A stretch of 64,000 bases of DNA from Rugalucina vietnamica (Eukaryota > Mollusca > Bivalvia > Lucinida > Lucinidae). Positions 1-64,000 of this stretch are shown in pieces. Positions within the stretch are counted from its first letter, which is position 1; every line of letters starts with the position of its first letter. The notes below the pieces were generated by a model that ran no database searches, was not told the origin of the DNA, and saw nothing but the letters and a program-made list of their open reading frames with translations. The DNA lies in contig OZ024871.1 of the NCBI GenBank assembly GCA_964017185.1, forward strand, positions 63,740,866 to 63,804,865. The letters run 5' to 3'. Position numbers and translations under genes: made by a program.

Positions 1-461
1 ACAGCTTCAATGGATTACCGTATATTTCTATTCCTATTCCATACTTGTTAGTTGTTTTGAATATCCAAAGACGAATGTTTATTTTATATTTATCATGGCA
101 GGTCCTTGTCATAAATAATTATTCTACTTCCGATAAATTGTTTGGCACAACCATCCGTTGAACATGGAAATGACACATGTTAATAGTATATCTGTCATAT
201 ACAGTGTATAATATGGCTTACATCTTAATTTCTAAAGAGAGAACATTGATAAAACAAAACAATAATGTTATCATTTGGTTTCATCGCATATATCTACTCA
301 AACAGAACATTATTGCAAGTCTCTCTCTATTGTTATTGGAGTCCACCAGGCTAATGTTTATGCTTTTATTAGCAAAATTGGCGCCATCGCTTTTTCTACA
401 TTGTTCATAAAGAAACTAAGTCTAGATAATCCATCAAACTTGGCACGGTTCTCCAGATTAC
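1..461. other. No recognisable feature
   Basis: AT-rich sequence with only short overlapping open frames and no start context, splice pattern or protein family that I recognise. Nothing here can be called a gene. Confidence 0.6.
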
Positions 462-704
462 ATATGAGCCTGTGCGTGACAAAACCAACAATTTGGGTTT
501 CAGACCAGGTCCGACACAAACCAGGCTGTACAGTCACAGAAACAGGCTAGAAGCTTGAAATTTCGGATTTAAGAAGAAGAGAGATTGTACTATCCGTGTA
601 GAGAAAACAAAGGCGCTGATCAGCTTCGCGGTTACCGCGAAGCTGATCTGCGTCTTTGTTTTCGCATATGCAAATTGTTGGTTTTCTCATGCACAGGCTC
701 ATAT
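462..704. mobile_element. Foldback MITE family A, copy A1
   Basis: The ends are inverted repeats of about 34 bp: it starts ATATGAGCCTGTGCGTGA and ends with the reverse complement, GGCTCATAT, with AAACCAACAATTTG just inside on both sides. A second, internal palindrome lies at about 608-660, built on GATCAGCTTCGCGGT and its mirror and bordered by AACAAAGGCGC / TTTGTT. There is no coding capacity. Partial or complete relatives occur at 27148, 45919, 48920 and 54588, so this is a dispersed non-autonomous DNA element. I could not see a clear target duplication. Confidence 0.85.
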
Positions 705-766
705 TGTATTCAATTATTTTACTTTATTTAGTTTGACTTTCGGGCCAAAGACTCTAAAAAGGCTAG

Positions 767-880
767 TACGAGGATCGGTCAAAAAGTTATGTGACTCCAT
801 ATATTTATCGGTGTCTGTCATTGCAAAATATTTTTAAGTAGCTATATCTGGAAGACCATTTCTCTGGCTGTTACATGTAC
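767..880 (+). repeat. Left arm of a 6.8 kb inverted-repeat pair, mariner-like terminus
   Basis: This arm begins TACGAGGATCGGTCAAAA and its reverse complement lies at 7465-7596. The match continues with gaps through a second conserved block (CTATATCTG-AAGACCATTTC). TACGAGG followed by an AAAAGTTATG-type motif and a terminal TA resembles Tc1/mariner ends. Either the two arms delimit one old element loaded with later insertions, or they are two solo copies in opposite orientation. Confidence 0.6.
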
Positions 881-884
881 CTGT

Positions 885-1266
885 GATAAAATAAAATATA
901 AAAGTTTGATCCTTTGGGAGCAGTAAAAACGTTTAAAAGGATGTAGTATGGGTCATATTGCGCAAATTCGGGTACTGAACCCTCATTAGTGACCCTTTAT
1001 AAACTGGCGACGACAGTCAGATAGAGATACTGAGATTTTAAAAATTTAAGCAAGGGTTGACTAATTTCAAAGACATATGCCTAAATGGGCTTAACATTGA
1101 AACACTGTTTAGAAGATGGCTCTGAACGTAAATATTTTGATATTCTGAATATACTTACTGATCTTAAAGTACCGAAAGAAATAATATAATCTGCACTACG
1201 GATGCTGTACGGGGAGACTTTTTAGGGTAGCCACACGGCTTAACGCCAGCTGCAGTAATCGCAAAT
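885..1266 (+). repeat. Repeat F, copy F1
   Basis: First of three head-to-tail copies with a period of about 372-374 bp. Diagnostic blocks are GTTTGATCCTTTGG near the start, CCTCATTAGTGACCCTTTAT in the middle, and GTACGGGGAGACTTTTTAGG then GCTGCAGTAATCGCAAAT at the end. F has no ORF. Confidence 0.8.
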
Positions 1267-1638
1267 AAAATATTAAAGTTTGATCCTTTGGAAGCAGTGA
1301 AAACGTTCAAAAGGAGGTAGTATGGGCCATACTGCGCAATTTCGGGTACTGCCCCCTCATTAGTGACCCTTTATAAACTGGCGACGATAGCCAGATAAAG
1401 ATACTGAGATTCAAAAATTTAAACAAGGGTTGAGTAAATCAAAGACATATGCCTAAATGGGCTTAACATTGAAACACTGTTTAGAAGATGGCTCTGAACG
1501 TAAATATTTTGATATTCTGAATATACTTACTGACCTTAAAGTACCGAAAGAAATAATATAATCTGCACTACGGATGCTGTACGGGGAGACTTTTTAGGGT
1601 AGCCACACGGCTTAACGCCAGCTGCAGTAATCGCAAAT
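1267..1638 (+). repeat. Repeat F, copy F2 (tandem)
   Basis: Nearly identical to F1 across its whole length. The junction GCAAAT / AAAATATTAAAG joins the 3' end of one copy to the 5' end of the next, so the array is exactly head to tail. Confidence 0.85.
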
Positions 1639-1890
1639 AAAATATTAAAGTTTGATCCTTTGGAAGCAGTGAAAACGTTCAAAAGGAGGTAGTATGGTCC
1701 ATACTGCGCAATTTCGGGTACTGCCCCCTCATTAGTGACCCTTTATAAACTGGCGACGATAGCCAGATAAAGATACTGAGATTTTAAAAATTTAAACAAG
1801 GGTTGTCTAAATCAAAGACATATGCCTAAACGGGGTTAATAATGGAACAATGTTTCAAAGATGACTCTAAACCTACTAATATTTTGATAC
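1639..1890 (+). repeat. Repeat F, copy F3 (3'-truncated)
   Basis: Matches F2 closely up to about 1800, then drifts and loses the GTACGGGGAGAC/GCTGCAG 3' part. The remaining text to about 1890 is only distantly similar to F. Confidence 0.75.
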
Positions 1891-2261
1891 TCTAAACGCA
1901 CTAATATTTTGAAATTGTATGTGGCTTATCGTGAATGAAATGAAACACATCACTCTGAAAGATGTGACTCTCTGGTACTGACATAGTTTAAAGAAAATAT
2001 CTCCCATTCTTAGGTAAAGATGCAATAATGTACAGAAAAAAAAAAGACTTCGAAACAAAGCCATAAGTTCTGTATATTTTTGAATATGAGTGAATATATA
2101 TTGCGAAAATAAAACTTATTCAACTGAATTTAATTATTTAATTGCATAAACGAAATATTGAAATCAGCTTATCGTGGCATACTGAAGTTTAAATTCAAAA
2201 AACAAAATTGACATCCAGGCACGAGCTTTTAATCTTTGAATACATTTAACCATTTAAGGAT

Positions 2262-2690
2262 GCTCACTGCTCTTAAAGGATCTCAGTTTTAATTTTTATT
2301 TGCTATTACTGCAGCTGGTGTTGTGCCGTGTGGCGGCCCTAACAAGTCTCCCCGTACATCATCCATAGTGCAGGTTATATTTTCCTTTTGGTCCTTTGAG
2401 ATCAGGGAGGATATTCTGAGAAATCAGAAATTTATTATCGGTTAAGATTTATTTTCTTAACTATGTTTAATATATTTGGCCCCTTTAGAAAATACTAGTC
2501 TTTGTATCGACTACCATGTTGAAAGTTGCAAAATTTCAGTAATTCTCTTTGGTTCAATGTTGCCAAATCTAAAGGGTCACTGACGAGACTTTATTAAATA
2601 GTCGAAACCGCGGTATGGCCCATCCCTTTTCTCTTTAATATGTTCACTGCTCTTATAGGGTCTCAGTTTTAATTTTTATTCGCTGCCAAT
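2262..2690 (-). repeat. Repeat F, diverged inverted copy F4
   Basis: The reverse complement of the F 3' part is clear at 2325-2400 (CTGCAGCTGG, GTCTCCCCGTACATCATCC). Weaker matches to the F middle and 5' blocks continue to about 2625 (GGGTCACTGA, GTATGGCCCAT). The flanking text CACTGCTCTTA-AGG-TCTCAGTTTTAATTTTTATT is repeated at about 2267 and 2642, so this copy is itself part of a tandem with a spacing of about 375 bp. Confidence 0.6.
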
Positions 2691-4892
2691 CAAAAAGTAT
2701 TCAAACTTTTTTCTTACCGCTTTTTTTTATTCCCAAATACAAAACAAGACATTTGAAAACAAAATTAGTATAGGGTAGTGGGCATTTTTCATGCTACACG
2801 CCTCTAAATGAGACCTCTGAACACCATGTTTTAGAATTTGTATTTTTTTTTTAATTTTCAATTCTTTGAATTATACCTGTCCTGTACATCTAGAATGATT
2901 TCAAAAGTAGTACTATTTTTGTAGCACCGACTATTTTAAACCAAAAACATATAACAATTTGCATTATGAAGTGCATTACTTAATCTAAGGACGTTTTTAC
3001 AACCCTATCCCCTTACTTTAAAAGTCGGAAAAAATCAATATTTATAAATAAGCCAAATCCATATTTGTAGATTCAAGCGTGTCTTGTATTTTCAGACAAC
3101 ATAGACTTTGTTAATATTGTTCGAACATAAGAATGAAAAATATAAGGTAGTGTGCATATAAGAGAGAACCAACAACTTGAAAATCGCCCTTTAAAGCCTT
3201 TTTTCGGATGTTTAATTTCTTGCAGCCCATGTTATAAAACTACACAAAATGTTTTAGACTAGCACAACAAAAGCAGAAAGACTGGCATAGAAGACCCTGT
3301 ATACATCTACAACTGCTAAAAATAAACATCAAATCAGTACAATTAAATTGAAGATGTTATATATACAAGTTTAATCTACCCTACCCAATAAATTTTACTG
3401 ACAGCTGATGTTTTCTGGAAAATTGCAGAAAATGAGGTGAAAAAATGAAGTTCCTTAAATTGTCAATATTCATGGCTCTTTTGAACAATGCATATCATCA
3501 GTATGTATTCAAATATAAAATGTCAGCAACCATTTACGAGATATCCAACCAAATAAAAACCGGAAGTTCCGAAATGTCAAATGTTAGCAGCGAACATCCC
3601 TAACTGTACCATCTAGTGTGCTCTGAAGTAAAATCAAAGCAATGTCGGCAACTATAATGACCCAGTGATATAGAACAGTAGCAGGGATACACATCGATAT
3701 CGGTTTATCATACAGCCAACAGCGATTTGGTAATGCTCATTTCTGTCTCATTTCTTTTCTAAATATAACAGAATTTATCGCTTAAACGTTGAAGAAAATG
3801 TGACCAGTAGTTGTAAATATACAGCACATGAAAGACACAATTTAAAGAAAACTTGCCAGTGGTTACACCCCAAGTGTTTTTCAAGAGAAATAATTAAAAC
3901 TGTTTATTTGTTTCAGGTAAAGACACATACCGAATAGTCGCATTTGACGATTCTCTTGCCGTTAATATACCAACAACATGTTTCTTACTAGGTTAAAATG
4001 CAATATTTTCCAAAATTTTTCATTTTGAACTCCTTTTTATTGAAAAAAAAAATGCGCTTAACGCGGTATCGAAAAAGGGCCGAGAAATCAAAGGGGAAAA
4101 ACTCTAGTGAGACCAAACCGGAAGTGACGTTTAGTTGTACAAAATATCAGCCATTTAAATGAAAGACGCACAAAGTAAATGCTAGATCAGCTGGCTAATT
4201 GTCATTCCGTTCCACTTCGGTACCTCGTTCCACCTCCCTGCCAGCTTAGCATAGGTTGCATTTAAACCAATGTCGAACTGATTGCGGATTTCGTAAGCGA
4301 CTTGCAGCTATGTAATTTTGCCATTAATCGTATTATTTTTGTTATGTATTTGTACCAAGATCTTCCAGTAAACAAATAAAATTGTAAAATGTTTAAATTA
4401 ATGTGGAAAAACAAACGATGTTCGACTTTGAGTCGCTGATTGTACTGTAGTCTCCCCTGATCTATTTATAGACATCTTAGAAATTTTCCATAGAAAAATG
4501 AAGTATTTTATGATTCTGTGTACTTTAACAACTGGAATATTCATAATTTATGTCATATATGTGAGAAAAGATCTAACATTAGTTAGAATAACACAGTTTT
4601 GCAGTTTTGCTGAATTTTTATTTTCGACCAAGGGCTGAATATATCTCATTTCCGTCGGTATGGAGAGGTTTAACGGAATACCGATGGAAATATTCCGTCT
4701 AAGTAAATGCTTACACAATTTTATCACAAATTTTACACCATGCAACGCGGACGTTTGATTTTTTTTCTCTTCCTCTGATTATTACCAACATTAACGAAAA
4801 CATTTTATAAACAAAACATAAAAGGAAAATAAATTATGGTACATTACTTGCATGTGAAAATAGCATTTCGCATAAAGTCCCGCATTTAAGCC

Positions 4893-4896
<4 letters not shown>
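2691..4896. other. No recognisable feature
   Basis: About 2.2 kb of AT-rich sequence. I see no long ORF, tandem repeat, inverted terminus or relative elsewhere in the window. Confidence 0.5.
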
Positions 4897-4934
<38 letters not shown>

Positions 4935-4935
4935 C
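4897..4935. repeat. Poly-T tract
   Basis: Uninterrupted homopolymer of about 38 T, close upstream of the probable hAT 5' terminus. No source-element body is visible next to it, so it is either a retrotransposon tail on the minus strand or simple slippage. Confidence 0.9.
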
Positions 4936-5007
4936 ACAGACAATCTCTCATAGTTCATAATCTTTCTTTTGTTACGGCCGCTAAGGCAACAAATTTGAAT
5001 AGTAGGC

Positions 5008-5722
5008 CAGTGGTCCAGTTACTAGGCGCTACGGCGAAAAAAGTCGCTGAAAGTCGTCAGATTTTGCCTCATGGAGCCCAAAAAGAGAAGTCGAAGTCGC
5101 CTTATTTTATTTATTTCAAAACTTTACTTTCGATTTTGATCGTTGTGATTCACTCGTTACATTGTTTACAGCGCTAGAATACCGCTAATTTTCGCCTCTG
5201 GGTTGCCAAAGGCGACATCGTTGATTGTCGTGATACATAAAGCGTTACATAAAGACAGCGATTACCTTAATTGATAAATCCTTGCTCAATTATCGGATAA
5301 TTGCCTCAGTAATCAAACAAAACGCATGCCTTTACTCTAAATTTCACGCCGACTTAGAAGTGTCGCTTATGCTGATTGGCTAAAATGCGTCACGTGGCTA
5401 CAGCGAAAGTGACAAGGGGCGGCTCCAAGGGGCGGAATCATAAATTGAGAAGAAGACACGCTTCTGTGATTTAATATTTTGCAAATTATCTATCGTTGGC
5501 CTTTTTGATGTTTTGTCGGACTACCGTTTTGCGGTTCCATGGACAGATTTCGATGTTTGAGTAGATTGCTGATAACAAAAGATCGTAGTTATGGTAATTA
5601 GCTACCGCTTTGATTCGAAAATTAATTACTGTTACTCGTCACCATAAATTATTATTTTGATAATTTTATATGCTCATTTCCTTGATTTTATTTTATATTC
5701 TATCAGTTCATTTGCGACAGCC
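5008..5722 (+). mobile_element. Probable 5' terminus and leader of the hAT element
   Basis: Starts CAGTGGTCCAGTTACTAGG. Many hAT transposons begin with CAGTG plus a short inverted repeat, and this lies about 700 bp upstream of the transposase start. The stretch is richer in GC and in repeated GCGAC/GTCGC words than its surroundings. I found no matching 3' end (CCACTG) downstream, so the element is probably truncated on the right. The terminus assignment is inference. Confidence 0.4.
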
Positions 5723-6085
5723 ATGACGCTCGATTCTTGGCTGAAAATTGGGTCTACCAAAACCGGTAGCAAACGTAAGCTACTGGAAGATTCCGAAAAC
5801 ACAGAAAACGAATCTCCGGCTAAAACAAAGTTCACACAAGCTGTGAATCAAGATGCCTTCGACTGGAACAAGAAAGACGAACCGGGAAAATGGCACTGTT
5901 CGCTGTGTAGAGCCGCAAAGTTCGACAAACCCTACGCACAAGGCCATGATAAACCAGCGAAAACTACAAATCACACTCGTCATTCTACATGTATGTGAAG
6001 TAGCAATTTTATTTGGAAACTTGTATTAAAACCGCTGATTAAACTTTTAGTTAAGATAATAATTAACATTTGGCTTAGAAAATTA

Positions 6086-6151
6086 TTTTTGCTCAGTGGT
6101 GTGCAACAGGGATGCCTACTGGGACCAGTACTTTTATACTTATTTCTGAAC

Positions 6152-6153
<2 letters not shown>
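6086..6153 (+). pseudogene. Short non-LTR reverse-transcriptase fragment inside the hAT intron
   Basis: Translates as SGVQQGCLLGPVLLYLFLND, matching the RT motif GVPQGSVLGPLLFLLYIND of LINE-type elements. Only about 22 codons remain, followed directly by a poly-T tract. The piece lies wholly within the 265 bp intron (5991-6255) of the hAT pseudogene. Confidence 0.65.

Positions 6154-6200
<47 letters not shown>
6154..6200. repeat. Poly-T tract in the hAT intron
   Basis: About 47 consecutive T just after the RT fragment and upstream of the intron's splice acceptor. Confidence 0.95.
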
Positions 6201-6201
<1 letters not shown>

Positions 6202-7464
6202 TTTTAGTTATTTTTTTCTCATTTATTTTAACAAACTTGTCATTTTATATTTCAGCTCAGAATCATCTCATGGCTATTACGAAGTCCAAGCTGGCACCAA
6301 TACAACCGATGAAGAAGATGATAGAAGAGAGCTAGGACAAAGACGACGAGGCGATGATCAACTACCTCAAAGTCTCCTACCATATGGCGAAGCGAGAGAT
6401 GCCTAAAGAAGAGTTCCACCATTTTATTGAACTGATAGATGACTTAGGAGTGAAAACTGTGAAAGAATGTAAAAATCCCGACGATCCAACAGAGATGTCA
6501 TATCCATATACTAGTGATTATAGTGTTACTGAATTTCAAAGTGCTTGTGCTAAGGTGTTATGGATGACATTCTCAGTGAAATATCCTCTTCTCAGGTATA
6601 TTCCCTCATGATTGATGAGAGAACGGACAGGGCCAACAAAAAGCGGCTTCTTGCGTATGTTCAGTACTTTCACGAGAATAAGGTGAAAGTTAATCTCCTA
6701 GAGAATATTGAAATTTCTTCAGCTAAAGCAGACGCGGAGACAATTACGGCAAAAATTCATGGAGAATTAAACATCAAAGGTTTAGACATTCGTAAAATGA
6801 TAGGAATAGGGACATATGGTGCCAGCGTTATGACTGAAAGAAAGTCAGGGGTAGTTGTGAGACTGAAAGATCATAGTCCTTCCTTGATAGGTATTCATTG
6901 TGCTGCACATCGGTGTGTACTGGCAGCTTCACAGGCTGCTAAAGAGATTCCCCAGTTGAAGGAATACTCGCGTACACTCAGTAACATTTTTGACTATTTT
7001 AGTGGTTCAGCACTTCGTGCAAATAAACTAAGGGAAATACAGTTATTACTTCAACTTCCAACCTTGAAATATGCACAATTGCATTCTGTTCGTTGGTTAA
7101 GTTTGGAGAAAGCCGTAGAAGTGATTTACAGGACTTACCCAGCTCTCGTCATTGCTTTGGAACATGAAGCAATATCTAACCCAGCTGCTAAGGGACTGTT
7201 TCATCAAGTATCACAGTACAGTTTCATCGCGATTACACACATGTTAATGGACATTCTCCCATTCTGAGGTAAACTCGTTGTGCAGTAAAAATTTCATTCA
7301 GTTGTATAAGTTTGATTTTTGCAGGATATATTCACTAATATTCAAAAGATATTTACGCGGCAGTAATTGCATGTTTTCGTAATCATTTTTTCTGTATATT
7401 ATTTCATCGTTTTCGTTAAACCATGTCAGTATCAAAGGGTCACCTCTTTTAAAATGCCACTTTT

Positions 7465-7596
7465 TCGGCCGAACAATTTTTATCTCAGGTTATAAATAGT
7501 GAAATGGTCTTTCAGATATAGATATTTCAAAAAAATTTGGAACGATATATACTGAGAAAAAAAGGGAGTAACATAATCTTTTGACCGATCCTCGTA
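7465..7596 (-). repeat. Right arm of the 6.8 kb inverted-repeat pair
   Basis: Reverse complement of the 767-880 arm, ending TTTTGACCGATCCTCGTA. The outermost 17 bases match exactly, followed by a diverged stretch and a second strong block (GAAATGGTCTTTCAGATATAG). The terminal TA fits a mariner-type target site. Confidence 0.6.
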
Positions 7597-9084
7597 TTGC
7601 ACAGGTTTCATTTTGAATCGGGCTAACGTGTAGGAAATTACGTCGTCATAAACAGTTTACGGTTCCCGGTTCTATTGTTAGAGATTGTTCACAGTTCACG
7701 ATTCATGGTTCTTAGTTCATGATCAATTTTGATTCAGATTCACGGGTCACGATTTAAACTTTATTGTTTAAAAGAATGAATTCACAAAGATTATGCTTCA
7801 GATGAAAGTTGTCAGTAAGTCAAACATACTGACCGTGACTATACATCTGAAAAAAAGTTAAGAGAGGCCACTTTTCAAACTTATTTTTAATTTATATGTC
7901 ATGTGCAAAATTTAATGATTTTTTGCCTTAAAGACGTGTCTTTCAAGTAAGTAAAGTTGCAAAGTTGTCAGAAATAATTTTCTTTCACTAAACACTTTTT
8001 TTTCGTGTAAAAGTGTAAAAATGAATGTTTTTGAATAGCGCAAAATTTATTGAAATAAGGAACGGGTGTCATCAAAGGGGCCATTCCAGGTTGGAAAAAC
8101 ATAAAACATTCGAATTTTCTCATGTTATAAATTTTTACGCATTTTTAAAAAATCGCTATATTTTCGAGATTTTTGGAAAAATCAACAATGTACCTCTTAA
8201 ACATGTTAATCCCTGTACAACTCACTTTTTGAGGTATGGAAACGAGATATATACCTCGAAAGACCTGTATTATACGATTTTCGAGGATAAACATGTCACG
8301 ACTGCCGCACACTTCCGATTTCAATGCCAAATTTTAACGACCAAAATAACAAAATCTGTGGACGATTTTTAAATTTTTTCATAATCTATCAGAGTCAAGT
8401 ATTAATTAAACATGAATACTCGCTGAATTTCAATGCCGTGCTGCTGCTAATAATGCAACCAGAGAAGAAAAAAGTTTGTATGCAAATTGCATACAAAAAG
8501 CTGAATTTCTGTTATTCATGTTGCTGTCTTCTTGCATTTACAAAACTGAAACGAACATTCTAATTGCAGCAACACATATAACTTGGTTTTATCATACATC
8601 ATAGCAGTCAATAACACTTTCAAATAAATTAAAATATAAAACAGAACGTCGTAATATGATATTTAATTTTATGTTAATAAAGTGTGACTTTTTGAATTGA
8701 GGGTTATTGAGGGTACCTTTACTCATGCGTCGTCTGGGTGAAAAATATCACACAGCTTGGAATGCAGAAACTTACAGAGCCACTGTTAGACATGATCATG
8801 AATTGTAATTGATCGTATTTTACTTTCTGAAATAGAAGTAAAAAAAATATAAGGCGGCCTCTTATAACTTTTTTTCAGTGTATTTATGAACATCGGCTTC
8901 AATGTTTTGAAGATACGATGGTTTGTTTCATTTTATAATTGTTGTCTGTGGTATTTGTCATTTTGTTTAGCTAGTCGCATGAACGAATATGAACAAAAAT
9001 ATCAATTTACAGCACTTGGCTGATAGTTTATATTCGAAAACAGCTAAATCTCATTTCAATGAATGGATAGAATATATTGTTGTA
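7597..9084. other. No recognisable feature
   Basis: AT-rich sequence. Short open frames at 8025-8372 and 8324-8563 have no recognisable family, no splice context and an AT-driven composition. There is a short self-repeating GGTTCACGATT-type stretch at 7665-7755. Confidence 0.5.
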
Positions 9085-9330
9085 GGCGGCCTCCATGGCC
9101 GAGCGGTTAAGAGCGCTGTTTCTACACCACTTGATCATCTCGCCGCTGTGTCTGGTGTGGGTTCGAGCCCCGCTCTGGCCACATGTGAGACAAGCCAAGT
9201 TCTGCTTACGGGTGTGCCAAGTGGTTTTTCTCGAGGTTCTCCCGTTTTCGCCCCACCTACTGATTGGCCCGTTTCATATGAGCTGAAATAATCTTGAAAG
9301 GGACGTAAAACTGAATAAAATATTGTGACA
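9085..9330 (+). mobile_element. tRNA-headed SINE, Ser/Leu-like class, copy S1
   Basis: Head GGCGGCCTCCATGGCCGAGCGGTTAAGAGCG holds a pol III A box (TGGCCGAGCGG) and GGGTTCGAGCCCC is the B box at about 9159-9173. The body has ACAAGCCAAGTTCTGCTTACGGG and CCCCACCTACTGATTGGCCC, and the tail is AAAGGGACGTAAAACTGAATAAAA. Related copies lie at 31348, 32606, 52370 and 58046. The extra-arm-sized insert between anticodon stem and B box suits a tRNA-Ser or tRNA-Leu ancestor. Confidence 0.9.
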
Positions 9331-9904
9331 ACTTTCTTTCTTTTATTTACATATGCATGGCTTATATTGATAGTTTCATGATTGTAAGTTTATGACCACA
9401 TACCCTCACAGCCTCGTTTTGAATTTGCGCCGTAAAACCTTTCCAACCATTATAACTTTTTATTCATGAAATGTGTTGTCAATCGTTTAGTTCCATGAAT
9501 ACATTTACTGTTCGTTTTTTAACTGGAGTTAATTAACCGTTTTTAATACAAGAACGACATATATTCATAAAGTAGGAGACGCAGGCTTATATCATGATCG
9601 GATCCAAAGATTCATTTTTTAAATTTATTTTGTTTTTGGATGTCGCAAGTTATGTATCAGTACAGAGAACCAAAAAGACTAAAACATCTATAACCATGAA
9701 AATGTATGTCTCTTAAACATAATACACGAATAAATGGTGTCATTTGAATGTGAACGGGCACAAGTTCATGCCAAAAGATTAAAAATGACAACGTAGGTTC
9801 AAATTCAGTCGACACACGCTTGAAGAGAAGAAATATTTTTACCTTTAATTTGTTTTCTGTCGCCCCGACGCCCAATACGCACATGAACTGTTGCATTTAC
9901 AGCA
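9331..9904. other. No recognisable feature
   Basis: Unique-looking AT-rich sequence between the SINE and repeat K; no ORF of note. Confidence 0.5.
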
Positions 9905-10165
9905 ATGTCTGATCGAAAGACCTAATTCGCGTTTTATTAAATGGTTGTTGGCTCTTATGCTTCTTCCTTAATGTTTAGTCCGCATCCTGAAATTTAATTA
10001 TTTCCATTCTGCCATAATTAGAGCTTGCAGCGGTTGTTCAGATGAGAAGACAAGCTAAACGATGCCACTTAACTTGCTCTCTTACGAGTCAACAAATCAT
10101 GATCAGGATAAAAGACAATGGGACATGAACAGTTATTACTGCACACAGCGAGAGTCAAGACTACA
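9905..10165 (+). repeat. Dispersed repeat K, copy K1
   Basis: Shares long blocks with 27393-27650: TCTGATCGAAAGACCT, ATTAAATGGTTGTTG, ATCCTGAAATTTAATTAT and GAAGACAAGCTAAA. No ORF or terminal repeats were seen. The two copies are clearly diverged, so the family is old. Confidence 0.75.
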
Positions 10166-10578
10166 AGACTTTACTGCATCAGGAAAACAAGTTCATGAAA
10201 TGTATACCCCCTTTATAGAAAAACTTAGGTGTTTAGGGATATACCTTTTTTAATATTTTGGATCCAAAATATACATTGTGGTTACTGTACCCACAATCAG
10301 TGTTTTGATAAAAAAATATTAAAAATATGACATTTTTTTCCAATGAAATTTTAAATTTTACAGCTGAAAAAAATCGTTGTTTATTGCATTATGCATTATG
10401 CTGTAGGTTGTCACTTGATGGTTACTGTATGGATATATTTTCAGAGTGTTTTTCATCGCAATTTTCATTGAGTATGTCGTCCTGGTATGAGATTGTCAAA
10501 TGTTACTCCTTTTGTGTCTAGACTAATTCTGGGCTAAGCTACATAATTCTGCCTTTTATAGTCCACCTAGACATTTAA

Positions 10579-10622
<44 letters not shown>
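10579..10622. repeat. (CT)n microsatellite
   Basis: About 20 uninterrupted CT dinucleotides. Confidence 0.95.
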
Positions 10623-10626
<4 letters not shown>

Positions 10627-11000
10627 TTTTAAGTGTTTGCTCAATAACAGGCTTGCACTTGTCTTTAAACGTTTTAAGTCTTATATTTAATGGCTGTCTG
10701 TAATGTTAAATTTGCATTTACTGAATCGTAATCTCCACTGAAGCAGTCGTTTTCAATCTTTCATAAACGTAAATATGAAGTCATATAACTGCTAATTGGA
10801 CTAAAATGTTTGAAGTAGTTTCTCTGAAAGGCAACTGTTGTATGGGTTTACTGTCATTTAACGGACATTTAACGGACATTAAATGGCACAAAGCTGAGAA
10901 TACCACTAGTGTATATATGGCTTCGGTTTCGTAGCGTTGGCTTTATTTAAATATGTAACTGTAGTTCAGGAGGATAAATCTGATGAATAGGTGAAAGTTA

Positions 11001-11267
11001 CATTACGAAAACACGCCCATGCAATATACAGTGATTTTTATAGTCAGTAAAAAGTGAAATTTTTTAGTGGATTTTTTTTTTATTTTTTGCTCAAAACATA
11101 GATTGTAGGTGCACGTTAGAACCGCCTCGGCGAGGCGGTTCTAACGAGTACCCACAATCTATGTTTTAGAGCAAAAGTATGAAAAATAAATTACCCCTGC
11201 AAACACCAGTTTTAGTATATAAAAGTGGGGTTTAGTGGGGTATTTGCACGGACATGCTTTCCTGATA
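11001..11267 (+). mobile_element. Structured element B, copy B1, with imperfect long target duplication
   Basis: Begins CATTACGAAAACACGCCCAT and ends in a related inverted repeat (GGACATGCTTTCCTGATA). The centre is an almost perfect hairpin with arms from GCTCAAAACATAGATTGT to ACCGCCTCG and no real loop. On the right is a second hairpin, ACCAGTTTTAGTATATAAAAGTGGGGT, containing TATATAAAAG. The flanks AATAGGTGAAAGTTA (10986-11000) and AATAGGTGAAAGAAA (11268-11282) match at 13 of 15 positions, which fits a long target-site duplication. No ORF. Confidence 0.85.
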
Positions 11268-13755
11268 AATAGGTGAAAGAAAACACTAGGAACTGGTGCA
11301 ATCCGAATCAAAGTCCCACTCCAAACTCCAGACTAAAAACACCAAAAGACAAGTACACGTAGGCATCGGTACAAAGGGAATATATCGCAAGCTGAGAAGC
11401 AGCTATTACCACCCATAAAAAAGAAAAGTGTGGTCAATGTTCAAATGCTCGAAAAACTAAAAAGAAGTCAAGTTAGACGCTCAAATATCATCCGCATGAT
11501 TGCCTTGAAAAGGCGAATAGAGTGCCGATCTATTCGACCACATCTTTTAATATTTCAACGTGCATGCCATACAAATATATACTTCCTGAGGGTATGTCAT
11601 TTAGTGTAAAACGTCGTTTTTTCCTTAAATCAGTATATATTAACAGGCTTGCAAGTTTAGTTCTATACAATCTTTCGTTTTGTATTGTAAAACCCATTTA
11701 TTGTTCTTGGCTTGCGTGTTGGTAGCTTATGATTCTATCAGGTGAAAGTTTACTTCTGATTGTTTTCACCAATTTCCTCTGGCATTCTTAGACACAGAAT
11801 TTAACTTGCATTTCTACTTGCAAAGTTTCTAAGCTAATCTAAGGTGTACGTTTTTTAATTCTATTTAAAGTCTATGTCGGTATAGAATAGATTGTAAAAG
11901 GTGCTTGTACAGGTGTATATAGCTGATTGAAATAAAATCATGTAAATCAAAAGGCGACTCAATAATGTTTCCTTAGCTGAAACGTTAGCGTTCAGGTAGA
12001 GTGGAAAGGAAAAGCTTATTTGTCAGAATATTGATTCTATGTAATTGGCCTTAAATCCATTCATCGCAAAGTTGGACTCTGTCTCATTACCATCATTGTT
12101 TTTCTCAGTTATTATTTTATCTGCGCTGTTACTATATATAGTCTAAAACAAACAAGGTTTCTTTCGAAATAGAGTCAAAAGATTAATGACATTGTTCATT
12201 AGCAATATTGTTTCTTACTTAATTTGCCACTTTTACACAGGCGAACCTTAACTTTAAGGAAGCATAGTAATTCTGGGCCCAGAACTTTACTAAAAGCGCA
12301 CAATTGATATTAGTATTTCAAAAACGCATGACTCAAATTTGTTGAAACTTATGCACAGCATTATCTTAACACCAAGCTTTCACTGGACTAAGTTTGACGC
12401 GATTTGCGTGCCTATTTTACATTTTATCGAGACATGTATGACACAGGACACGACCAAAATTCGCGTGCGCCGCCTATGCGTCACCATGGTTTTAAAATGG
12501 CGCGGCGTGTTTGCGATACTTACGAAATGTGTAATTGTTTTATCTTATCTTGATATACGAATGTTCTGATTTATCGCAATATGCATTTTTCTAAAATTTA
12601 TCTACGTATGCCGAAGCTACAGCAAAAGTTCACGTTATTTTGGATTTTCCCTCATACATATTATTGAATTTCTCCAAAACCATAAATAATCTGAATATTT
12701 TTTTAATACCTCTAGATAGACAGACCCTCTATCGACAAAGAGCACTGAAAACTTCAACACAGTTTTCTTTATACATTACAGGGTGTCCACTACATATCGT
12801 TACCCCCCATTTTTGAAATTCGCAAAATTCATTATTTTGTGAACTGTGACTTTTTGAAAGTCAAATTTTCCTTTTTCGTTTCTAAAGATTAACTAAAATT
12901 GAACATGTTCATGCAAACATTTTGATTTCCCGGACATTATTTCAGTGTGTGAAAAAAATAACCCACCTAATGAAATTGCTTGTCAATTGTTTAAAAATTC
13001 ATGGTACCTGTGTTTGACAAGACATCTCTTGTACATGTACATGTTTCTAAATAATGCTTAGATGCATAGTGGCAGCATTAACGGATATGTTGGTTTACCT
13101 TAAGAAGCAAACAAAAATAAAATATATAAATGAATAGTGCTTTTGGTTTGAAGCAAAAAGATAAAAACATGGTGGCCGTTCAGCTCTTTTAACTAGTATG
13201 AATATAAACACAAAAGAAATTGCTGACGCTTCATGGACGCAATAAACCTACAATATGCGCTCTGATAGTTTCAGGGCGTTTATAATGACAAAATACTTCC
13301 TGATATCAACAAATATTTCTGTCGTCCATGTGTTAGGGTAATGTTGTCTCTAGAAAACAGATTACATTGTAAATTGCCAGAACTGACACAATTCGTACTT
13401 TGACTTCACTATTTTTGCGTGGGAATTAAACGTTGGCACATGACCACAAAAATCAGTGATTACAGCTGCTGAAAAGAAGTTCTGTATATGCTGCCAACGT
13501 TTATTGTAAGTGTTTTTACAACGAATCCAAAGTTTCATTACAGATAACCTTTTATATACAGTATAAGGCATTCAGATACTACGAAAACTGACGTCCCAGA
13601 CAAAACGCCCGAAGGTCTAAGTAGCCAGACGAATTCTGATTATATAGACAATTTTTCATTCATTGTATGAAATATCAGTCAATCAGATAGTGATAATTCC
13701 GACTGAAAATGATATTCTGAAAATTGCGGAAGGTCAATCTTCGTAGATTCAATCA
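11268..13755. other. Mostly featureless; small old repeat fragments
   Basis: Two weak repeat matches occur. About 11370-11430 (CAAGCTGAGAAGCAGCTATT) resembles repeat H. 12238-12300 (ACTTTAAGGAAGCATAGTAATTCTGGGCCC) resembles text at 31732 and 57672. The 76-codon open frame at 12339-12569 has no recognisable family. Confidence 0.45.
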
Positions 13756-13976
13756 CATTACGAAAACGTGCCCATGCAATATGCAGGGATTTTTTTTCAG
13801 CTGTAAAAATTGAAAATTTTCAATAGAATTTAGTTGACATTTTTCTTATTTTTGCTCAAAACCATAGATTTAGGTTACTCGTTAGAACCGAAATAAGTAT
13901 ACCCCTGCATACCCCAGTTTTGCTTTAAAAGTGGGGTTTTAGGGGGTATTTATTTCACGGACATGTTTTCCTGATG
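13756..13976 (+). mobile_element. Structured element B, copy B2, hairpin arm lost
   Basis: Both termini are present (CATTACGAAAACGTGCCCAT and GGACATGTTTTCCTGATG), as is the right-hand hairpin. The central palindrome is cut after TCGTTAGAACCG and resumes at AAATAAGTATACCCCTGC, so one arm is deleted. The flanks show no direct repeat. Confidence 0.85.
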
Positions 13977-14087
13977 TTTTGCTCAGAGTATGTGCTGGCA
14001 ATTGGTAGCAAAGACGACAAAAGTTTCATATGTCTCAAATTCGTTTATACAATTCTAAGTAATTTGCATTTTTCTTTGGCGTTATTT

Positions 14088-14490
14088 AAGGAATGAAATT
14101 CAGATTTTAGCTTTCACTAAAACAGCTAATGTTTTTCATCATCCAGTGAAAGCTAAAATCTGAATTGAAATACTTATATTTTCATTTTATATTATCAATC
14201 AAGTATCAGATTTTAAATTGCGCATATCACCATTCATTTTCATGTTATTTGACATTAAATCCAACTTAACGTAATTTTTGAACAGCCAAAACGTCAAATT
14301 TTCGCGCCTAACGTCACGTCAACAAGAGTAAACAAATAACGTCACTGGATGAGTTTTGACGTCACCCCGCCCATAGGCGTGGCTTCTAGATCACGTGACT
14401 TAATGTTTTTCATTGGGAAATGAAGAACATCAAGAAAGATACTTTTATCTAGGGCGATTGCAATAAAAATGTAAATATTACGTTTTGAAG
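14088..14490 (+). repeat. Dispersed repeat G, copy G1
   Basis: Homologous to 48186-48430, sharing TTTTCGCGC-TAACGTCA, CAAGAGTAAACAAA, CCCGCCCATAGGCGTGG, TAGATCACGTGAC and GAAGAACATCAAGAAA. A 21 bp palindrome, ATTCAGATTTTAGCTTTCACT and its reverse complement, lies at 14100-14166; the other copy has only one arm. The body contains several TGACGTCA-like words. Confidence 0.75.
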
Positions 14491-15289
14491 GGAAAAAGTT
14501 TGACGTCATGACGTTCTGTTGTTTTGCTGAAGTCAATAGGAAGTTGCTCATAACAAAGAAGTATCATTAATTTTAAGAAATTGATTACTTCTCTGTGATT
14601 CTAAGTGCATCTACTTTTCAAAATGTAAAATTATATGTGACTATGTTCTTGAAAAAGGCCACTAGATGGCTAAAACGTTGAAAAACCTTGGAAAGCAGCG
14701 GATTTTGTTGGCATTTTTCTTTTGACAAATTCTAGGGCAATTGTTCGTTAATGAGCTCATTGTCGTTTCTTTGTGTCCAATTTCGCTGAAAGCAAACAGT
14801 TCATCTACATTACAGTGAGCTTGAGAATAACATGTCCTTAAATTGTTCAGGATTTTCAAGGAAATTCCTAAAAACCTTAAAATTATCTGCAAGCTGCAAA
14901 TAACTTTTTTAAAACAACATGCTAAAATCTTATTTCAATCAGTGATTTCTATCAAAATTAATCGAACTGTGGTAAGTATATACTTCATTCGAAATCGGCC
15001 CGGGATGATGCTGAAATAGATAAATGATAAAAAAAAAACATAATGAAAAAATGAAATAAAGTCAAAAATTGGTAAGTAAAGTCAAATGCATGATTTGTAC
15101 CCTTGTTTTATTTTATTAAGTAAAATGCACGACACCAAACTTAACTAAAAATATGAACATTTTATTTCCAAAGTCACTCTTTGTTTTCAAATTTTCAGCC
15201 GTTTGGCCTTTAAACACTGTCATAAACTAGAATTGTCAGAGGATCTGACTATAGCCCCGCTTCTGAGCTTTTTGCCAGGTTGAGAAAAC
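14491..15289. other. No recognisable feature
   Basis: Unique-looking AT-rich sequence leading into the tandem array. The text TAGAATTGTCAGAGGA at about 15230-15245 may be the left terminus of the array-bearing element; that is inference. Confidence 0.4.
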
Positions 15290-17045
15290 AATGACGGGCA
15301 ACAATCCCAAGCTAGATCTTGTTTAATGTTGATGCACATCAAAAGATTTGTCAGATTCTGTCAATTTGTTCTCGAGGTATTGAGCAGAAACTAAATTCTG
15401 ACATCGATCAAGGGCCGTAACTCTGTCAAAAATTGCAAAAATGGCAGGCAACAATCCCAGATCTTGTAACTGTTGATGTGCATACAGATTACGGTCAGAT
15501 TCTGTCAATTCGTTCTCAAGATATTGAGCTGAACGAAATTCTAATGTAAATCAAAGGCCATAACTCAGAATGGAAACAAAATTCTGACGTCAATCAAGGG
15601 CAGAAACTCCGTCAAAATTTTGCGAAAACTGACGGGCAACAATCCCAAGCTAGATCTTGTCAATATTGATGTGCATACAAAATATGGTCAGATTCTGTCA
15701 ATTCGTTCTCAAGATATTGAGCGGAAACGAAATTCTGACGTCAATTAAGGGCAGTTACTCCGTAAAAATTTTGCTAAAAATGTCGGGCAACTATCCCAAG
15801 CTAGATCTTGTCAGTGTTGATGTGCATACAAAATTTGGTCAGATTCTGTCAATTTGTTTTCAAGATATTGAGCAGAAACAAAATTCTGACATCAGTCAAG
15901 GGCCGTAACTCCGTCAAAATTTTGCGAAAAATGGCGCGCAACAATCCCAAGCTGGATCTGTAAATGTTGATGTGCATACAAAATTTGGTTAGATTCTGTC
16001 AATTCGTTTTCAATTAATTGCGAAAACTGACGGGCAACAATCCCAAGCTAGATCTTGTCAATATTGATGTGCATACAAAATATGGTCAGATTCTGTCAAT
16101 TCGTTCTCAAGATATTGAGCGGAAACGAAATTCTGACGTCAATTAAGGGCAGTTACTCCGTAAAAATTTTGCTAAAAATGTCGGGCAACTATCCCAAGCT
16201 AGATCTTGTCAGTGTTGATGTGCATACAAAATTTGGTCAGATTCTGTCAATTTGTTTTCAAGATATTGAGCGGAAACAAATTTCTGACGTCAATCAAGGG
16301 CCGTAACTCCGTCAAAATTTTGCGAAAAATGACGGGCAACAATTCCAAGCTAGATCTTGTCACTGTTGATGTGCATACGAAATATGGTCAGATTCTGTCA
16401 ATTCGTTCTCAAGATATTGAGCGGAAGCGGAATTCTGACGTCAATTAAGGGCAGTAATTCCGTGAAAATTTTGCGAAAAATGACGGGCAACAATCCAAAG
16501 CTAGACCTTGTCAACATTGATGTGCATACAAAATATGGTCACATTCTGTCTATTCGTTCTCAAGATATTGAGCGGAAACGAAATTCTGCCGTCAATCAAG
16601 GGCCGTCAAAATTTTGCGAAAAATAACGGGCAACAATCCGAAGCTAGATCTTGTCAATGTTGATGTGCATACAAAATTTGGTCAGATTCTGTCAATTCGT
16701 TTTCAATTTATTGAGCGGAAATAAAATTCTGACGTCATTCAAGGGCCGTAACTCCGTCAAAATTTTGCGAAAAAAGACTGGCAACAATCCCAAGCTAGAT
16801 CTTGTCAATGTTGATGTGCATACAAAATATGGCCAGATTCTGTCAATTCGTTCTCAAGATATTGAGCGGAAACGACATTCTGACATCAATCAAGGGCAGT
16901 AACTCCGTCAAAATTTTGCGAAAAATGACGGGCAACAATCCCAAGCTAGGTCTTGTCAATGTTGATGTGTATGCAAAGTTTAGTGAGATTCTGTCAAGCA
17001 ATTCTCAAGATATCGAACGGAAACGAATTGTTCACGGAAAGACGG
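15290..17045. repeat. 151 bp tandem array (about 12 monomers)
   Basis: The monomer begins around GACGGGCAACAATCCCAAGC and runs through GTTGATGTGCATACAAAAT, TCTCAAGATATTGAGCGGAA and CCGTCAAAATTTTGCGAAAA. Starts are seen near 15296, 15443, 15631, 15782, 15932, 16029, 16180, 16331, 16481, 16626, 16776 and 16926. Because 151 is not a multiple of 3, each monomer gives an 80-90 codon open frame in a new frame; these are artefacts. The block 15632-15930 is repeated almost exactly 398 bp later. The right edge dissolves into GACGGAATGACGG-type text, as at the end of other long mollusc repeats. Confidence 0.95.
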
Positions 17046-17529
17046 AATGACGGAATTACGGAAGGACAGGGTGAATCCAGTATAGCACCACTTTTTCAAA
17101 GCGAGCTTATAAATAGTCGTTTTTGCAGGTTCCCAGATAAAAGGACTGTTCAGTGGCAATCACATTTCGTAGCATTTAATTTAGCAAGTTGTCTGGGAAA
17201 CAAACAGTGGGCATTAAAATAAGTCTGTGAACGGTCATTTTGGCGTCTATATTGATGTTATGTCAGCAATTCCTGCAAGCTAAGGAATTTGATCCGAATA
17301 TTGACTTTCAAATAGGAAATGATTGGGGCAATAAACCCTACTGAATGACAATTCTAGAATCATTATTACATACCCTGCCGTTCAGAACATCTGGTGCACC
17401 AGAGCTTGTCAAATGTTTATTGTCGCCGACACTATGCTACAGATTCTTTTGGCGCATATTTGGACATGCACTCTATTCGTAAAAATACTATGCATGTTTA
17501 TAATGAACAACATTCAATTTTTCGGTAAT

Positions 17530-18050
17530 GTCGAGGTGGAGCCTCTGCTTCCTGGGTGTTAACTAGTACTGTGATTAGTTAAATTGCCTTGCACAAGGAC
17601 AAATTACAGTGCCGCTAGTGGGCATCGAACCGTGGACCTCTGGATTCAGATCAAATATAAAGGGTTGATCCTTTGGAAGCAGTAAAAACATTCAAAGGGA
17701 GATAGTATGGATAGTATGGACTATATTGCGCAATTTCGGGTAATAAACCCTCATCAGTAGCCCTTTTTAAACCGGCAACGAAAGCCAGCCTTCGAAAATT
17801 TACACGAGAAGTCTAAATCAAAGACTCATTCCTAAACGGGGTAAATTAATTTAAACATTGCTTAGAAGTATGTTTCTAAACGTAAGTGTTTTGTTCACTT
17901 TGACTATCTTTACTGATTTTAAAGGACCTAAATAACCTGCACTATGGATGATGTACGGGGAGAATTTTTAGGGCCGCCACACGGCACAACGCCAGCTGCA
18001 GCAATAGCAATAGAGTCCGAGTCTATACCACTACGCCACTGCGCTCCCCT
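17530..18050 (-). mobile_element. tRNA-Gln-like SINE, split by repeat F5
   Basis: Read on the minus strand from 18050: GGGGAGCGCAGTGGCGTAGTGG (A box region), then GACTCGGACTC, a 361 bp interruption (F5), then TGAATCCAGAGG and the B box GGTTCGATGCCC. Joined, the anticodon arm reads GGACTCTGAATCC, as in eukaryotic tRNA-Gln(CUG). The body continues with TGTCCTTGTGCAAGGCAATT, a block I associate with several invertebrate SINEs. It cannot be a functional tRNA gene. Confidence 0.75.
17651..18011 (+). repeat. Repeat F, copy F5, inserted in a SINE
   Basis: Complete copy from TCAAATATAAAGGGTTGATC to GCTGCAGCAATAGCAAT. It splits the SINE anticodon arm and is flanked by AGA on both sides (17648-17650, 18012-18014) with a single AGA expected in the empty site. 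This fixes the F ends and suggests a 3 bp target duplication. The 5' and 3' ends are not inverted repeats of each other. Confidence 0.85.
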
Positions 18051-18204
18051 TGAACATGCAATCTATCAAACCGATGTCAATTTATATGAAAAAATTCCTC
18101 TTGACTGTGTGAAATCTTAATATAATTAAAAGCTCATTGCAATTTTCAAACAAAGCAAGTTGGATAGATTTGAATTTACCAAGGTATTGTATTGATTTAA
18201 TGCT

Positions 18205-18944
18205 GGTTTACTGTACTATAACCCTTAGAATTTTTAGCAAGCTATTGAAAGTAAGTTATATATGTGTTTGCGCATGTGTGTGTGGGTATGTGTGTGTGTT
18301 TGTTTGTGTTCAAATTCTTACGTGAATTTACTAGGCCTACTGAAGCCTAATTTCACCTCCATGGGATAGACGAGGAAATGTTATTATACTATTTATTGTT
18401 AGCCATTGTTGTCAGATTTAAATGCCGGGGCTTTTAGCAAGAATTCAACCAGGTTGAAGAATTGAAAAGCTAAAACCCCGGTATTTCAGTAACCTAAGGG
18501 ACTGGAAAAAACACAAATAACTGGTACATAAAATTCGTTTTACAACTCGATGCATAGGTAAAATCTTGTAACAAAGTCAAACAAGAATTCTATAGATTGA
18601 CAACAAAATATCTAATTTGAATCCTCTCAAAGACTTGATGTGCACGAAGAGACGGTATTAGGAAGAAAATTGAGCTTTGTGTGCGCACACAGCACATAAT
18701 GACATCCGGATTGATCGTTTGAATGAATGAGATTGGTCCCTAGGGATCAACGCGGAGAAATACCTTAACTTGAACAAGTTGTTGAAATCTTCAAAATGGA
18801 AATTCAACCTCTTCGGATAAATGACGTTAGCTCGGATGAATGAAGTTAGCCCTAATTTTTTATATTTACATTTATGCTTAATCAGGCGTCCTCATATGGG
18901 AAAATCATTGTGCAAAGATATTTACAAACACTTAAATATAAAAG
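18205..18944. repeat. Segment X, copy X1, next to mariner M1
   Basis: Homologous to 52085-52959. Shared blocks are AAGCTATTG-AAGTA, a TG-rich microsatellite, GTGTTCAAATTCTT, CTGAAGCCTAATTTCACC and GACTTGATGTGCACGA. A hairpin at 18422-18486 pairs ATGCCGGGGCTTTTAGC with GCTAAAACCCCGGTAT. There is no ORF. In both loci X ends exactly where a mariner terminus begins. Confidence 0.75.
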
Positions 18945-19871
18945 TACGTGGTTGGTCGGAAAAGTTCTTGGACACCTTGGCTAACAGAAATAAGTAATGC
19001 GATTATGTAGAAGTTTTGTATAAAACGCATTCAATATATTTGGTTCAATATGAAATAACAACGCGCTTGGTATAAGCAGTTTCTTTTATGTAGTAGAACA
19101 GCACGGGGCAAGTGTCAAAACGTTATAAAATGTGACGATTTTTCATGTATTGCCTGCAAATCAAAACTACAGCATGCCACAACATTAAAATATTTCAGTT
19201 TGAAATCACGTAACATCGACGTCATATTCTAAATAGTTGCGCCTTAGCGACAGTATTGCTTGATTTCAGAGAATAAAATTTCATAAGCAGTCCGAAAACA
19301 TATATGTCTCAGTAAAATGACGAAATTTGACGTCGACGAAAAGGCGTCAATAATAAAATTGTGAATTTCGTTGAGGAAACAGCCCACGATGGGAATGGTA
19401 CAAACAACACCAGAAAACAGTTTGCAAGTGGCATGACCGATCTTAGATGCTGCGATGCTTATTTGAGCAGAATGGCACCCGTCCGACATACTCACCGTAA
19501 GAAGTTTGTTTCGAATGTTCAACAGGTGGTCAGACTATTTGGCGCGAGTTGGCATAGATCTGCATTTGACAGCTAGATACACAGATATAAAAAAGTTGAT
19601 TTCAAAGCATCGTATGTTAAAAAAAATCTGAAACATCTGATGAACTTGTTACAAACATATACCGCACTAAATGCGTAAAACGTCAAGTAGCGTCACGTGA
19701 CGTTGACCCCTTCTCCGGTCCGGTTGGATAGATGGACGGAAAAAAGCTGTATAAGTCGAAGTTTTGGTCAGATTTGAATAAATATTTATGTATTTGCAAA
19801 AGAAATAATTTGCATTGCATATTTTTTTCGTTGAAAATATTAAAAGGTGAACTTTTTTGGCAAACCTCGTA
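18945..19871 (+). mobile_element. Mariner-like element remnant M1
   Basis: Termini are TACGTGGTTGGTCGGAAAAG and its counterpart GAACTTTTTTGGCAAACCTCGTA, with TA at both ends. The interior matches M2 (51064-52084) and retains a C-terminal transposase trace, WHRSAFDS followed by a stop, at about 19547-19576. Mariner transposases typically end with an AFDxW-type segment. The body is too short (927 bp) and too damaged for a full transposase of about 350 residues. Confidence 0.8.
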
Positions 19872-20721
19872 GTTTTATTTATACAGTATAGGCGCGGGTA
19901 AAATATTTATTTACAATAAGCGAATTGCATTAAATTCCGAATATTGTAACAGGTGATCAACCAATATTTAAAAGTAATGTCACTTTTTTTATTTATTTTT
20001 ATTTTATCTATTTTTTATTATCATTATTATTATTTAGATAATTTGTTGTTGTTGTTTTTTTTTTCAGTTCTCAAGCCCGATTACCAGTTATCAATGAAAA
20101 TGCTGACGGACAAGTCTATGGGAAGCGGATTTCAACTATCTGGGACATTAGTTTAGAAAACAATGAATAAATATTAAGGGCTGTTGATAGTAATAAATAA
20201 GACAACTGTAAAGAGCTCAAAAAGCAAGAGATATCGTTATTTGGTTCTTGTAAAATTTGTATGATTTAATATAGATTACACATATTGTGATGAAAATCAT
20301 ATGGTTGAAGAAATTTGCATATCCCATCAATAGAAGAAGTAAAAAGAATGGAAAATGAAAATGCATCGAAATTGCTTGTTTTGTTCTTTTTGATTTAACA
20401 ATTGTTGATAATTGAACAGATATTTTAAATTCTCTAACAAGAATGCCTCATCTGACTCAGATCCAGCCGGTATTGAAAGGGAAATAATAACTTTTTACAT
20501 TCAAGTTGAAGCTTTTAATTAGCATACTAATTGTCGGGACTACATGATCGCGTCGTATGACAAGTGGTGGTCTGGGCCTTATATCTCATCTAATATTTAT
20601 CAGAATTTAATAATTTTGGCATCATCACATTGGCAATTTTCGAATCTAAACATCCATACATAACAAGCTTTAAAAATATTTTAGAAAAATGTTTTAATGA
20701 GGTTTGATTATACGCCGGGAT
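19872..20721. other. No firm feature; possible terminal exon at 20068-20170
   Basis: A T-rich tract ends in TTTTCAG at 20061-20067. After it a 34-codon open frame (SQARLPVINENADGQV...) runs to TAA at 20168, with AATAAA at 20167 and 20193. This could be the last coding exon of a host gene or chance. I do not recognise the peptide. Confidence 0.2.
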
Positions 20722-21065
20722 ATGCATCTTTGTGAGGGGTGGGTGTGGGAAAATGCTTATAGCAGCTCAAAAAGCGTAGAAACAGGTGGGTGTGGGAAAA
20801 TGCTTATAGCAGCTCAAAAAGCGTAGAAACAGCTATCAATTTATGCATTATCTTTTTGATAATCATTCCCATGCTTATAAATCAGTTTTTTGTTATTCTA
20901 AGTATATTCTCGGAGATGCATCTTTGTGAGGGGTGGGTGTGGGAAAATGCTTATAGCAGCTCAAAAGCGTAGAAACAGCTATCAATTTATGCATTATCTT
21001 ATTTGATAATCATTCCCATGCTTATAAATTAGTTTTTTGTTATTCTAAGTATATTCTCGGAGATG
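20722..21065 (+). repeat. Nested tandem duplication
   Basis: A unit from GATGCATCTTTGTGAGG to GTATATTCTCGGA occurs at 20722 and again at about 20910-21062. In the first copy a 47 bp piece, GGTGGGTGTGGGAAAATGC through AGCGTAGAAACA, is itself duplicated in tandem (20738 and 20785). The repeats are almost identical, so the expansion is recent. Confidence 0.95.
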
Positions 21066-21433
21066 TACTAGACAAATATGTTAAAAAATTTAATAAAGAT
21101 ATTTTCTGCAAAAATTTGTATTTTGGCCTAGAATGCATATATTCATAATTTACCTTTCAATTTTGTTATTTGGCAAGTAGCTTGTGAATACATTTACAGT
21201 TTAAAACACACTCCGTTTACATATTTTAGATCTATTCCGTGAAAAAATGAAATTAAAAATATTTCAAAAAGTCTATTTTTCTCAATTTTGAAAAACTTTT
21301 TATAAAACATGGGTACCCCCACAAATATTTTGCGTTTTGAGTAACATTCCATCTATATTTCAAGCTGTCTAAAAATTATAGATTTATTTATCAACAAAAA
21401 TTGGTATCGAGCCACCTTAAATAAAAACAAAAA

Positions 21434-22536
<1,103 letters not shown>

Positions 22537-24028
22537 CACACTAGCACATACGGATGCGACGGACGCTGCGGACAAGTATCTTTCCGTTATATATGTAACA
22601 ATTCGTATCTTATCCGTATATTACCGTAGCTGTATTTGTTGTATCCACAGGATCCGTAGAATCCGCCCCCAAATTTTGAAGAAAAAAAATTAATAAAAAA
22701 AAAAACAACAAAATAAAACAAAGTTAAAAAAAATAAAAAAAATAAAAGAAATAAAAATCGACACGGATACGTGGTACCTTTTACTTTTTGGGAAATTCGA
22801 TGAACCGCGTTTGATAACCATGTGTAAAACAAAACTTTTTCCATCGTGTTGCCGTATATGAGACGGGAACCATTGACGTTAGCAAGAGGTTGACCTCATT
22901 ATCCACGATCATTGAGCAATGTCATGAAGCATGCTTGAATCAAGAATCAAGTGGCCAAGTTCTTTGTAAATATTCCTTGTTTTATGTTTTGTAAAAAAAT
23001 CTACAGATTCGCTATGACAACATAAAGCATAGTAAAAGCAAAGCAAAACCTTCTTCTTCTGAGGAATCCATATTTTCATACTCACGAAAGCAACGCATTG
23101 AAAGCACGTGCATGTTTGTGAGCACTGAACGTAAGGTATGGAATTTAAAATGTTTTGAAAGCAATCAGTACATAACGGTACGTCGACAAAGACCGTAACC
23201 GAACGAAAAAATAATATGAAGCAGTATCGATCAGCAACAAATGCCTGCGGAAAGATACGTTTTGTTACGGAATAGATACGGTTTTGATACAAATTGGATC
23301 ACGAAAGATTCGAATAGTTACGTAGCATTACCTACCAATACGGATTTTTCATCCGTGCCTGATCAAACTTGGCCGAGGATCGTCAGGCCCTGTGACACAA
23401 GTACGGACATTACAGATAAATAGAATCCATCATGGGTGGTCAGTGGAGATAGGAAAATCCCAATCCGAGGGTCCACCCGTTCCAGTGGGAAACGAGGCTC
23501 GCCGAGTTTCCCACCGGAACGGTGGACCCGAGGGTTGGGATTTTCCTTTCTCCACTGACCACCCATGATCGATTCTTTTTCTTACATACCCCGATTAAGC
23601 CTAAATTCATTTTACCGGTAACGTCACCTGGTACCGTGCTTTAATTAACTCAGTCTGATGACGTTGTGTTTATTGCGGATATGACGTCAAATGTAAATAA
23701 ATCGTTGTCAAATTGAAAATGATGCAATTTTACCCTATGAATTCACACCAATGTAGTCCAGTTTTGTTGAACAATATTGCTGGAAGCAGCTGCTTTGGGC
23801 TAGAAACTCTGAGGCTAGAAACGATCGAATTTAGTCGCGTGCTTTTCTTATCTTGTATGAGCAACCAAGCGAGCAGTGTAAGATAGATTTGTCTACCACC
23901 GCTAAAATACCGGAATTTTTCTATCTTTATGAAAGAGGTATGTAAGAAAAGATACGAATCGATACGGATAGGACGGACAGATACGGAAGCCCTGTCCACA
24001 GCGTCCGCATCGTACGTAAGTGCAAGTG
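22537..24028. mobile_element. Inverted-repeat element W (about 1.5 kb), no transposase
   Basis: The left end CACTAGCACATACGGATGCG, then GGACGCTGCGGACA, is mirrored at the right end, whose reverse complement reads CACTTGCACTTACGTACGAT, then GCGGACGCTGTGGACA. Similarity continues about 90 bp inward with TCCGTATC- and TTCGTATC-type words. The interior has an A-rich tract (22678-22760), more TACGGA words, and the palindrome at 23423-23575. The superfamily is unassigned. Confidence 0.7.
23423..23575. repeat. Large imperfect palindrome (arms about 70 bp)
   Basis: Left arm GAATCCATCATGGGTGGTCA ... GGTCCACCCGTTCCAGTGGG is mirrored by CCCACCGGAACGGTGGACCC ... TGACCACCCATGATCGATTC, with a loop of only a few bases around GAGGCTCGCCGAG. 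It is GC-richer than the host element. Either it is a foldback insertion inside W or it belongs to W. Confidence 0.95.
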
Positions 24029-24119
24029 TTATTGAATCATTGTTTTGAAATGTTTTAATTTAGAAACTTTTTTCGTGTCGCGGTCCCATTAGTGATCATT
24101 AGTGTAGTTCGTAAAAAAA

Positions 24120-25080
24120 ATCCCAAAGATAAAACGGGTACAGAATACAAATCAGCTGACCACCATGAGACTTATAATTGTGGTAAAACAATGCCGAAGA
24201 AATTTCGTACAATGTCGCACTGAATGGTCTATTTTATTGGATGTGTTTATATAAATATACAATGAACCTAGTAACTGTTATTTTCACCACCAGACACCTT
24301 TTGAATATCAATCGCGAGATTGACGAACATTCCCCATTGGTTCATGGTTTTTGTAATGTCATGAGTTGAATTGTTATCACTTTAAGCAAGTCATGTGAAC
24401 CTCAAATTATTTCAAGTAATTTTCCATCATGAACCAAGGCGAATGGTGGTTGGATAGGTTCTTTGAACTATAACATGTCTACTATAGCCAATCCAATGCA
24501 GACAAAGAACCTGTTGATTGACAACATGAAAACATGCCCATGCAATAAACAGAGATATTTGAGCTTTAAAAATCGATTTTTTTTAACTAAAAATTTTGTA
24601 TATTTTTCTTATTTTTGCTCAAAACATAGATTGTGGATGTACATTAGAACCGTCTCAGCGAGGCGGTTCTAACGAGTACCCACAATATGTTTTGGAGCAA
24701 AAATAAGAAAAATAGGTATACCCCTGCATACCCCAGTTTTTGAATATAAAAATGGGTTTTAGGGGGTATTCATTGCACGGAGATGTTTTCCTGATGATAT
24801 ACAACAAAATACACAAAGAAACACTGCACTAGTTTCTAGGACCCATTCCTAGAAATTCTTCGAAAATTAAACGCTCTGATTAGACAAACTGCGTAGATTA
24901 GATGCCGAGTTTGATGTGCCACAAGTTGATGCCCATACAAATCTGTTCAATATGTTTATCAAGACTCTAGAAAAATTTTAATCTTCTGAAATCTTGAAAT
25001 CAATAAAGATGTTTTCGGAATTGATACAAATGTAATAACCAACGCAATGTTGCAGTTTTATGTTCCAATTTCACATGTTT
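24120..25080 (+). repeat. Paralogous block I1, interrupted by element B3
   Basis: Collinear with 57262-58380. Shared blocks are ACAGAATACAAATCAGCT, TGTTATCACTTTAAG, CATGTGA-CCTC, ATCATG, AGCCAATCC, GATGCCGAGTTTGAT, ACGCAATGTTG and CAATTTCACA. The two copies carry different later insertions: B3 here, a SINE there. No ORF is shared. Confidence 0.7.
24523..24796 (+). mobile_element. Structured element B, copy B3
   Basis: Termini are (C)AACATGAAAACATGCCCAT and GGAGATGTTTTCCTGATG. The central palindrome is intact, ATTAGAACCGTCTCAGCGAG and its mirror, and the right hairpin is present with a weakened TATA motif (GAATATAAAAATGGG). The flanks show no clear direct repeat. Confidence 0.88.
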
Positions 25081-25349
25081 ATTATGCTACTGAAATGGGC
25101 CTTTTCACAGCGCTATACCGCACAGCATTATTATATATAGTATGTGTATAAGCCACTTCACCACTAACGTATTCATCTTCATTTGTTCAACCTAATTTTG
25201 ATTGTTCTGTGGTAAGAAAATGCGTCTTTCATTGGGAGCTTTTGTCCGAGGCGATTTTGTTTTAGCGCGAGTCATACACAATACAACTAGGCCACCGTAC
25301 TGGTGTGTTCTCAGGAGAAATAATACAAACCAGAGGACAAATCTGAGAA

Positions 25350-26770
25350 CGCTCACCTGAAGCTTGATCTTGGAGTATTAAGTCATCTATGACCTTGACC
25401 TTGAATACTCACACACCTTTATTGATTTCATAAGTTGTCTGCATCTGCTAAGTTTCAGGTTTCAGGCTGCAATTATAGTTTTAAACCAAGTGATTTCTGA
25501 GAAAACCATAATCTTAATTTTGATATATAAATGAACTTGGGTCAAGGTCAAGAAATGACCTTGGCCTTAATTAATTACTTACTTAATTGACTCCATTAGT
25601 TGTCTGCATATAGCAACTTTCAGGTCTCAGGCTGCAACAGTTTCCAAAATATCCATTGTTTTCGCCTTTTTCCATGTAAAAACCTATGTTTCCAAAATTG
25701 ACCTTGCCGTAAAATAGGTCAAGGTCATCCTATGGTTATCATTTAAACACACTATGATGGGCTGGAGTCCCAAATGCTACATACCAAGTTTCATACCTAA
25801 ATTAATCACATACCTTCATCTACTCCATTAGTTGTTGGCATCTACGTCTTTTCAGGTCTCAGGTTGTAATAGTTTTCAAAATATCCATAGTTTTCACTTT
25901 TTCCGATGTAAAAGCCTATGTTTTCAAAATTGACCTAGCCGTAAAATAGGTCAAGGTCATCCTAGGGTCATCATTTTATCAAACTGATGGGCTGGAGTCC
26001 CAAATGTTACATACCAAGTTTCTTGAAAATCGGTCTGCCGGTTCTGGAGAAGCAGATTTTGAGTGTTTTTTACCATATATGGGCATGGCGGTCATCTTGG
26101 TCATGTGACCCGGATCTCGCGGTCAAACTTTCGTTCCCCCTACCCATGGATGCTCCACATAAAATTTCACTTTGATTGGCCAAGCAGTTTCAGAGAAGAA
26201 GATCTTTGAAAAGTGTGTATGGACGACAGACTGGCCAAGGTCAGGAGATGACATTGACCTAAATTAATCACATACCTTCATCTACTCCATTAGTTGTTTG
26301 TATCAACCACTTTTCAGGTCTCAAACTGCAATAGTTTTTTAAAAACAAATCCATAGTTTTCACTTTTTCCCATGTAAAAGCCAATGTTTCAAAAATTGAC
26401 CTTGCCGTAAAATAGGTCAAGGTCATACCATGGTCATCATTTTATCAAAATATAATAGGCTGGAGTCTCCAATGCTACATACCAAGTTTCGTGGAAATCG
26501 GCCCACCGGTTCTGGAGAAGAAGATTTTTCAAGGGTTTTTATTATATATGGGCTTGGCGGCCATCTTGGTCATGCGACAAAGATATCACGAATAAAATTT
26601 CAATGCCACTATCCAAGGAGGCTCCACATTAAATTTCAACTAGATCGGCCAAGTGGTTTCAGAGAAGAAGATCTTTGAAATTGTGGACGACGACGGACGG
26701 ACGACGCGGACGGACGCCGGATCATGGCCATCCTATAAGCTCACTGTGAGCCTTCGGCTCAGGTAAGCTA
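25350..26770 (+). repeat. Long repeat D, copy D1
   Basis: Starts near GCTCACCTGA and ends with the small hairpin GTGAGCCTTCGGCTCAGGTAAGC. Internal units of about 460 bp repeat (compare 25800-26250 with 26265-26700), each with CTACTCCATTAGTTGTT, TTGACC-TGCCGTAAAATAGG, GGTCAAGGTCAT, GGGCTGGAGTC, TACATACCAAGTTTC and GGTTCTGGAGAAG. The right end has GGACGACGACGGACGGACG. Related copies lie at 29764 (inverted) and 41380. The open frames inside are not conserved. Confidence 0.85.
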
Positions 26771-27147
26771 AAACTGTTACATTCATTTTGGCAAATTTAC
26801 ACTTAGATATGTTTTATTTGTCTGAGCGAGTAACAGTATCAAAAGTCTGGATCACGAGCGAAATTATGTAATGTTTTCCATATCAAATAATTAATCTTGC
26901 CGAGAATGTACATGAAGATACAAATACAATATATACGTATAATAATCTAGTATAATATAATGATAACAAAATATTGTTTTCCGTCTCCCCGATGACTATA
27001 ATACATGTAATACGCCAATCTGTAAAAAAAAAACAGAAAAAAAAACACATCGAATGTTTTCACCTCCTTTTACAAGTGTAATTCTTATATCACGTTTAGA
27101 CCATAGAGTATTGTCACATTATATATCGCAGATCTCCATTCACAGCA
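26771..27147. other. No recognisable feature
   Basis: Short AT-rich spacer between D1 and A2. Confidence 0.5.
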
Positions 27148-27389
27148 ATATGAGCCGCTGCATGGGAAAACCAACAATCTGCATATGCGAAAACAAAGGC
27201 GCATGTCAGCTTCGCAGTAACTGCGAAGCTTATCAGCGCCTTTGTTTTCGCTGTACAGATAGTACAATTCCTCAACCTTCTTAATCCAAAATGTCCATCT
27301 TCTAACCATCTTTTGTGACTTTACAGCCCGGTTTGTGTCGGACCTGTTCGGAACGCAAATTGTTGGTTTTCTCACACACAGGCTCATAT
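27148..27389. mobile_element. Foldback MITE family A, copy A2
   Basis: Full copy in the opposite orientation to A1. The ends are ATATGAGCCGCTGCATGGGA and CTCACACACAGGCTCATAT. The inner palindrome pairs AACAAAGGCGC...CAGCTTCGCAGT with ACTGCGAAGCT...GCGCCTTTGTT. Repeat K begins immediately to the right. Confidence 0.9.
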
Positions 27390-27392
27390 CTG

Positions 27393-27650
27393 AATCTGAT
27401 CGAAAGACCTGATTTGCTACTAATTAAATGGTTGTTGACCCCTATGCTTTCTCCTTAAAACATTTTCCCCTAGTATCCTGAAATTTAATTATTCCATTGT
27501 GCTATAATTAGATCCTGCAGTTGTTGGCATTCAGATAAGAAGACAAGCTAAATGGTGCCAATGAACTTGCCGTCTGACGATTCAACAAGTTGTGAGTCGA
27601 CGATAACAAAAACAAACGAGGCAAGACCAGTCATTTTAGTACAAAGCGAG
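27393..27650 (+). repeat. Dispersed repeat K, copy K2
   Basis: Diverged counterpart of 9905-10165, starting at TCTGATCGAAAGACCTGA directly after the A2 terminus. A2 therefore probably sits at or near the edge of a longer K unit. Confidence 0.75.
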
Positions 27651-27882
27651 AACAATGATTAATTTCGGAATTAAACGAGCATTGTGAATCGAGCCATCAT
27701 AGGACTGTTTTCGTATGAACATACAGGTATGAGAACAATATGTTTTTCGTTGCAGCAATGAAAAAACCTAAGTTACTTGATTTGGTCTTCGAAGAAGTTT
27801 GGTCACATGTGGTTGCGAGTGTACAAATAACATGAGTTTAACATGCAAAGGTTTAAGCGGTATAATGCAAGACTGCTTTCGG

Positions 27883-27974
27883 TTCATTACCCGAAATTGC
27901 GCAATATAGTCCATACTATCTCCCTTTGAATGTTCGTATTGCTTCCAAAGGATCAAACCTTTATATTTTATTTG
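27883..27974 (-). repeat. Repeat F, 5' fragment F6
   Basis: Reverse complement of the first 90 or so bases of F (TCAAATAAAATATAAAGGTT ... GCGCAATTTCGGGTAATG). The 5' terminus agrees with the one fixed by F5. Confidence 0.8.
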
Positions 27975-28538
27975 AAGTATTAGTTTTACAGTTTCAGTCT
28001 CCATTAATATGCATCAATTTTGTAACAAGGCTCTGTCTTTGAGAATTCTCTACAGAAAAGTAGATGTCATTGAATCAACTTCAGACGGCAAGAAATCGAA
28101 TGCTTCATAGCTCTTAAAGTGAATTAGCAACTTTAAATGCATCACTGTCACCTTTGTATTGTGCCCGGGATTCAAATTGCATTTTAAAGGCACCAAAAGA
28201 GTCTGGCAAATGCATGCAAATTTTTAAAATTATTTTTCAGTCTAAGTAGCGTTTTGAATAATTTACTTTACTTCAAATTTTGCATCTGACATATTGTAGC
28301 TGTCGAAAATATGAGCATAAACAATATTACTGTATATAATGTACGGTTTGCTTAGGCGACAGAGACGCCTGACAATCGATTATAACCATTTATTCATGTA
28401 TTTTTAACGCACCCTTCTTTGGGCTATGAACAATAGATGTACTGCTTGTATCTCAAGAGAAACCTGCGTACCGATCGACTTATCAACTGTGACCATATAT
28501 AATCACCTTGTCGCGCACATACGCCTGTAAATTTATAA
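27975..28538. other. No recognisable feature
   Basis: AT-rich sequence without repeats or ORFs that I can name. Confidence 0.5.
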
Positions 28539-28544
28539 ACGGAG

Positions 28545-28985
28545 TGGCTAATAGACATTTTTCACTTTTGAACGTAAGTTATGCTGGCGCGTGCGGTTAC
28601 GACTTTCTTTGTGATGGGGAACGACTCGTGAGGGTATATTTGAGACGAAGACGAGGGGCGATATGAAGAATTACTCAGTCAAAACTACCAACAGCTCAAC
28701 GGAGACGAATTAGATAAAACAGGGGGAAAATGCAACAGTCTAGGACTACAATATTCTGAATTTTACGCGCGCATACACACTCACACTGACACTCACAAAC
28801 ACACACTGACACACGAACGCATGTTCCGTAGAAGACTTCATCTCGCAGTGACTCGTAAAATCACATGGCGAAAATAAATACGTAGTTAATATAAGACATT
28901 GATAAGGACATTTGGCTCGTTAGCTCAGCAGGTTGAGCGCGAGAACGAAACGCCTAAGGGCCTGGATTCGAGTCCTGGTCGGACC
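28545..28985 (+). repeat. Inverted repeat E, left copy, with a tRNA-like head
   Basis: From AATAGACATTTTTCACTTTT through GTGCGGTTACG, GACTCGTGAGGG and GGGGCGATATG to AACGGAGACGAATTAG it mirrors 33275-33447. A CA-rich microsatellite follows. At 28914-28985 is a 72 nt tRNA-like sequence with a perfect A box (TAGCTCAGCAGG) and B box (GGATTCGAGTCC). Its D arm pairs well but the acceptor and T stems pair poorly, so it is a tRNA-derived promoter rather than a tRNA gene. Confidence 0.75.
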
Positions 28986-29710
28986 TAATTATAATTTTTG
29001 TCGCATCTTTGACATTTTTGGTTAGAAAACAAATGAAAAAGAAAATAATTAAAACCTATATGCATTGGTAAAATGCAAAAAAGAAATCCATGAAGCAATT
29101 TAATATATAAATCGTAAACAATCATATGCAATGGTAACAATGATGATTGTTGTCTTTCCGTTTAACTGTCTAATTCTAATGGAGCAATGGACCAGAAGTG
29201 ACCTTACACACGACATGTTTACAAAGTCGCATCATATATATCAACTTTTATGGTTGTCATTAAAGATACATGCTAGTCGGCTTTACAAATGCAATGCCAC
29301 CATTGTAACAGCTTCCAATACATAATTGGATTATTTTAGACACTCGTGTGTATAACTAGGGGTCGCTTGTTCGTTTCTGAGCTACTCATGCCTTTATGGT
29401 GACACTATAAACCGAGGTCCCGTCTTCTTATGACCATAACTGTTGGAGGGAAAAACCGATATCAACTATTTGTTATCGCCATGTGACTTTTTACATACTG
29501 ACACATGTATATACGTACATTGGTTCTGTTTAGCTACATTTTCACGTGTTTGTCGTGAACGCACAGAAAACTTTATAGATGTATACATGTACATGGCAAG
29601 ATTACATTTGAAACATTTATTTGATCTTTAATTTTATGTGCATTGTTTGATTCTACGCCTTACAACATTTTGACACATTTCAAGTCATATCGAGCATGGT
29701 CGGTTATCCA
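28986..29710. other. No recognisable feature
   Basis: Possible continuation of the E unit downstream of its tRNA-like head; nothing else is identifiable. Confidence 0.4.
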
Positions 29711-30419
29711 CATCAGGATAACATATTCCGTGACATGGGGTAAACAGGGGTATACCTATTTTTAGCTCACGTGAGCCCTTGAGCTCAAAAGGCGAGCCTA
29801 TAGGATGGCCATGCCTCGCCGTCCGTCCGTCGTCGTCCGTCAACAATTTCCATGATATTCTTCTATGAAACCGATTGGCAAATCAGTTAAACTTCTTGCG
29901 GAGCATTCTTAGGAAGGGGGAACGAAAGTTTGCATAAATGGTCCAGGTCACATGAGCAAGATAGCCGCCATGGCTATAGATAGCAAAAACCTTTTAAAAC
30001 ATGGTTTTCTCTAGAACCAGAAGGCCTATGATTTTGAAACTTGGTATGAAGCATCAGGCAATAGAGTTCTACAAAGTTTGTATAAATCATGTCGTTTGGG
30101 TGACCTTGACCTATTTTACGGCAAGGTCAACTTAGGTTGCATTTAAATGGGGTAAATTAGTTAAATGTAATTAAATGGGTGAAACTTGCTTTGAGTATGC
30201 AAATAGACAGAAAATTTATGTTTATGAAAACATTTAGTCCCCAGAGGGTGTCATCTTCGGCCCAAGGGCTATATACATGCATATGACAAAATATTCAAAC
30301 ATGTCTGCAACTGAATGACCGATCAAAGCCAAACTTCATGGAAGGGGTACAAAAGTTTGTATAAATGGTCAAGGCAACTTGACCAAAATGGCCGCAATGG
30401 CTATAAACAGCAAAACTAA

Positions 30420-30454
<35 letters not shown>

Positions 30455-30718
30455 GCATGTTCTTCTTCAGAACCAGTGGGCCTTTGATTTTGAAACTTGG
30501 CATTAAGCATCTACACAGTTTAATTTTGACCTAAATCATGACCCAAGGATGACATTGACCTATTTTACGACAAGGTCAACTTCGGTTGCCCATGCATCTG
30601 AAAACACATATTGTGAGTACTCGTTAGAACACCGAGGCGGTTCTATCGTGTACCTACAATCTTTGTTTTGAGCAAATTAAGAAAATATAAAAATGTTGAA
30701 CTGAAAATGTTGAACTGA

Positions 30719-30766
<48 letters not shown>

Positions 30767-30794
30767 GTATATTACTTGTTAAGGTTTTGTAATG
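29711..30794 (-). mobile_element. Structured element B, copy B4, split by repeat D2
   Basis: Reverse orientation. It begins CATCAGGATAACATATTCCG and reaches the GGGGTATACCTATTTTT block, is interrupted by D2 (29764-30600), resumes at ACACATATTGTGAGTACTCG with the central palindrome, and ends TTTTGTAATG. A run of about 41 A (30724-30764) has expanded in its A-rich arm. The order of events is clear: D2 is younger than B4. Confidence 0.8.
29764..30600 (-). repeat. Long repeat D, copy D2, nested in B4
   Basis: Starts AGCTCACGTGAGCCCTTGAG, the mirror of the D1 right end, then GTCCGTCCGTCGTCGTCCG, then the usual D blocks in reverse (GAAACTTGG, TGACCTATTTTACGGCAAGG). An ATA/TAA microsatellite lies at 30419-30448. 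The far end is truncated relative to D1. Confidence 0.8.
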
Positions 30795-30984
30795 CTAGCG
30801 TCATGATACAGGGCGCCATTTTAGTGCACATGTATTACACATGCTGACGACAGAGCTACATGTACAACACCTTGATCATTCTGAACCTTACTCATACGGG
30901 CCAATCTTTGCGTCCGGAATCGGGCGAGTATAAATGCACACAAGTTTCTTACTCAATCTGAATTTACGTAAATGATAAATTTAA
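30795..30984. other. No recognisable feature
   Basis: Spacer between B4 and a SINE. Confidence 0.5.
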
Positions 30985-31160
30985 CCGGTTTGTTGATTTT
31001 AGGTTTAACGTTAATCCAACAGCAAAGGTCATATGGAAACGAGACCTCAGTTTATAGTCTCATCCGACAGACTTAAGAAGCCCGGAATCAAACCTGCGAT
31101 CTCTGGTTTAAAAGGACGAAAGAACACATGCCCTTAACACCAACTGCTTTCGGCATGCCA
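30985..31160 (-). mobile_element. tRNA-derived SINE, type 2
   Basis: Minus strand. The head GCCGAAAGCAGTTGGTGTTA gives an A-box-like motif and CGCAGGTTTGATTCCGGGC a B box. The 3' part (GGATGAGACTATAAACTGAG, CATATGACCTTTGCTGTTGG, GTTAAACC) is shared with the copies near 34405, 60125 and 63250. This tail, not the head, unites the type. Confidence 0.65.
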
Positions 31161-31347
31161 ACTTGATAACTGATCCTGCCAGCACCATGGTAAATGCCTG
31201 CGATACAACAAAAGTCCTTACAGCAAATATTGATGCAACATCACACAACATATGATAAAATGAAGTAAATTGATTGAAACAAGCAATATCGCTTTGGCAA
31301 CAACCAATCACTTCGCCGTATGTTGCTCTCCAATTGATCAGTCTACA

Positions 31348-31475
31348 ATCACAGGTGACACACACCAAGTCATGCTTGTGGGTGTGCCAAGTCGTTTTTT
31401 CAGGGTTCTCCCCTTTTCCCCCTGTTACTGATTTACCCGTCTCATATGAACTCTTGAACTGTGCGAAAATTGTAT
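31348..31475 (+). mobile_element. Type 1 SINE, 5'-truncated copy S2
   Basis: Retains the S1 body from GTGACACACACCAAGTCATG through GGGTGTGCCAAGTCGTTTTT to CCGTCTCATATGAAC. The tRNA-like head is missing, as expected for a 5'-truncated retrocopy. Confidence 0.8.
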
Positions 31476-31708
31476 AAAAAACGAATCTGCTCAGAAATTA
31501 GCACAATCAGACCCTTATCTGTAATTAAGTAACAACAGAAGGACCAGGAATCGATACAATTAAATTTCACAACCTAACATAGACACCAGGCGGGAAAGAC
31601 ATGACGGCGCAACACATCACAAACAATTCAACAATACGCATGAAAAACAGGACTACTAGCTCTTTCCCAACAAGGCCAGCGTCCATTCTGTTAAAAGGGA
31701 CAATACAC

Positions 31709-31886
31709 TGACAATAATCTAAGAGAACTAAAGTGGGCGTACGCTTTAAGAAAGCACTGTAATTCTGAGCCCTGATTGTATTGTAACAGATAGCAACTGA
31801 CAATAATCTAAGAGAACTAAAGTGGGCGTACGCTTTAAGAAAGCACTGTAATTCTGAGCCCTGATTGTATTGTAACAGATAGCAAA
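31709..31886 (+). repeat. Perfect 89 bp tandem duplication
   Basis: TGACAATAATCTAAGAGAAC through TTGTAACAGATAGCAA is present twice with no visible difference, so the event is very recent (or an assembly duplication). The unit contains the AAGAAAGCACTGTAATTCTG motif also seen in diverged form near 12250 and 57680. Confidence 0.95.
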
Positions 31887-32605
31887 ACTTCTCCGATGTT
31901 ACTCGCGCGTGTCAGAAAAAATACATTTATATTCAATCATGCATGTATGCTAAATGTAAACCATATAACGAGTAATTTTCGAGGTCTCGCGTGCAAATAA
32001 CAACTATTAACATACTGGACCTTGGTCTCGACCGAAATACGAAGTTACGCGTTGGATTGAACGCGCGACCCGTTTTACGAGGCGACTGAATGAACCACTA
32101 CGACATGGAGTCCTCTATGGAAACACTCTAGAAACTCATGAAAATATTATTGTATTAGTTTAACTTTAATTATATTTATTTGAATTCCACCAGGTAAAGA
32201 GCACGCATACTATCACACATAATAAATGAGGATCAGAACGAAAGCTTATCTCTTGCCACATTAATTTCCTACATCGTAACCATCGCACTGGGTATGGCTG
32301 AAATACTGTTGGAGGTCTGCAATAAACAAAATTAGTTGTGTGGCTTGGCAGAATGTAGCTACGAGTACATGTCGGATATTGCCTCCATCGCACTTCGTAT
32401 TGCATGCAGATGACTGTCGAATGGACTCAAACCGAAACATCGACAAAATAAGCCTCATCAAACTGATAATCTGTTTTAGAATACACGTATATATATATCA
32501 GAATGAATTATGTTCGCTCACGAGACAGCACGTGAAACTGTAGTTTTTACATCTAATAAATACACATATATCTGAACATGTACACAATACTATTTGATTT
32601 AGTGT
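31887..32605. other. No recognisable feature
   Basis: Slightly more GC-rich sequence with overlapping open frames of 60-80 codons on both strands (32166-32543). None matches a family that I know. Confidence 0.45.
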
Positions 32606-32840
32606 CTTGTCTTTTTTAATTCAGTTATACGTCACTTTCAAGATTATTTCAGCTCATATGAGACGCACCAACCAGTAGGTGGTACAAAAACGGGAGTACC
32701 CTAAGAAAAAAAACCTGGCGCACCCGCAAGCAGTACTTGGTTTGTCTCACATGTGGCCAGTGTGGGGCTCGAACCAACACCAGGCACAGCGGTGAGATGA
32801 TCGAGTGATTAAGAAACAGCGCTCTCAACCGCTGCTTGCG
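32606..32840 (-). mobile_element. Type 1 tRNA-headed SINE, copy S3
   Basis: Reverse complement of S1: tail AATTCAGTTATACGTCACTT, body AGTACTTGGTTTGTCTCACA, B box GGGGCTCGAACC (reverse complement), and a head ending CAGCGCTCTCAACCGCTGC. The head is slightly eroded. Confidence 0.88.
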
Positions 32841-33129
32841 TAATTTTTAAATCATTAGAGACGATCAACTTATCCTAGCCACATTATCTGTACAATGTTG
32901 AAAGAAGGATCGGTCGCGGATCCGCTCTTCTGTCGAAATTTACGATCGAGCTTCAGGCTTCAATTGTAAAAAAAAATCAACAAGAGAAAATCATATACAT
33001 GCGGACTGCCTTCTCACTAGGCACTTTAATCCACAAATTTACGATTTTAGTATTAAATGGTGATTCTTGGCGTTTTTTTTTTTCTCTCTCTTATTTTCTT
33101 TTGCATTTTCACAGCAATTTTGTCACAAA

Positions 33130-33447
33130 GGCGAAAAAAAGGAAGAAATAAAGATTAGAAAAAAGAAAGTTTTGTCCCACCCGGCCTCGAACCCAGGACC
33201 TTCGGGTTTTATTCTTTACATGCTACCTACTGCGCTAGACATCTTGGACAATGGACTATTTCATTGTATGCCTGTCTTATTTAATTCATCTCCGTTGTGC
33301 TATTGCTATTTTTGACCAAGTAATTCTCCATATCGCCCCTCGCCTTCGTATCAAGTATGCCCTCACGAGTCGTCGCCCATCACATAGAAAGGCGTAACCG
33401 CACGCGCCAGCAAAATTTACGTTCAAAAGTGAAAAATGTCTATTACC
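33130..33447 (-). repeat. Inverted repeat E, right copy, with a tRNA-like head
   Basis: Read on the minus strand from 33447: AATAGACATTTTTCACTTTT, GGCGCGTGCGGTTACG, ACTCGTGAGGGCATAC and GAGGGGCGATATGGAGAATT, collinear with the left copy for about 170 bp. Then comes a tRNA-like head at 33173-33250 with A box TAGCGCAGTAGG and B box GGGTTCGAGGCC. The two heads belong to different tRNA-like sequences although the leaders match. The outer edge abuts the 43 bp array. Confidence 0.75.
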
Positions 33448-33600
33448 AGTCAACTGTCAGTAGCCAAAAAACGTTAAAATGGCTATTACCAGTCAACTGT
33501 CACTAGCCAAAAAACGTTAAAATGGCTATTACCAGTCAACTGTCACTAGCCAAAAAACGTTAAAATGGCTATTTACAGTCAAGTTCAAAATTAATTATTT
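33447..33600 (+). repeat. Left inverted array of a 43 bp tandem repeat
   Basis: Three copies of CCAGTCAACTGTCACTAGCC + AAAAAACGTTAAAATGGCTATTA, with GGCTATTACC at 33481 and 33524. It ends GGCTATTTACAGTCA. The same three-copy array in inverse orientation lies at 37740-37897, and the match continues about 25 bp inward. Confidence 0.95.
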
Positions 33601-34404
33601 ACTTAGTATGTGGTAACATGTTTCTGACAAACTTGGGACTGAAACTATGTTTTGAACATTAGATCTAAGCCGTATTTGTATTTTTAACATTTTATTTTAT
33701 TATATGAACTTATTGGGAATGCATTGCCTGACAATGCAATACAATTTTTATATATATTAGTTATGATATTTACGTTGCTCCTGTTTCGTTGGTCGCGTGT
33801 TTAGGACCAAGCAACATTGACTTTCATAAGTAGGCGTTGAATTGTTTTTCTTCATCCCATCCTAAACCAATCGCGGCAAACTGCTGCAAAAATGACTTGC
33901 CAGCTACAATTTTAAGTGACATTTTTAACTAAAAACTTTAACTAAAAACTTAACTCTTTAACTATAAAATTATAAAGATTAATGCATAGTTAAGTTTTGA
34001 AAGAAAGAGCAACAGTGTATTTTTTTTTTTCATTTATAGTTCAAACTAATTGTACATGTTTATGTACATGTGCATAAGAATTTTGCAATTGTAGACTGAG
34101 AAAAAACATGCGAACTGGCTGGCATCGTTTATGAGTACCGCATCAAACTTTCTGTAAAAAAAAAAAGTCATAACATATGCGCGCGTGTGCTTGCATGTGT
34201 GTTGCCAAATTGAAAAAATGCCTAGACGGCAGGCAGTGTGTCCGATTCGACATCGAATCCGAGATCGCGCTCGACTACCATGTCCGCACATTGCGCGGCA
34301 AACTTGTTTATGAACATATTTACAATGTATATTCATTTTTCCTCTTCCCCTGGTCCAAGTTCGGTGCACTAAGTTGACAATCTGCTACGATGTACGATGA
34401 AGGT
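33601..34404. other. No recognisable feature
   Basis: Interior of the segment bounded by the 43 bp arrays. The open frames at 34046-34377 overlap on both strands and have no recognisable family. Confidence 0.45.
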
Positions 34405-34620
34405 TTTGTATGAATTGATGCTTAAAGTCCCTGTCAACAGTTAAGGTAATGTCGGCACGTTTTACCCAACATGTTGATGACAAACAGCAAGTGCTTGAAA
34501 CATAACCATCTAACTAAGCCACAAAAGTTTTATACATACGGATGGTTTGACATGAACCACTTTTCCTGGGCAGGATCGGACCAGAGCGGTTAACATGCCA
34601 ATTGTGTTATCATTTGAAGC
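34405..34620 (-). mobile_element. Type 2 SINE copy
   Basis: Inverse of the copy at 63250-63510. Shared text includes GGATGGTTTGAC, AACCACTTTTCCTGGGCA and GAGCGGTTAAC (A-box-like), and the diverged tail GTTGACAGGGACTTTAAGCA. Confidence 0.65.
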
Positions 34621-35947
34621 AACATGGTGTATCGAACGTCTTTTTGTGTGTTCTTTCCTGATTCAATGACACATCTATATGCAATCACGTCATGAAACTG
34701 TAGAGCCGCGTCATAATAAAAAGTCTTTCTGGATTTCTGATTAGCTCTGAAGCCGGACAGGACAGACACAGTAATGTACATGTATGGCGGTTTGAGAATC
34801 AGGATTAACAGACAATTCATTGTGATTCATAAATAACAAAACGGGAGCGTGGGCTAAATAAAAGCTGTATAAAAATGCACTTTTGTTTTGATTAAAAAAA
34901 AAGTTAAATATATTTTCTTGTGGTGCGGCTCAGGTGTCATAAAACACAAGAATACCCATAAAATGTTTTTACAGTACGCGTGGTTGAGCTTCTCTTTTCA
35001 CACCTAGAGGCATTTTTATGACAACTTACCTTTGAGGTGTATTCGTGTGCGCCAATCTTTGATAAACCGCGAAGAATTACAGAATTTGACTAAATATGTA
35101 TTTTAAAGATTTAAAATCAGGTACGCATGCCGCGTATAAAACATTAAATGTATTCGAGTTTTATTTGGTTCATGAACAGCTGGGACTGACTGACTGACTG
35201 ACTGACTGACAGAACGCATATCAGGTGTACTTAACCACTTGAAGCCGTTTTAAAAACTCTTTCTGGTATTTTTTTTTACTCTTTACTCTTCCTTTATCTT
35301 TATTTCGTTTTTAACATTGCATTTTAATTGTGTGTTTTTTGTGTGCGTCTTGAACGCAAATGTTTTTGTTGTTATAGAGCCACTCATATATGTATTTGAG
35401 AACCCCATGGAAGATTGGTGAAAACTTAATTGGTCTATCGCACAAAATAAAGAAGTTAATTTCTTACTAAAGATTTTTGTAGGTAAATACAGCGATTAGA
35501 AATGCAAAAATAATGAATAATTACATCCGTGGGGACAAGGCAGGCAACTTTTTGGGCGGCAAGTAATTACATTTTCTATTCTAACATGGTTATCAAATCG
35601 GCTTCACTAGTTTTCTTTCTTTTAACTGCATTTTTATATTCATTGCATTATTTAAGCTTGTGAAATTAAATCAGTGTTGTTTGTCTTTCAAAACTCAAGT
35701 TTGATCGGGCACCATCGTTACAGTACCTACAAATTTCACGTTTTATAAGGTTTATCTCTCGTATGTATCGTTGTTGAAAATGTTGTCAATCCCCTAGAGC
35801 TGCTACGTATTTGAACAAATGCGGATAAAAGAAAAAAAAAAGAAAGAGTTTTTATGAAAAACTTGAAGATTCAGTCCTGATTTTGTTGAGTATTACATTT
35901 GAGAACTGACATACGTGCTAAGATTTCATTTTTACGTCATTCCCCTT
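34621..35947. other. No gene; one tetranucleotide repeat
   Basis: Contains (GACT)n at 35184-35210. The rest is AT-rich and unassigned. Confidence 0.5.
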
Positions 35948-36860
35948 TAGTGGTCGGAGACAAATTATTTTTGCCCGGGTCGTCCGTCCGTCTGTCCATC
36001 TGTCACAAATGGTGTCCGCCCTGTAACTTGAGAGCCTTTTAAGGTATGATGAAGTTTCGCATGATTTTTAACTAATATGAGGCGACATACAAAACACCAG
36101 AACCATAACTCTGGATTGCGTATTTTTGGAGCTATGGCCTTTTGAAGCGGAAAATAGAAAAAGGTACAAGAAGGCAAAGATCAGGAAAAGGCGCAATCAG
36201 AAAAAGATTCCCACTCCAAAAACCGAGGTGGGAAAAAAACAACAAACTAACAACCAGGCACTTATACCATGAAACATATCGTAAGCCGAATGAGCAGCTA
36301 TTTTCCCAATAGGTGGCCACTCAGTTACCTTAACTTAACTAAAAATATGAAAACATACATAAGGCGCCAACAGCACAAAAAATTTAAACACCAAGACATA
36401 AAACAAAAAGAACCACCACAGAAGTATCGACTTGGAACGATCAGTAACACAAAGTTACTGGTGGGCTTAAACCGGTTTTACAGGTACCTAACCTCACCCC
36501 CAGCTTCTGCAGTGGTTCATAACATTTAGTTACTTATTCGGTCCTCGTGATGAATCTCTAACTAGTCAATGAATTTGCATTCCACTCATGTCCACATAAC
36601 TTGTAAATGGCATATTTTGCATTGTAATCAACTAATGGTGTCCCCTCTGTAACTTGACAACCGATTAAGATAGCTCCATGAAACGTTGGTGCTTTGAAAT
36701 GGAAGGTCATAATTTTGCATTATGTATCTGTTCTGTTACTTGGAAACCAATCAAAGTTTCGTGTTGAAACTTTAAAGCATTATTTACATCCGCGACAATG
36801 CACAGAACACAAAAATCATAACTCTGGAATATTGAAATGTTTGCACTTAGAAAGAGGGAA
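35948..36860 (+). repeat. Repeat P, interrupted by H1
   Basis: Begins near CCCGGGTCGTCCGTCCGTCTG. Internal units repeat after the insertion: GGTGTCC-CC-CTGTAACTTG at about 36010 and 36637, and ACAATGCACAGAACACAAAAATCATAACTCTGGA against ACAAAACACCAGAACCATAACTCTGGA. H1 (36158-36555) splits it. Confidence 0.65.
36158..36555. mobile_element. 398 bp repeat H, copy H1
   Basis: Starts AAAAGGTACAAGAAGGCAAA and ends TTCGGTCCTCGTGATGAAT, nearly identical to 60294-60691 over the full length. The ends are sharp because the flanks differ. Contains ATTCCCACTCCAAAAACCGA, GAGCAGCTATTTTCCCAATA and ACTTGGAACGATCAGTAACA. No long ORF and no terminal inverted repeats. If read on the minus strand, the 5'-truncated copy H3 suggests retroposition; that is inference. 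Confidence 0.88.
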
Positions 36861-37739
36861 AACATGAGTTTTCACAGTAAACAAATTCTACTAGGGTCTG
36901 TCTTAAAACACATGGTAATAGTACTAACAACAAGCTAGGCAGTGCATTTAAGTCTATGATTTAAGAGGATACAGGCAAAAAAATTGAAAATCGTATTTTA
37001 CGTATTCCATTTTCTTTGAAAGTTGAATATCACCGTAGTTTTGTGGTGTTTACGTAATACACTGACTTCCGTGTTACATGAGCATGCTACTCTTAAAATG
37101 GTTCAAAGATATTTCCTTCTTATTTCTTAATTATACGAAGTTGTCCTGGTAAGGAGACACATTATACATGCTACAAGTAAGCGTCCAGTTACGAAAAATG
37201 CCAGCAGCGAAAGCACTATCTGCACGTTCGTGTTTGAATATAACCAACACAAACCAGGCATGCTTGTTCATATGTGTCAAAACATATATTAGTAGCATTG
37301 ACTGGGAACTGACGCCTCACATTGTCCTAGATACGCGTACATTTACCCAAGGAACGAACTGCTGATTTCTGCGTTAAGATTTAGTCATGTACATGTATAC
37401 TCTCAATATTTCAAGTCATTCTTTCTCTCCTGCTTTGCAATACGAGTTGCTGCCAATTCGTGATCTAATTGCTGGTAATCTCCGAACAGTTTATACAGGA
37501 ACAGTGTGGTTGGTATAGCAGAACACCCGGACATGAGATCAGCTATTAACCGTGGTTAGCAATGTATTTATTCAATGATAAACATTAATTCGAATTTCAG
37601 CCTATCCGTCATCTGACTTGAGTTTAGCCGAAATCCATGAGGACTAGGTTCCGTCATTGGAAGCTGAATTAATTTGTCACGTTATTTTAATGATAAAAGA
37701 AGATAAGAGCCAAACGATAGAACACTTTTCAAGCAAAAA
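36861..37739. other. No recognisable feature
   Basis: AT-rich interior of the 43 bp array-bounded segment. Confidence 0.5.
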
Positions 37740-37897
37740 TAAAATTTCAAGTCTGACTGTAAATAGCCATTTTAACGTTTTTTGGCTAGTGACAGTTGAC
37801 TGGTAATAGCCATTTTAACGTTTTTTGGCTAATGACAGTTGACTGGTAATAGCCATTTTAACGTTTTTTGGCTAGTGACAGTTGACTGTAAATAGAC
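37740..37897 (-). repeat. Right inverted array of the 43 bp tandem repeat
   Basis: Mirror image of 33447-33600 with the same three units and the same variant outer (TATTTACAGTCA) and inner ends. The matching copy number and edges suggest that both arrays are ends of one element, or one inverted duplication, spanning about 4.45 kb. Confidence 0.95.
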
Positions 37898-38141
37898 TCT
37901 TCCATTTATAAATCGCGACCTGTCCTCCAGCGTTGATCGTGATAGTTCACAGTAAAGAAAAAAAAAATAAATCTTAAATAACAACGGTTTAAGTCAGCTT
38001 TCTTTCTCCTAAACGCATCGATAAAGAAGTACAAGAAATGCCAGGACAGCGATGAAATGTAGACGCGAGAGCTGAACAGTCAGGCCGTACAAACAAAATG
38101 AAACATGGTCAATCTAATAATGAAAGAACAAGAGCTGATTA
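37898..38141. other. No recognisable feature
   Basis: Short spacer. Confidence 0.5.
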
Positions 38142-38280
38142 CATTACGAAAACACGCCCATACAATATACAGAATTTTTTTGTTGTTGTAAAAATGAAAA
38201 TTTTCACTTGAAAAAGTTTGATATTTTTCTTATTTTTGCTCCCAAACATAGATTGTGGGTACACGATAGAATCGCCTCGG
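38142..38280 (+). mobile_element. Structured element B, half copy B5, cut at its hairpin apex
   Basis: Has the left terminus CATTACGAAAACACGCCCAT and the left arm of the palindrome up to GATAGAATCGCCTCGG, the exact centre of the hairpin. There GAATTC-rich text replaces the right half, which is not found beyond 38886. Confidence 0.88.
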
Positions 38281-38886
38281 AATTCGGAATTCAGAATTCG
38301 GAATTCAGAATTCGGAAATTATTTTTGGCCGATTTCAACGAAACTTGCCACGTTTAATAATATTCTCGGTCCCATAATAATATGTTAACACTATGACCGC
38401 GTGTTGACGCTGACCTACTTTATGAAAATTTCAAATTATGTTACAGACTTTTTTCATGTTTTCATGTTTCATGTTGTATAAATTTTCTCTTGACCCGGCA
38501 TAACTGGATATATGAGTTGCCCTTACGAGTAGAGTTTGCAAATAAAAAAAAAAAAACAACATAAAATGCGGAATTCGGAATTCAGAACTCGGATTTCAGA
38601 ATTCGGAAATTATTTTTGGCCGATTTCAACGAAACTTGCCACGTTTAATAATATTCTCGGTCCCATAATAATATGTTAACACTATGACCGCGTGTTGACG
38701 CTGACCTACTTTATGAAAATTTCAAATTATGTTACAGACTTTTTTCATGTTTTCATGTTTCATGTTGTATAAATTTTCTCTTGACCCGGCATAACTGGAT
38801 ATATGAGTTGCCCTTACGAGTAGAGTTTGCAAATGCGGAATTCGGAATTCAGAACTCGGATTTCAGAATTCGGAATTCGGAATTAT
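38279..38886 (+). repeat. Two near-identical units bordered by GAATTCGGAATTCAG arrays
   Basis: Three short arrays of GAATTC(G/A)G words (38279-38317, 38571-38607, 38834-38886) enclose two copies of a unit of about 235 bp. The unit runs from AATTATTTTTGGCCGATTTC to CGAGTAGAGTTTGCAAA (38317-38546 and 38608-38834). The units appear identical apart from an A-rich spacer AATAAAAAAAAAAAAACAAC after the first. No ORF. Confidence 0.95.
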
Positions 38887-39498
38887 GAATTCATATGGAA
38901 ATGAAAAATGAGGCATTTGGGCCATCGTACCCAACAGCTAAATACAATATGAAAATCTTTACTTTAAGCTATTTATGATACAAACACATTTACGTTATAC
39001 TGATCATTGACTCAATTCTTGCAAGACTTTCGCAGTACTATATTATTATAATACGAAGTAATAGATCGTCGCACTTGTTAATCATAGCTCGACTTAATAT
39101 ATACAATTAACCACATTATTCAACAAGTATTATTGCACCATTATTACGATAAATGACGGCTGAATATGATATTAAATTAGAATAATGTTTATAGATCACA
39201 ACATTAGAATTATCGGGAAAACTGTTTGTCTACGAGCTGGTTACACGTAAGTCAGTCACGTTAAGTAAAGTCGTGGAATGAAATTTAAGATGCATTTAAC
39301 ATTCCGCTTTCATTTCTCCGACTCCATATGCTATACCCTCTTTACCGAAATTGATGATAGTGGACACCGAATTTACGTATCAAACAATACTATGCAATGG
39401 ACTAGTCGTCACCATAGGAATGCCTATTTAATTCGTAGACAATACTCGTGTTTATGCTCATTTATCGTTTTGTTTTCACGTCGTTAATATAGAAGTAT
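38887..39498. other. No recognisable feature
   Basis: AT-rich sequence without repeats that I can place. Confidence 0.5.
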
Positions 39499-39501
39499 CT
39501 A

Positions 39502-39556
<55 letters not shown>

Positions 39557-39557
39557 T
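39499..39557. repeat. (CT)n(CA)n compound microsatellite
   Basis: About 19 CT pairs followed by seven CA pairs. Confidence 0.97.
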
Positions 39558-39762
39558 GGCCGTAGATGTCAGCTTGATATTGGGTAAGTCTATCTTGGAC
39601 CTGTATAAGTTCTATGCAATGTGACAGGAAGCTCTGAATCAGGTAGCTTATGGCTGCAAGAAGAACCATGCCTAAATCGTCAATGAGGTCATGTTCCAGA
39701 CTTTCCCGTGTCCTACGTTGGACATTTGAGGCCGCAATTTTACACTTTAGATAATCCAGCAT
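39558..39762 (-). other. Protein-like open stretch, possible exon
   Basis: Minus strand, open for about 68 codons before it runs into the microsatellite. The peptide (SNVQRRTRESLEHDLIDDLG, then a hydrophobic MVLLAAISYLIQSF segment) has a balanced composition unlike the AT-driven frames around it. I do not recognise it, and clear splice sites were not found. It may be an exon of an unseen gene, or chance. Confidence 0.25.
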
Positions 39763-39766
39763 ATAT

Positions 39767-40039
39767 CATTACGAAAAAACGCCCACACAATAAACAGTGA
39801 TTCTTTTAGCTTTAAAAACTGAAAATTTTCGGCTGAAAAATTTTGATTTGTATTTCTTATTTTTCTAGATTGTGGGTACACGTTAGAAACGCCTCGCCGA
39901 GGCTGTTCTAATGAGTACCCACAATCTATGGTTTGGAGCAAAAATAGGAAAAATAGGTATGCCCCTGCAAACTCCCAGTTTTTCTATATAAAAGTGGGGT
40001 ATAAGGGGGTAAACACTTCACGGACATGTTTTCCTGATG
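39767..40039 (+). mobile_element. Structured element B, copy B6
   Basis: Termini are CATTACGAAAAAACGCCCAC and GGACATGTTTTCCTGATG. The central palindrome is nearly complete (GATTGTGGGTACACGTTAGA and mirror, one mismatch near the apex). The right hairpin has CTATATAAAAGTGGGGT. The flanks are not repeated. Confidence 0.9.
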
Positions 40040-40751
40040 TCAATCGGTTTCGTATCCAGATAATTGGGGAACCAAGGCGTGAAATGGGCTAACCCTTGCA
40101 CCCGAAAGCCCTACGACTTTATTATATATGGTTGAAAAGGTTATTATATGGTGTATCTGAAACCACTGTATAGAAAACATGATCGACTTGCATAACGACG
40201 CAGCATGCATTTTTCTACGGTAGCCCATGAAGTACTTGTGAAAAATTAGATTTATTAACTATCAAATAACTTCCATCAGGATTGAGTAAATCGGCTTAAA
40301 TTCGTTTGATATACTGGCTGGTATATATTTCAACATGCCTATGAAGGATTGTTGATTGCACCCAGTGGTTGTCGTTTTATGGGCATTTGATTGCGCGAAC
40401 CCCGATTTTGCAATTTCATCTTTACGTTTATTTGCCCCAGAGTCCATCAAAAATGCATTTCTTGCTAAAAAGTTCATTTTTTGATTATTTTTAAATAAGT
40501 TGAAATCAATCATTGCAAAAATAAGTCAGGTTGAAACGTCTTTGATATTGTTTCACAAAAATGGTCCAAAACAGATTTTTTAACATAATTTTTGTGTGTT
40601 TCGAATTTAATGTGTTTGAATACCGTATATCGCTAGAATGACGTTTGTGTGTAAATATAAGTTAATGGTGTTTATTTTTCAAACATTACTGTGGCAAGAA
40701 TGGAGAGTCAAATTATGGTAAAATGTGGTTTGTGTATTTTTTTGTATTTCT

Positions 40752-40798
<47 letters not shown>

Positions 40799-41379
40799 TC
40801 TTGTCGAGTTAGAAATTAGCTACAAAATATAATAGTATAAATCCATAAATTATCCTGCTATGTTCTTTTTATAAACAATTTCTATCAACCTCCAGTGGCT
40901 GGATTGCAGTCTATAGCTATAGCAATATATATATAATAAATAACACTACGAACTGATTTTCAACATTTGTGTCCTTGAAATACACATAATGTGTTTTTAC
41001 ACCAGAAGGGAAACCATAAACTCTTCACGGAGTCTAAAGATCAAACTCATTATTTTCAATTTGTACCTTTCAGCACCATTGTCGCCGTATGACAGTTTTT
41101 TTATTTCGGTTGTATCTTAAATATCCTATATAATAACAGTTTGCAAATCTTGCATATCAACAGATCAAATATCGACAAAAAGTGATTTTAATACCTCTGG
41201 CTGGGAGACAAAACGATTTTTTTTCTAAACGTTTGAATAAACATACAGTGTAACTCATTTCTCAGAGCGAAATTGGTTAATAATTTATGTCCAAAAAGCA
41301 GGTATTCTTTTAACAGAACTGGTCTTAGTTTACTACCAAGAAAAAACAAATACAACAAAAAGACCATTGGTCCTGAGGA
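40040..41379. other. No gene; poly-T tract at 40754-40795
   Basis: Unassigned AT-rich sequence with a homopolymer of about 40 T. Confidence 0.5.
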
Positions 41380-42053
41380 CGCTGACTTGAGATTTGGTCT
41401 TAAAGATTACATTTTACCAAAATGGCATTGGCCATGAAGGTTCACATAACTTCAGTGACTCGCAATTGAATTGTCTGTATCTACATGTACCATTTTTTCA
41501 GGTCACAGGCTAAAGAATACTCTGAAAAATCCATTGCTTATACTTTTTCTCCATTTAAAAGCTTATGTATTTAAATTTGCCGGTAAATAGGTAAAGGTCA
41601 ACCCGAGGTAATGATTTATTCAAACTAAGATGGGCTGATGTCCCGATGTTACATTCCAAAAATATCCAGTGTTCGTATTTTTCCATTCAACAAATAATGT
41701 TACCCATTTTCACATTGCCGTTAGAGAGGCAAAGGTCCACCCAAGAGCATGATATATATAAACGATGATGGGTCATCGAAGTTTTGTTGAAATCGATTAA
41801 CCGGTCCTGGAGAAGAAGATTTTAAAGATTTATTTTATGACATGTGGCTATGATCTTGATTATGTGACCTGGACCATTGATACAATTTTCTATCCCCCTT
41901 TCTAAGGATACTCCACATGAAATTTGGCAATGAGTGACCAAGTGGTTTCGGAGGAGAAGATCAAGGCTTTGAAAATGGTTGACGACGACGGACAGGCCCT
42001 CGAACGAACAGTGGGCACCTGCCTATCCTATTAGCACACCTTGTGAGCTAAAA
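41380..42053 (+). repeat. Long repeat D, copy D3 (diverged)
   Basis: D blocks in order: TTCAGGTCACAGGCTAAAG, AAATCCATTG, GATGGGCTGATGTCCC, CGGTCCTGGAGAAGAAG, TCCACATGAAATTT and AAGTGGTTTCGGAGGAGAAG. It ends with GACGACGACGGACAGG and CACACCTTGTGAGCTAAAA. More decayed than D1. Confidence 0.75.
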
Positions 42054-43504
42054 GCAACGTTTAAAACGTGAAAATCTCTTAAAAGAACAGCTCACTAGAT
42101 TATAGCGTACAACGGCTGCCCATACTTCTAAATGCATTTTAGTTCTCACATAGTTCTCATTATAACAGCATTGTATTAGGTTCACAATAAGCGAACAACA
42201 TAATACACGGTACGCCATCTCACATAGCGAGTGTGCATGAAGGATTATAATCATGGAAACTTCAACGGCGTTCCATACAGAATGCATTGTTTCATCGAAA
42301 TGATTTCTATACAGTGATTTCATATCAAGCACTGTTCAGGCTACCGGTATACAAAAATTCAGCCGTAGGGCGCTCGGGTGCAATTTTTCTGTCATTTTGC
42401 AAGATACGCGATTTCGGTTCCCCAACTAAGAGAAACCACATACGCACATATGATACTCCTCACCAATAATGTTTCTACAACACAACTTTCATTGAATCGC
42501 TCAATAACGTGACGCCAGTCGTGCCTGACGTCAAAGCAGCGTTCTGATAGTTTCGACCAAAGAAACGGTCTCAAATGAGCCAGTAAGGTGTTCTGATGCC
42601 AATATGCAAAGTCCACTCGTAGGCATCTGATTTTTAGGGTCAATCGGAGCACAGCAGAAAACGGAGATACATGTATCAAAAATCGATATAAATCGACTCT
42701 TATATCGAGGAGAACGATGGTCCCAGACTATGGAGTGGCTTCAGAGCAGTGTCTGTATTTTACTACGTCTTTTTTGTATTTTGTGTCAGACCCTGTGTTA
42801 TTTTCAGTATATCAACTTCTCGTAGTCCACTAATGTTAAGTTAAAAACTTTTGATGTTCTTGAGTTTGTAAAATAACTTTGAAGGTCTTTCACGATTTTG
42901 ACGATCGCGATTTTTTTTCTCGTCAAAATCGTATGTATCCTAACAATAAGATGCACTTTTAAAATGATGCACCCACTCGGTTTTTGAGAAAAGTACGCAG
43001 CTTTACCAAATTCGGCCTATGCTATACCGCCAATGAGAGAGAACGTAGAAATAAGGAAAATGCAAATTCCGTTTATATGTTGTATCTATTGGCCAAGTTA
43101 CATGTATGCAACATTTTCGATGGGGCGTTTTATTGACGCCAGTATGATACACCAATCTTGGAAGATCCGATTTCGCTATACAAGCATAAAAACACAAGCT
43201 TTCCTTCAAATATCAAACGCCACGTCTTTAAGGAAATCAGTTTTTTAAAGATTTATAACATGGTTACGAACAGTTCAATTTCTTACCCTAACCGACACAT
43301 TGTATTATTGACTTCTTATCATTAGTTATATTCTAGGATATCTGATTCAGACGTACGTGTTCCATAATCTATCTTAGCCGCTACTACAAATAACTACAAA
43401 ACATTGATCACATTTGTCGCTTACATCAGTAGACCACAGATAGACACATAAATCAACGGAAATACGTTGAACTTCGCCAGCGTTACACGTTTGAAAAGTC
43501 AAAT
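42054..43504. other. No gene; one short hairpin
   Basis: A 13 bp perfect stem, ACGATTTTGACGA and its complement, lies at 42892-42932. The 95-codon minus-strand frame at 42392-42679 is unrecognised. Nothing else stands out. Confidence 0.45.
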
Positions 43505-43680
43505 GTACGAAACGACCAGGAACTGGTGCATAGTTCAACCTCAAAAGCCAAGGTGGGAAAAACGAATTGACAAGCAAGAACGGAAACAAAGAGAACATGT
43601 AAAATGTGTGAGAATCTATTTCCCTATCTATTGAATTACCTGAACTTAACTAAATATATGAATATAATTGTCGACACTCC
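43505..43680. repeat. Repeat H, old copy H4
   Basis: Diverged match to H: CCAAGGTGGGAAAAAC, CTATTTCCCTAT, ATTACCTGAACTTAACTAAA and TATGAA. The ends are not definable. Confidence 0.5.
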
Positions 43681-44231
43681 GCGGACGCTATGGAACTAAA
43701 AACCAATATGGGATCGGATAGTTCAATACAAGTTTATAGTGATAAATTTCTCCTCAGCTGCAACAGTTATTTCCATCAGCTCTCGCTTCGGGCCATGTTG
43801 TCTCGAGGACTGAAAAAAGATGAAACTAATATCTTTCGTACCATGCATATCTTTCTTCGGGCGACATTGCTCCCGCCGTTCAATTCAATTTTATACTTGT
43901 ATATGTATTACTGGAATTAAACGTGGGCATTTAACGACAAAAACAAATTTTAGAGCTAGGAAAAAGAGGGTACGTAAAAGACGCCAATTTTTACATTTTC
44001 ACAAAATACATAATTATGAAACTGTCACTCAACATTAACAATTTAGATAACCATTTACGTGACATACCTTCAAATATAACTGACCTCTTAGTTAAAACTG
44101 GCGTCTTAGATAAACATCTGGAGAAGTAGTTGTGCATGAGGACTGGGCAAATTTTGAATATAATGTTCACAAACGTTTACTACGTCGTATAGAACACCAG
44201 TCCTGTAAACGGAGATAACTCGGTCTAGTAA
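43681..44231. other. No recognisable feature
   Basis: Overlapping 70-codon frames at 43690-44038 have no recognisable family. Confidence 0.45.
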
Positions 44232-44247
44232 GAACTATTCTGCAAAC
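44232..44247 (+). repeat. Left 16 bp target duplication of B7
   Basis: GAACTATTCTGCAAAC, identical to 44526-44541, lies immediately outside the CATCAGG terminus. Confidence 0.85.
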
Positions 44248-44525
44248 CATCAGGAAAACATGTCCGTGAAATGTTTACCCCCTTAAACCCCACTTTTATA
44301 TAGTAAAAATGAGGTATGCAGAGGTATACCTATTTTTCTTATTTTTGCTTTAAAACATAGATTGTGGGTACTCGTTAGAACCGCCTTGACGAGGCGGTTC
44401 TAACGTGTACCCACAATCTATGTTTTGTGCAAAAATAAGAAAAATATCAAAAATTTTCTGCTGATTTTTTTCATTTTTAGAGCTTTAAAAATTTCTGTTT
44501 ATTGCATGGACAAGTTTTCGTAATG
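44248..44525 (-). mobile_element. Structured element B, copy B7, with a perfect 16 bp target duplication
   Basis: Reverse orientation. Starts CATCAGGAAAACATGTCCGT and ends GGACAAGTTTTCGTAATG. The right-type hairpin comes first, CCCCACTTTTATATAGTAAA. The central hairpin is long and almost perfect, from ATAGATTGTGGGTACTCGTT through CCGCCTTGACGAGGCGG to its mirror. The 16 bp repeats abut both termini with no gap, so the element is exactly 278 bp. No ORF. Confidence 0.92.
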
Positions 44526-44541
44526 GAACTATTCTGCAAAC
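44526..44541 (+). repeat. Right 16 bp target duplication of B7
   Basis: Second GAACTATTCTGCAAAC, directly after the GTAATG terminus. Confidence 0.85.
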
Positions 44542-44591
44542 TCAGACAGACGTTATCTAGTGTCGTTGGTTCATGTTGCTCAATAGTCTGC

Positions 44592-44873
44592 CATTACGAA
44601 CCACGTGCCTATGCAATATCCAGAGGAGATTTTTTCACCTGTTAAAATTGAAAATTTCGAGAGAAAAATTTCGATATTTTTCTTATTTTTGCTCAAAACA
44701 TAGATTGTAGGTACACGTTAGAACCGCCTCGCCAAGGCGGTTCTAACGAGTACCCATAATCTATGTTTTGGAGCTAAAATAAGAAAAATAGGTATACCCC
44801 TGCAAACCCCGGTTTTACTATATAAAAGTGGGATTTAGGGGGGTATATATTGCACGGACATGTTTTCCTGATG
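44592..44873 (+). mobile_element. Structured element B, copy B8
   Basis: Only 66 bp from B7 and in the opposite orientation. Termini are CATTACGAACCACGTGCCTA and GGACATGTTTTCCTGATG. It has a full central palindrome (CGTTAGAACCGCCTCGCCAA and mirror) and an ACTATATAAAAGTGGG hairpin. No direct repeat at its flanks. Confidence 0.92.
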
Positions 44874-45467
44874 GAAGAAAGTTTACTGGCATTTAGAAAA
44901 GCAATATTTGTCTCAGTTTCCGTTCTATTTAAAGCAATTTGTCTTAAACTCCTGATGAATTCTAGGGACTTATGAGTGCATTGTGCTGTCTTTTAAACTT
45001 ATTCACCAGGAAGTAAATAATTCATTGGACTACATACAAATGGGTTTGGAGGTACTTGAAAACTGAAAAACAAAAACCTATTAAGGCATTTATCAACGTA
45101 ACTAGTATACAGGACTTTAAATAACGTGTTGTTGTTGTTTTTTTTTTTTTTTCAAATTTTCTGCTACGTTCTAAGATACATTTTGAGTAGACGATTTTCT
45201 TTCGTTGTCTATCCTTTCATTAGCATTATGTAGAGCCATAAATCAGAAATTGGTCAATAAAGCTCTTTAAATCAGTAGGTAGCAGACGCGAAACGCGAAG
45301 CCTAATATTAGCTGTGTTTTATCTTAACCATTATTCGCACGTTCGAACATGACCGTTTAAAGACAAACTACAGATCTAGGAAAAAATACGCGAAAATGGA
45401 AATGGAAACTCGCGCTCGGATAGTTTAACTCATTGAAGCCTGGTGTCCCTCTTATGGGACATAGCCA
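44874..45467. other. No recognisable feature
   Basis: AT-rich, with a short T tract near 45133-45153. Confidence 0.5.
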
Positions 45468-45532
45468 AACAGAATAGCCCCAGATGTGACGCCGGAGAAC
45501 GCGGCGTCCCATCAGGGGCTATTCTGTTTACT
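45468..45532. repeat. 28 bp-arm hairpin
   Basis: AAACAGAATAGCCCCAGATG...GCCG pairs with CGGC...CATCAGGGGCTATTCTGTTT around a loop of about 7 nt, with two mismatches. Probably the core of another foldback element, since TCTTATGGGACA just upstream also echoes the arm's GTCCCAT. Confidence 0.9.
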
Positions 45533-45918
45533 TAGAGAATTTCCATCGAAAAATTGAATAAAATTTAAAAATCACTCCTAACACCCCTAAAAATGAAAGT
45601 GAACTCACCCAATTGAAAATGATGGGAAAATCCATTCGTCAAATGGGTTAAAGTTAAACCGCTTCACAAGTTCGAAAAATAAAACACTGCGTTCGGGTTC
45701 CCTTTCAGTAACTAAGCGGGCTCCTTTTGAGGATTAAATGGTCATAATTGCAGTTTCCTATACATTCCTTTTATACACATCGCCTGTTTGTTTTATTTTA
45801 TTTTTCTTGGATGAAGGTACAGTTAAATTTGAATTCAGTCATCAGAATGTACAGTATTGCAGCAATATTGCCTATGAATGTCGCTCAATATGTAACGGCA
45901 GCCCAGACAGGTATTGTC

Positions 45919-46030
45919 ATATGAGCCGCCACATTGGAAAATCAACAATCTGCATAGGAGAGATCAGCGTCTTTGTTTTCGCTACACAGTATATACAATT
46001 CCTCTACTATCTAAATCCAACATTTCCAAG
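45919..46030. mobile_element. Foldback MITE A, partial copy A3
   Basis: Has the ATATGAGCCGCCACATTGGA terminus and ACCAACAATCTGCAT-like text, then jumps to GATCAGCGTCTTTGTTTTCG. One arm of the inner palindrome and the far terminus are missing. Confidence 0.75.
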
Positions 46031-46865
46031 GGCTCCGAAATACGAGCAGCGGTAAACGAGGAGTACGATCTAGTGCGTTAGCGAGCCATCAGAAAACCAA
46101 TGAACATTAATAATGGCCTGTAAAATGGTGATTTTGCTGTCTATATGGGTGTTATGGTCGACACTCCTTTCAGAAAAAGGCCATATTTGAACCGAAAACT
46201 GTCAATTATTGTGGATATTAAAATATTCCGATTGAATATGAATGACAATTGCTGGATGACCAACCAATTGTATCATCGTTCGTAAAACATCCAATGTGTG
46301 TCGACGCAAACCCAGCTATGAGAGGGTTGAGTTCGCTTCGCAAGTCTGACACATTTGATCACACTGATTAAAACACATTTGTTTCTTTTATATACTTTAC
46401 AAAATTCTTAATCGTGCACCTCGATTTTCAGGGATATAATTTGAACCAATGAAGCTGTGTTTTTAATGTATGCATTGTATTTATTCATTCATCATTAGTT
46501 TGACACAAACGTTTACTCATTTTACTCAGTTTTGGTAGCGCCGGTGATGAATTGATTCACATGACAACCCCCACACCTGAAAGTCGCAACAGTTTGCAGA
46601 CACATGATACCGGTTTTAGAACAAAATTTGTCAAGCCATGCGTGAACGCCAGAATGTCACCGCTTCCTCGTGGAGTTGACAGATTGAGCTCAGTCTAGAA
46701 CGTACATTGATGGTAGAATAGATGAGGATTTAAGTTGAATATTCTTGCAATTTAAAACTACTAAACGGATAGCGGGAGTCTTACTACTGCGTTGTGCGTT
46801 CTATAAGAAATATTCGAGTCAAAATAAACATTATCAAGTGCATTGTTTTGAAAATGGTGATAAAA
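46031..46865. other. No recognisable feature
   Basis: Unassigned sequence. Confidence 0.5.
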
Positions 46866-47031
46866 TACTGTAGATCCGGAAATATTCGCGAGAACTTAAT
46901 TTTCGCTAATATTTCGCGAATTGGTTGCCTCGCGAATTCAATGTTTTCGCTCATAAAGAGGCACTATAAACTTTATAGAATGCTAATAATTCTTAAATAA
47001 AAGTCACGCAAAAATTTCCGAATTTACAGTA
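46866..47031. mobile_element. 166 bp MITE with TACTGTA termini
   Basis: Starts TACTGTAGATCCGGAAATAT and ends with the complement of TACTGTAAATTCGGAAATTT. The terminal TA dinucleotides fit a Tc1/mariner-type target. The interior has repeated TTCGCGA words (ATTTTCGCTAATATTTCGCG). No ORF. Confidence 0.8.
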
Positions 47032-48185
47032 GCGAATCAGAGCAGAAGCACGAAGTACAAGTACATGCACTTGAAGAGTTTGATTTCGTTTAGTTGGCGA
47101 TTTTTATGTCGTTTGGTAGGTGTAACAAAGCCAGATAGAATGCATTAAGATTTTTTTTCGATATTCTATGTCGTTAAAAATGCACGTGCAATTTATGCAA
47201 AACAGCACATTTGGTAACGGTTCGTGGCACATGGGTGAATTCCGTGATTCTTCCACTTTAAGGATGATTAACATTCCAACTCCTGTCAATTTGCTTCCTG
47301 CTTAGAGTTTATAAATAGTAGAAATATAAGGATTTGAAAATGATCGGTAAACTGCAGATATTATTAAGGATAATAATTTGGCGATGAAGCATCAGGTTTT
47401 TGATCCGAAGTCGTTCATACATTTAGAACAGTCAGATTCAACATTTCCATTCCAATTTGAGTTTTGTGGAGTGTAGGAGAAAAACGGTAAATTTATATAT
47501 TAGAGAAAGTGAAATTTTTAATACATGGCACATTGCCGGCTCCGTACCATAAAGAAAAAAAGTTGTGAACTTCCGGTAGTTTGGACCGTAGCTAGTTCAA
47601 GATATAAAATATATGTGATAAAAAGTTCACTGTCGCCAGAAAACAGCCTTGGGAAAATGGATTTATTCATTTTGTTTTTCAAAGAGTTAAAAGTGTTCAA
47701 TAACTATTTTTTCATGTGTAAATATATCATGATCATCAACATACAGACACAAACTAATTTGTACATTAAGTACGTGATCAGGTACGTAGGGATTCAGACG
47801 AAAGTCCATTTTGTTAAAAATTCATATATGTTTTATATTCCGGAAACATATCCGTTTTCAGAAAGTGTTTTATAAGAAAGCTGATTTTGATTGTATTTTG
47901 CTTTGCATTGATTGTACTTGTTCCCTTATATTAAACTCATGCATTTTGAGTTTCTGTTATGTTCGCCTCATAATGGCATTCTTGTATAATTAAAGACATT
48001 TGGTCTGTAATACATATAATTGAAACATTTATACTGGCGATTCCAAAAGAGGAAAATAAAGTTTCTTTTATCATGGCTTTTACAAGTTAGTTATGATATT
48101 GGACTAACTTCAACGAAACAAGTAATAAACATAAATGTGCAATGTTAGAATGAGCAGTTTGCTTCCTCGACTTATGCCTTTACTT
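47032..48185. other. No recognisable feature
   Basis: The 116-codon plus-strand frame at 47525-47875 is the longest here. It is Ile/Tyr/Lys-rich as expected from AT-rich DNA and resembles no family that I know. Confidence 0.45.
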
Positions 48186-48430
48186 AAGGATTGAAATTCA
48201 GATTTTAGCTTTCACTGGATGATGAAAAAAAATAAACGATAAATTTTCGCGCTTAACGTCATGACAAGACGCGACCGACGTAAGGCTAACAAGAGTAAAC
48301 AAACAACGTCACTTGCTGGTTTTGACGTTGCCCCGCCCATAGGCGTGGCCTCTAGATCACGTGACAATGTTTTTCATTGGGAATCGAAGAACATCAAGAA
48401 AAATATTTTCATCTAAGGCGATTACAATGA
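48186..48430 (+). repeat. Dispersed repeat G, copy G2
   Basis: Counterpart of 14088-14490, beginning AAATTCAGATTTTAGCTTTC but with only one palindrome arm. It then matches through CCGCCCATAGGCGTGGCCTC, TAGATCACGTGAC and GAAGAACATCAAGAAA. Confidence 0.75.
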
Positions 48431-48739
48431 AAATACTGTGTAATATCTAGCTTATATTCAGAACTATTAAAGTTTTCGAGTGTGATGCAAGTTTGAGGTG
48501 TCAATGCATAGCGTTTATGTCCGAAAGTGGTAATATTCACTGTTTTTAAGTTGTACCGATCGCCGAAACTTGCGAGAAAATCTGCAAGAAGTTTGGTATA
48601 CATCAAAGGCAGCTTCCTATCCAATCGTACTACTTATGATCAATATTAAGACACACACGAACATATACACAAAATTTAAAAGTTTGATACAAGCAAGATT
48701 TGTAACTTTCCAGCGATGCGTTGCAAGTGAAGGGGCAAA
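48431..48739. other. No recognisable feature
   Basis: Spacer between G2 and B10. Confidence 0.5.
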
Positions 48740-48905
48740 TTTATTATGAGACATTGTAGGGGTAAGTTATTTTTGAAAAGGACTTGAAGTAAAACTGGTG
48801 TGTGAAGGGGTACATTTTTTTATTTCCATCTCAAAACATACCTGTAGATTGTTGGTACTAGTTAGAACTGCCTCGCTGTTTTGAGCAAAATATTAAAAGT
48901 ATCTG
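48740..48905 (-). mobile_element. Structured element B, decayed partial copy B10
   Basis: Recognisable by AAAACTGGTGTGTGAAGGGG (remains of the second hairpin), then TCTCAAAACATA, GATTGTTGGTACTAGTTAGA and CTGCCTCGC at the apex, then a direct jump to TGTTTTGAGCAAAATATT. The arm after the apex is deleted and the left terminus is unreadable. Confidence 0.65.
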
Positions 48906-48919
48906 TTAAAAATACCATA

Positions 48920-49142
48920 ATATAAGCCTTCACTTGAGAAAAAGAACAATTAGGGTTCCAGACCAGGTCTGACACAAACCGGCATGTACAGTCACAGAAA
49001 CAGTCTAGAAGCTTGAAATTTCGTACTTAAGAAGAGGAGAGGTTGTACTATCTGTGTAGCGAAAGCAAAGGCGCTGTACAGCTGATCTCCGCCTTTGTTT
49101 TCGCATATGCAAATTGTTGGTTTTCTGAAGCGGCGGCTTATA
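48920..49142. mobile_element. Foldback MITE A, copy A4
   Basis: Eroded left end ATATAAGCCTTCACTTGAGA. The body has CAGACCAGGTCTGACACAAA and AGCGAAAGCAAAGGCGCTG, a shortened inner palindrome (TACAGCTGATC), and the right end CAAATTGTTGGTTTTCTGAA. Confidence 0.85.
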
Positions 49143-49184
49143 CATGTATTATAATAATAATGATAATCAAAATTAATAAATCAG

Positions 49185-49418
49185 GTTTTGAAACAAAGAG
49201 AACATATGGAAAGCTGAGTAAGCAGCTATCTCCCTAAAACAATTACCCGAAATGAACTAAACATATGAATAGGTATACACAGCGTACAAAAACGATATCA
49301 CAATTTGACACAAAGCATGAAACAAATAGAACTAGAAGTTTCTTAGTAATAGGCTTTTTACAGGCCAGTAATGTAAAAAAAACCTTGAGAGGCGGAGACC
49401 TAATAAACGGGATCTACA
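49185..49418. repeat. Repeat H, old copy H5
   Basis: Diverged H text: AAAGCTGAGTAAGCAGCTAT, ATTACC-GAA-TGAACTAAA, CATGAAACAAATAGAAC and TAATAGGCTTTTTACAGG. It stops at the left end of element T. Confidence 0.5.
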
Positions 49419-50102
49419 ATATATACTGAACAAAAAAGGAAACGCAACAATTATATTCCACTGAATTTTGAGAAAACTGTGATACAATTGCATTTTCTAT
49501 TTATGTATAAGATATCAGGCTTCCGAATGCAAGAAACCGATTTTAATTTTGATGAGTATTCACGGAGTTATTCGATGCCGACTATAAGCATGCTGAAAGT
49601 AGAAAACCAAACAGTGCGCATGCGCAAGCATTAAAATAATGGTACGATTTAAATCCGCTATAAACCCCCATTCAAAATCACCATGCACCGCTCGGCAGAT
49701 AACTCACATTTTAATAAATAAAACAAATACAATTGAAATTATCCCCTTTTCAATTAAACATTGATTTTGATGGTTTTAATTACGGGCTTGTGTGTCGTGG
49801 AACTTTACTGCTTTTTCATGAATTTTAATTAGAAAGCAACTGACATTGTTTCTTGATGATTTGGACGTTCAAAAGTGTGCGCATGCGCAGAGCAAATCCC
49901 CGAATTGCATTATTTAAGACGACAAAAAATTCTCATTCATTTTTTTTATCGAAATGAAAATTAGTTTTTTGCATGGTACACCCTAATATCCCATGAATTG
50001 GAATCATACAGCAAAAGGCCTGAAATTATCAATGTTTTACCATTAAACTCGATCATTTTCGGTGGCCTGTTGTTGCGTTTCTTTTTTTGTTCAGTATATA
50101 TA
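49419..50102. mobile_element. 684 bp Tc1/mariner-like MITE T
   Basis: Terminal inverted repeats of about 30 bp: ATATATACTGAACAAAAAAG then GAAACGCAAC, mirrored as GTTGCGTTTC then TTTTTTTGTTCAGTATATAT. No transposase. TGCGCATGCGCA palindromes sit near both ends (about 49616 and 49879), a subterminal symmetry that may be a binding site. Confidence 0.88.
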
Positions 50103-51063
50103 AATTGTGAGTATAAACTCATACTTTTGGGTGCGCTATGTTTTTCGTGTCACCAATAACAATAACAATCGAAATTTTTGACAATACTTTTTATCTGACT
50201 TACTAAACACAGACGATTTCTATTCAGAGCAGTGATGAATAGCTGTAATCCGCGAAATAACCAGTTCATTTTGCTAAACCTGTACGATGCAGACAAAGTT
50301 GTGAATGCTTAAAAGTACATGTGATGATTGAATTACGCCTGATTTACACTACAATTTAGCAATTTTCCCTTATACATCATGTACAATCCGTAATTTTTCC
50401 TATTCCATCTTTGAACATTATAACAGATATGATTCGAAGCTTTCGCTAACACATCTTTGTTAAAAAAACATACAAATTATTATTACGAATCCGTACGTTG
50501 ATCAATACATTACTTCCATTACGAAAATGGATTTTGAAAGCTAAAGATCAGTATCAAAATCCTGGAAAGCCGGATATGTGCGTTTGCTTTTACGGTTATT
50601 GAATTATTGCCTCTGCCAGTTTCCAACTTTGATCTGGTGCGAGTATATCTGGATACAAATTTTATACGACAATAGAATTACATAATGTAATTGAAAACAA
50701 TATGTAGTCATTAGATAATACAGCACTTTTATCATTACGTTCCCAAATGTACAACAAAACATGACCAGGACCCTGCGCAAGGTGACCACATTTCCGCTGT
50801 AAAACCGAAGATGGGTAACAACCAAAATCAGCAAATGTGAAGAAATGATGCAAAGGAGCGGTCGGTCGTGTTGCATACAGTTAACAGTTTTATCATACTT
50901 CTAGATTATTTTATGCGTAAGCATAATCTATTCATAGTTACGCGTAAGTTTGCTGCTTCTACGTGATATTATTTACATTATAACCATTCCCTTTGCGTTG
51001 ATTTGAGGGATTGGTTGCTAAACAGTTTTCGCAGACAATTCACACTTCTTGGTGTGAGTCACA
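50103..51063. other. No recognisable feature
   Basis: AT-rich; the overlapping minus-strand frames at 50604-50876 are unrecognised. Confidence 0.5.
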
Positions 51064-52084
51064 TACGAGGTATGGCAGGAAAGTTCGTAGACACTTCAGC
51101 TATCAGAAAAAGTAACGCGTTGTTGAAGAAGCATTTTGCATAATTTCAAGCAGCAATATCTTATGGGTATATTTCAGAAATTTTGTGCAATTTGAAGTAA
51201 TAACACGCTTGGTATGGCCACTTTTCTGCTTGAGGGTAGGGCCGTGCGGGGCAGGTGTCAAAACGTGATAAAATGTAACGATTTTCACATTCTGGTTTTG
51301 CTTGTGAAACGGCACGGAAGTGTGTTGTAACGATAAAATATTTTGATCCTGAAAGAATGTTCAATCAACAACGTTTTCTGAATGTTTGGGCCTTGGCGGC
51401 AGTACAGTTTGATATCTGTGAATAATATTTCAGATGCAGTCCGAAAAAAAATGTTTGAAAAATGGCGTAATTTTGATGTCAGAGAACAGCCGATAGCCAT
51501 AAAATTGTGTGTTTTTGTTATGGAAATGGCCAACAAACACGATGGAAATGATATAAACAACAATATAAACGCTATCAGCTTGTCTGTCACCAGTTTACAA
51601 GTGGCAGAGTTGATTCTTGGATGCTCGATAGATCATCTAAGGTGATAAAAGGCGGCGGAAGGGCACTCGTCGTACATTCTCTGCGAATGAAAATGGTTTC
51701 ATATGTTCAACCGGTCATCAGAGAACCTGAGGACAGTTGGCACAGATCTGCATTTGACAGCTGGATACACATAATAAAATTGTACCGATACCCAAGGACC
51801 CTAAGTGGAATAACTCTGAAACATGGTTAAACTTGTTACAAATATATAAAGCACTGACAGCAACTTCAAGTAACGTCACTGAGACGTTGACCCTTGCCCC
51901 GCTCCCGGTTAGGGAGGTGCACATAAAAGGCTGTAGAAGATGTCGTGTTGGCCAGATTATCATAAAATTTCGTCTATTTGCTCATGAAATATTTTTGCAA
52001 ACCCAGATATATTCATTTTGACTGAATTTATTTTCCTGTTGAAAATACTAATGGTGTCTACGAACTTTTCTGCCATACCTCGTA
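51064..52084 (+). mobile_element. Mariner-like element M2, internally deleted
   Basis: Termini are TACGAGGTATGGCAGGAAAG then TTCGTAGACAC, mirrored as GTGTCTACGAACTTTTCTG then CCATACCTCGTA, with TA at both ends. A transposase start is recognisable near 51450 (MFEKWRNFDVREQPIAIKLC), like the MxKWRN..REQRAVIKFC start of mariner transposases. A C-terminal trace, WHRSAFDSWIHIIKLYR, lies at about 51740-51785. The catalytic DD(D/E) middle is missing, so it cannot be autonomous. Confidence 0.85.
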
Positions 52085-52959
52085 CAAGTGTTGGTGTATT
52101 ACTGTAAGCTATTGGAAGTATGTATGTGCTTGCGCAGGCGCGCGCGCGTGCGTGTGTATGTATGTGTGTGTGTATTTGTGTTCAAATTCTTCTCTGAATA
52201 TACTTGGCCAACTGAAGCCTAATTTCACCCCAATGGGATAGGCCAGGAAATATCATTATGCTGTTTCATGTCAATTGTTGTTAGCCATAATTGTCAGCTT
52301 TCTAGGATCGGGGCTTTTAGCAAGGGTTTTGTCACAACTTTAGCCCCGCAGTAAAGGGCTTATAACATTGTTTCATGTTTTATTCAATTTTACGTCCCTT
52401 TCAAGAATATTTCAGCTCATATGAGACGGGCAAATTGGTAGGTTGGGTGAAAACGAGAGAAGCCCGAGAAAAAACAGACCTTGGCTTGTCTCACATGTGC
52501 CCCATGTGGGGCTCAAACATGCACCAGACACAGCGCTGAAATGATCAAATGTTTAATTGAACCAGCACCTTTAACCACTCGGCCCCGGGAGCTGCCCCGT
52601 CTTCAAAGGTTGAAACGCTGAAAGTCGCGATATTCCTGGCCCTTCCTGGCCCTTTAGGGACCAAAGATACAAAATTCGTTAAAATACGACACGACGAATA
52701 GTAGAAAAGATTTGTTTCGAATGTTTGTAACAAAGCCATACAAATTTCATTTTATAGATTGGCAATAAAGGGTTTAATTCTAATCCCCTAAAAGACTTGA
52801 TGTGCACGATGACACGGTATTAGAAACAGAATTTAGCTTTGTATGCGCACAAAGTGCATCATGACATCCAAAATGGCTTATTAAAATTGATTGTTTGAAT
52901 GAATGAGATTGTTCCTTGAGGTCAACGTGGATAAATACCTCAAAATACTCATTCACATA
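52085..52959. repeat. Segment X, copy X2, between two inverted mariners
   Basis: Homologue of 18205-18944. It starts exactly at the M2 end and stops exactly at the M3 end. Contains a GCGCGCGTGCGTGTGTATG microsatellite, a remnant of the GGGGCTTTTAGC hairpin and an inserted SINE (52370-52598). Confidence 0.8.
52370..52598 (-). mobile_element. Type 1 tRNA-headed SINE, copy S4
   Basis: Reverse orientation: tail TTATTCAATTTTACGTCCCT, body CTTGGCTTGTCTCACATGTG, B box complement GGGGCTCAAACATGC, and head ending AACCACTCGGCCCCGGG. It is absent from X1, which supplies an approximate empty site. Confidence 0.88.
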
Positions 52960-53674
52960 TACGTAGTTTGTCCGGAAAAGTCGTAGACACCATTAGTATT
53001 TTCAACAGGAAAGGAAATGCAGTCAAATTGAATATATCTGTGTTTCAAAAATATTTCATGAGCAAATAGATGAAATTGTATGAAAATCTGACCAACACGA
53101 CATCTTCTACAGCCTTTGCTGTGCACGTCTTTGACTGGGTGCGGGGCAAGCTTCAACGTCTCGGTGACGTTATTTGAAGTTTATAGCTGCCGGTGCTTTT
53201 TATATTTCAGACAAGTTCAACCGATGTTTAAGAGTTTTCCACATAGGGTCCTTGAATATCGGTACATTTTTATTATGTGTGTCCAGTTGTCAGATGCAGA
53301 TCTGTGCCAACTGTCGCTAAGTTCTCTGACGACCAGTCGACCGGTTGAATATATGTAACCTTGTTCATGCGCTGAGCATGTTAGACAAGTGCCCTTCCGC
53401 CGCCGTTTACCATCTTCTGTGCCGTTTCACAAGCAAAAACAGAATGTGAAACTTGTTACATGTTATCAAGTTTTGACATCCACCCCGCGCGGCCCTACCC
53501 TCAAGCCGAAAACTGGTCATATCAAGCGTGTTATTATTTCAAATTGCACCAAATTCCTAAAATATACTCATACATGTAAGATATTGCTGCTTGAAATTAT
53601 ACAAAACACTTCTTCAACGACGCGTTACTGTTTTGATAATTAAGTGTCTACGAACTTTCCTGCCAAACCTCGTA
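52960..53674 (-). mobile_element. Mariner-like element M3, inverted
   Basis: Reverse orientation, with the shared terminus CGTAGACAC at one end and GTGTCTACGAACTTTCCTGC then CAAACCTCGTA at the other. The interior collinearly matches parts of M2 (GTGACGTT, GGTGCGGGGCAAG, CAGATCTGTGCCAACTG) with a larger deletion. Both ends have TA. Confidence 0.85.
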
Positions 53675-54083
53675 ACGTGCATGCTACATGTAGTTGTCGA
53701 AATTTTCAAAATAAAACTTCCACCTGTCTATAATAACGTAAGCTGTAATCTACAGTGTATGTGTGCTGTACAAGCCCAATCCTCTCGCTTCCGGGTTTAT
53801 GTCCGTGCAAAAATATTCATAATCACTTGAAATATAAAAAAAGATAAAATGCTGGGGTTAACGAGCACGATTTCCTTTTTATTTTATGAGTAATTAGTCG
53901 CCATTATTCCGAATAACGTCAAAAATCAAATGAATTGTTTACAAATAATTGCAGTTGTATGTAGTTTATAGCGACGCTTCCGCGTCGCTCTCATGGTAAA
54001 ACGTGGTAAAATTGTTCTGTTCTATACTTTTCTTCTGTACATTGATAGAAAAAAATCTTTCGTCAACCGGAACCAGAATTGTT
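53675..54083. other. No recognisable feature
   Basis: Spacer sequence. Confidence 0.5.
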
Positions 54084-54290
54084 ATTTTGACGTCATCGTG
54101 ACGTTTCAACACGCGCTGCATTATACTAATTGATCAATTGACTTACCATATAGTTTGACATCATTGTGACGTTCCAAAATGCGCTGCATTATACTATTTG
54201 ATCAATTAACTTTCCATATAGTTTGACGTCAATGTGACGTTTCTACATGCGCTGCATTATACTAATTGATCAGTTAACGTCCCTTAATGG
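54084..54290 (+). repeat. Tandem repeat of about 68 bp with CRE-like motifs (3 copies)
   Basis: The unit is TTTGACGTCATCGTGACGTT, then GCGCTGCATTATACTA-TTGATCA-TTAACTT-CCATATAG. Two of the three copies begin with TTTGACGTCA and the middle one with TTTGACATCA. Each has a second GTGACGTT and a TTGATCA box. The spacing and motifs are regular enough to bind a CREB/ATF-type factor, but no gene is visible nearby. Confidence 0.9.
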
Positions 54291-54587
54291 AAATAGTTGG
54301 AAATGATCACCAGGATGAGGAAGCTGTAATATATGTATCTTATTTTAAAATTATCTGCGCAATGGGAGTAGAGCGTCGCGACAAATGCAGTGCCTTATTT
54401 CATTTTATATTTATATAATTGGGTTTGTGGGTGTCAGTACACTGGTGCAATTCTGTAAAAATATCATAATCATTATCGAACGTCCCATGGGTAAGTCTCT
54501 AGGAAGAAGATTTCTGCTACGTAGGACGTCATTTGTAGACGTTTAAAATAATTGAACCCCGACGCGAGAAACCCGGTCTTCGGGGTT

Positions 54588-54745
54588 TCCGACCGGGTCC
54601 GATAAAAACCGGTCTGTAGAGTCACAGAAGCAGGCTAGAAGTTTGAAATTTCGGATTAATGTACTATCTGTGTAGCGAAAACAAAGGCGCTGATCAGCTG
54701 TGCAGTGTTTTCACAGCTGATCTGTGCCTTTGTTGCCTTTGCGGA
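54588..54745. mobile_element. Foldback MITE A, partial copy A5
   Basis: Interior of A: CAGAAGCAGGCTAGAAGTTT, GCGAAAACAAAGGCGCTGAT, then a shorter palindrome CAGCTGTGCAGTGTTTTCAC. Both outer termini are lost. Confidence 0.75.
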
Positions 54746-54747
54746 TC

Positions 54748-54772
54748 TGACAGACAGACAGACAGACAGACA
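54748..54772. repeat. (GACA)n microsatellite
   Basis: Six GACA units at the broken edge of A5. Confidence 0.95.
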
Positions 54773-54892
54773 ATAGTTTATTATAGTCTCACTTCCACAT
54801 TTATACTGTTCATGTACAAACAGAATATACATGACTGTGTGATAGCTATTTAAGAATAATGAGAGACTTCTTGAATTACTGAATAAAATATA

Positions 54893-55150
54893 TTACACAA
54901 TATGTATCAACACATTCAAGAAACTTCCACCTCCCACGACGGCGCCGCCAATATCCGCTACTCGTGTGACTGTGCGTTTTTCCTGCCTACGAGAGCCACT
55001 AATCCGGACGACCGCCGATGTGGTCAGTTGAGATGATATCAGCCGAACGGCCCGTGCACCACACACGCCAGTCGAATGCGAGGAATATGTGGCGGAAACC
55101 AATGTCCAGACAGCATGCCCCCACAACGACCGCCACAGAGGTGCACAGCC
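54893..55150 (-). other. GC-rich island of unknown origin
   Basis: Markedly more GC- and CpG-rich than its surroundings, and open on the minus strand for 77 codons (54893-55126, Arg/Ser/Val-rich). It lies downstream of the LINE remnant on the same strand, so it may be the 3' UTR of that LINE or an unrelated sequence. Confidence 0.4.
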
Positions 55151-55379
55151 CGTGCTATTGAGTTACTAATTTTCAAAAGGCCTCAACTATTACAGTAATA
55201 TACATAGAACGTTACACACATCTAGAGGAATACATCCAAAAACACAGTGCAAAAATTATATACAATTCATTCAAACAAAAATTGACATGAATCCTAATAT
55301 GTACAACATTCTGAAATAGTAATATGATTATTTATATAGTTGTTTGCGTCTTTCTGGTAAAACGTGGTAGATTTAACCT

Positions 55380-55710
55380 TATTACTGGAATTATTTCACA
55401 GCTAAAAATGCAAATTAATTTATCCTGTCTTGTTTTTGTATACAAGTCTGGTATATGTTGTCTTTATTTTGCAAACCAAGTCTCCCTAATTTGATAGGAC
55501 AATCTAGCAAGACATGTTCTTCAGATTCTACGGTATCTGTACAATAAAAACTTGCTATTTGTTCTTCATTTTAACTTTCATATCTACCCGTTTCTATACA
55601 CGTTCTAAATTTTGCAAACGCGCTTCTGTGATTCTTCTGCATGATTATTTTAGCATAGTTTTCTTCTCTATACGACAAATTGGATATTCGGCCATTTAAG
55701 TAGATTTATT
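55380..55710 (-). pseudogene. LINE-type ORF2 C-terminal remnant
   Basis: On the minus strand the fragments HRSAFAKFRTCIETGRYES and, after frame breaks, a segment equivalent to ES-EEHVLLDCP followed by LVCKIKTT match the C-terminal zinc-knuckle region of non-LTR retrotransposon proteins (R-FAKFR...ETGRY...E-HVLL-CP). Several stops and frameshifts interrupt it. Only about 110 codons are traceable. It is a dead 5'-truncated copy; the clade is not assignable. Confidence 0.55.
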
Positions 55711-57261
55711 GCAAATAAAAATTTCGAATTCATCTTAATTTGAAATATTTGGCAATTTCTGACTGCTTTATTATTGTAACACAATCCAAAGCATATACAT
55801 GTATTTCTTATGAAATAACGTCGTTTGTATTTTGTCCTTAAAATTTGGAAGAGAGTATCTTCACAAATACTGTATCAAAGCTATGGACATGGAAATGTGT
55901 GTAGTTGATGTAATCTTTTCATGACGTCATGATGACGCTTCGACTTTGATGACATTAACTCTTTACATCACTGTAATGAAAAGAAGTTAGGACTCAAAAT
56001 GTCGTCTTGAAGTTCAACATCTATACCACCGTACAGGCTAGATAAAAGTTAACATTCACACGCATTCATATAAAACATTCGCAACAAAGGGCATATCTGG
56101 TTTTTAAAATGATGGTAGTCCTTATGGCAACATACATACTCAGGGAAACTTGACCTTTCTCATGCTACCAGTTTGTTTTTTGTTTGTTTGTTTTTTTTTA
56201 TTTTGTTTTTGTTTTTGTTTTTTAATTAAAAAATTCGGCCATAAGTCTCCTTTGGCAGACCGACATGATATTGAACTTGAGTTCAATTACATTTCTTAAG
56301 AAAAAATAAATATAAAATTTAATGTTATTTTTTTAAATGTTTTAAGTATTACTAAATGTAAAAATATAAAAATAATGATTTAACGGATTTATTATAAATT
56401 AGATATGATTTTCTTCGGTTTAAAAGTTATCAGAATCACCATAATTACCAACTTACTGGATTGTGATTAGCAATTCACAGGACTTTGCCGAAACATGCAT
56501 AAACATTTATTACATATGTACCTTAAAGTATTTAATATCATATTATAAAGCTCTGTATCATTGTGTATTTAATGCAGTGTATCATAATACACGCAATGTT
56601 TTATTCCGCATATCTGTGTAACTGACATTATGATAAACAACGATATTGATAATAACAGCAATGAATATAGATAGAATGAATAAATTCTTAAAACTTTCAT
56701 TAATTGAATTAAGAAAATACACATATTTTACTAATTCAAAATATTACTTTATCGCCCCTACCTTTGGTTAGAAGTGTTATTAGAATCACCATGGTGACCA
56801 GAAATATTTTGTCTGTGGTGGCCATCTCTCATATTCTCTAGAAAACATTAATCCGGTTCTAAGATTAAAAACAATCAAACCGCTCGGCAATAAGTAAATA
56901 CTGGAATACAATTTGTCCTTCTACAACCCAATGCTATGGTTGAAGTCAATGTGTTTCTTAAGTATAGCGTAGCACAATGCCGAATGGTAAGGACGATTTG
57001 CTGGCTTATAGACGAAGGATTCGGAGAGCAATATCTGTTGGCATATTGATTCTTGCAAAATGAGCCAATATGCGACAAACACAATTGACAGCGGTAGAGC
57101 TTCTGAAGGTAAAGATCTAACTGTACGTATGCAGCAACTATCCTTGCGCTGACCAGACTAGAGAGCAAATACACAATATATGGGTATTGTTTTTAAATTG
57201 AAAAGATTTTTGCTCGTCTCGCTGTCTAATAAGTAGTTCTTAAAACCAAATTCAAAGACCA
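55711..57261. other. No recognisable feature
   Basis: AT-rich with a T/G low-complexity patch near 56170-56225. The 99-codon minus-strand frame at 56875-57174 is unrecognised. Confidence 0.5.
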
Positions 57262-58380
57262 AGAGAGTACAGAATACAAATCAGCTTACCAGTATGTCGC
57301 TAATGAATCTGGTAAAACCACACAATTTGTGGTCGTCATACAATTAGACACTGATTGGCCTGCCGGTTTTATTGAGCGTGTATAAATGTATTTCAAGCAT
57401 GAAAAAGGTGCAATAAGGCATGTGCTATCAATGGTGATTTTATCTCCGGAGATCTTTCGACAGTCACGTATGAGTATCAAAACTGCTTAAGAACAATCCA
57501 CTGTTAAAGTTAAGGAAGACCTTAGCTAAGCTGACGAATTTCAGCATCCAAAAGATGCATCTTAAGCCCTAACTTACCGGTTTTATAATGTAAATGACCT
57601 TTTAATCCTTTATATTTTAGTATAATCCATTAATGAATTTAACGGTAAAATTGTCATACTTAGTCACCTAAACTAAGGTGGGCCTTAAGTGTAAGGAAGC
57701 ATTGTCATTCTGGGTCCATGCGATTAATTCACCCTTCATTAATTCACAGAGTGAACTGTTATCACTTTAAGGGAATCATGTGATCCTCCCATAACAATAC
57801 ACTTTCTATCATGTTTTCGCCAGGCAAACCCAATGATATTAGGTGAGGAACAATTAACACAATACGACATCGTAGCCAATCCCATACGAATAAAAACAAA
57901 ACTTAAGATAGCACGGAGAAAACTATACACGTTTCTATGTCACATTCCTTTCAATTCGTCAAAATTTAAACGATATAATTAGACAGACTGTGAAGATGCC
58001 GAGTTTGATTTGTTGAAGAAGCATACACAAATCAATAGATTTATTGGCGGCCCCTGTGGCCGAGTGGTTAATGTCGCTGACTTCAGTGCTCTTAATCATT
58101 CGATCATCTCACCGCTGTGGGTTCGCGCCTCGCTCGGGGCACGAGTCAAATGCGGGACAAGCCAAGTTCTGCTTGCGGGTGTGTCAGGTGGTTTTTAATC
58201 CCCGGGTACTCCGGTTTTCGCCCCACCTACCGATTGATTCGTCTCGATATGAGTGAAAAAGCTTGAAAGGGGCGTAAAACTGAATAAAAAAACATAAATG
58301 AAAATAAATAAATAAATTTATCGAAACGCAATGTTGAAGTTCAATGTTGCAATTTCACAAAATGAATTACACTACTGTCA
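57262..58380 (+). repeat. Paralogous block I2, interrupted by SINE S5
   Basis: Collinear with 24120-25080. It lacks the B element found there and carries a SINE instead. It also includes GGCCTTAAGTGTAAGGAAGC then ATTGTCATTCTGGGTCC (57674-57720), a motif related to 12250 and 31750. Confidence 0.7.
58046..58318 (+). mobile_element. Type 1 tRNA-headed SINE, copy S5
   Basis: Head GGCGGCCCCTGTGGCCGAGT, B-box region TGGGTTCGCGCCTCGC, body ACAAGCCAAGTTCTGCTTGC, tail GAAAGGGGCGTAAAACTGAA followed by an A-rich (AAATA)n end. It is the most complete copy with an A-rich tail and is absent from paralogue I1. Confidence 0.9.
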
Positions 58381-58481
58381 GGGAGTCGTCAACTATCTGG
58401 ATCCACACTGAATAGAAATCGTTGTATGTTTGAGCGTCTACATTACGATTCGAAAAACATAAATGACAAAACTCGTGTTCC

Positions 58482-58765
58482 CATTACGGAAACTTCTCCA
58501 TGATTACTTGGAAATTCCTTTTAATTACATAATAATAGTAAGTATATAGTTATGAATTAAATTTATATTTCACAAATATTTACCTTGCCTTTCATAAAAT
58601 AATGGCTTATCATAATGATTTTTGTTAGAATTTAGCATTTTTTACTTTTAAATTACATAATTACATTAATTATTGATTTTTTCTCTTGACCCCTCAACCC
58701 TCAATTTTACTATATGAATATAGGTTTGAAGGGGTTAAGTTCCACATGCAGATGTTTCCATTATG
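58482..58765 (+). mobile_element. Divergent member of family B, copy B9
   Basis: Termini CATTACGGAAACTTCTCCAT and GCAGATGTTTCCATTATG correspond to the B termini. Just inside the right end, ACCCCTCAACCCTCAATTTT then ACTATATGAATATAGG...AAGGGGTT keeps the second-hairpin layout. The GC-rich central hairpin is replaced by AT-rich text. This separates the conserved parts (ends and right hairpin) from the variable core. Confidence 0.65.
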
Positions 58766-59224
58766 CTAGATCTCTTTCGACCTGCGGTGCTAAGAAGCAA
58801 TTTCAGAACTGTGATCATGGCGTGTTTGTCGCAACCGGTTTGCCGGGCCAGTGTTATGCTTCCGTCTACATTTTTAAAGTTTGATTAACAATATAGCATA
58901 ATCTATGCATAGAAAAGGGATATTCTCATTTGTTGATACACATAAAACATTGTCAAAATGCTTCATTTCACGAAATATGCATGTAAATTAATGTGTAAAA
59001 CACGGTTATGACTACGGGTCACCGCCGTACGGCAATGGCATTTTCCACAGTGAAAAGATCCAGTAAGGGTGGTTGTTTTGAGTAGTAATGGTATCAAATA
59101 TCGTTTGATAGCATTTTGACAAATTTGCCGTGACGGAAGGAAATTCCATGTCCGGTAGGCAAGGGCACGACAGGAACGGCACGGCCAAAGCTTTCATAAC
59201 TGACCAACACGGAGTCACCCCAGT
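58766..59224. other. No recognisable feature
   Basis: Unassigned. The opposing 95- and 69-codon frames at 59012-59339 are not a known family and run into the ACGT-rich array. Confidence 0.45.
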
Positions 59225-60075
59225 GAACCATTCGACGTCACCTGAACGTGACGGCGACGTTTCCACCCAACACGTGTTGAAGACGTTTTCGTCACCCAAA
59301 AAGCGTTACAAATTGGAGACGTGTACTACGTTTGCATAACGTCTTCATGACGTCTTAAAAACCGAAGGAACACCTTGAATGGGCACGTACCGGTAAGGTT
59401 TTGAGTGGCCACCTATTGGGAAAATAGCTGCTCATTCGGCTTACGATATGTTTTCATGGTATAAGTACCTGATTGTTAGTTTGGTTTTTTCCCACCTCGG
59501 TTTTTGGAGTGGGAATCTTTTTCTGATTGCGCCTTTTCCTGATCTTTGCCTGTTTGTACCTTTTGACACGTGTTGAAGACGTTTCTCTATAACAAGCGTT
59601 TAAGACGTATCCATGAAGACGTGTTCGTCACCAAAAAGCGTTACAAATCGGAGACGTCCACTACGTTTGCAAAACGTATTCTTGGGCACGTTCTGATAAC
59701 GTTTGACACGTGTTGAAGACGTTTCTCTATAACACGTGTTTAAGACGTATCCATGAAGACGTGTTCGTCACCAAAAAGCGTTACAAATCGGAGACGTCCA
59801 CTACGTTTGCAAAACGTATTCTTGGGCACGTTCTGATAACGTATTGACACGTGTTGAAGACGAATCCATGAAGACGTTTTCGTCACCAAAAGAGCATTAC
59901 AAATCGAAGACGTCCAATACGTTTGTGTGATGTCTTCAAGACGTTTACAAAGCTTTAGGAACATTTTTTGATTCCTGCAGACGTTTCCCCTAAACACGTG
60001 TTGAAGACGTGCTTGTGAAGACTTCTCCATTACAAATCGGAGACGTCCAGTACGTTTACACTGCGTTTTTCCAGA
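59225..60075. repeat. ACGT-rich tandem array with CACGTG boxes
   Basis: Units of about 136 bp built from AACACGTGTTGAAGACGT, GTCACCAAAAAGCGTTACAA, CGGAGACGTCCACTACGTTT and CACGTTCTGATAACGTT. Two units (about 59566-59702 and 59702-59842) are nearly identical; others are diverged. Almost every 10-20 bp carries ACGT or GACGT. H3 is inserted at 59394-59564. Confidence 0.9.
59394..59564. mobile_element. Repeat H, truncated inverted copy H3
   Basis: Inverse of the first 170 or so bases of H1, ending at the shared terminus (TTGCCTGTTTGTACCTTTT). It is inserted in the ACGT-rich array and faces H2 700 bp away. Confidence 0.88.
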
Positions 60076-60124
60076 CGTTTGGAATCCTGACTAGGAACGC
60101 TGACATATTATTTTGACACCCACT

Positions 60125-60270
60125 AAACACGTCATAGGAAGCCTTTGTGGCATAGAAGTAAAGCCTTTCGAAACGGGGATCGTGAGCTCGTTCCCGGACT
60201 TCCCCAGTCTTTCGGGTGAGACTCCATATGACCTTAGCTGTTGAGTGGAAAGTTAAACACAAACACAACA
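60125..60270 (+). mobile_element. Type 2 SINE copy
   Basis: tRNA-like head GCCTTTGTGGCATAGAAGTA with an eroded B box (GTGAGCTCGTTCCCGG), then the type 2 tail GGGTGAGACTCCATATGACC, TTAGCTGTTGAGTGGAAAGT and TAAACACAAACAC. Confidence 0.6.
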
Positions 60271-60293
60271 GATTTTGTTATTCTCAAATGACT

Positions 60294-60691
60294 AAAAAGG
60301 TACAAGTAGGCAAAGATCAGGAAAATGCGCAATCAGAAAAAGATTCCCACTCCAAAAACCGAGGTGGGAAAAAAAACAAACTAACAATCAGGTACTTATA
60401 CCATGAAACATACCGTTAGCCGAATGAGCAGCTATTTTCCCAATAGATGGCCACTCAGTTACCTTAACTTAACTAAAACTATGAAAACACACATAAGGCG
60501 CCAACAGCACAAAAAAATTTTAAACACCAAGACATAAAACAAAAAGAACCACCACAGAAGTATCGCCTTGGAACGATCAGTAACACAAAGTTACTGGCGG
60601 GCTTAAACCGGTTTTACAGGCGCCTAACCTCACCCTCAGCTTCTGCAGTGGTTCATAACATTTAGTTAGTTCTTCGGTCCTCGTGGTGAAT
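60294..60691. mobile_element. 398 bp repeat H, copy H2
   Basis: Full-length, from AAAAAGGTACAAGTAGGCAA to TTCGGTCCTCGTGGTGAAT, nearly identical to H1. Repeat Q starts at once to the right. Confidence 0.9.
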
Positions 60692-61986
60692 TTTTTTACC
60701 TCACCTGAGCCGAAGGCTCACAAGGTGAGCTTATAGTATAGTAGTCGTCTGTGCGTCCGTGCGTCCGTCCGTGCGTCCGTTCACATTTTCAAACTTGAAT
60801 ATCTCTAAGACAACAGGACCAATCGTGATCAAATTTCATCAGAAGCACCACTGGGGTGAGGGAAAGGTTGGATTAGGTTTTGGGCCAGGTCGGATCAGAA
60901 CTCTGGTTTCCATGGCAACAGATAGCTCCCATTGAGTTATAATGGGGAAAATGTTGTGGTCACTCTAGCAACTTCATTTTTGATTGGATCTTCTTCATTC
61001 TTGGGAATAACAAGGACAACCATAACATCTCGGATGAATTCGAGTTTCGGCTAGGTTCGACCTCAGATTGTGGAGTTAGCTGCCCTTGAGCGTCAGGAAA
61101 AATCCCCATAGACTTATAATGGGAAAAATGTTGTGGCCACTCTAGCGCCATTATTTTTTCAGTGGATCTTCTTCATTCTTGCAGGTAACAAGGACAACTA
61201 TATTATCTCGGATGGGTTCGAATTTAAGCTAGATCCGACCTCTGACTGTGGAGTTAGCTGCCCTTGAGTGTTTGAAAAATCATTATTTTGTGTTGTGGTC
61301 ACTCTAGCGCCTTCAATTTTGATTGGATCTTCTTCATACTTAGAAGTAACAAGGATAGCCATAACATTTCGGATGAGTTCGAATTTCAGCCAGATCCGAC
61401 CCTTGACTGCAGAGTTATCTGCCCTTGACTGTGTGAAAAATCAATATTTAGTGTTGTGGCCACTCTAGCGCCTTCATTTTTATTCGGATATTCTTTATTC
61501 TTGGAAGTAACAAAGACGTCCATAATATCTTGGATGAGTTCAAATTCGACCAGATCCGACGTCTGGCTGCAGAGTTATCTGCCCTTGAGTGTTTGAAAAT
61601 ATCAATATTATGTGTTGTGGCTACTCTAGCATCTTTGTTTTTCAGTGGATCTTCTTCATTCTTGCAGGTAACAAGGATAACTACAATATCTCGAATGAGT
61701 TCAATTTCGACCAGATCCGACATCTGACTGCGGAGTTATCTGCCCTTGAGTGTTTGAAAAATCAATATTTTGTGTTGTGGCCACTCTAGCATCTTTGTTT
61801 TTCAGTGGAACTTCTTCATTCTTGCAATTACTACAATATATCTCGGATGAGTTTGAATTTGAGCCAGATTCGACCCTGGACTGCGGAGTTAGCTGCCCTT
61901 GAATGTTTGAAAAATCAATTTCTAGTGTTATGGCCACTCCAGCATTCGATTTTCTCAGGTGAGCGATCGTTGCCTTTGGGCTACTT

Positions 61987-61987
<1 letters not shown>
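60692..61987 (+). repeat. Repeat Q with an internal 160 bp tandem array
   Basis: Left end CTCACCTGAGCCGAAGGCTC, a hairpin followed by GTGCGTCCGTGCGTCCGTCC. Right end TCTCAGGTGAGCGATCGTTG, so the outer CTCACCTGAG is inverted. Between them are about six monomers of 152-177 bp starting GTTGTGGCCACTCTAGC (about 60953, 61130, 61292, 61453, 61613, 61773, 61925). Open frames inside follow the monomers and are artefacts. The ends resemble repeat D. Confidence 0.9.

Positions 61988-62027
<40 letters not shown>
61988..62027. repeat. Poly-T tract
   Basis: About 38 T immediately after the Q terminus. Confidence 0.97.
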
Positions 62028-62030
<3 letters not shown>

Positions 62031-62250
62031 ATATGATCAGGCGAAAGCAGTGAAATATTCTTGTAAATACCTTAAATCCAAGTAGAATGATCATGTAGAA
62101 TCCTGTCTCAGAATAAAATGAGAAATAAATCAATTTATGCTGCATTTGTGTGTTTAATTGGTGTATTTCACACTTAATGAAAATGAAAATAAAAACGAAA
62201 ATAAATACATGCATGAGGGTTGACTAGTCAAATGCTCAGAACACATAAAG
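62028..62250. other. No recognisable feature
   Basis: Spacer. Confidence 0.5.
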
Positions 62251-62434
62251 GTCAACAGGTTGACAGGTCGACAGGTTATCAGTTTGATAGGTCGACAGGT
62301 GGACAGGTCGACATGTTGACAGGTCGACAGGTTGACAGGTCGATAGGTTGATAGGTAGACAGGCCGACATGTCGACAGGTTGACAGGTCGAAAGGTCGAC
62401 AGGTTGACAGGTCGACAGGTTGACAGGTCGACGG
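62251..62434. repeat. 8 bp minisatellite GACAGGT(C/T), array 1
   Basis: About 22 units of GACAGGTC/GACAGGTT alternating, with repeated GTCGAC palindromes. On the minus strand it reads as an endless CRPVNLST-type peptide in any frame; this explains the 221-codon open frame at 62154-62819, which is not a gene. Confidence 0.97.
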
Positions 62435-62780
62435 AAGTGAAAAAATTGCGCATTCGTGCAAAACATGGGCAATCATAGGGAATGATGTATGTAAAGTTCA
62501 ATGGAATAGACATTGATTCACAACGGAATGCCTGGGAGGCAAGCCCCCAGACCCCGCAACAGAATGCAAACTCCATATATAGCCATGTTACAGGTGACAG
62601 GTTGACAGGTCGACAGGTTGACAGGTCGACGGAAGTGAAAGAATTGCGCATGCGTGCAAACCATGGACAATCATAGGAAGGGTTGTAGGTTAAGTTCAAT
62701 GGAGTAGGCAATGATTCACAAGGTAATGCCTGGGGGGCAAGCCCCTCGGACTCCCAGCAACAGAATGCATACTCCGAATT
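62432..62780 (+). repeat. Higher-order unit: spacer of about 155 bp, array 2, second spacer
   Basis: GGAAGTGAAAAAATTGCGCA ... GAATGCAAACTCCATATATA (62432-62575) is repeated as GGAAGTGAAAGAATTGCGCA ... GAATGCATACTCC (62630-62777). Between the two is a short second GACAGGT array (62591-62631). The period is array plus spacer. Confidence 0.92.
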
Positions 62781-62985
62781 ATGGACAATTCGGACATTGG
62801 CTAATTCGGCCCTAGTCAATTCGGACCCTAAAAAATTCGGCCCTAGTCAGTTCAGACCTCGACCACTAGTCAATTCGGACCCCGACCACTGGTCAATTCG
62901 GACCCCGACCACTGGTCAATTCGGACCTCAAATAGAAAAATTCTTTGGGCAATTCGGACCTTTTCCATTGGTCATTTCGGATCTT
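62780..62985 (+). repeat. CAATTCGGACC minisatellite, block 1
   Basis: Units of 16-23 bp such as CCCCGACCACTGGTCAATTCGGA and TTGGCTAATTCGGCCCTAG, about nine copies, all in one orientation. Confidence 0.92.
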
Positions 62986-63249
62986 TGCATCATGTATTTT
63001 CCATAAAGAAAACTGCGTTCAGATTAAAAACAAGCCGTCCTGACATCTAGAATGTATACAGGCCGTACAATATGCTTTCACGATTGTTGTTAACGTAATC
63101 AGGCTTTACTGAATTCTTGCCATGATGTATGACAGTCTCGCATTTTATACAGTAAAAATGAGGTTTGCGCTGGCTAATGTCATATGCAAGAGAATCGTGA
63201 ACTACAAAACACAAAGTATCCGTAAGAAACAGATGGGCTGCTTGAGCCT
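62986..63249. other. No recognisable feature
   Basis: Spacer between minisatellite block 1 and a SINE. Confidence 0.5.
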
Positions 63250-63510
63250 ACAGGCAAAGCTTATTCACTTCTGTCTGACCGTCTGATCACTGGTTAACCG
63301 CTCAGAAGGCCTGAGCGTGCCCAGGAAAAGTGGTTAAAGTCAAACCATCCATACATATAAGCCCTACTGTTTACTTGCGTGCTTATTTTTTCAAGTGCAT
63401 TTTGGGTGTCATGACATCGTAGTGTTGGGTTAAAGTCCTACAAAATGGAGGCAACGTCTATAGCTGTTGAGTGGGATGCTAAGCCACAAATCAATCTATC
63501 AACCAATCAA
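63250..63510 (+). mobile_element. Type 2 SINE copy
   Basis: Matches the inverse of 34405-34620: ACCGCTCAGAAGGCCTGAGC, GTGCCCAGGAAAAGTGGTTA and CAAACCATCCATACATATA. The tail is AGCTGTTGAGTGGGATGCTA then AGCCACAAATCAATCTATCA. Confidence 0.65.
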
Positions 63511-63620
63511 CAAAACAAAGTATTTCTCCCGCGAATGCTGCATGGAATAATGGCATGAGTAAATGATTTTTTTATTTTAATGATTTGAAGACATTCTCCC
63601 ATCTTGAATCGATTCAAGTA

Positions 63621-63932
63621 TCGGCTGATTCGGACTTTTTTTTTTCACATGTGGTCAATTCGGACCCTAAACAGAGTCTGACATTGGCTAATTCGGTCCT
63701 TAGTCCGATTTGGACCTTGGCTAATTCGGATCCTATTTCAAAAAATACTTTGGCTAATTCGGATCTCGATTTTGCGGGGTCCGAATTGACCAGTGGTCGA
63801 GGTCCGAATTAGCCAAGGTCCGAATTAGCCAAGGTCGGAATTGTCCACAGCTGAGGTCCGAATCAGGTCCGAAAAAGCCAAGGTCCGAATTGGCCAAGGT
63901 CCGAATTAGCCAAGGTCCGAATTGTCCACGTA
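63621..63932. repeat. CAATTCGGACC minisatellite, block 2, with internal inversion
   Basis: Units run in plus orientation (GGCTAATTCGGA...) to about 63773, then switch to minus orientation (GGTCCGAATTAGCCAA) to 63930, giving a large imperfect palindrome about an axis near 63775. After it, CCATACTCCATATATAGCAA repeats the spacer text of 62565. Confidence 0.93.
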
Positions 63933-64000
63933 CCCATACTCCATATATAGCAATGATACAAGATGAGGTAAGCAGTAGTATCGGATGACAGGTAGACATT
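63933..64000 (+). repeat. Start of the next higher-order unit, cut by the window edge
   Basis: ATACTCCATATATAGCAATG-TACA followed by GATGACAGGTAGACATT shows that a third GACAGGT array begins here and continues beyond the window. Confidence 0.75.

Follow-up and report, generated by a model that had tools for sequence, protein, structure and literature searches.

A central question raised by this locus is whether a transposable element with terminal inverted repeats (TIRs), bounded on both sides by a perfect 16 bp direct repeat, reveals how the whole family to which it belongs moves. The element, a 278 bp member of what is hereafter referred to as family B, lies in a 64,000-nucleotide stretch of the Rugalucina vietnamica genome that was analysed as a whole (the window; source assembly of 1.09 Gb in 47 contigs). 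The repeat, GAACTATTCTGCAAAC, meets the element with zero spare bases on either side, as an earlier note on this DNA had described (Table 1). The probability that abutting 16-mers match in this way by chance is about 1e-9, and the focal repeat scored 16.0 versus a best score of 6.0 in 432 shuffled flank pairings; with up to four mismatches, GAACTATTCTGCAAAC is found at six further places in the window. The description of a hairpin-rich TIR element was likewise borne out, with 10/12 identical positions between the left end CATCAGGAAAAC and the reverse-complemented right end CATTACGAAAAC (21/30 over the first 30 bases) and a DNA fold of -74.1 kcal/mol (z = -15.5) for the element, which forms one long imperfect hairpin around a nearly perfect central palindrome.

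Table 1. Focal element, its flanking repeats and other family B copies, in window positions
Feature	Position	Strand	Remarks
Left 16 bp direct repeat, probable target duplication	44232..44247	+	16/16 vs right repeat; abuts element
Family B element, 278 bp, ends CATCAGGAAAAC / CATTACGAAAAC	44248..44525	+	no open frame of 100 aa; 93.5% identical to family B consensus
Left TIR CATCAGGAAAACATGTCC	44248..44265	+	
Right TIR CATTACGAAAACTTGTCC (minus strand letters)	44508..44525	-	
Central palindrome	44331..44446	.	arms 44352-44386 / 44392-44426 97% complementary
Outer extension of central palindrome, 18 bp arms	44331-44348 / 44429-44446		
Right 16 bp direct repeat	44526..44541	+	16/16 vs left repeat; abuts element
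Second B copy, 50 bp past right repeat	44592..44873	-	opposite orientation; flanking bases differ, no duplication seen
B copy	39767..40039	-	junctions share one base (A)
B copy, degenerate right end	24528..24796	-	
B copy with 12 bp direct repeat CTTTCACCTATT	11001..11267	-	3 extra bases at right end
B copy missing part of palindrome	13756..13976	-	
Half B copy, broken near central palindrome tip	38142..38279	-	
Old degenerate B copy	10177..10389	+	

Family B (consensus length 279 bp) is abundant, with 2,420 exact genome-wide matches to one right-end 22-mer and 481 matches with up to two mismatches to its 101-base left end, and the window contains at least six further copies, whole or partial, besides the focal one and its close neighbour. 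We pooled the window copies with three samples, namely 38 regions from a similarity search whose query carried the window's own flanks, 70 of 100 listed loci among the 2,420 right-end matches, and the first 60 of 100 listed loci among the 481 left-end matches (0 or 1 mismatch), and obtained 162 distinct copies. The ends of the family read CAT(C/T)A(G/C)GAAAAC. Both end motifs are intact in 125 copies, the remaining 37 being dropped by this stricter filter, while a looser end filter passed 144 of the 162 copies and dropped 18. For junction statistics, we used 85 copies with intact ends (L047-L176) that had been picked independently of flank sequence. No 3' tail, whether poly(A) or repeat, was found on family B, and truncated copies without the left end exist alongside others without the right end.

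We then searched the 144 copies for direct repeats of 8 to 44 bp, offset by at most 12 bases per side, with 432 shuffled pairings as the null, and found that the 16 bp repeat of the focal copy is a real but rare outcome, of a kind shared by a few percent of the copies examined. Long direct repeats were detected in 6/144 copies, with lengths of 34 bp (L016), 19 bp (L145), 16 bp (focal), 14 bp (L034), 13 bp (L162) and 12 bp (the copy at 11001). Their scores range from 10.5 to 34; no shuffled pairing exceeded 6.0, and L073, which ranks next among the real copies, scored 5.0. Excluding the focal copy, which was given beforehand, the count is 5/143, and the 85 flank-independent copies include two bearers (L162, and L145 with a one-base offset). 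The earlier note had extrapolated from the 16 bp duplication to family B and had proposed measuring the flanks of all genomic copies; this extrapolation fails, because most copies (138/144 without a long repeat) have a short duplication or none, which is the first of the two observations that the note had named as refuting.

The left repeat abuts the element exactly in 6/6 of these copies, and the right repeat is offset by 0, 0, 0, 1, 1 and 3 bases, extra bases being present at the right end only (one in L145, one in L034 and the three of the 11001 copy). Chance agreement or a pre-existing tandem repeat at the focal site is barely credible as an origin, given the match probability; a search turned up no empty site for the focal copy, whose flanks are unique in the genome, which leaves such an origin some room, but a tandem repeat would also require each of the five further copies that abut exactly on the left to have inserted at a unit boundary. 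For L145, an empty site was not found either (flanks unique apart from weak partial matches), and a combined search returned no spanning paralogue for L016, L162, L034 or the 11001 copy, the flanks of L016 and L034 having been trimmed around a high-copy repeat. It is thus their exact position and improbability, rather than any empty site, that lead us to read the long repeats as probable target duplications.

The typical family B duplication looks to be 0-2 bp with no fixed length, of which the 1-2 bp share is perhaps overestimated. Among the 85 flank-independent copies, base -1 equals base +1 in 54 (24.8 expected; 0/1000 shuffles reached 54), the two flank bases before the element equal the two after it in 16 (8.3 expected; reached by 8/1000 shuffles), and 20 show zero agreement across the junctions (52.6 expected). 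A mixture fit to 84 copies, from which the bearer of the 13 bp repeat was omitted, assigned 0.40 to no duplication, 0.48 to 1 bp and 0.11 to 2 bp (5-95% ranges from 60 bootstraps: 26-50%, 37-60% and 5-20%, respectively), and the shuffled control returned 0.97 for none. By sample, the share without duplication was 0.54 in 35 right-end copies, 0.28 in 49 left-end copies and 0.65 in 36 similarity-search copies, the last being partly flank-selected. The MITE-like site of L120 (below) shows that a one-base match across a junction may simply belong to the target without any duplication, which makes the 1-2 bp share an upper estimate. The 2 bp junction matches are mixed (TA, AA, TT, CT, AC and others), and a mild A/T enrichment marks flank positions -4, -2, +2 and +3 (125 copies, similarity-search set included), with the same tendency in the 85. 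A flank motif, AAAC...GAAC, seen in the similarity-search copies was discarded because the query with the window flanks had partly selected it, and owing to this biased selection the junction analysis was repeated with L047-L176 alone.

Some B copies sit in other repeats, and unoccupied paralogues were therefore available for comparison. Four insertions showed 0 bp: L120, which sits in a MITE-like repeat with 1,569 matches to its empty site; L041, a B inside B; L048, also a B inside B and less clean (there is a gap close by, and the right side includes only six bases of B); and L079, compared with 72-79% identical paralogues. L143 shares its insertion point and flanks with L120 and was counted as the same insertion; the high-copy repeat (1,569 pattern matches) carries this B insertion copied along with it. 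A 1 bp duplication was seen at L042 (clean, 86% paralogue), at L173 (versus four 79% paralogues, three of them mutually identical in the stretch shown) and, from match lengths only, at L148, where query and subject spans are equal in 5/13 spanning matches including the best three, and the others differ by -3 to +3, none by +1; comparison of L148 with the window (65% identical) was uninformative. The insertion at L138, again a B inside B, showed 2 bp. L028, L111, L129, L141, L146, L154 and L168 were ambiguous and excluded from these counts, L154 giving 0 bp versus the nearest array unit (116/120 bases) and 2 bp versus two of the other three units, and L141 exceeding in length, by about 10 bases, a part of the window to which it is 74% identical. 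A tandem array of about 305 bp units (L178-L181) lies on contig C7 near 53.78 Mb, and a related unit about 50 kb away holds L154.

Its matched ends and precise junctions, the missing tail, and truncated copies that have lost one end or the other indicate that family B is a TIR DNA transposon mobilised in trans. The reading that we hold to be somewhat probable is that family B is a non-autonomous, MITE-like TIR transposon for which a trans-acting enzyme opens the target 0-2 nt apart and, rarely, 12-34 nt apart. Under this cut-and-paste model, a putative transposase would recognise the CAT(C/T)A(G/C)GAAAAC ends and would make either a blunt cut in the target or one staggered by 1-2 nt, so that the duplication would measure 0, 1 or 2 bp. 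For a few percent of insertions, the target strands may instead be opened 12-34 nt apart; gap filling would then leave a long perfect repeat such as that at 44232-44541, sometimes together with 1-3 extra right-end bases, so that the long class would arise at insertion. The recombinase with a wide staggered cut that the earlier note had envisaged does not describe the habit of the family, and survives at most as a rare outcome (6/144). A more far-reaching proposal, that B represents a lineage whose strand transfers are not locked at a fixed spacing and in which one family yields two discrete duplication classes, is tentative and on present evidence rather doubtful; if true, the unlocked spacing would set this transposase, and perhaps a whole superfamily, apart from those compared here.

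The main rivals are capture at breaks and recombination between close insertions. In the former, a transposase would excise the element, which would re-enter at host double-strand breaks through end joining, near-blunt breaks giving 0-2 bp and staggered ones 12-34 bp with filler. This scenario, unlikely in our view, accounts for the two size classes, for the one to three bases added at a single junction in three of the copies and for the weak target preference (A/T near the junction), but end joining at random breaks is expected to lose bases often, and no target loss at the junction was seen at the seven sites compared letter by letter (L120, L041, L048, L079, L042, L173 and L138). In the latter, the long repeats would be secondary, with two close B insertions on sister or homologous chromosomes recombining inside B and so flanking one copy with the intervening sequence. 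The copies do cluster (the focal copy and that at 44592 are 66 bp apart, and L065 and L074 contain three copies each) and the ordinary duplications are tiny, both of which suit such an exchange. It would, however, need two insertions within 12-34 bp followed by the exchange, for which 6/144 is high, and it leaves the right-end-only extra bases unexplained; we regard it as decidedly unlikely.

Returning to the favoured transposon reading, we compared family B with known systems. Like MITEs, B is short, non-coding and hairpin-rich, occurs in thousands of copies, is nested in other repeats and has TIRs in many copies (both motifs in 125/162); unlike MITEs, it has no target duplication of fixed length, showing instead the 0-2 bp mixture together with 12-34 bp in 6/144. 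Tc1/mariner, piggyBac, hAT, MULE, P and EnSpm elements make fixed TA, TTAA, 8-9 bp or 2-4 bp duplications. Such fixed signatures do not characterise the 85 copies: TA|TA occurs in 6 and TTAA in 0, exact flank matches of 3, 4 and 5 bp occur in 1, 2 and 1 copies, respectively, and those of 6, 7, 8, 9 or 10 bp in none, and allowing one mismatch at 8 and 9 bp also gave 0/85. The earlier statement that the element fits neither DNA transposons nor retroposons thus stands as far as the common fixed-duplication superfamilies are concerned, and falls in so far as it took 16 bp as the habit of B. Long variable duplications are known from the bacterial IS1634 group, which B resembles as a TIR element with unusually long variable duplications.

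LINEs and SINEs have a tail or 3' repeat, are truncated at the 5' end only and bear a long duplication in most copies. Family B resembles them in its variable target duplications, those of the 12-34 bp class, but it has two matched TIRs and no tail, is found in copies without either end, and typically duplicates 0-2 bp, with a long duplication in 6/144; its signature is unusual and is not that of retroposition. These features bear directly on the target-primed insertion of a folded RNA, as raised in the earlier note, for example by the Penelope-like elements apparently present in this genome. Copies of the latter do exist here (91-100% alike over a 265 bp part among the 40 matches listed), and in the long class of B the junction is exact on the left in every copy and additional bases turn up on the right in some, as such a process might produce. 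LINE duplications also vary in length, according to an excerpt of PMC8969392. Nevertheless, the usual 0-2 bp duplication, the TIRs, intact at both ends in most copies, the loss of either end and the missing poly(A) or repeat tail all disfavour an RNA intermediate, and an Rfam scan of the window (4227 families) gave 0 matches at the gathering score, hence no ribozyme match. A hammerhead or retrozyme relationship, considered for CTGATG and CGAAAAC near the ends, was rejected, as these motifs appear to stand in the wrong strand order and Rfam gave no such match in the window.

Single-strand mobility of the HUH or rolling-circle type, as in Helitrons and Helentrons, would leave no duplication and involve hairpin-rich ends. 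Elements of this kind (DINE-1, HINE) insert at A|T or in T-rich or TT sites, as described in an excerpt of PMC4067079. Family B is similar in leaving the target unchanged at part of its sites (four empty sites with 0 bp and no loss) and in its strong hairpins, and T|T junctions occur in 23/85 copies versus about 14 from base counts. Its ends differ, however, with terminal inverted repeats at both; T|T at 23/85 and A|T at 8/85 are too few for such a target rule, and duplications of 1 and 2 bp are present at L042 and L138. We therefore judge this route very unlikely, and priming by a folded RNA, if anything, a little less probable still.

Spy, of the PHIS group, inserts in AAATTT without duplication, and the TIRs of ISL2EU and PIF/Harbinger, which duplicate AT or TWA, usually start with GG or A/G (both from an excerpt of PMC4482050). 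As a TIR element with AT-rich surroundings and no duplication at part of its sites, B resembles Spy, but it also makes 1-2 bp duplications, and among the 85 copies AAA on the left was found in 2, TTT on the right in 5 and the two together (AAA|TTT) in 0. With ISL2EU and PIF/Harbinger (PHIS group; 2 or 3 bp), family B has small duplications and AT-rich targets in common, but its duplications are 0-2 bp of mixed bases, its TIR starts with CAT, and TWA was found in 1/85. None of Spy, Helitrons/Helentrons and the checked fixed-duplication superfamilies agrees with B in every defining feature tested. For a 1 bp target duplication, we found no description in the open-access literature, which is not proof of its absence from print.

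As a rule, each family of LTR or DNA transposons has its own characteristic duplication length (stated in an excerpt of PMC8969392), and duplication length serves as a class marker for DNA transposons for this reason. Family B, a TIR family of high copy number in which duplications of 0-2 bp prevail and those of 12-34 bp occur at times, departs from this rule. The thousands of natural B insertions, some of them in repeats with empty copies, offer a test bed for the control of spacing, and the present case warns that a single repeat-flanked copy cannot define the mechanism of a family.

No autonomous partner sharing the B ends was seen among the fetched loci, and loci with the B right end but without a full copy appear to be fragments or a composite repeat, with no partner among them. 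L088, which combines B ends with a foreign interior, was rejected as a partner; because this interior (923-1187) belongs to the 3' part of a Penelope-like element, the locus represents an insertion into B. We take the L088 interior, L194 and L195 to be Penelope-like; they form tandem and inverted partial arrays, and RVT_1 and GIY-YIG matches fell below the Pfam cut-offs. Elsewhere in the window, 5648-7264 (+) contains two open frames, with 0 Pfam families for both, that presumably resemble pieces of a ZBED/hAT-type protein.

Several rearranged forms of B were also observed. In another repeat family, at least about 1.2 kb long, the right half of B is present in broken form and runs into the same CTTACATTTA-like flank each time (L051, L083, L089, L093, L109 and L115), and a local 819 bp tandem duplication holds two B copies with identical flanks (L009 / L002 / L003). 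Breaks or deletions near the tip of the central palindrome are frequent (the half copy at 38142-38279 in the window; L114, L070, L107, L053 and others), and the resulting half copies look as if the hairpin had been cut.
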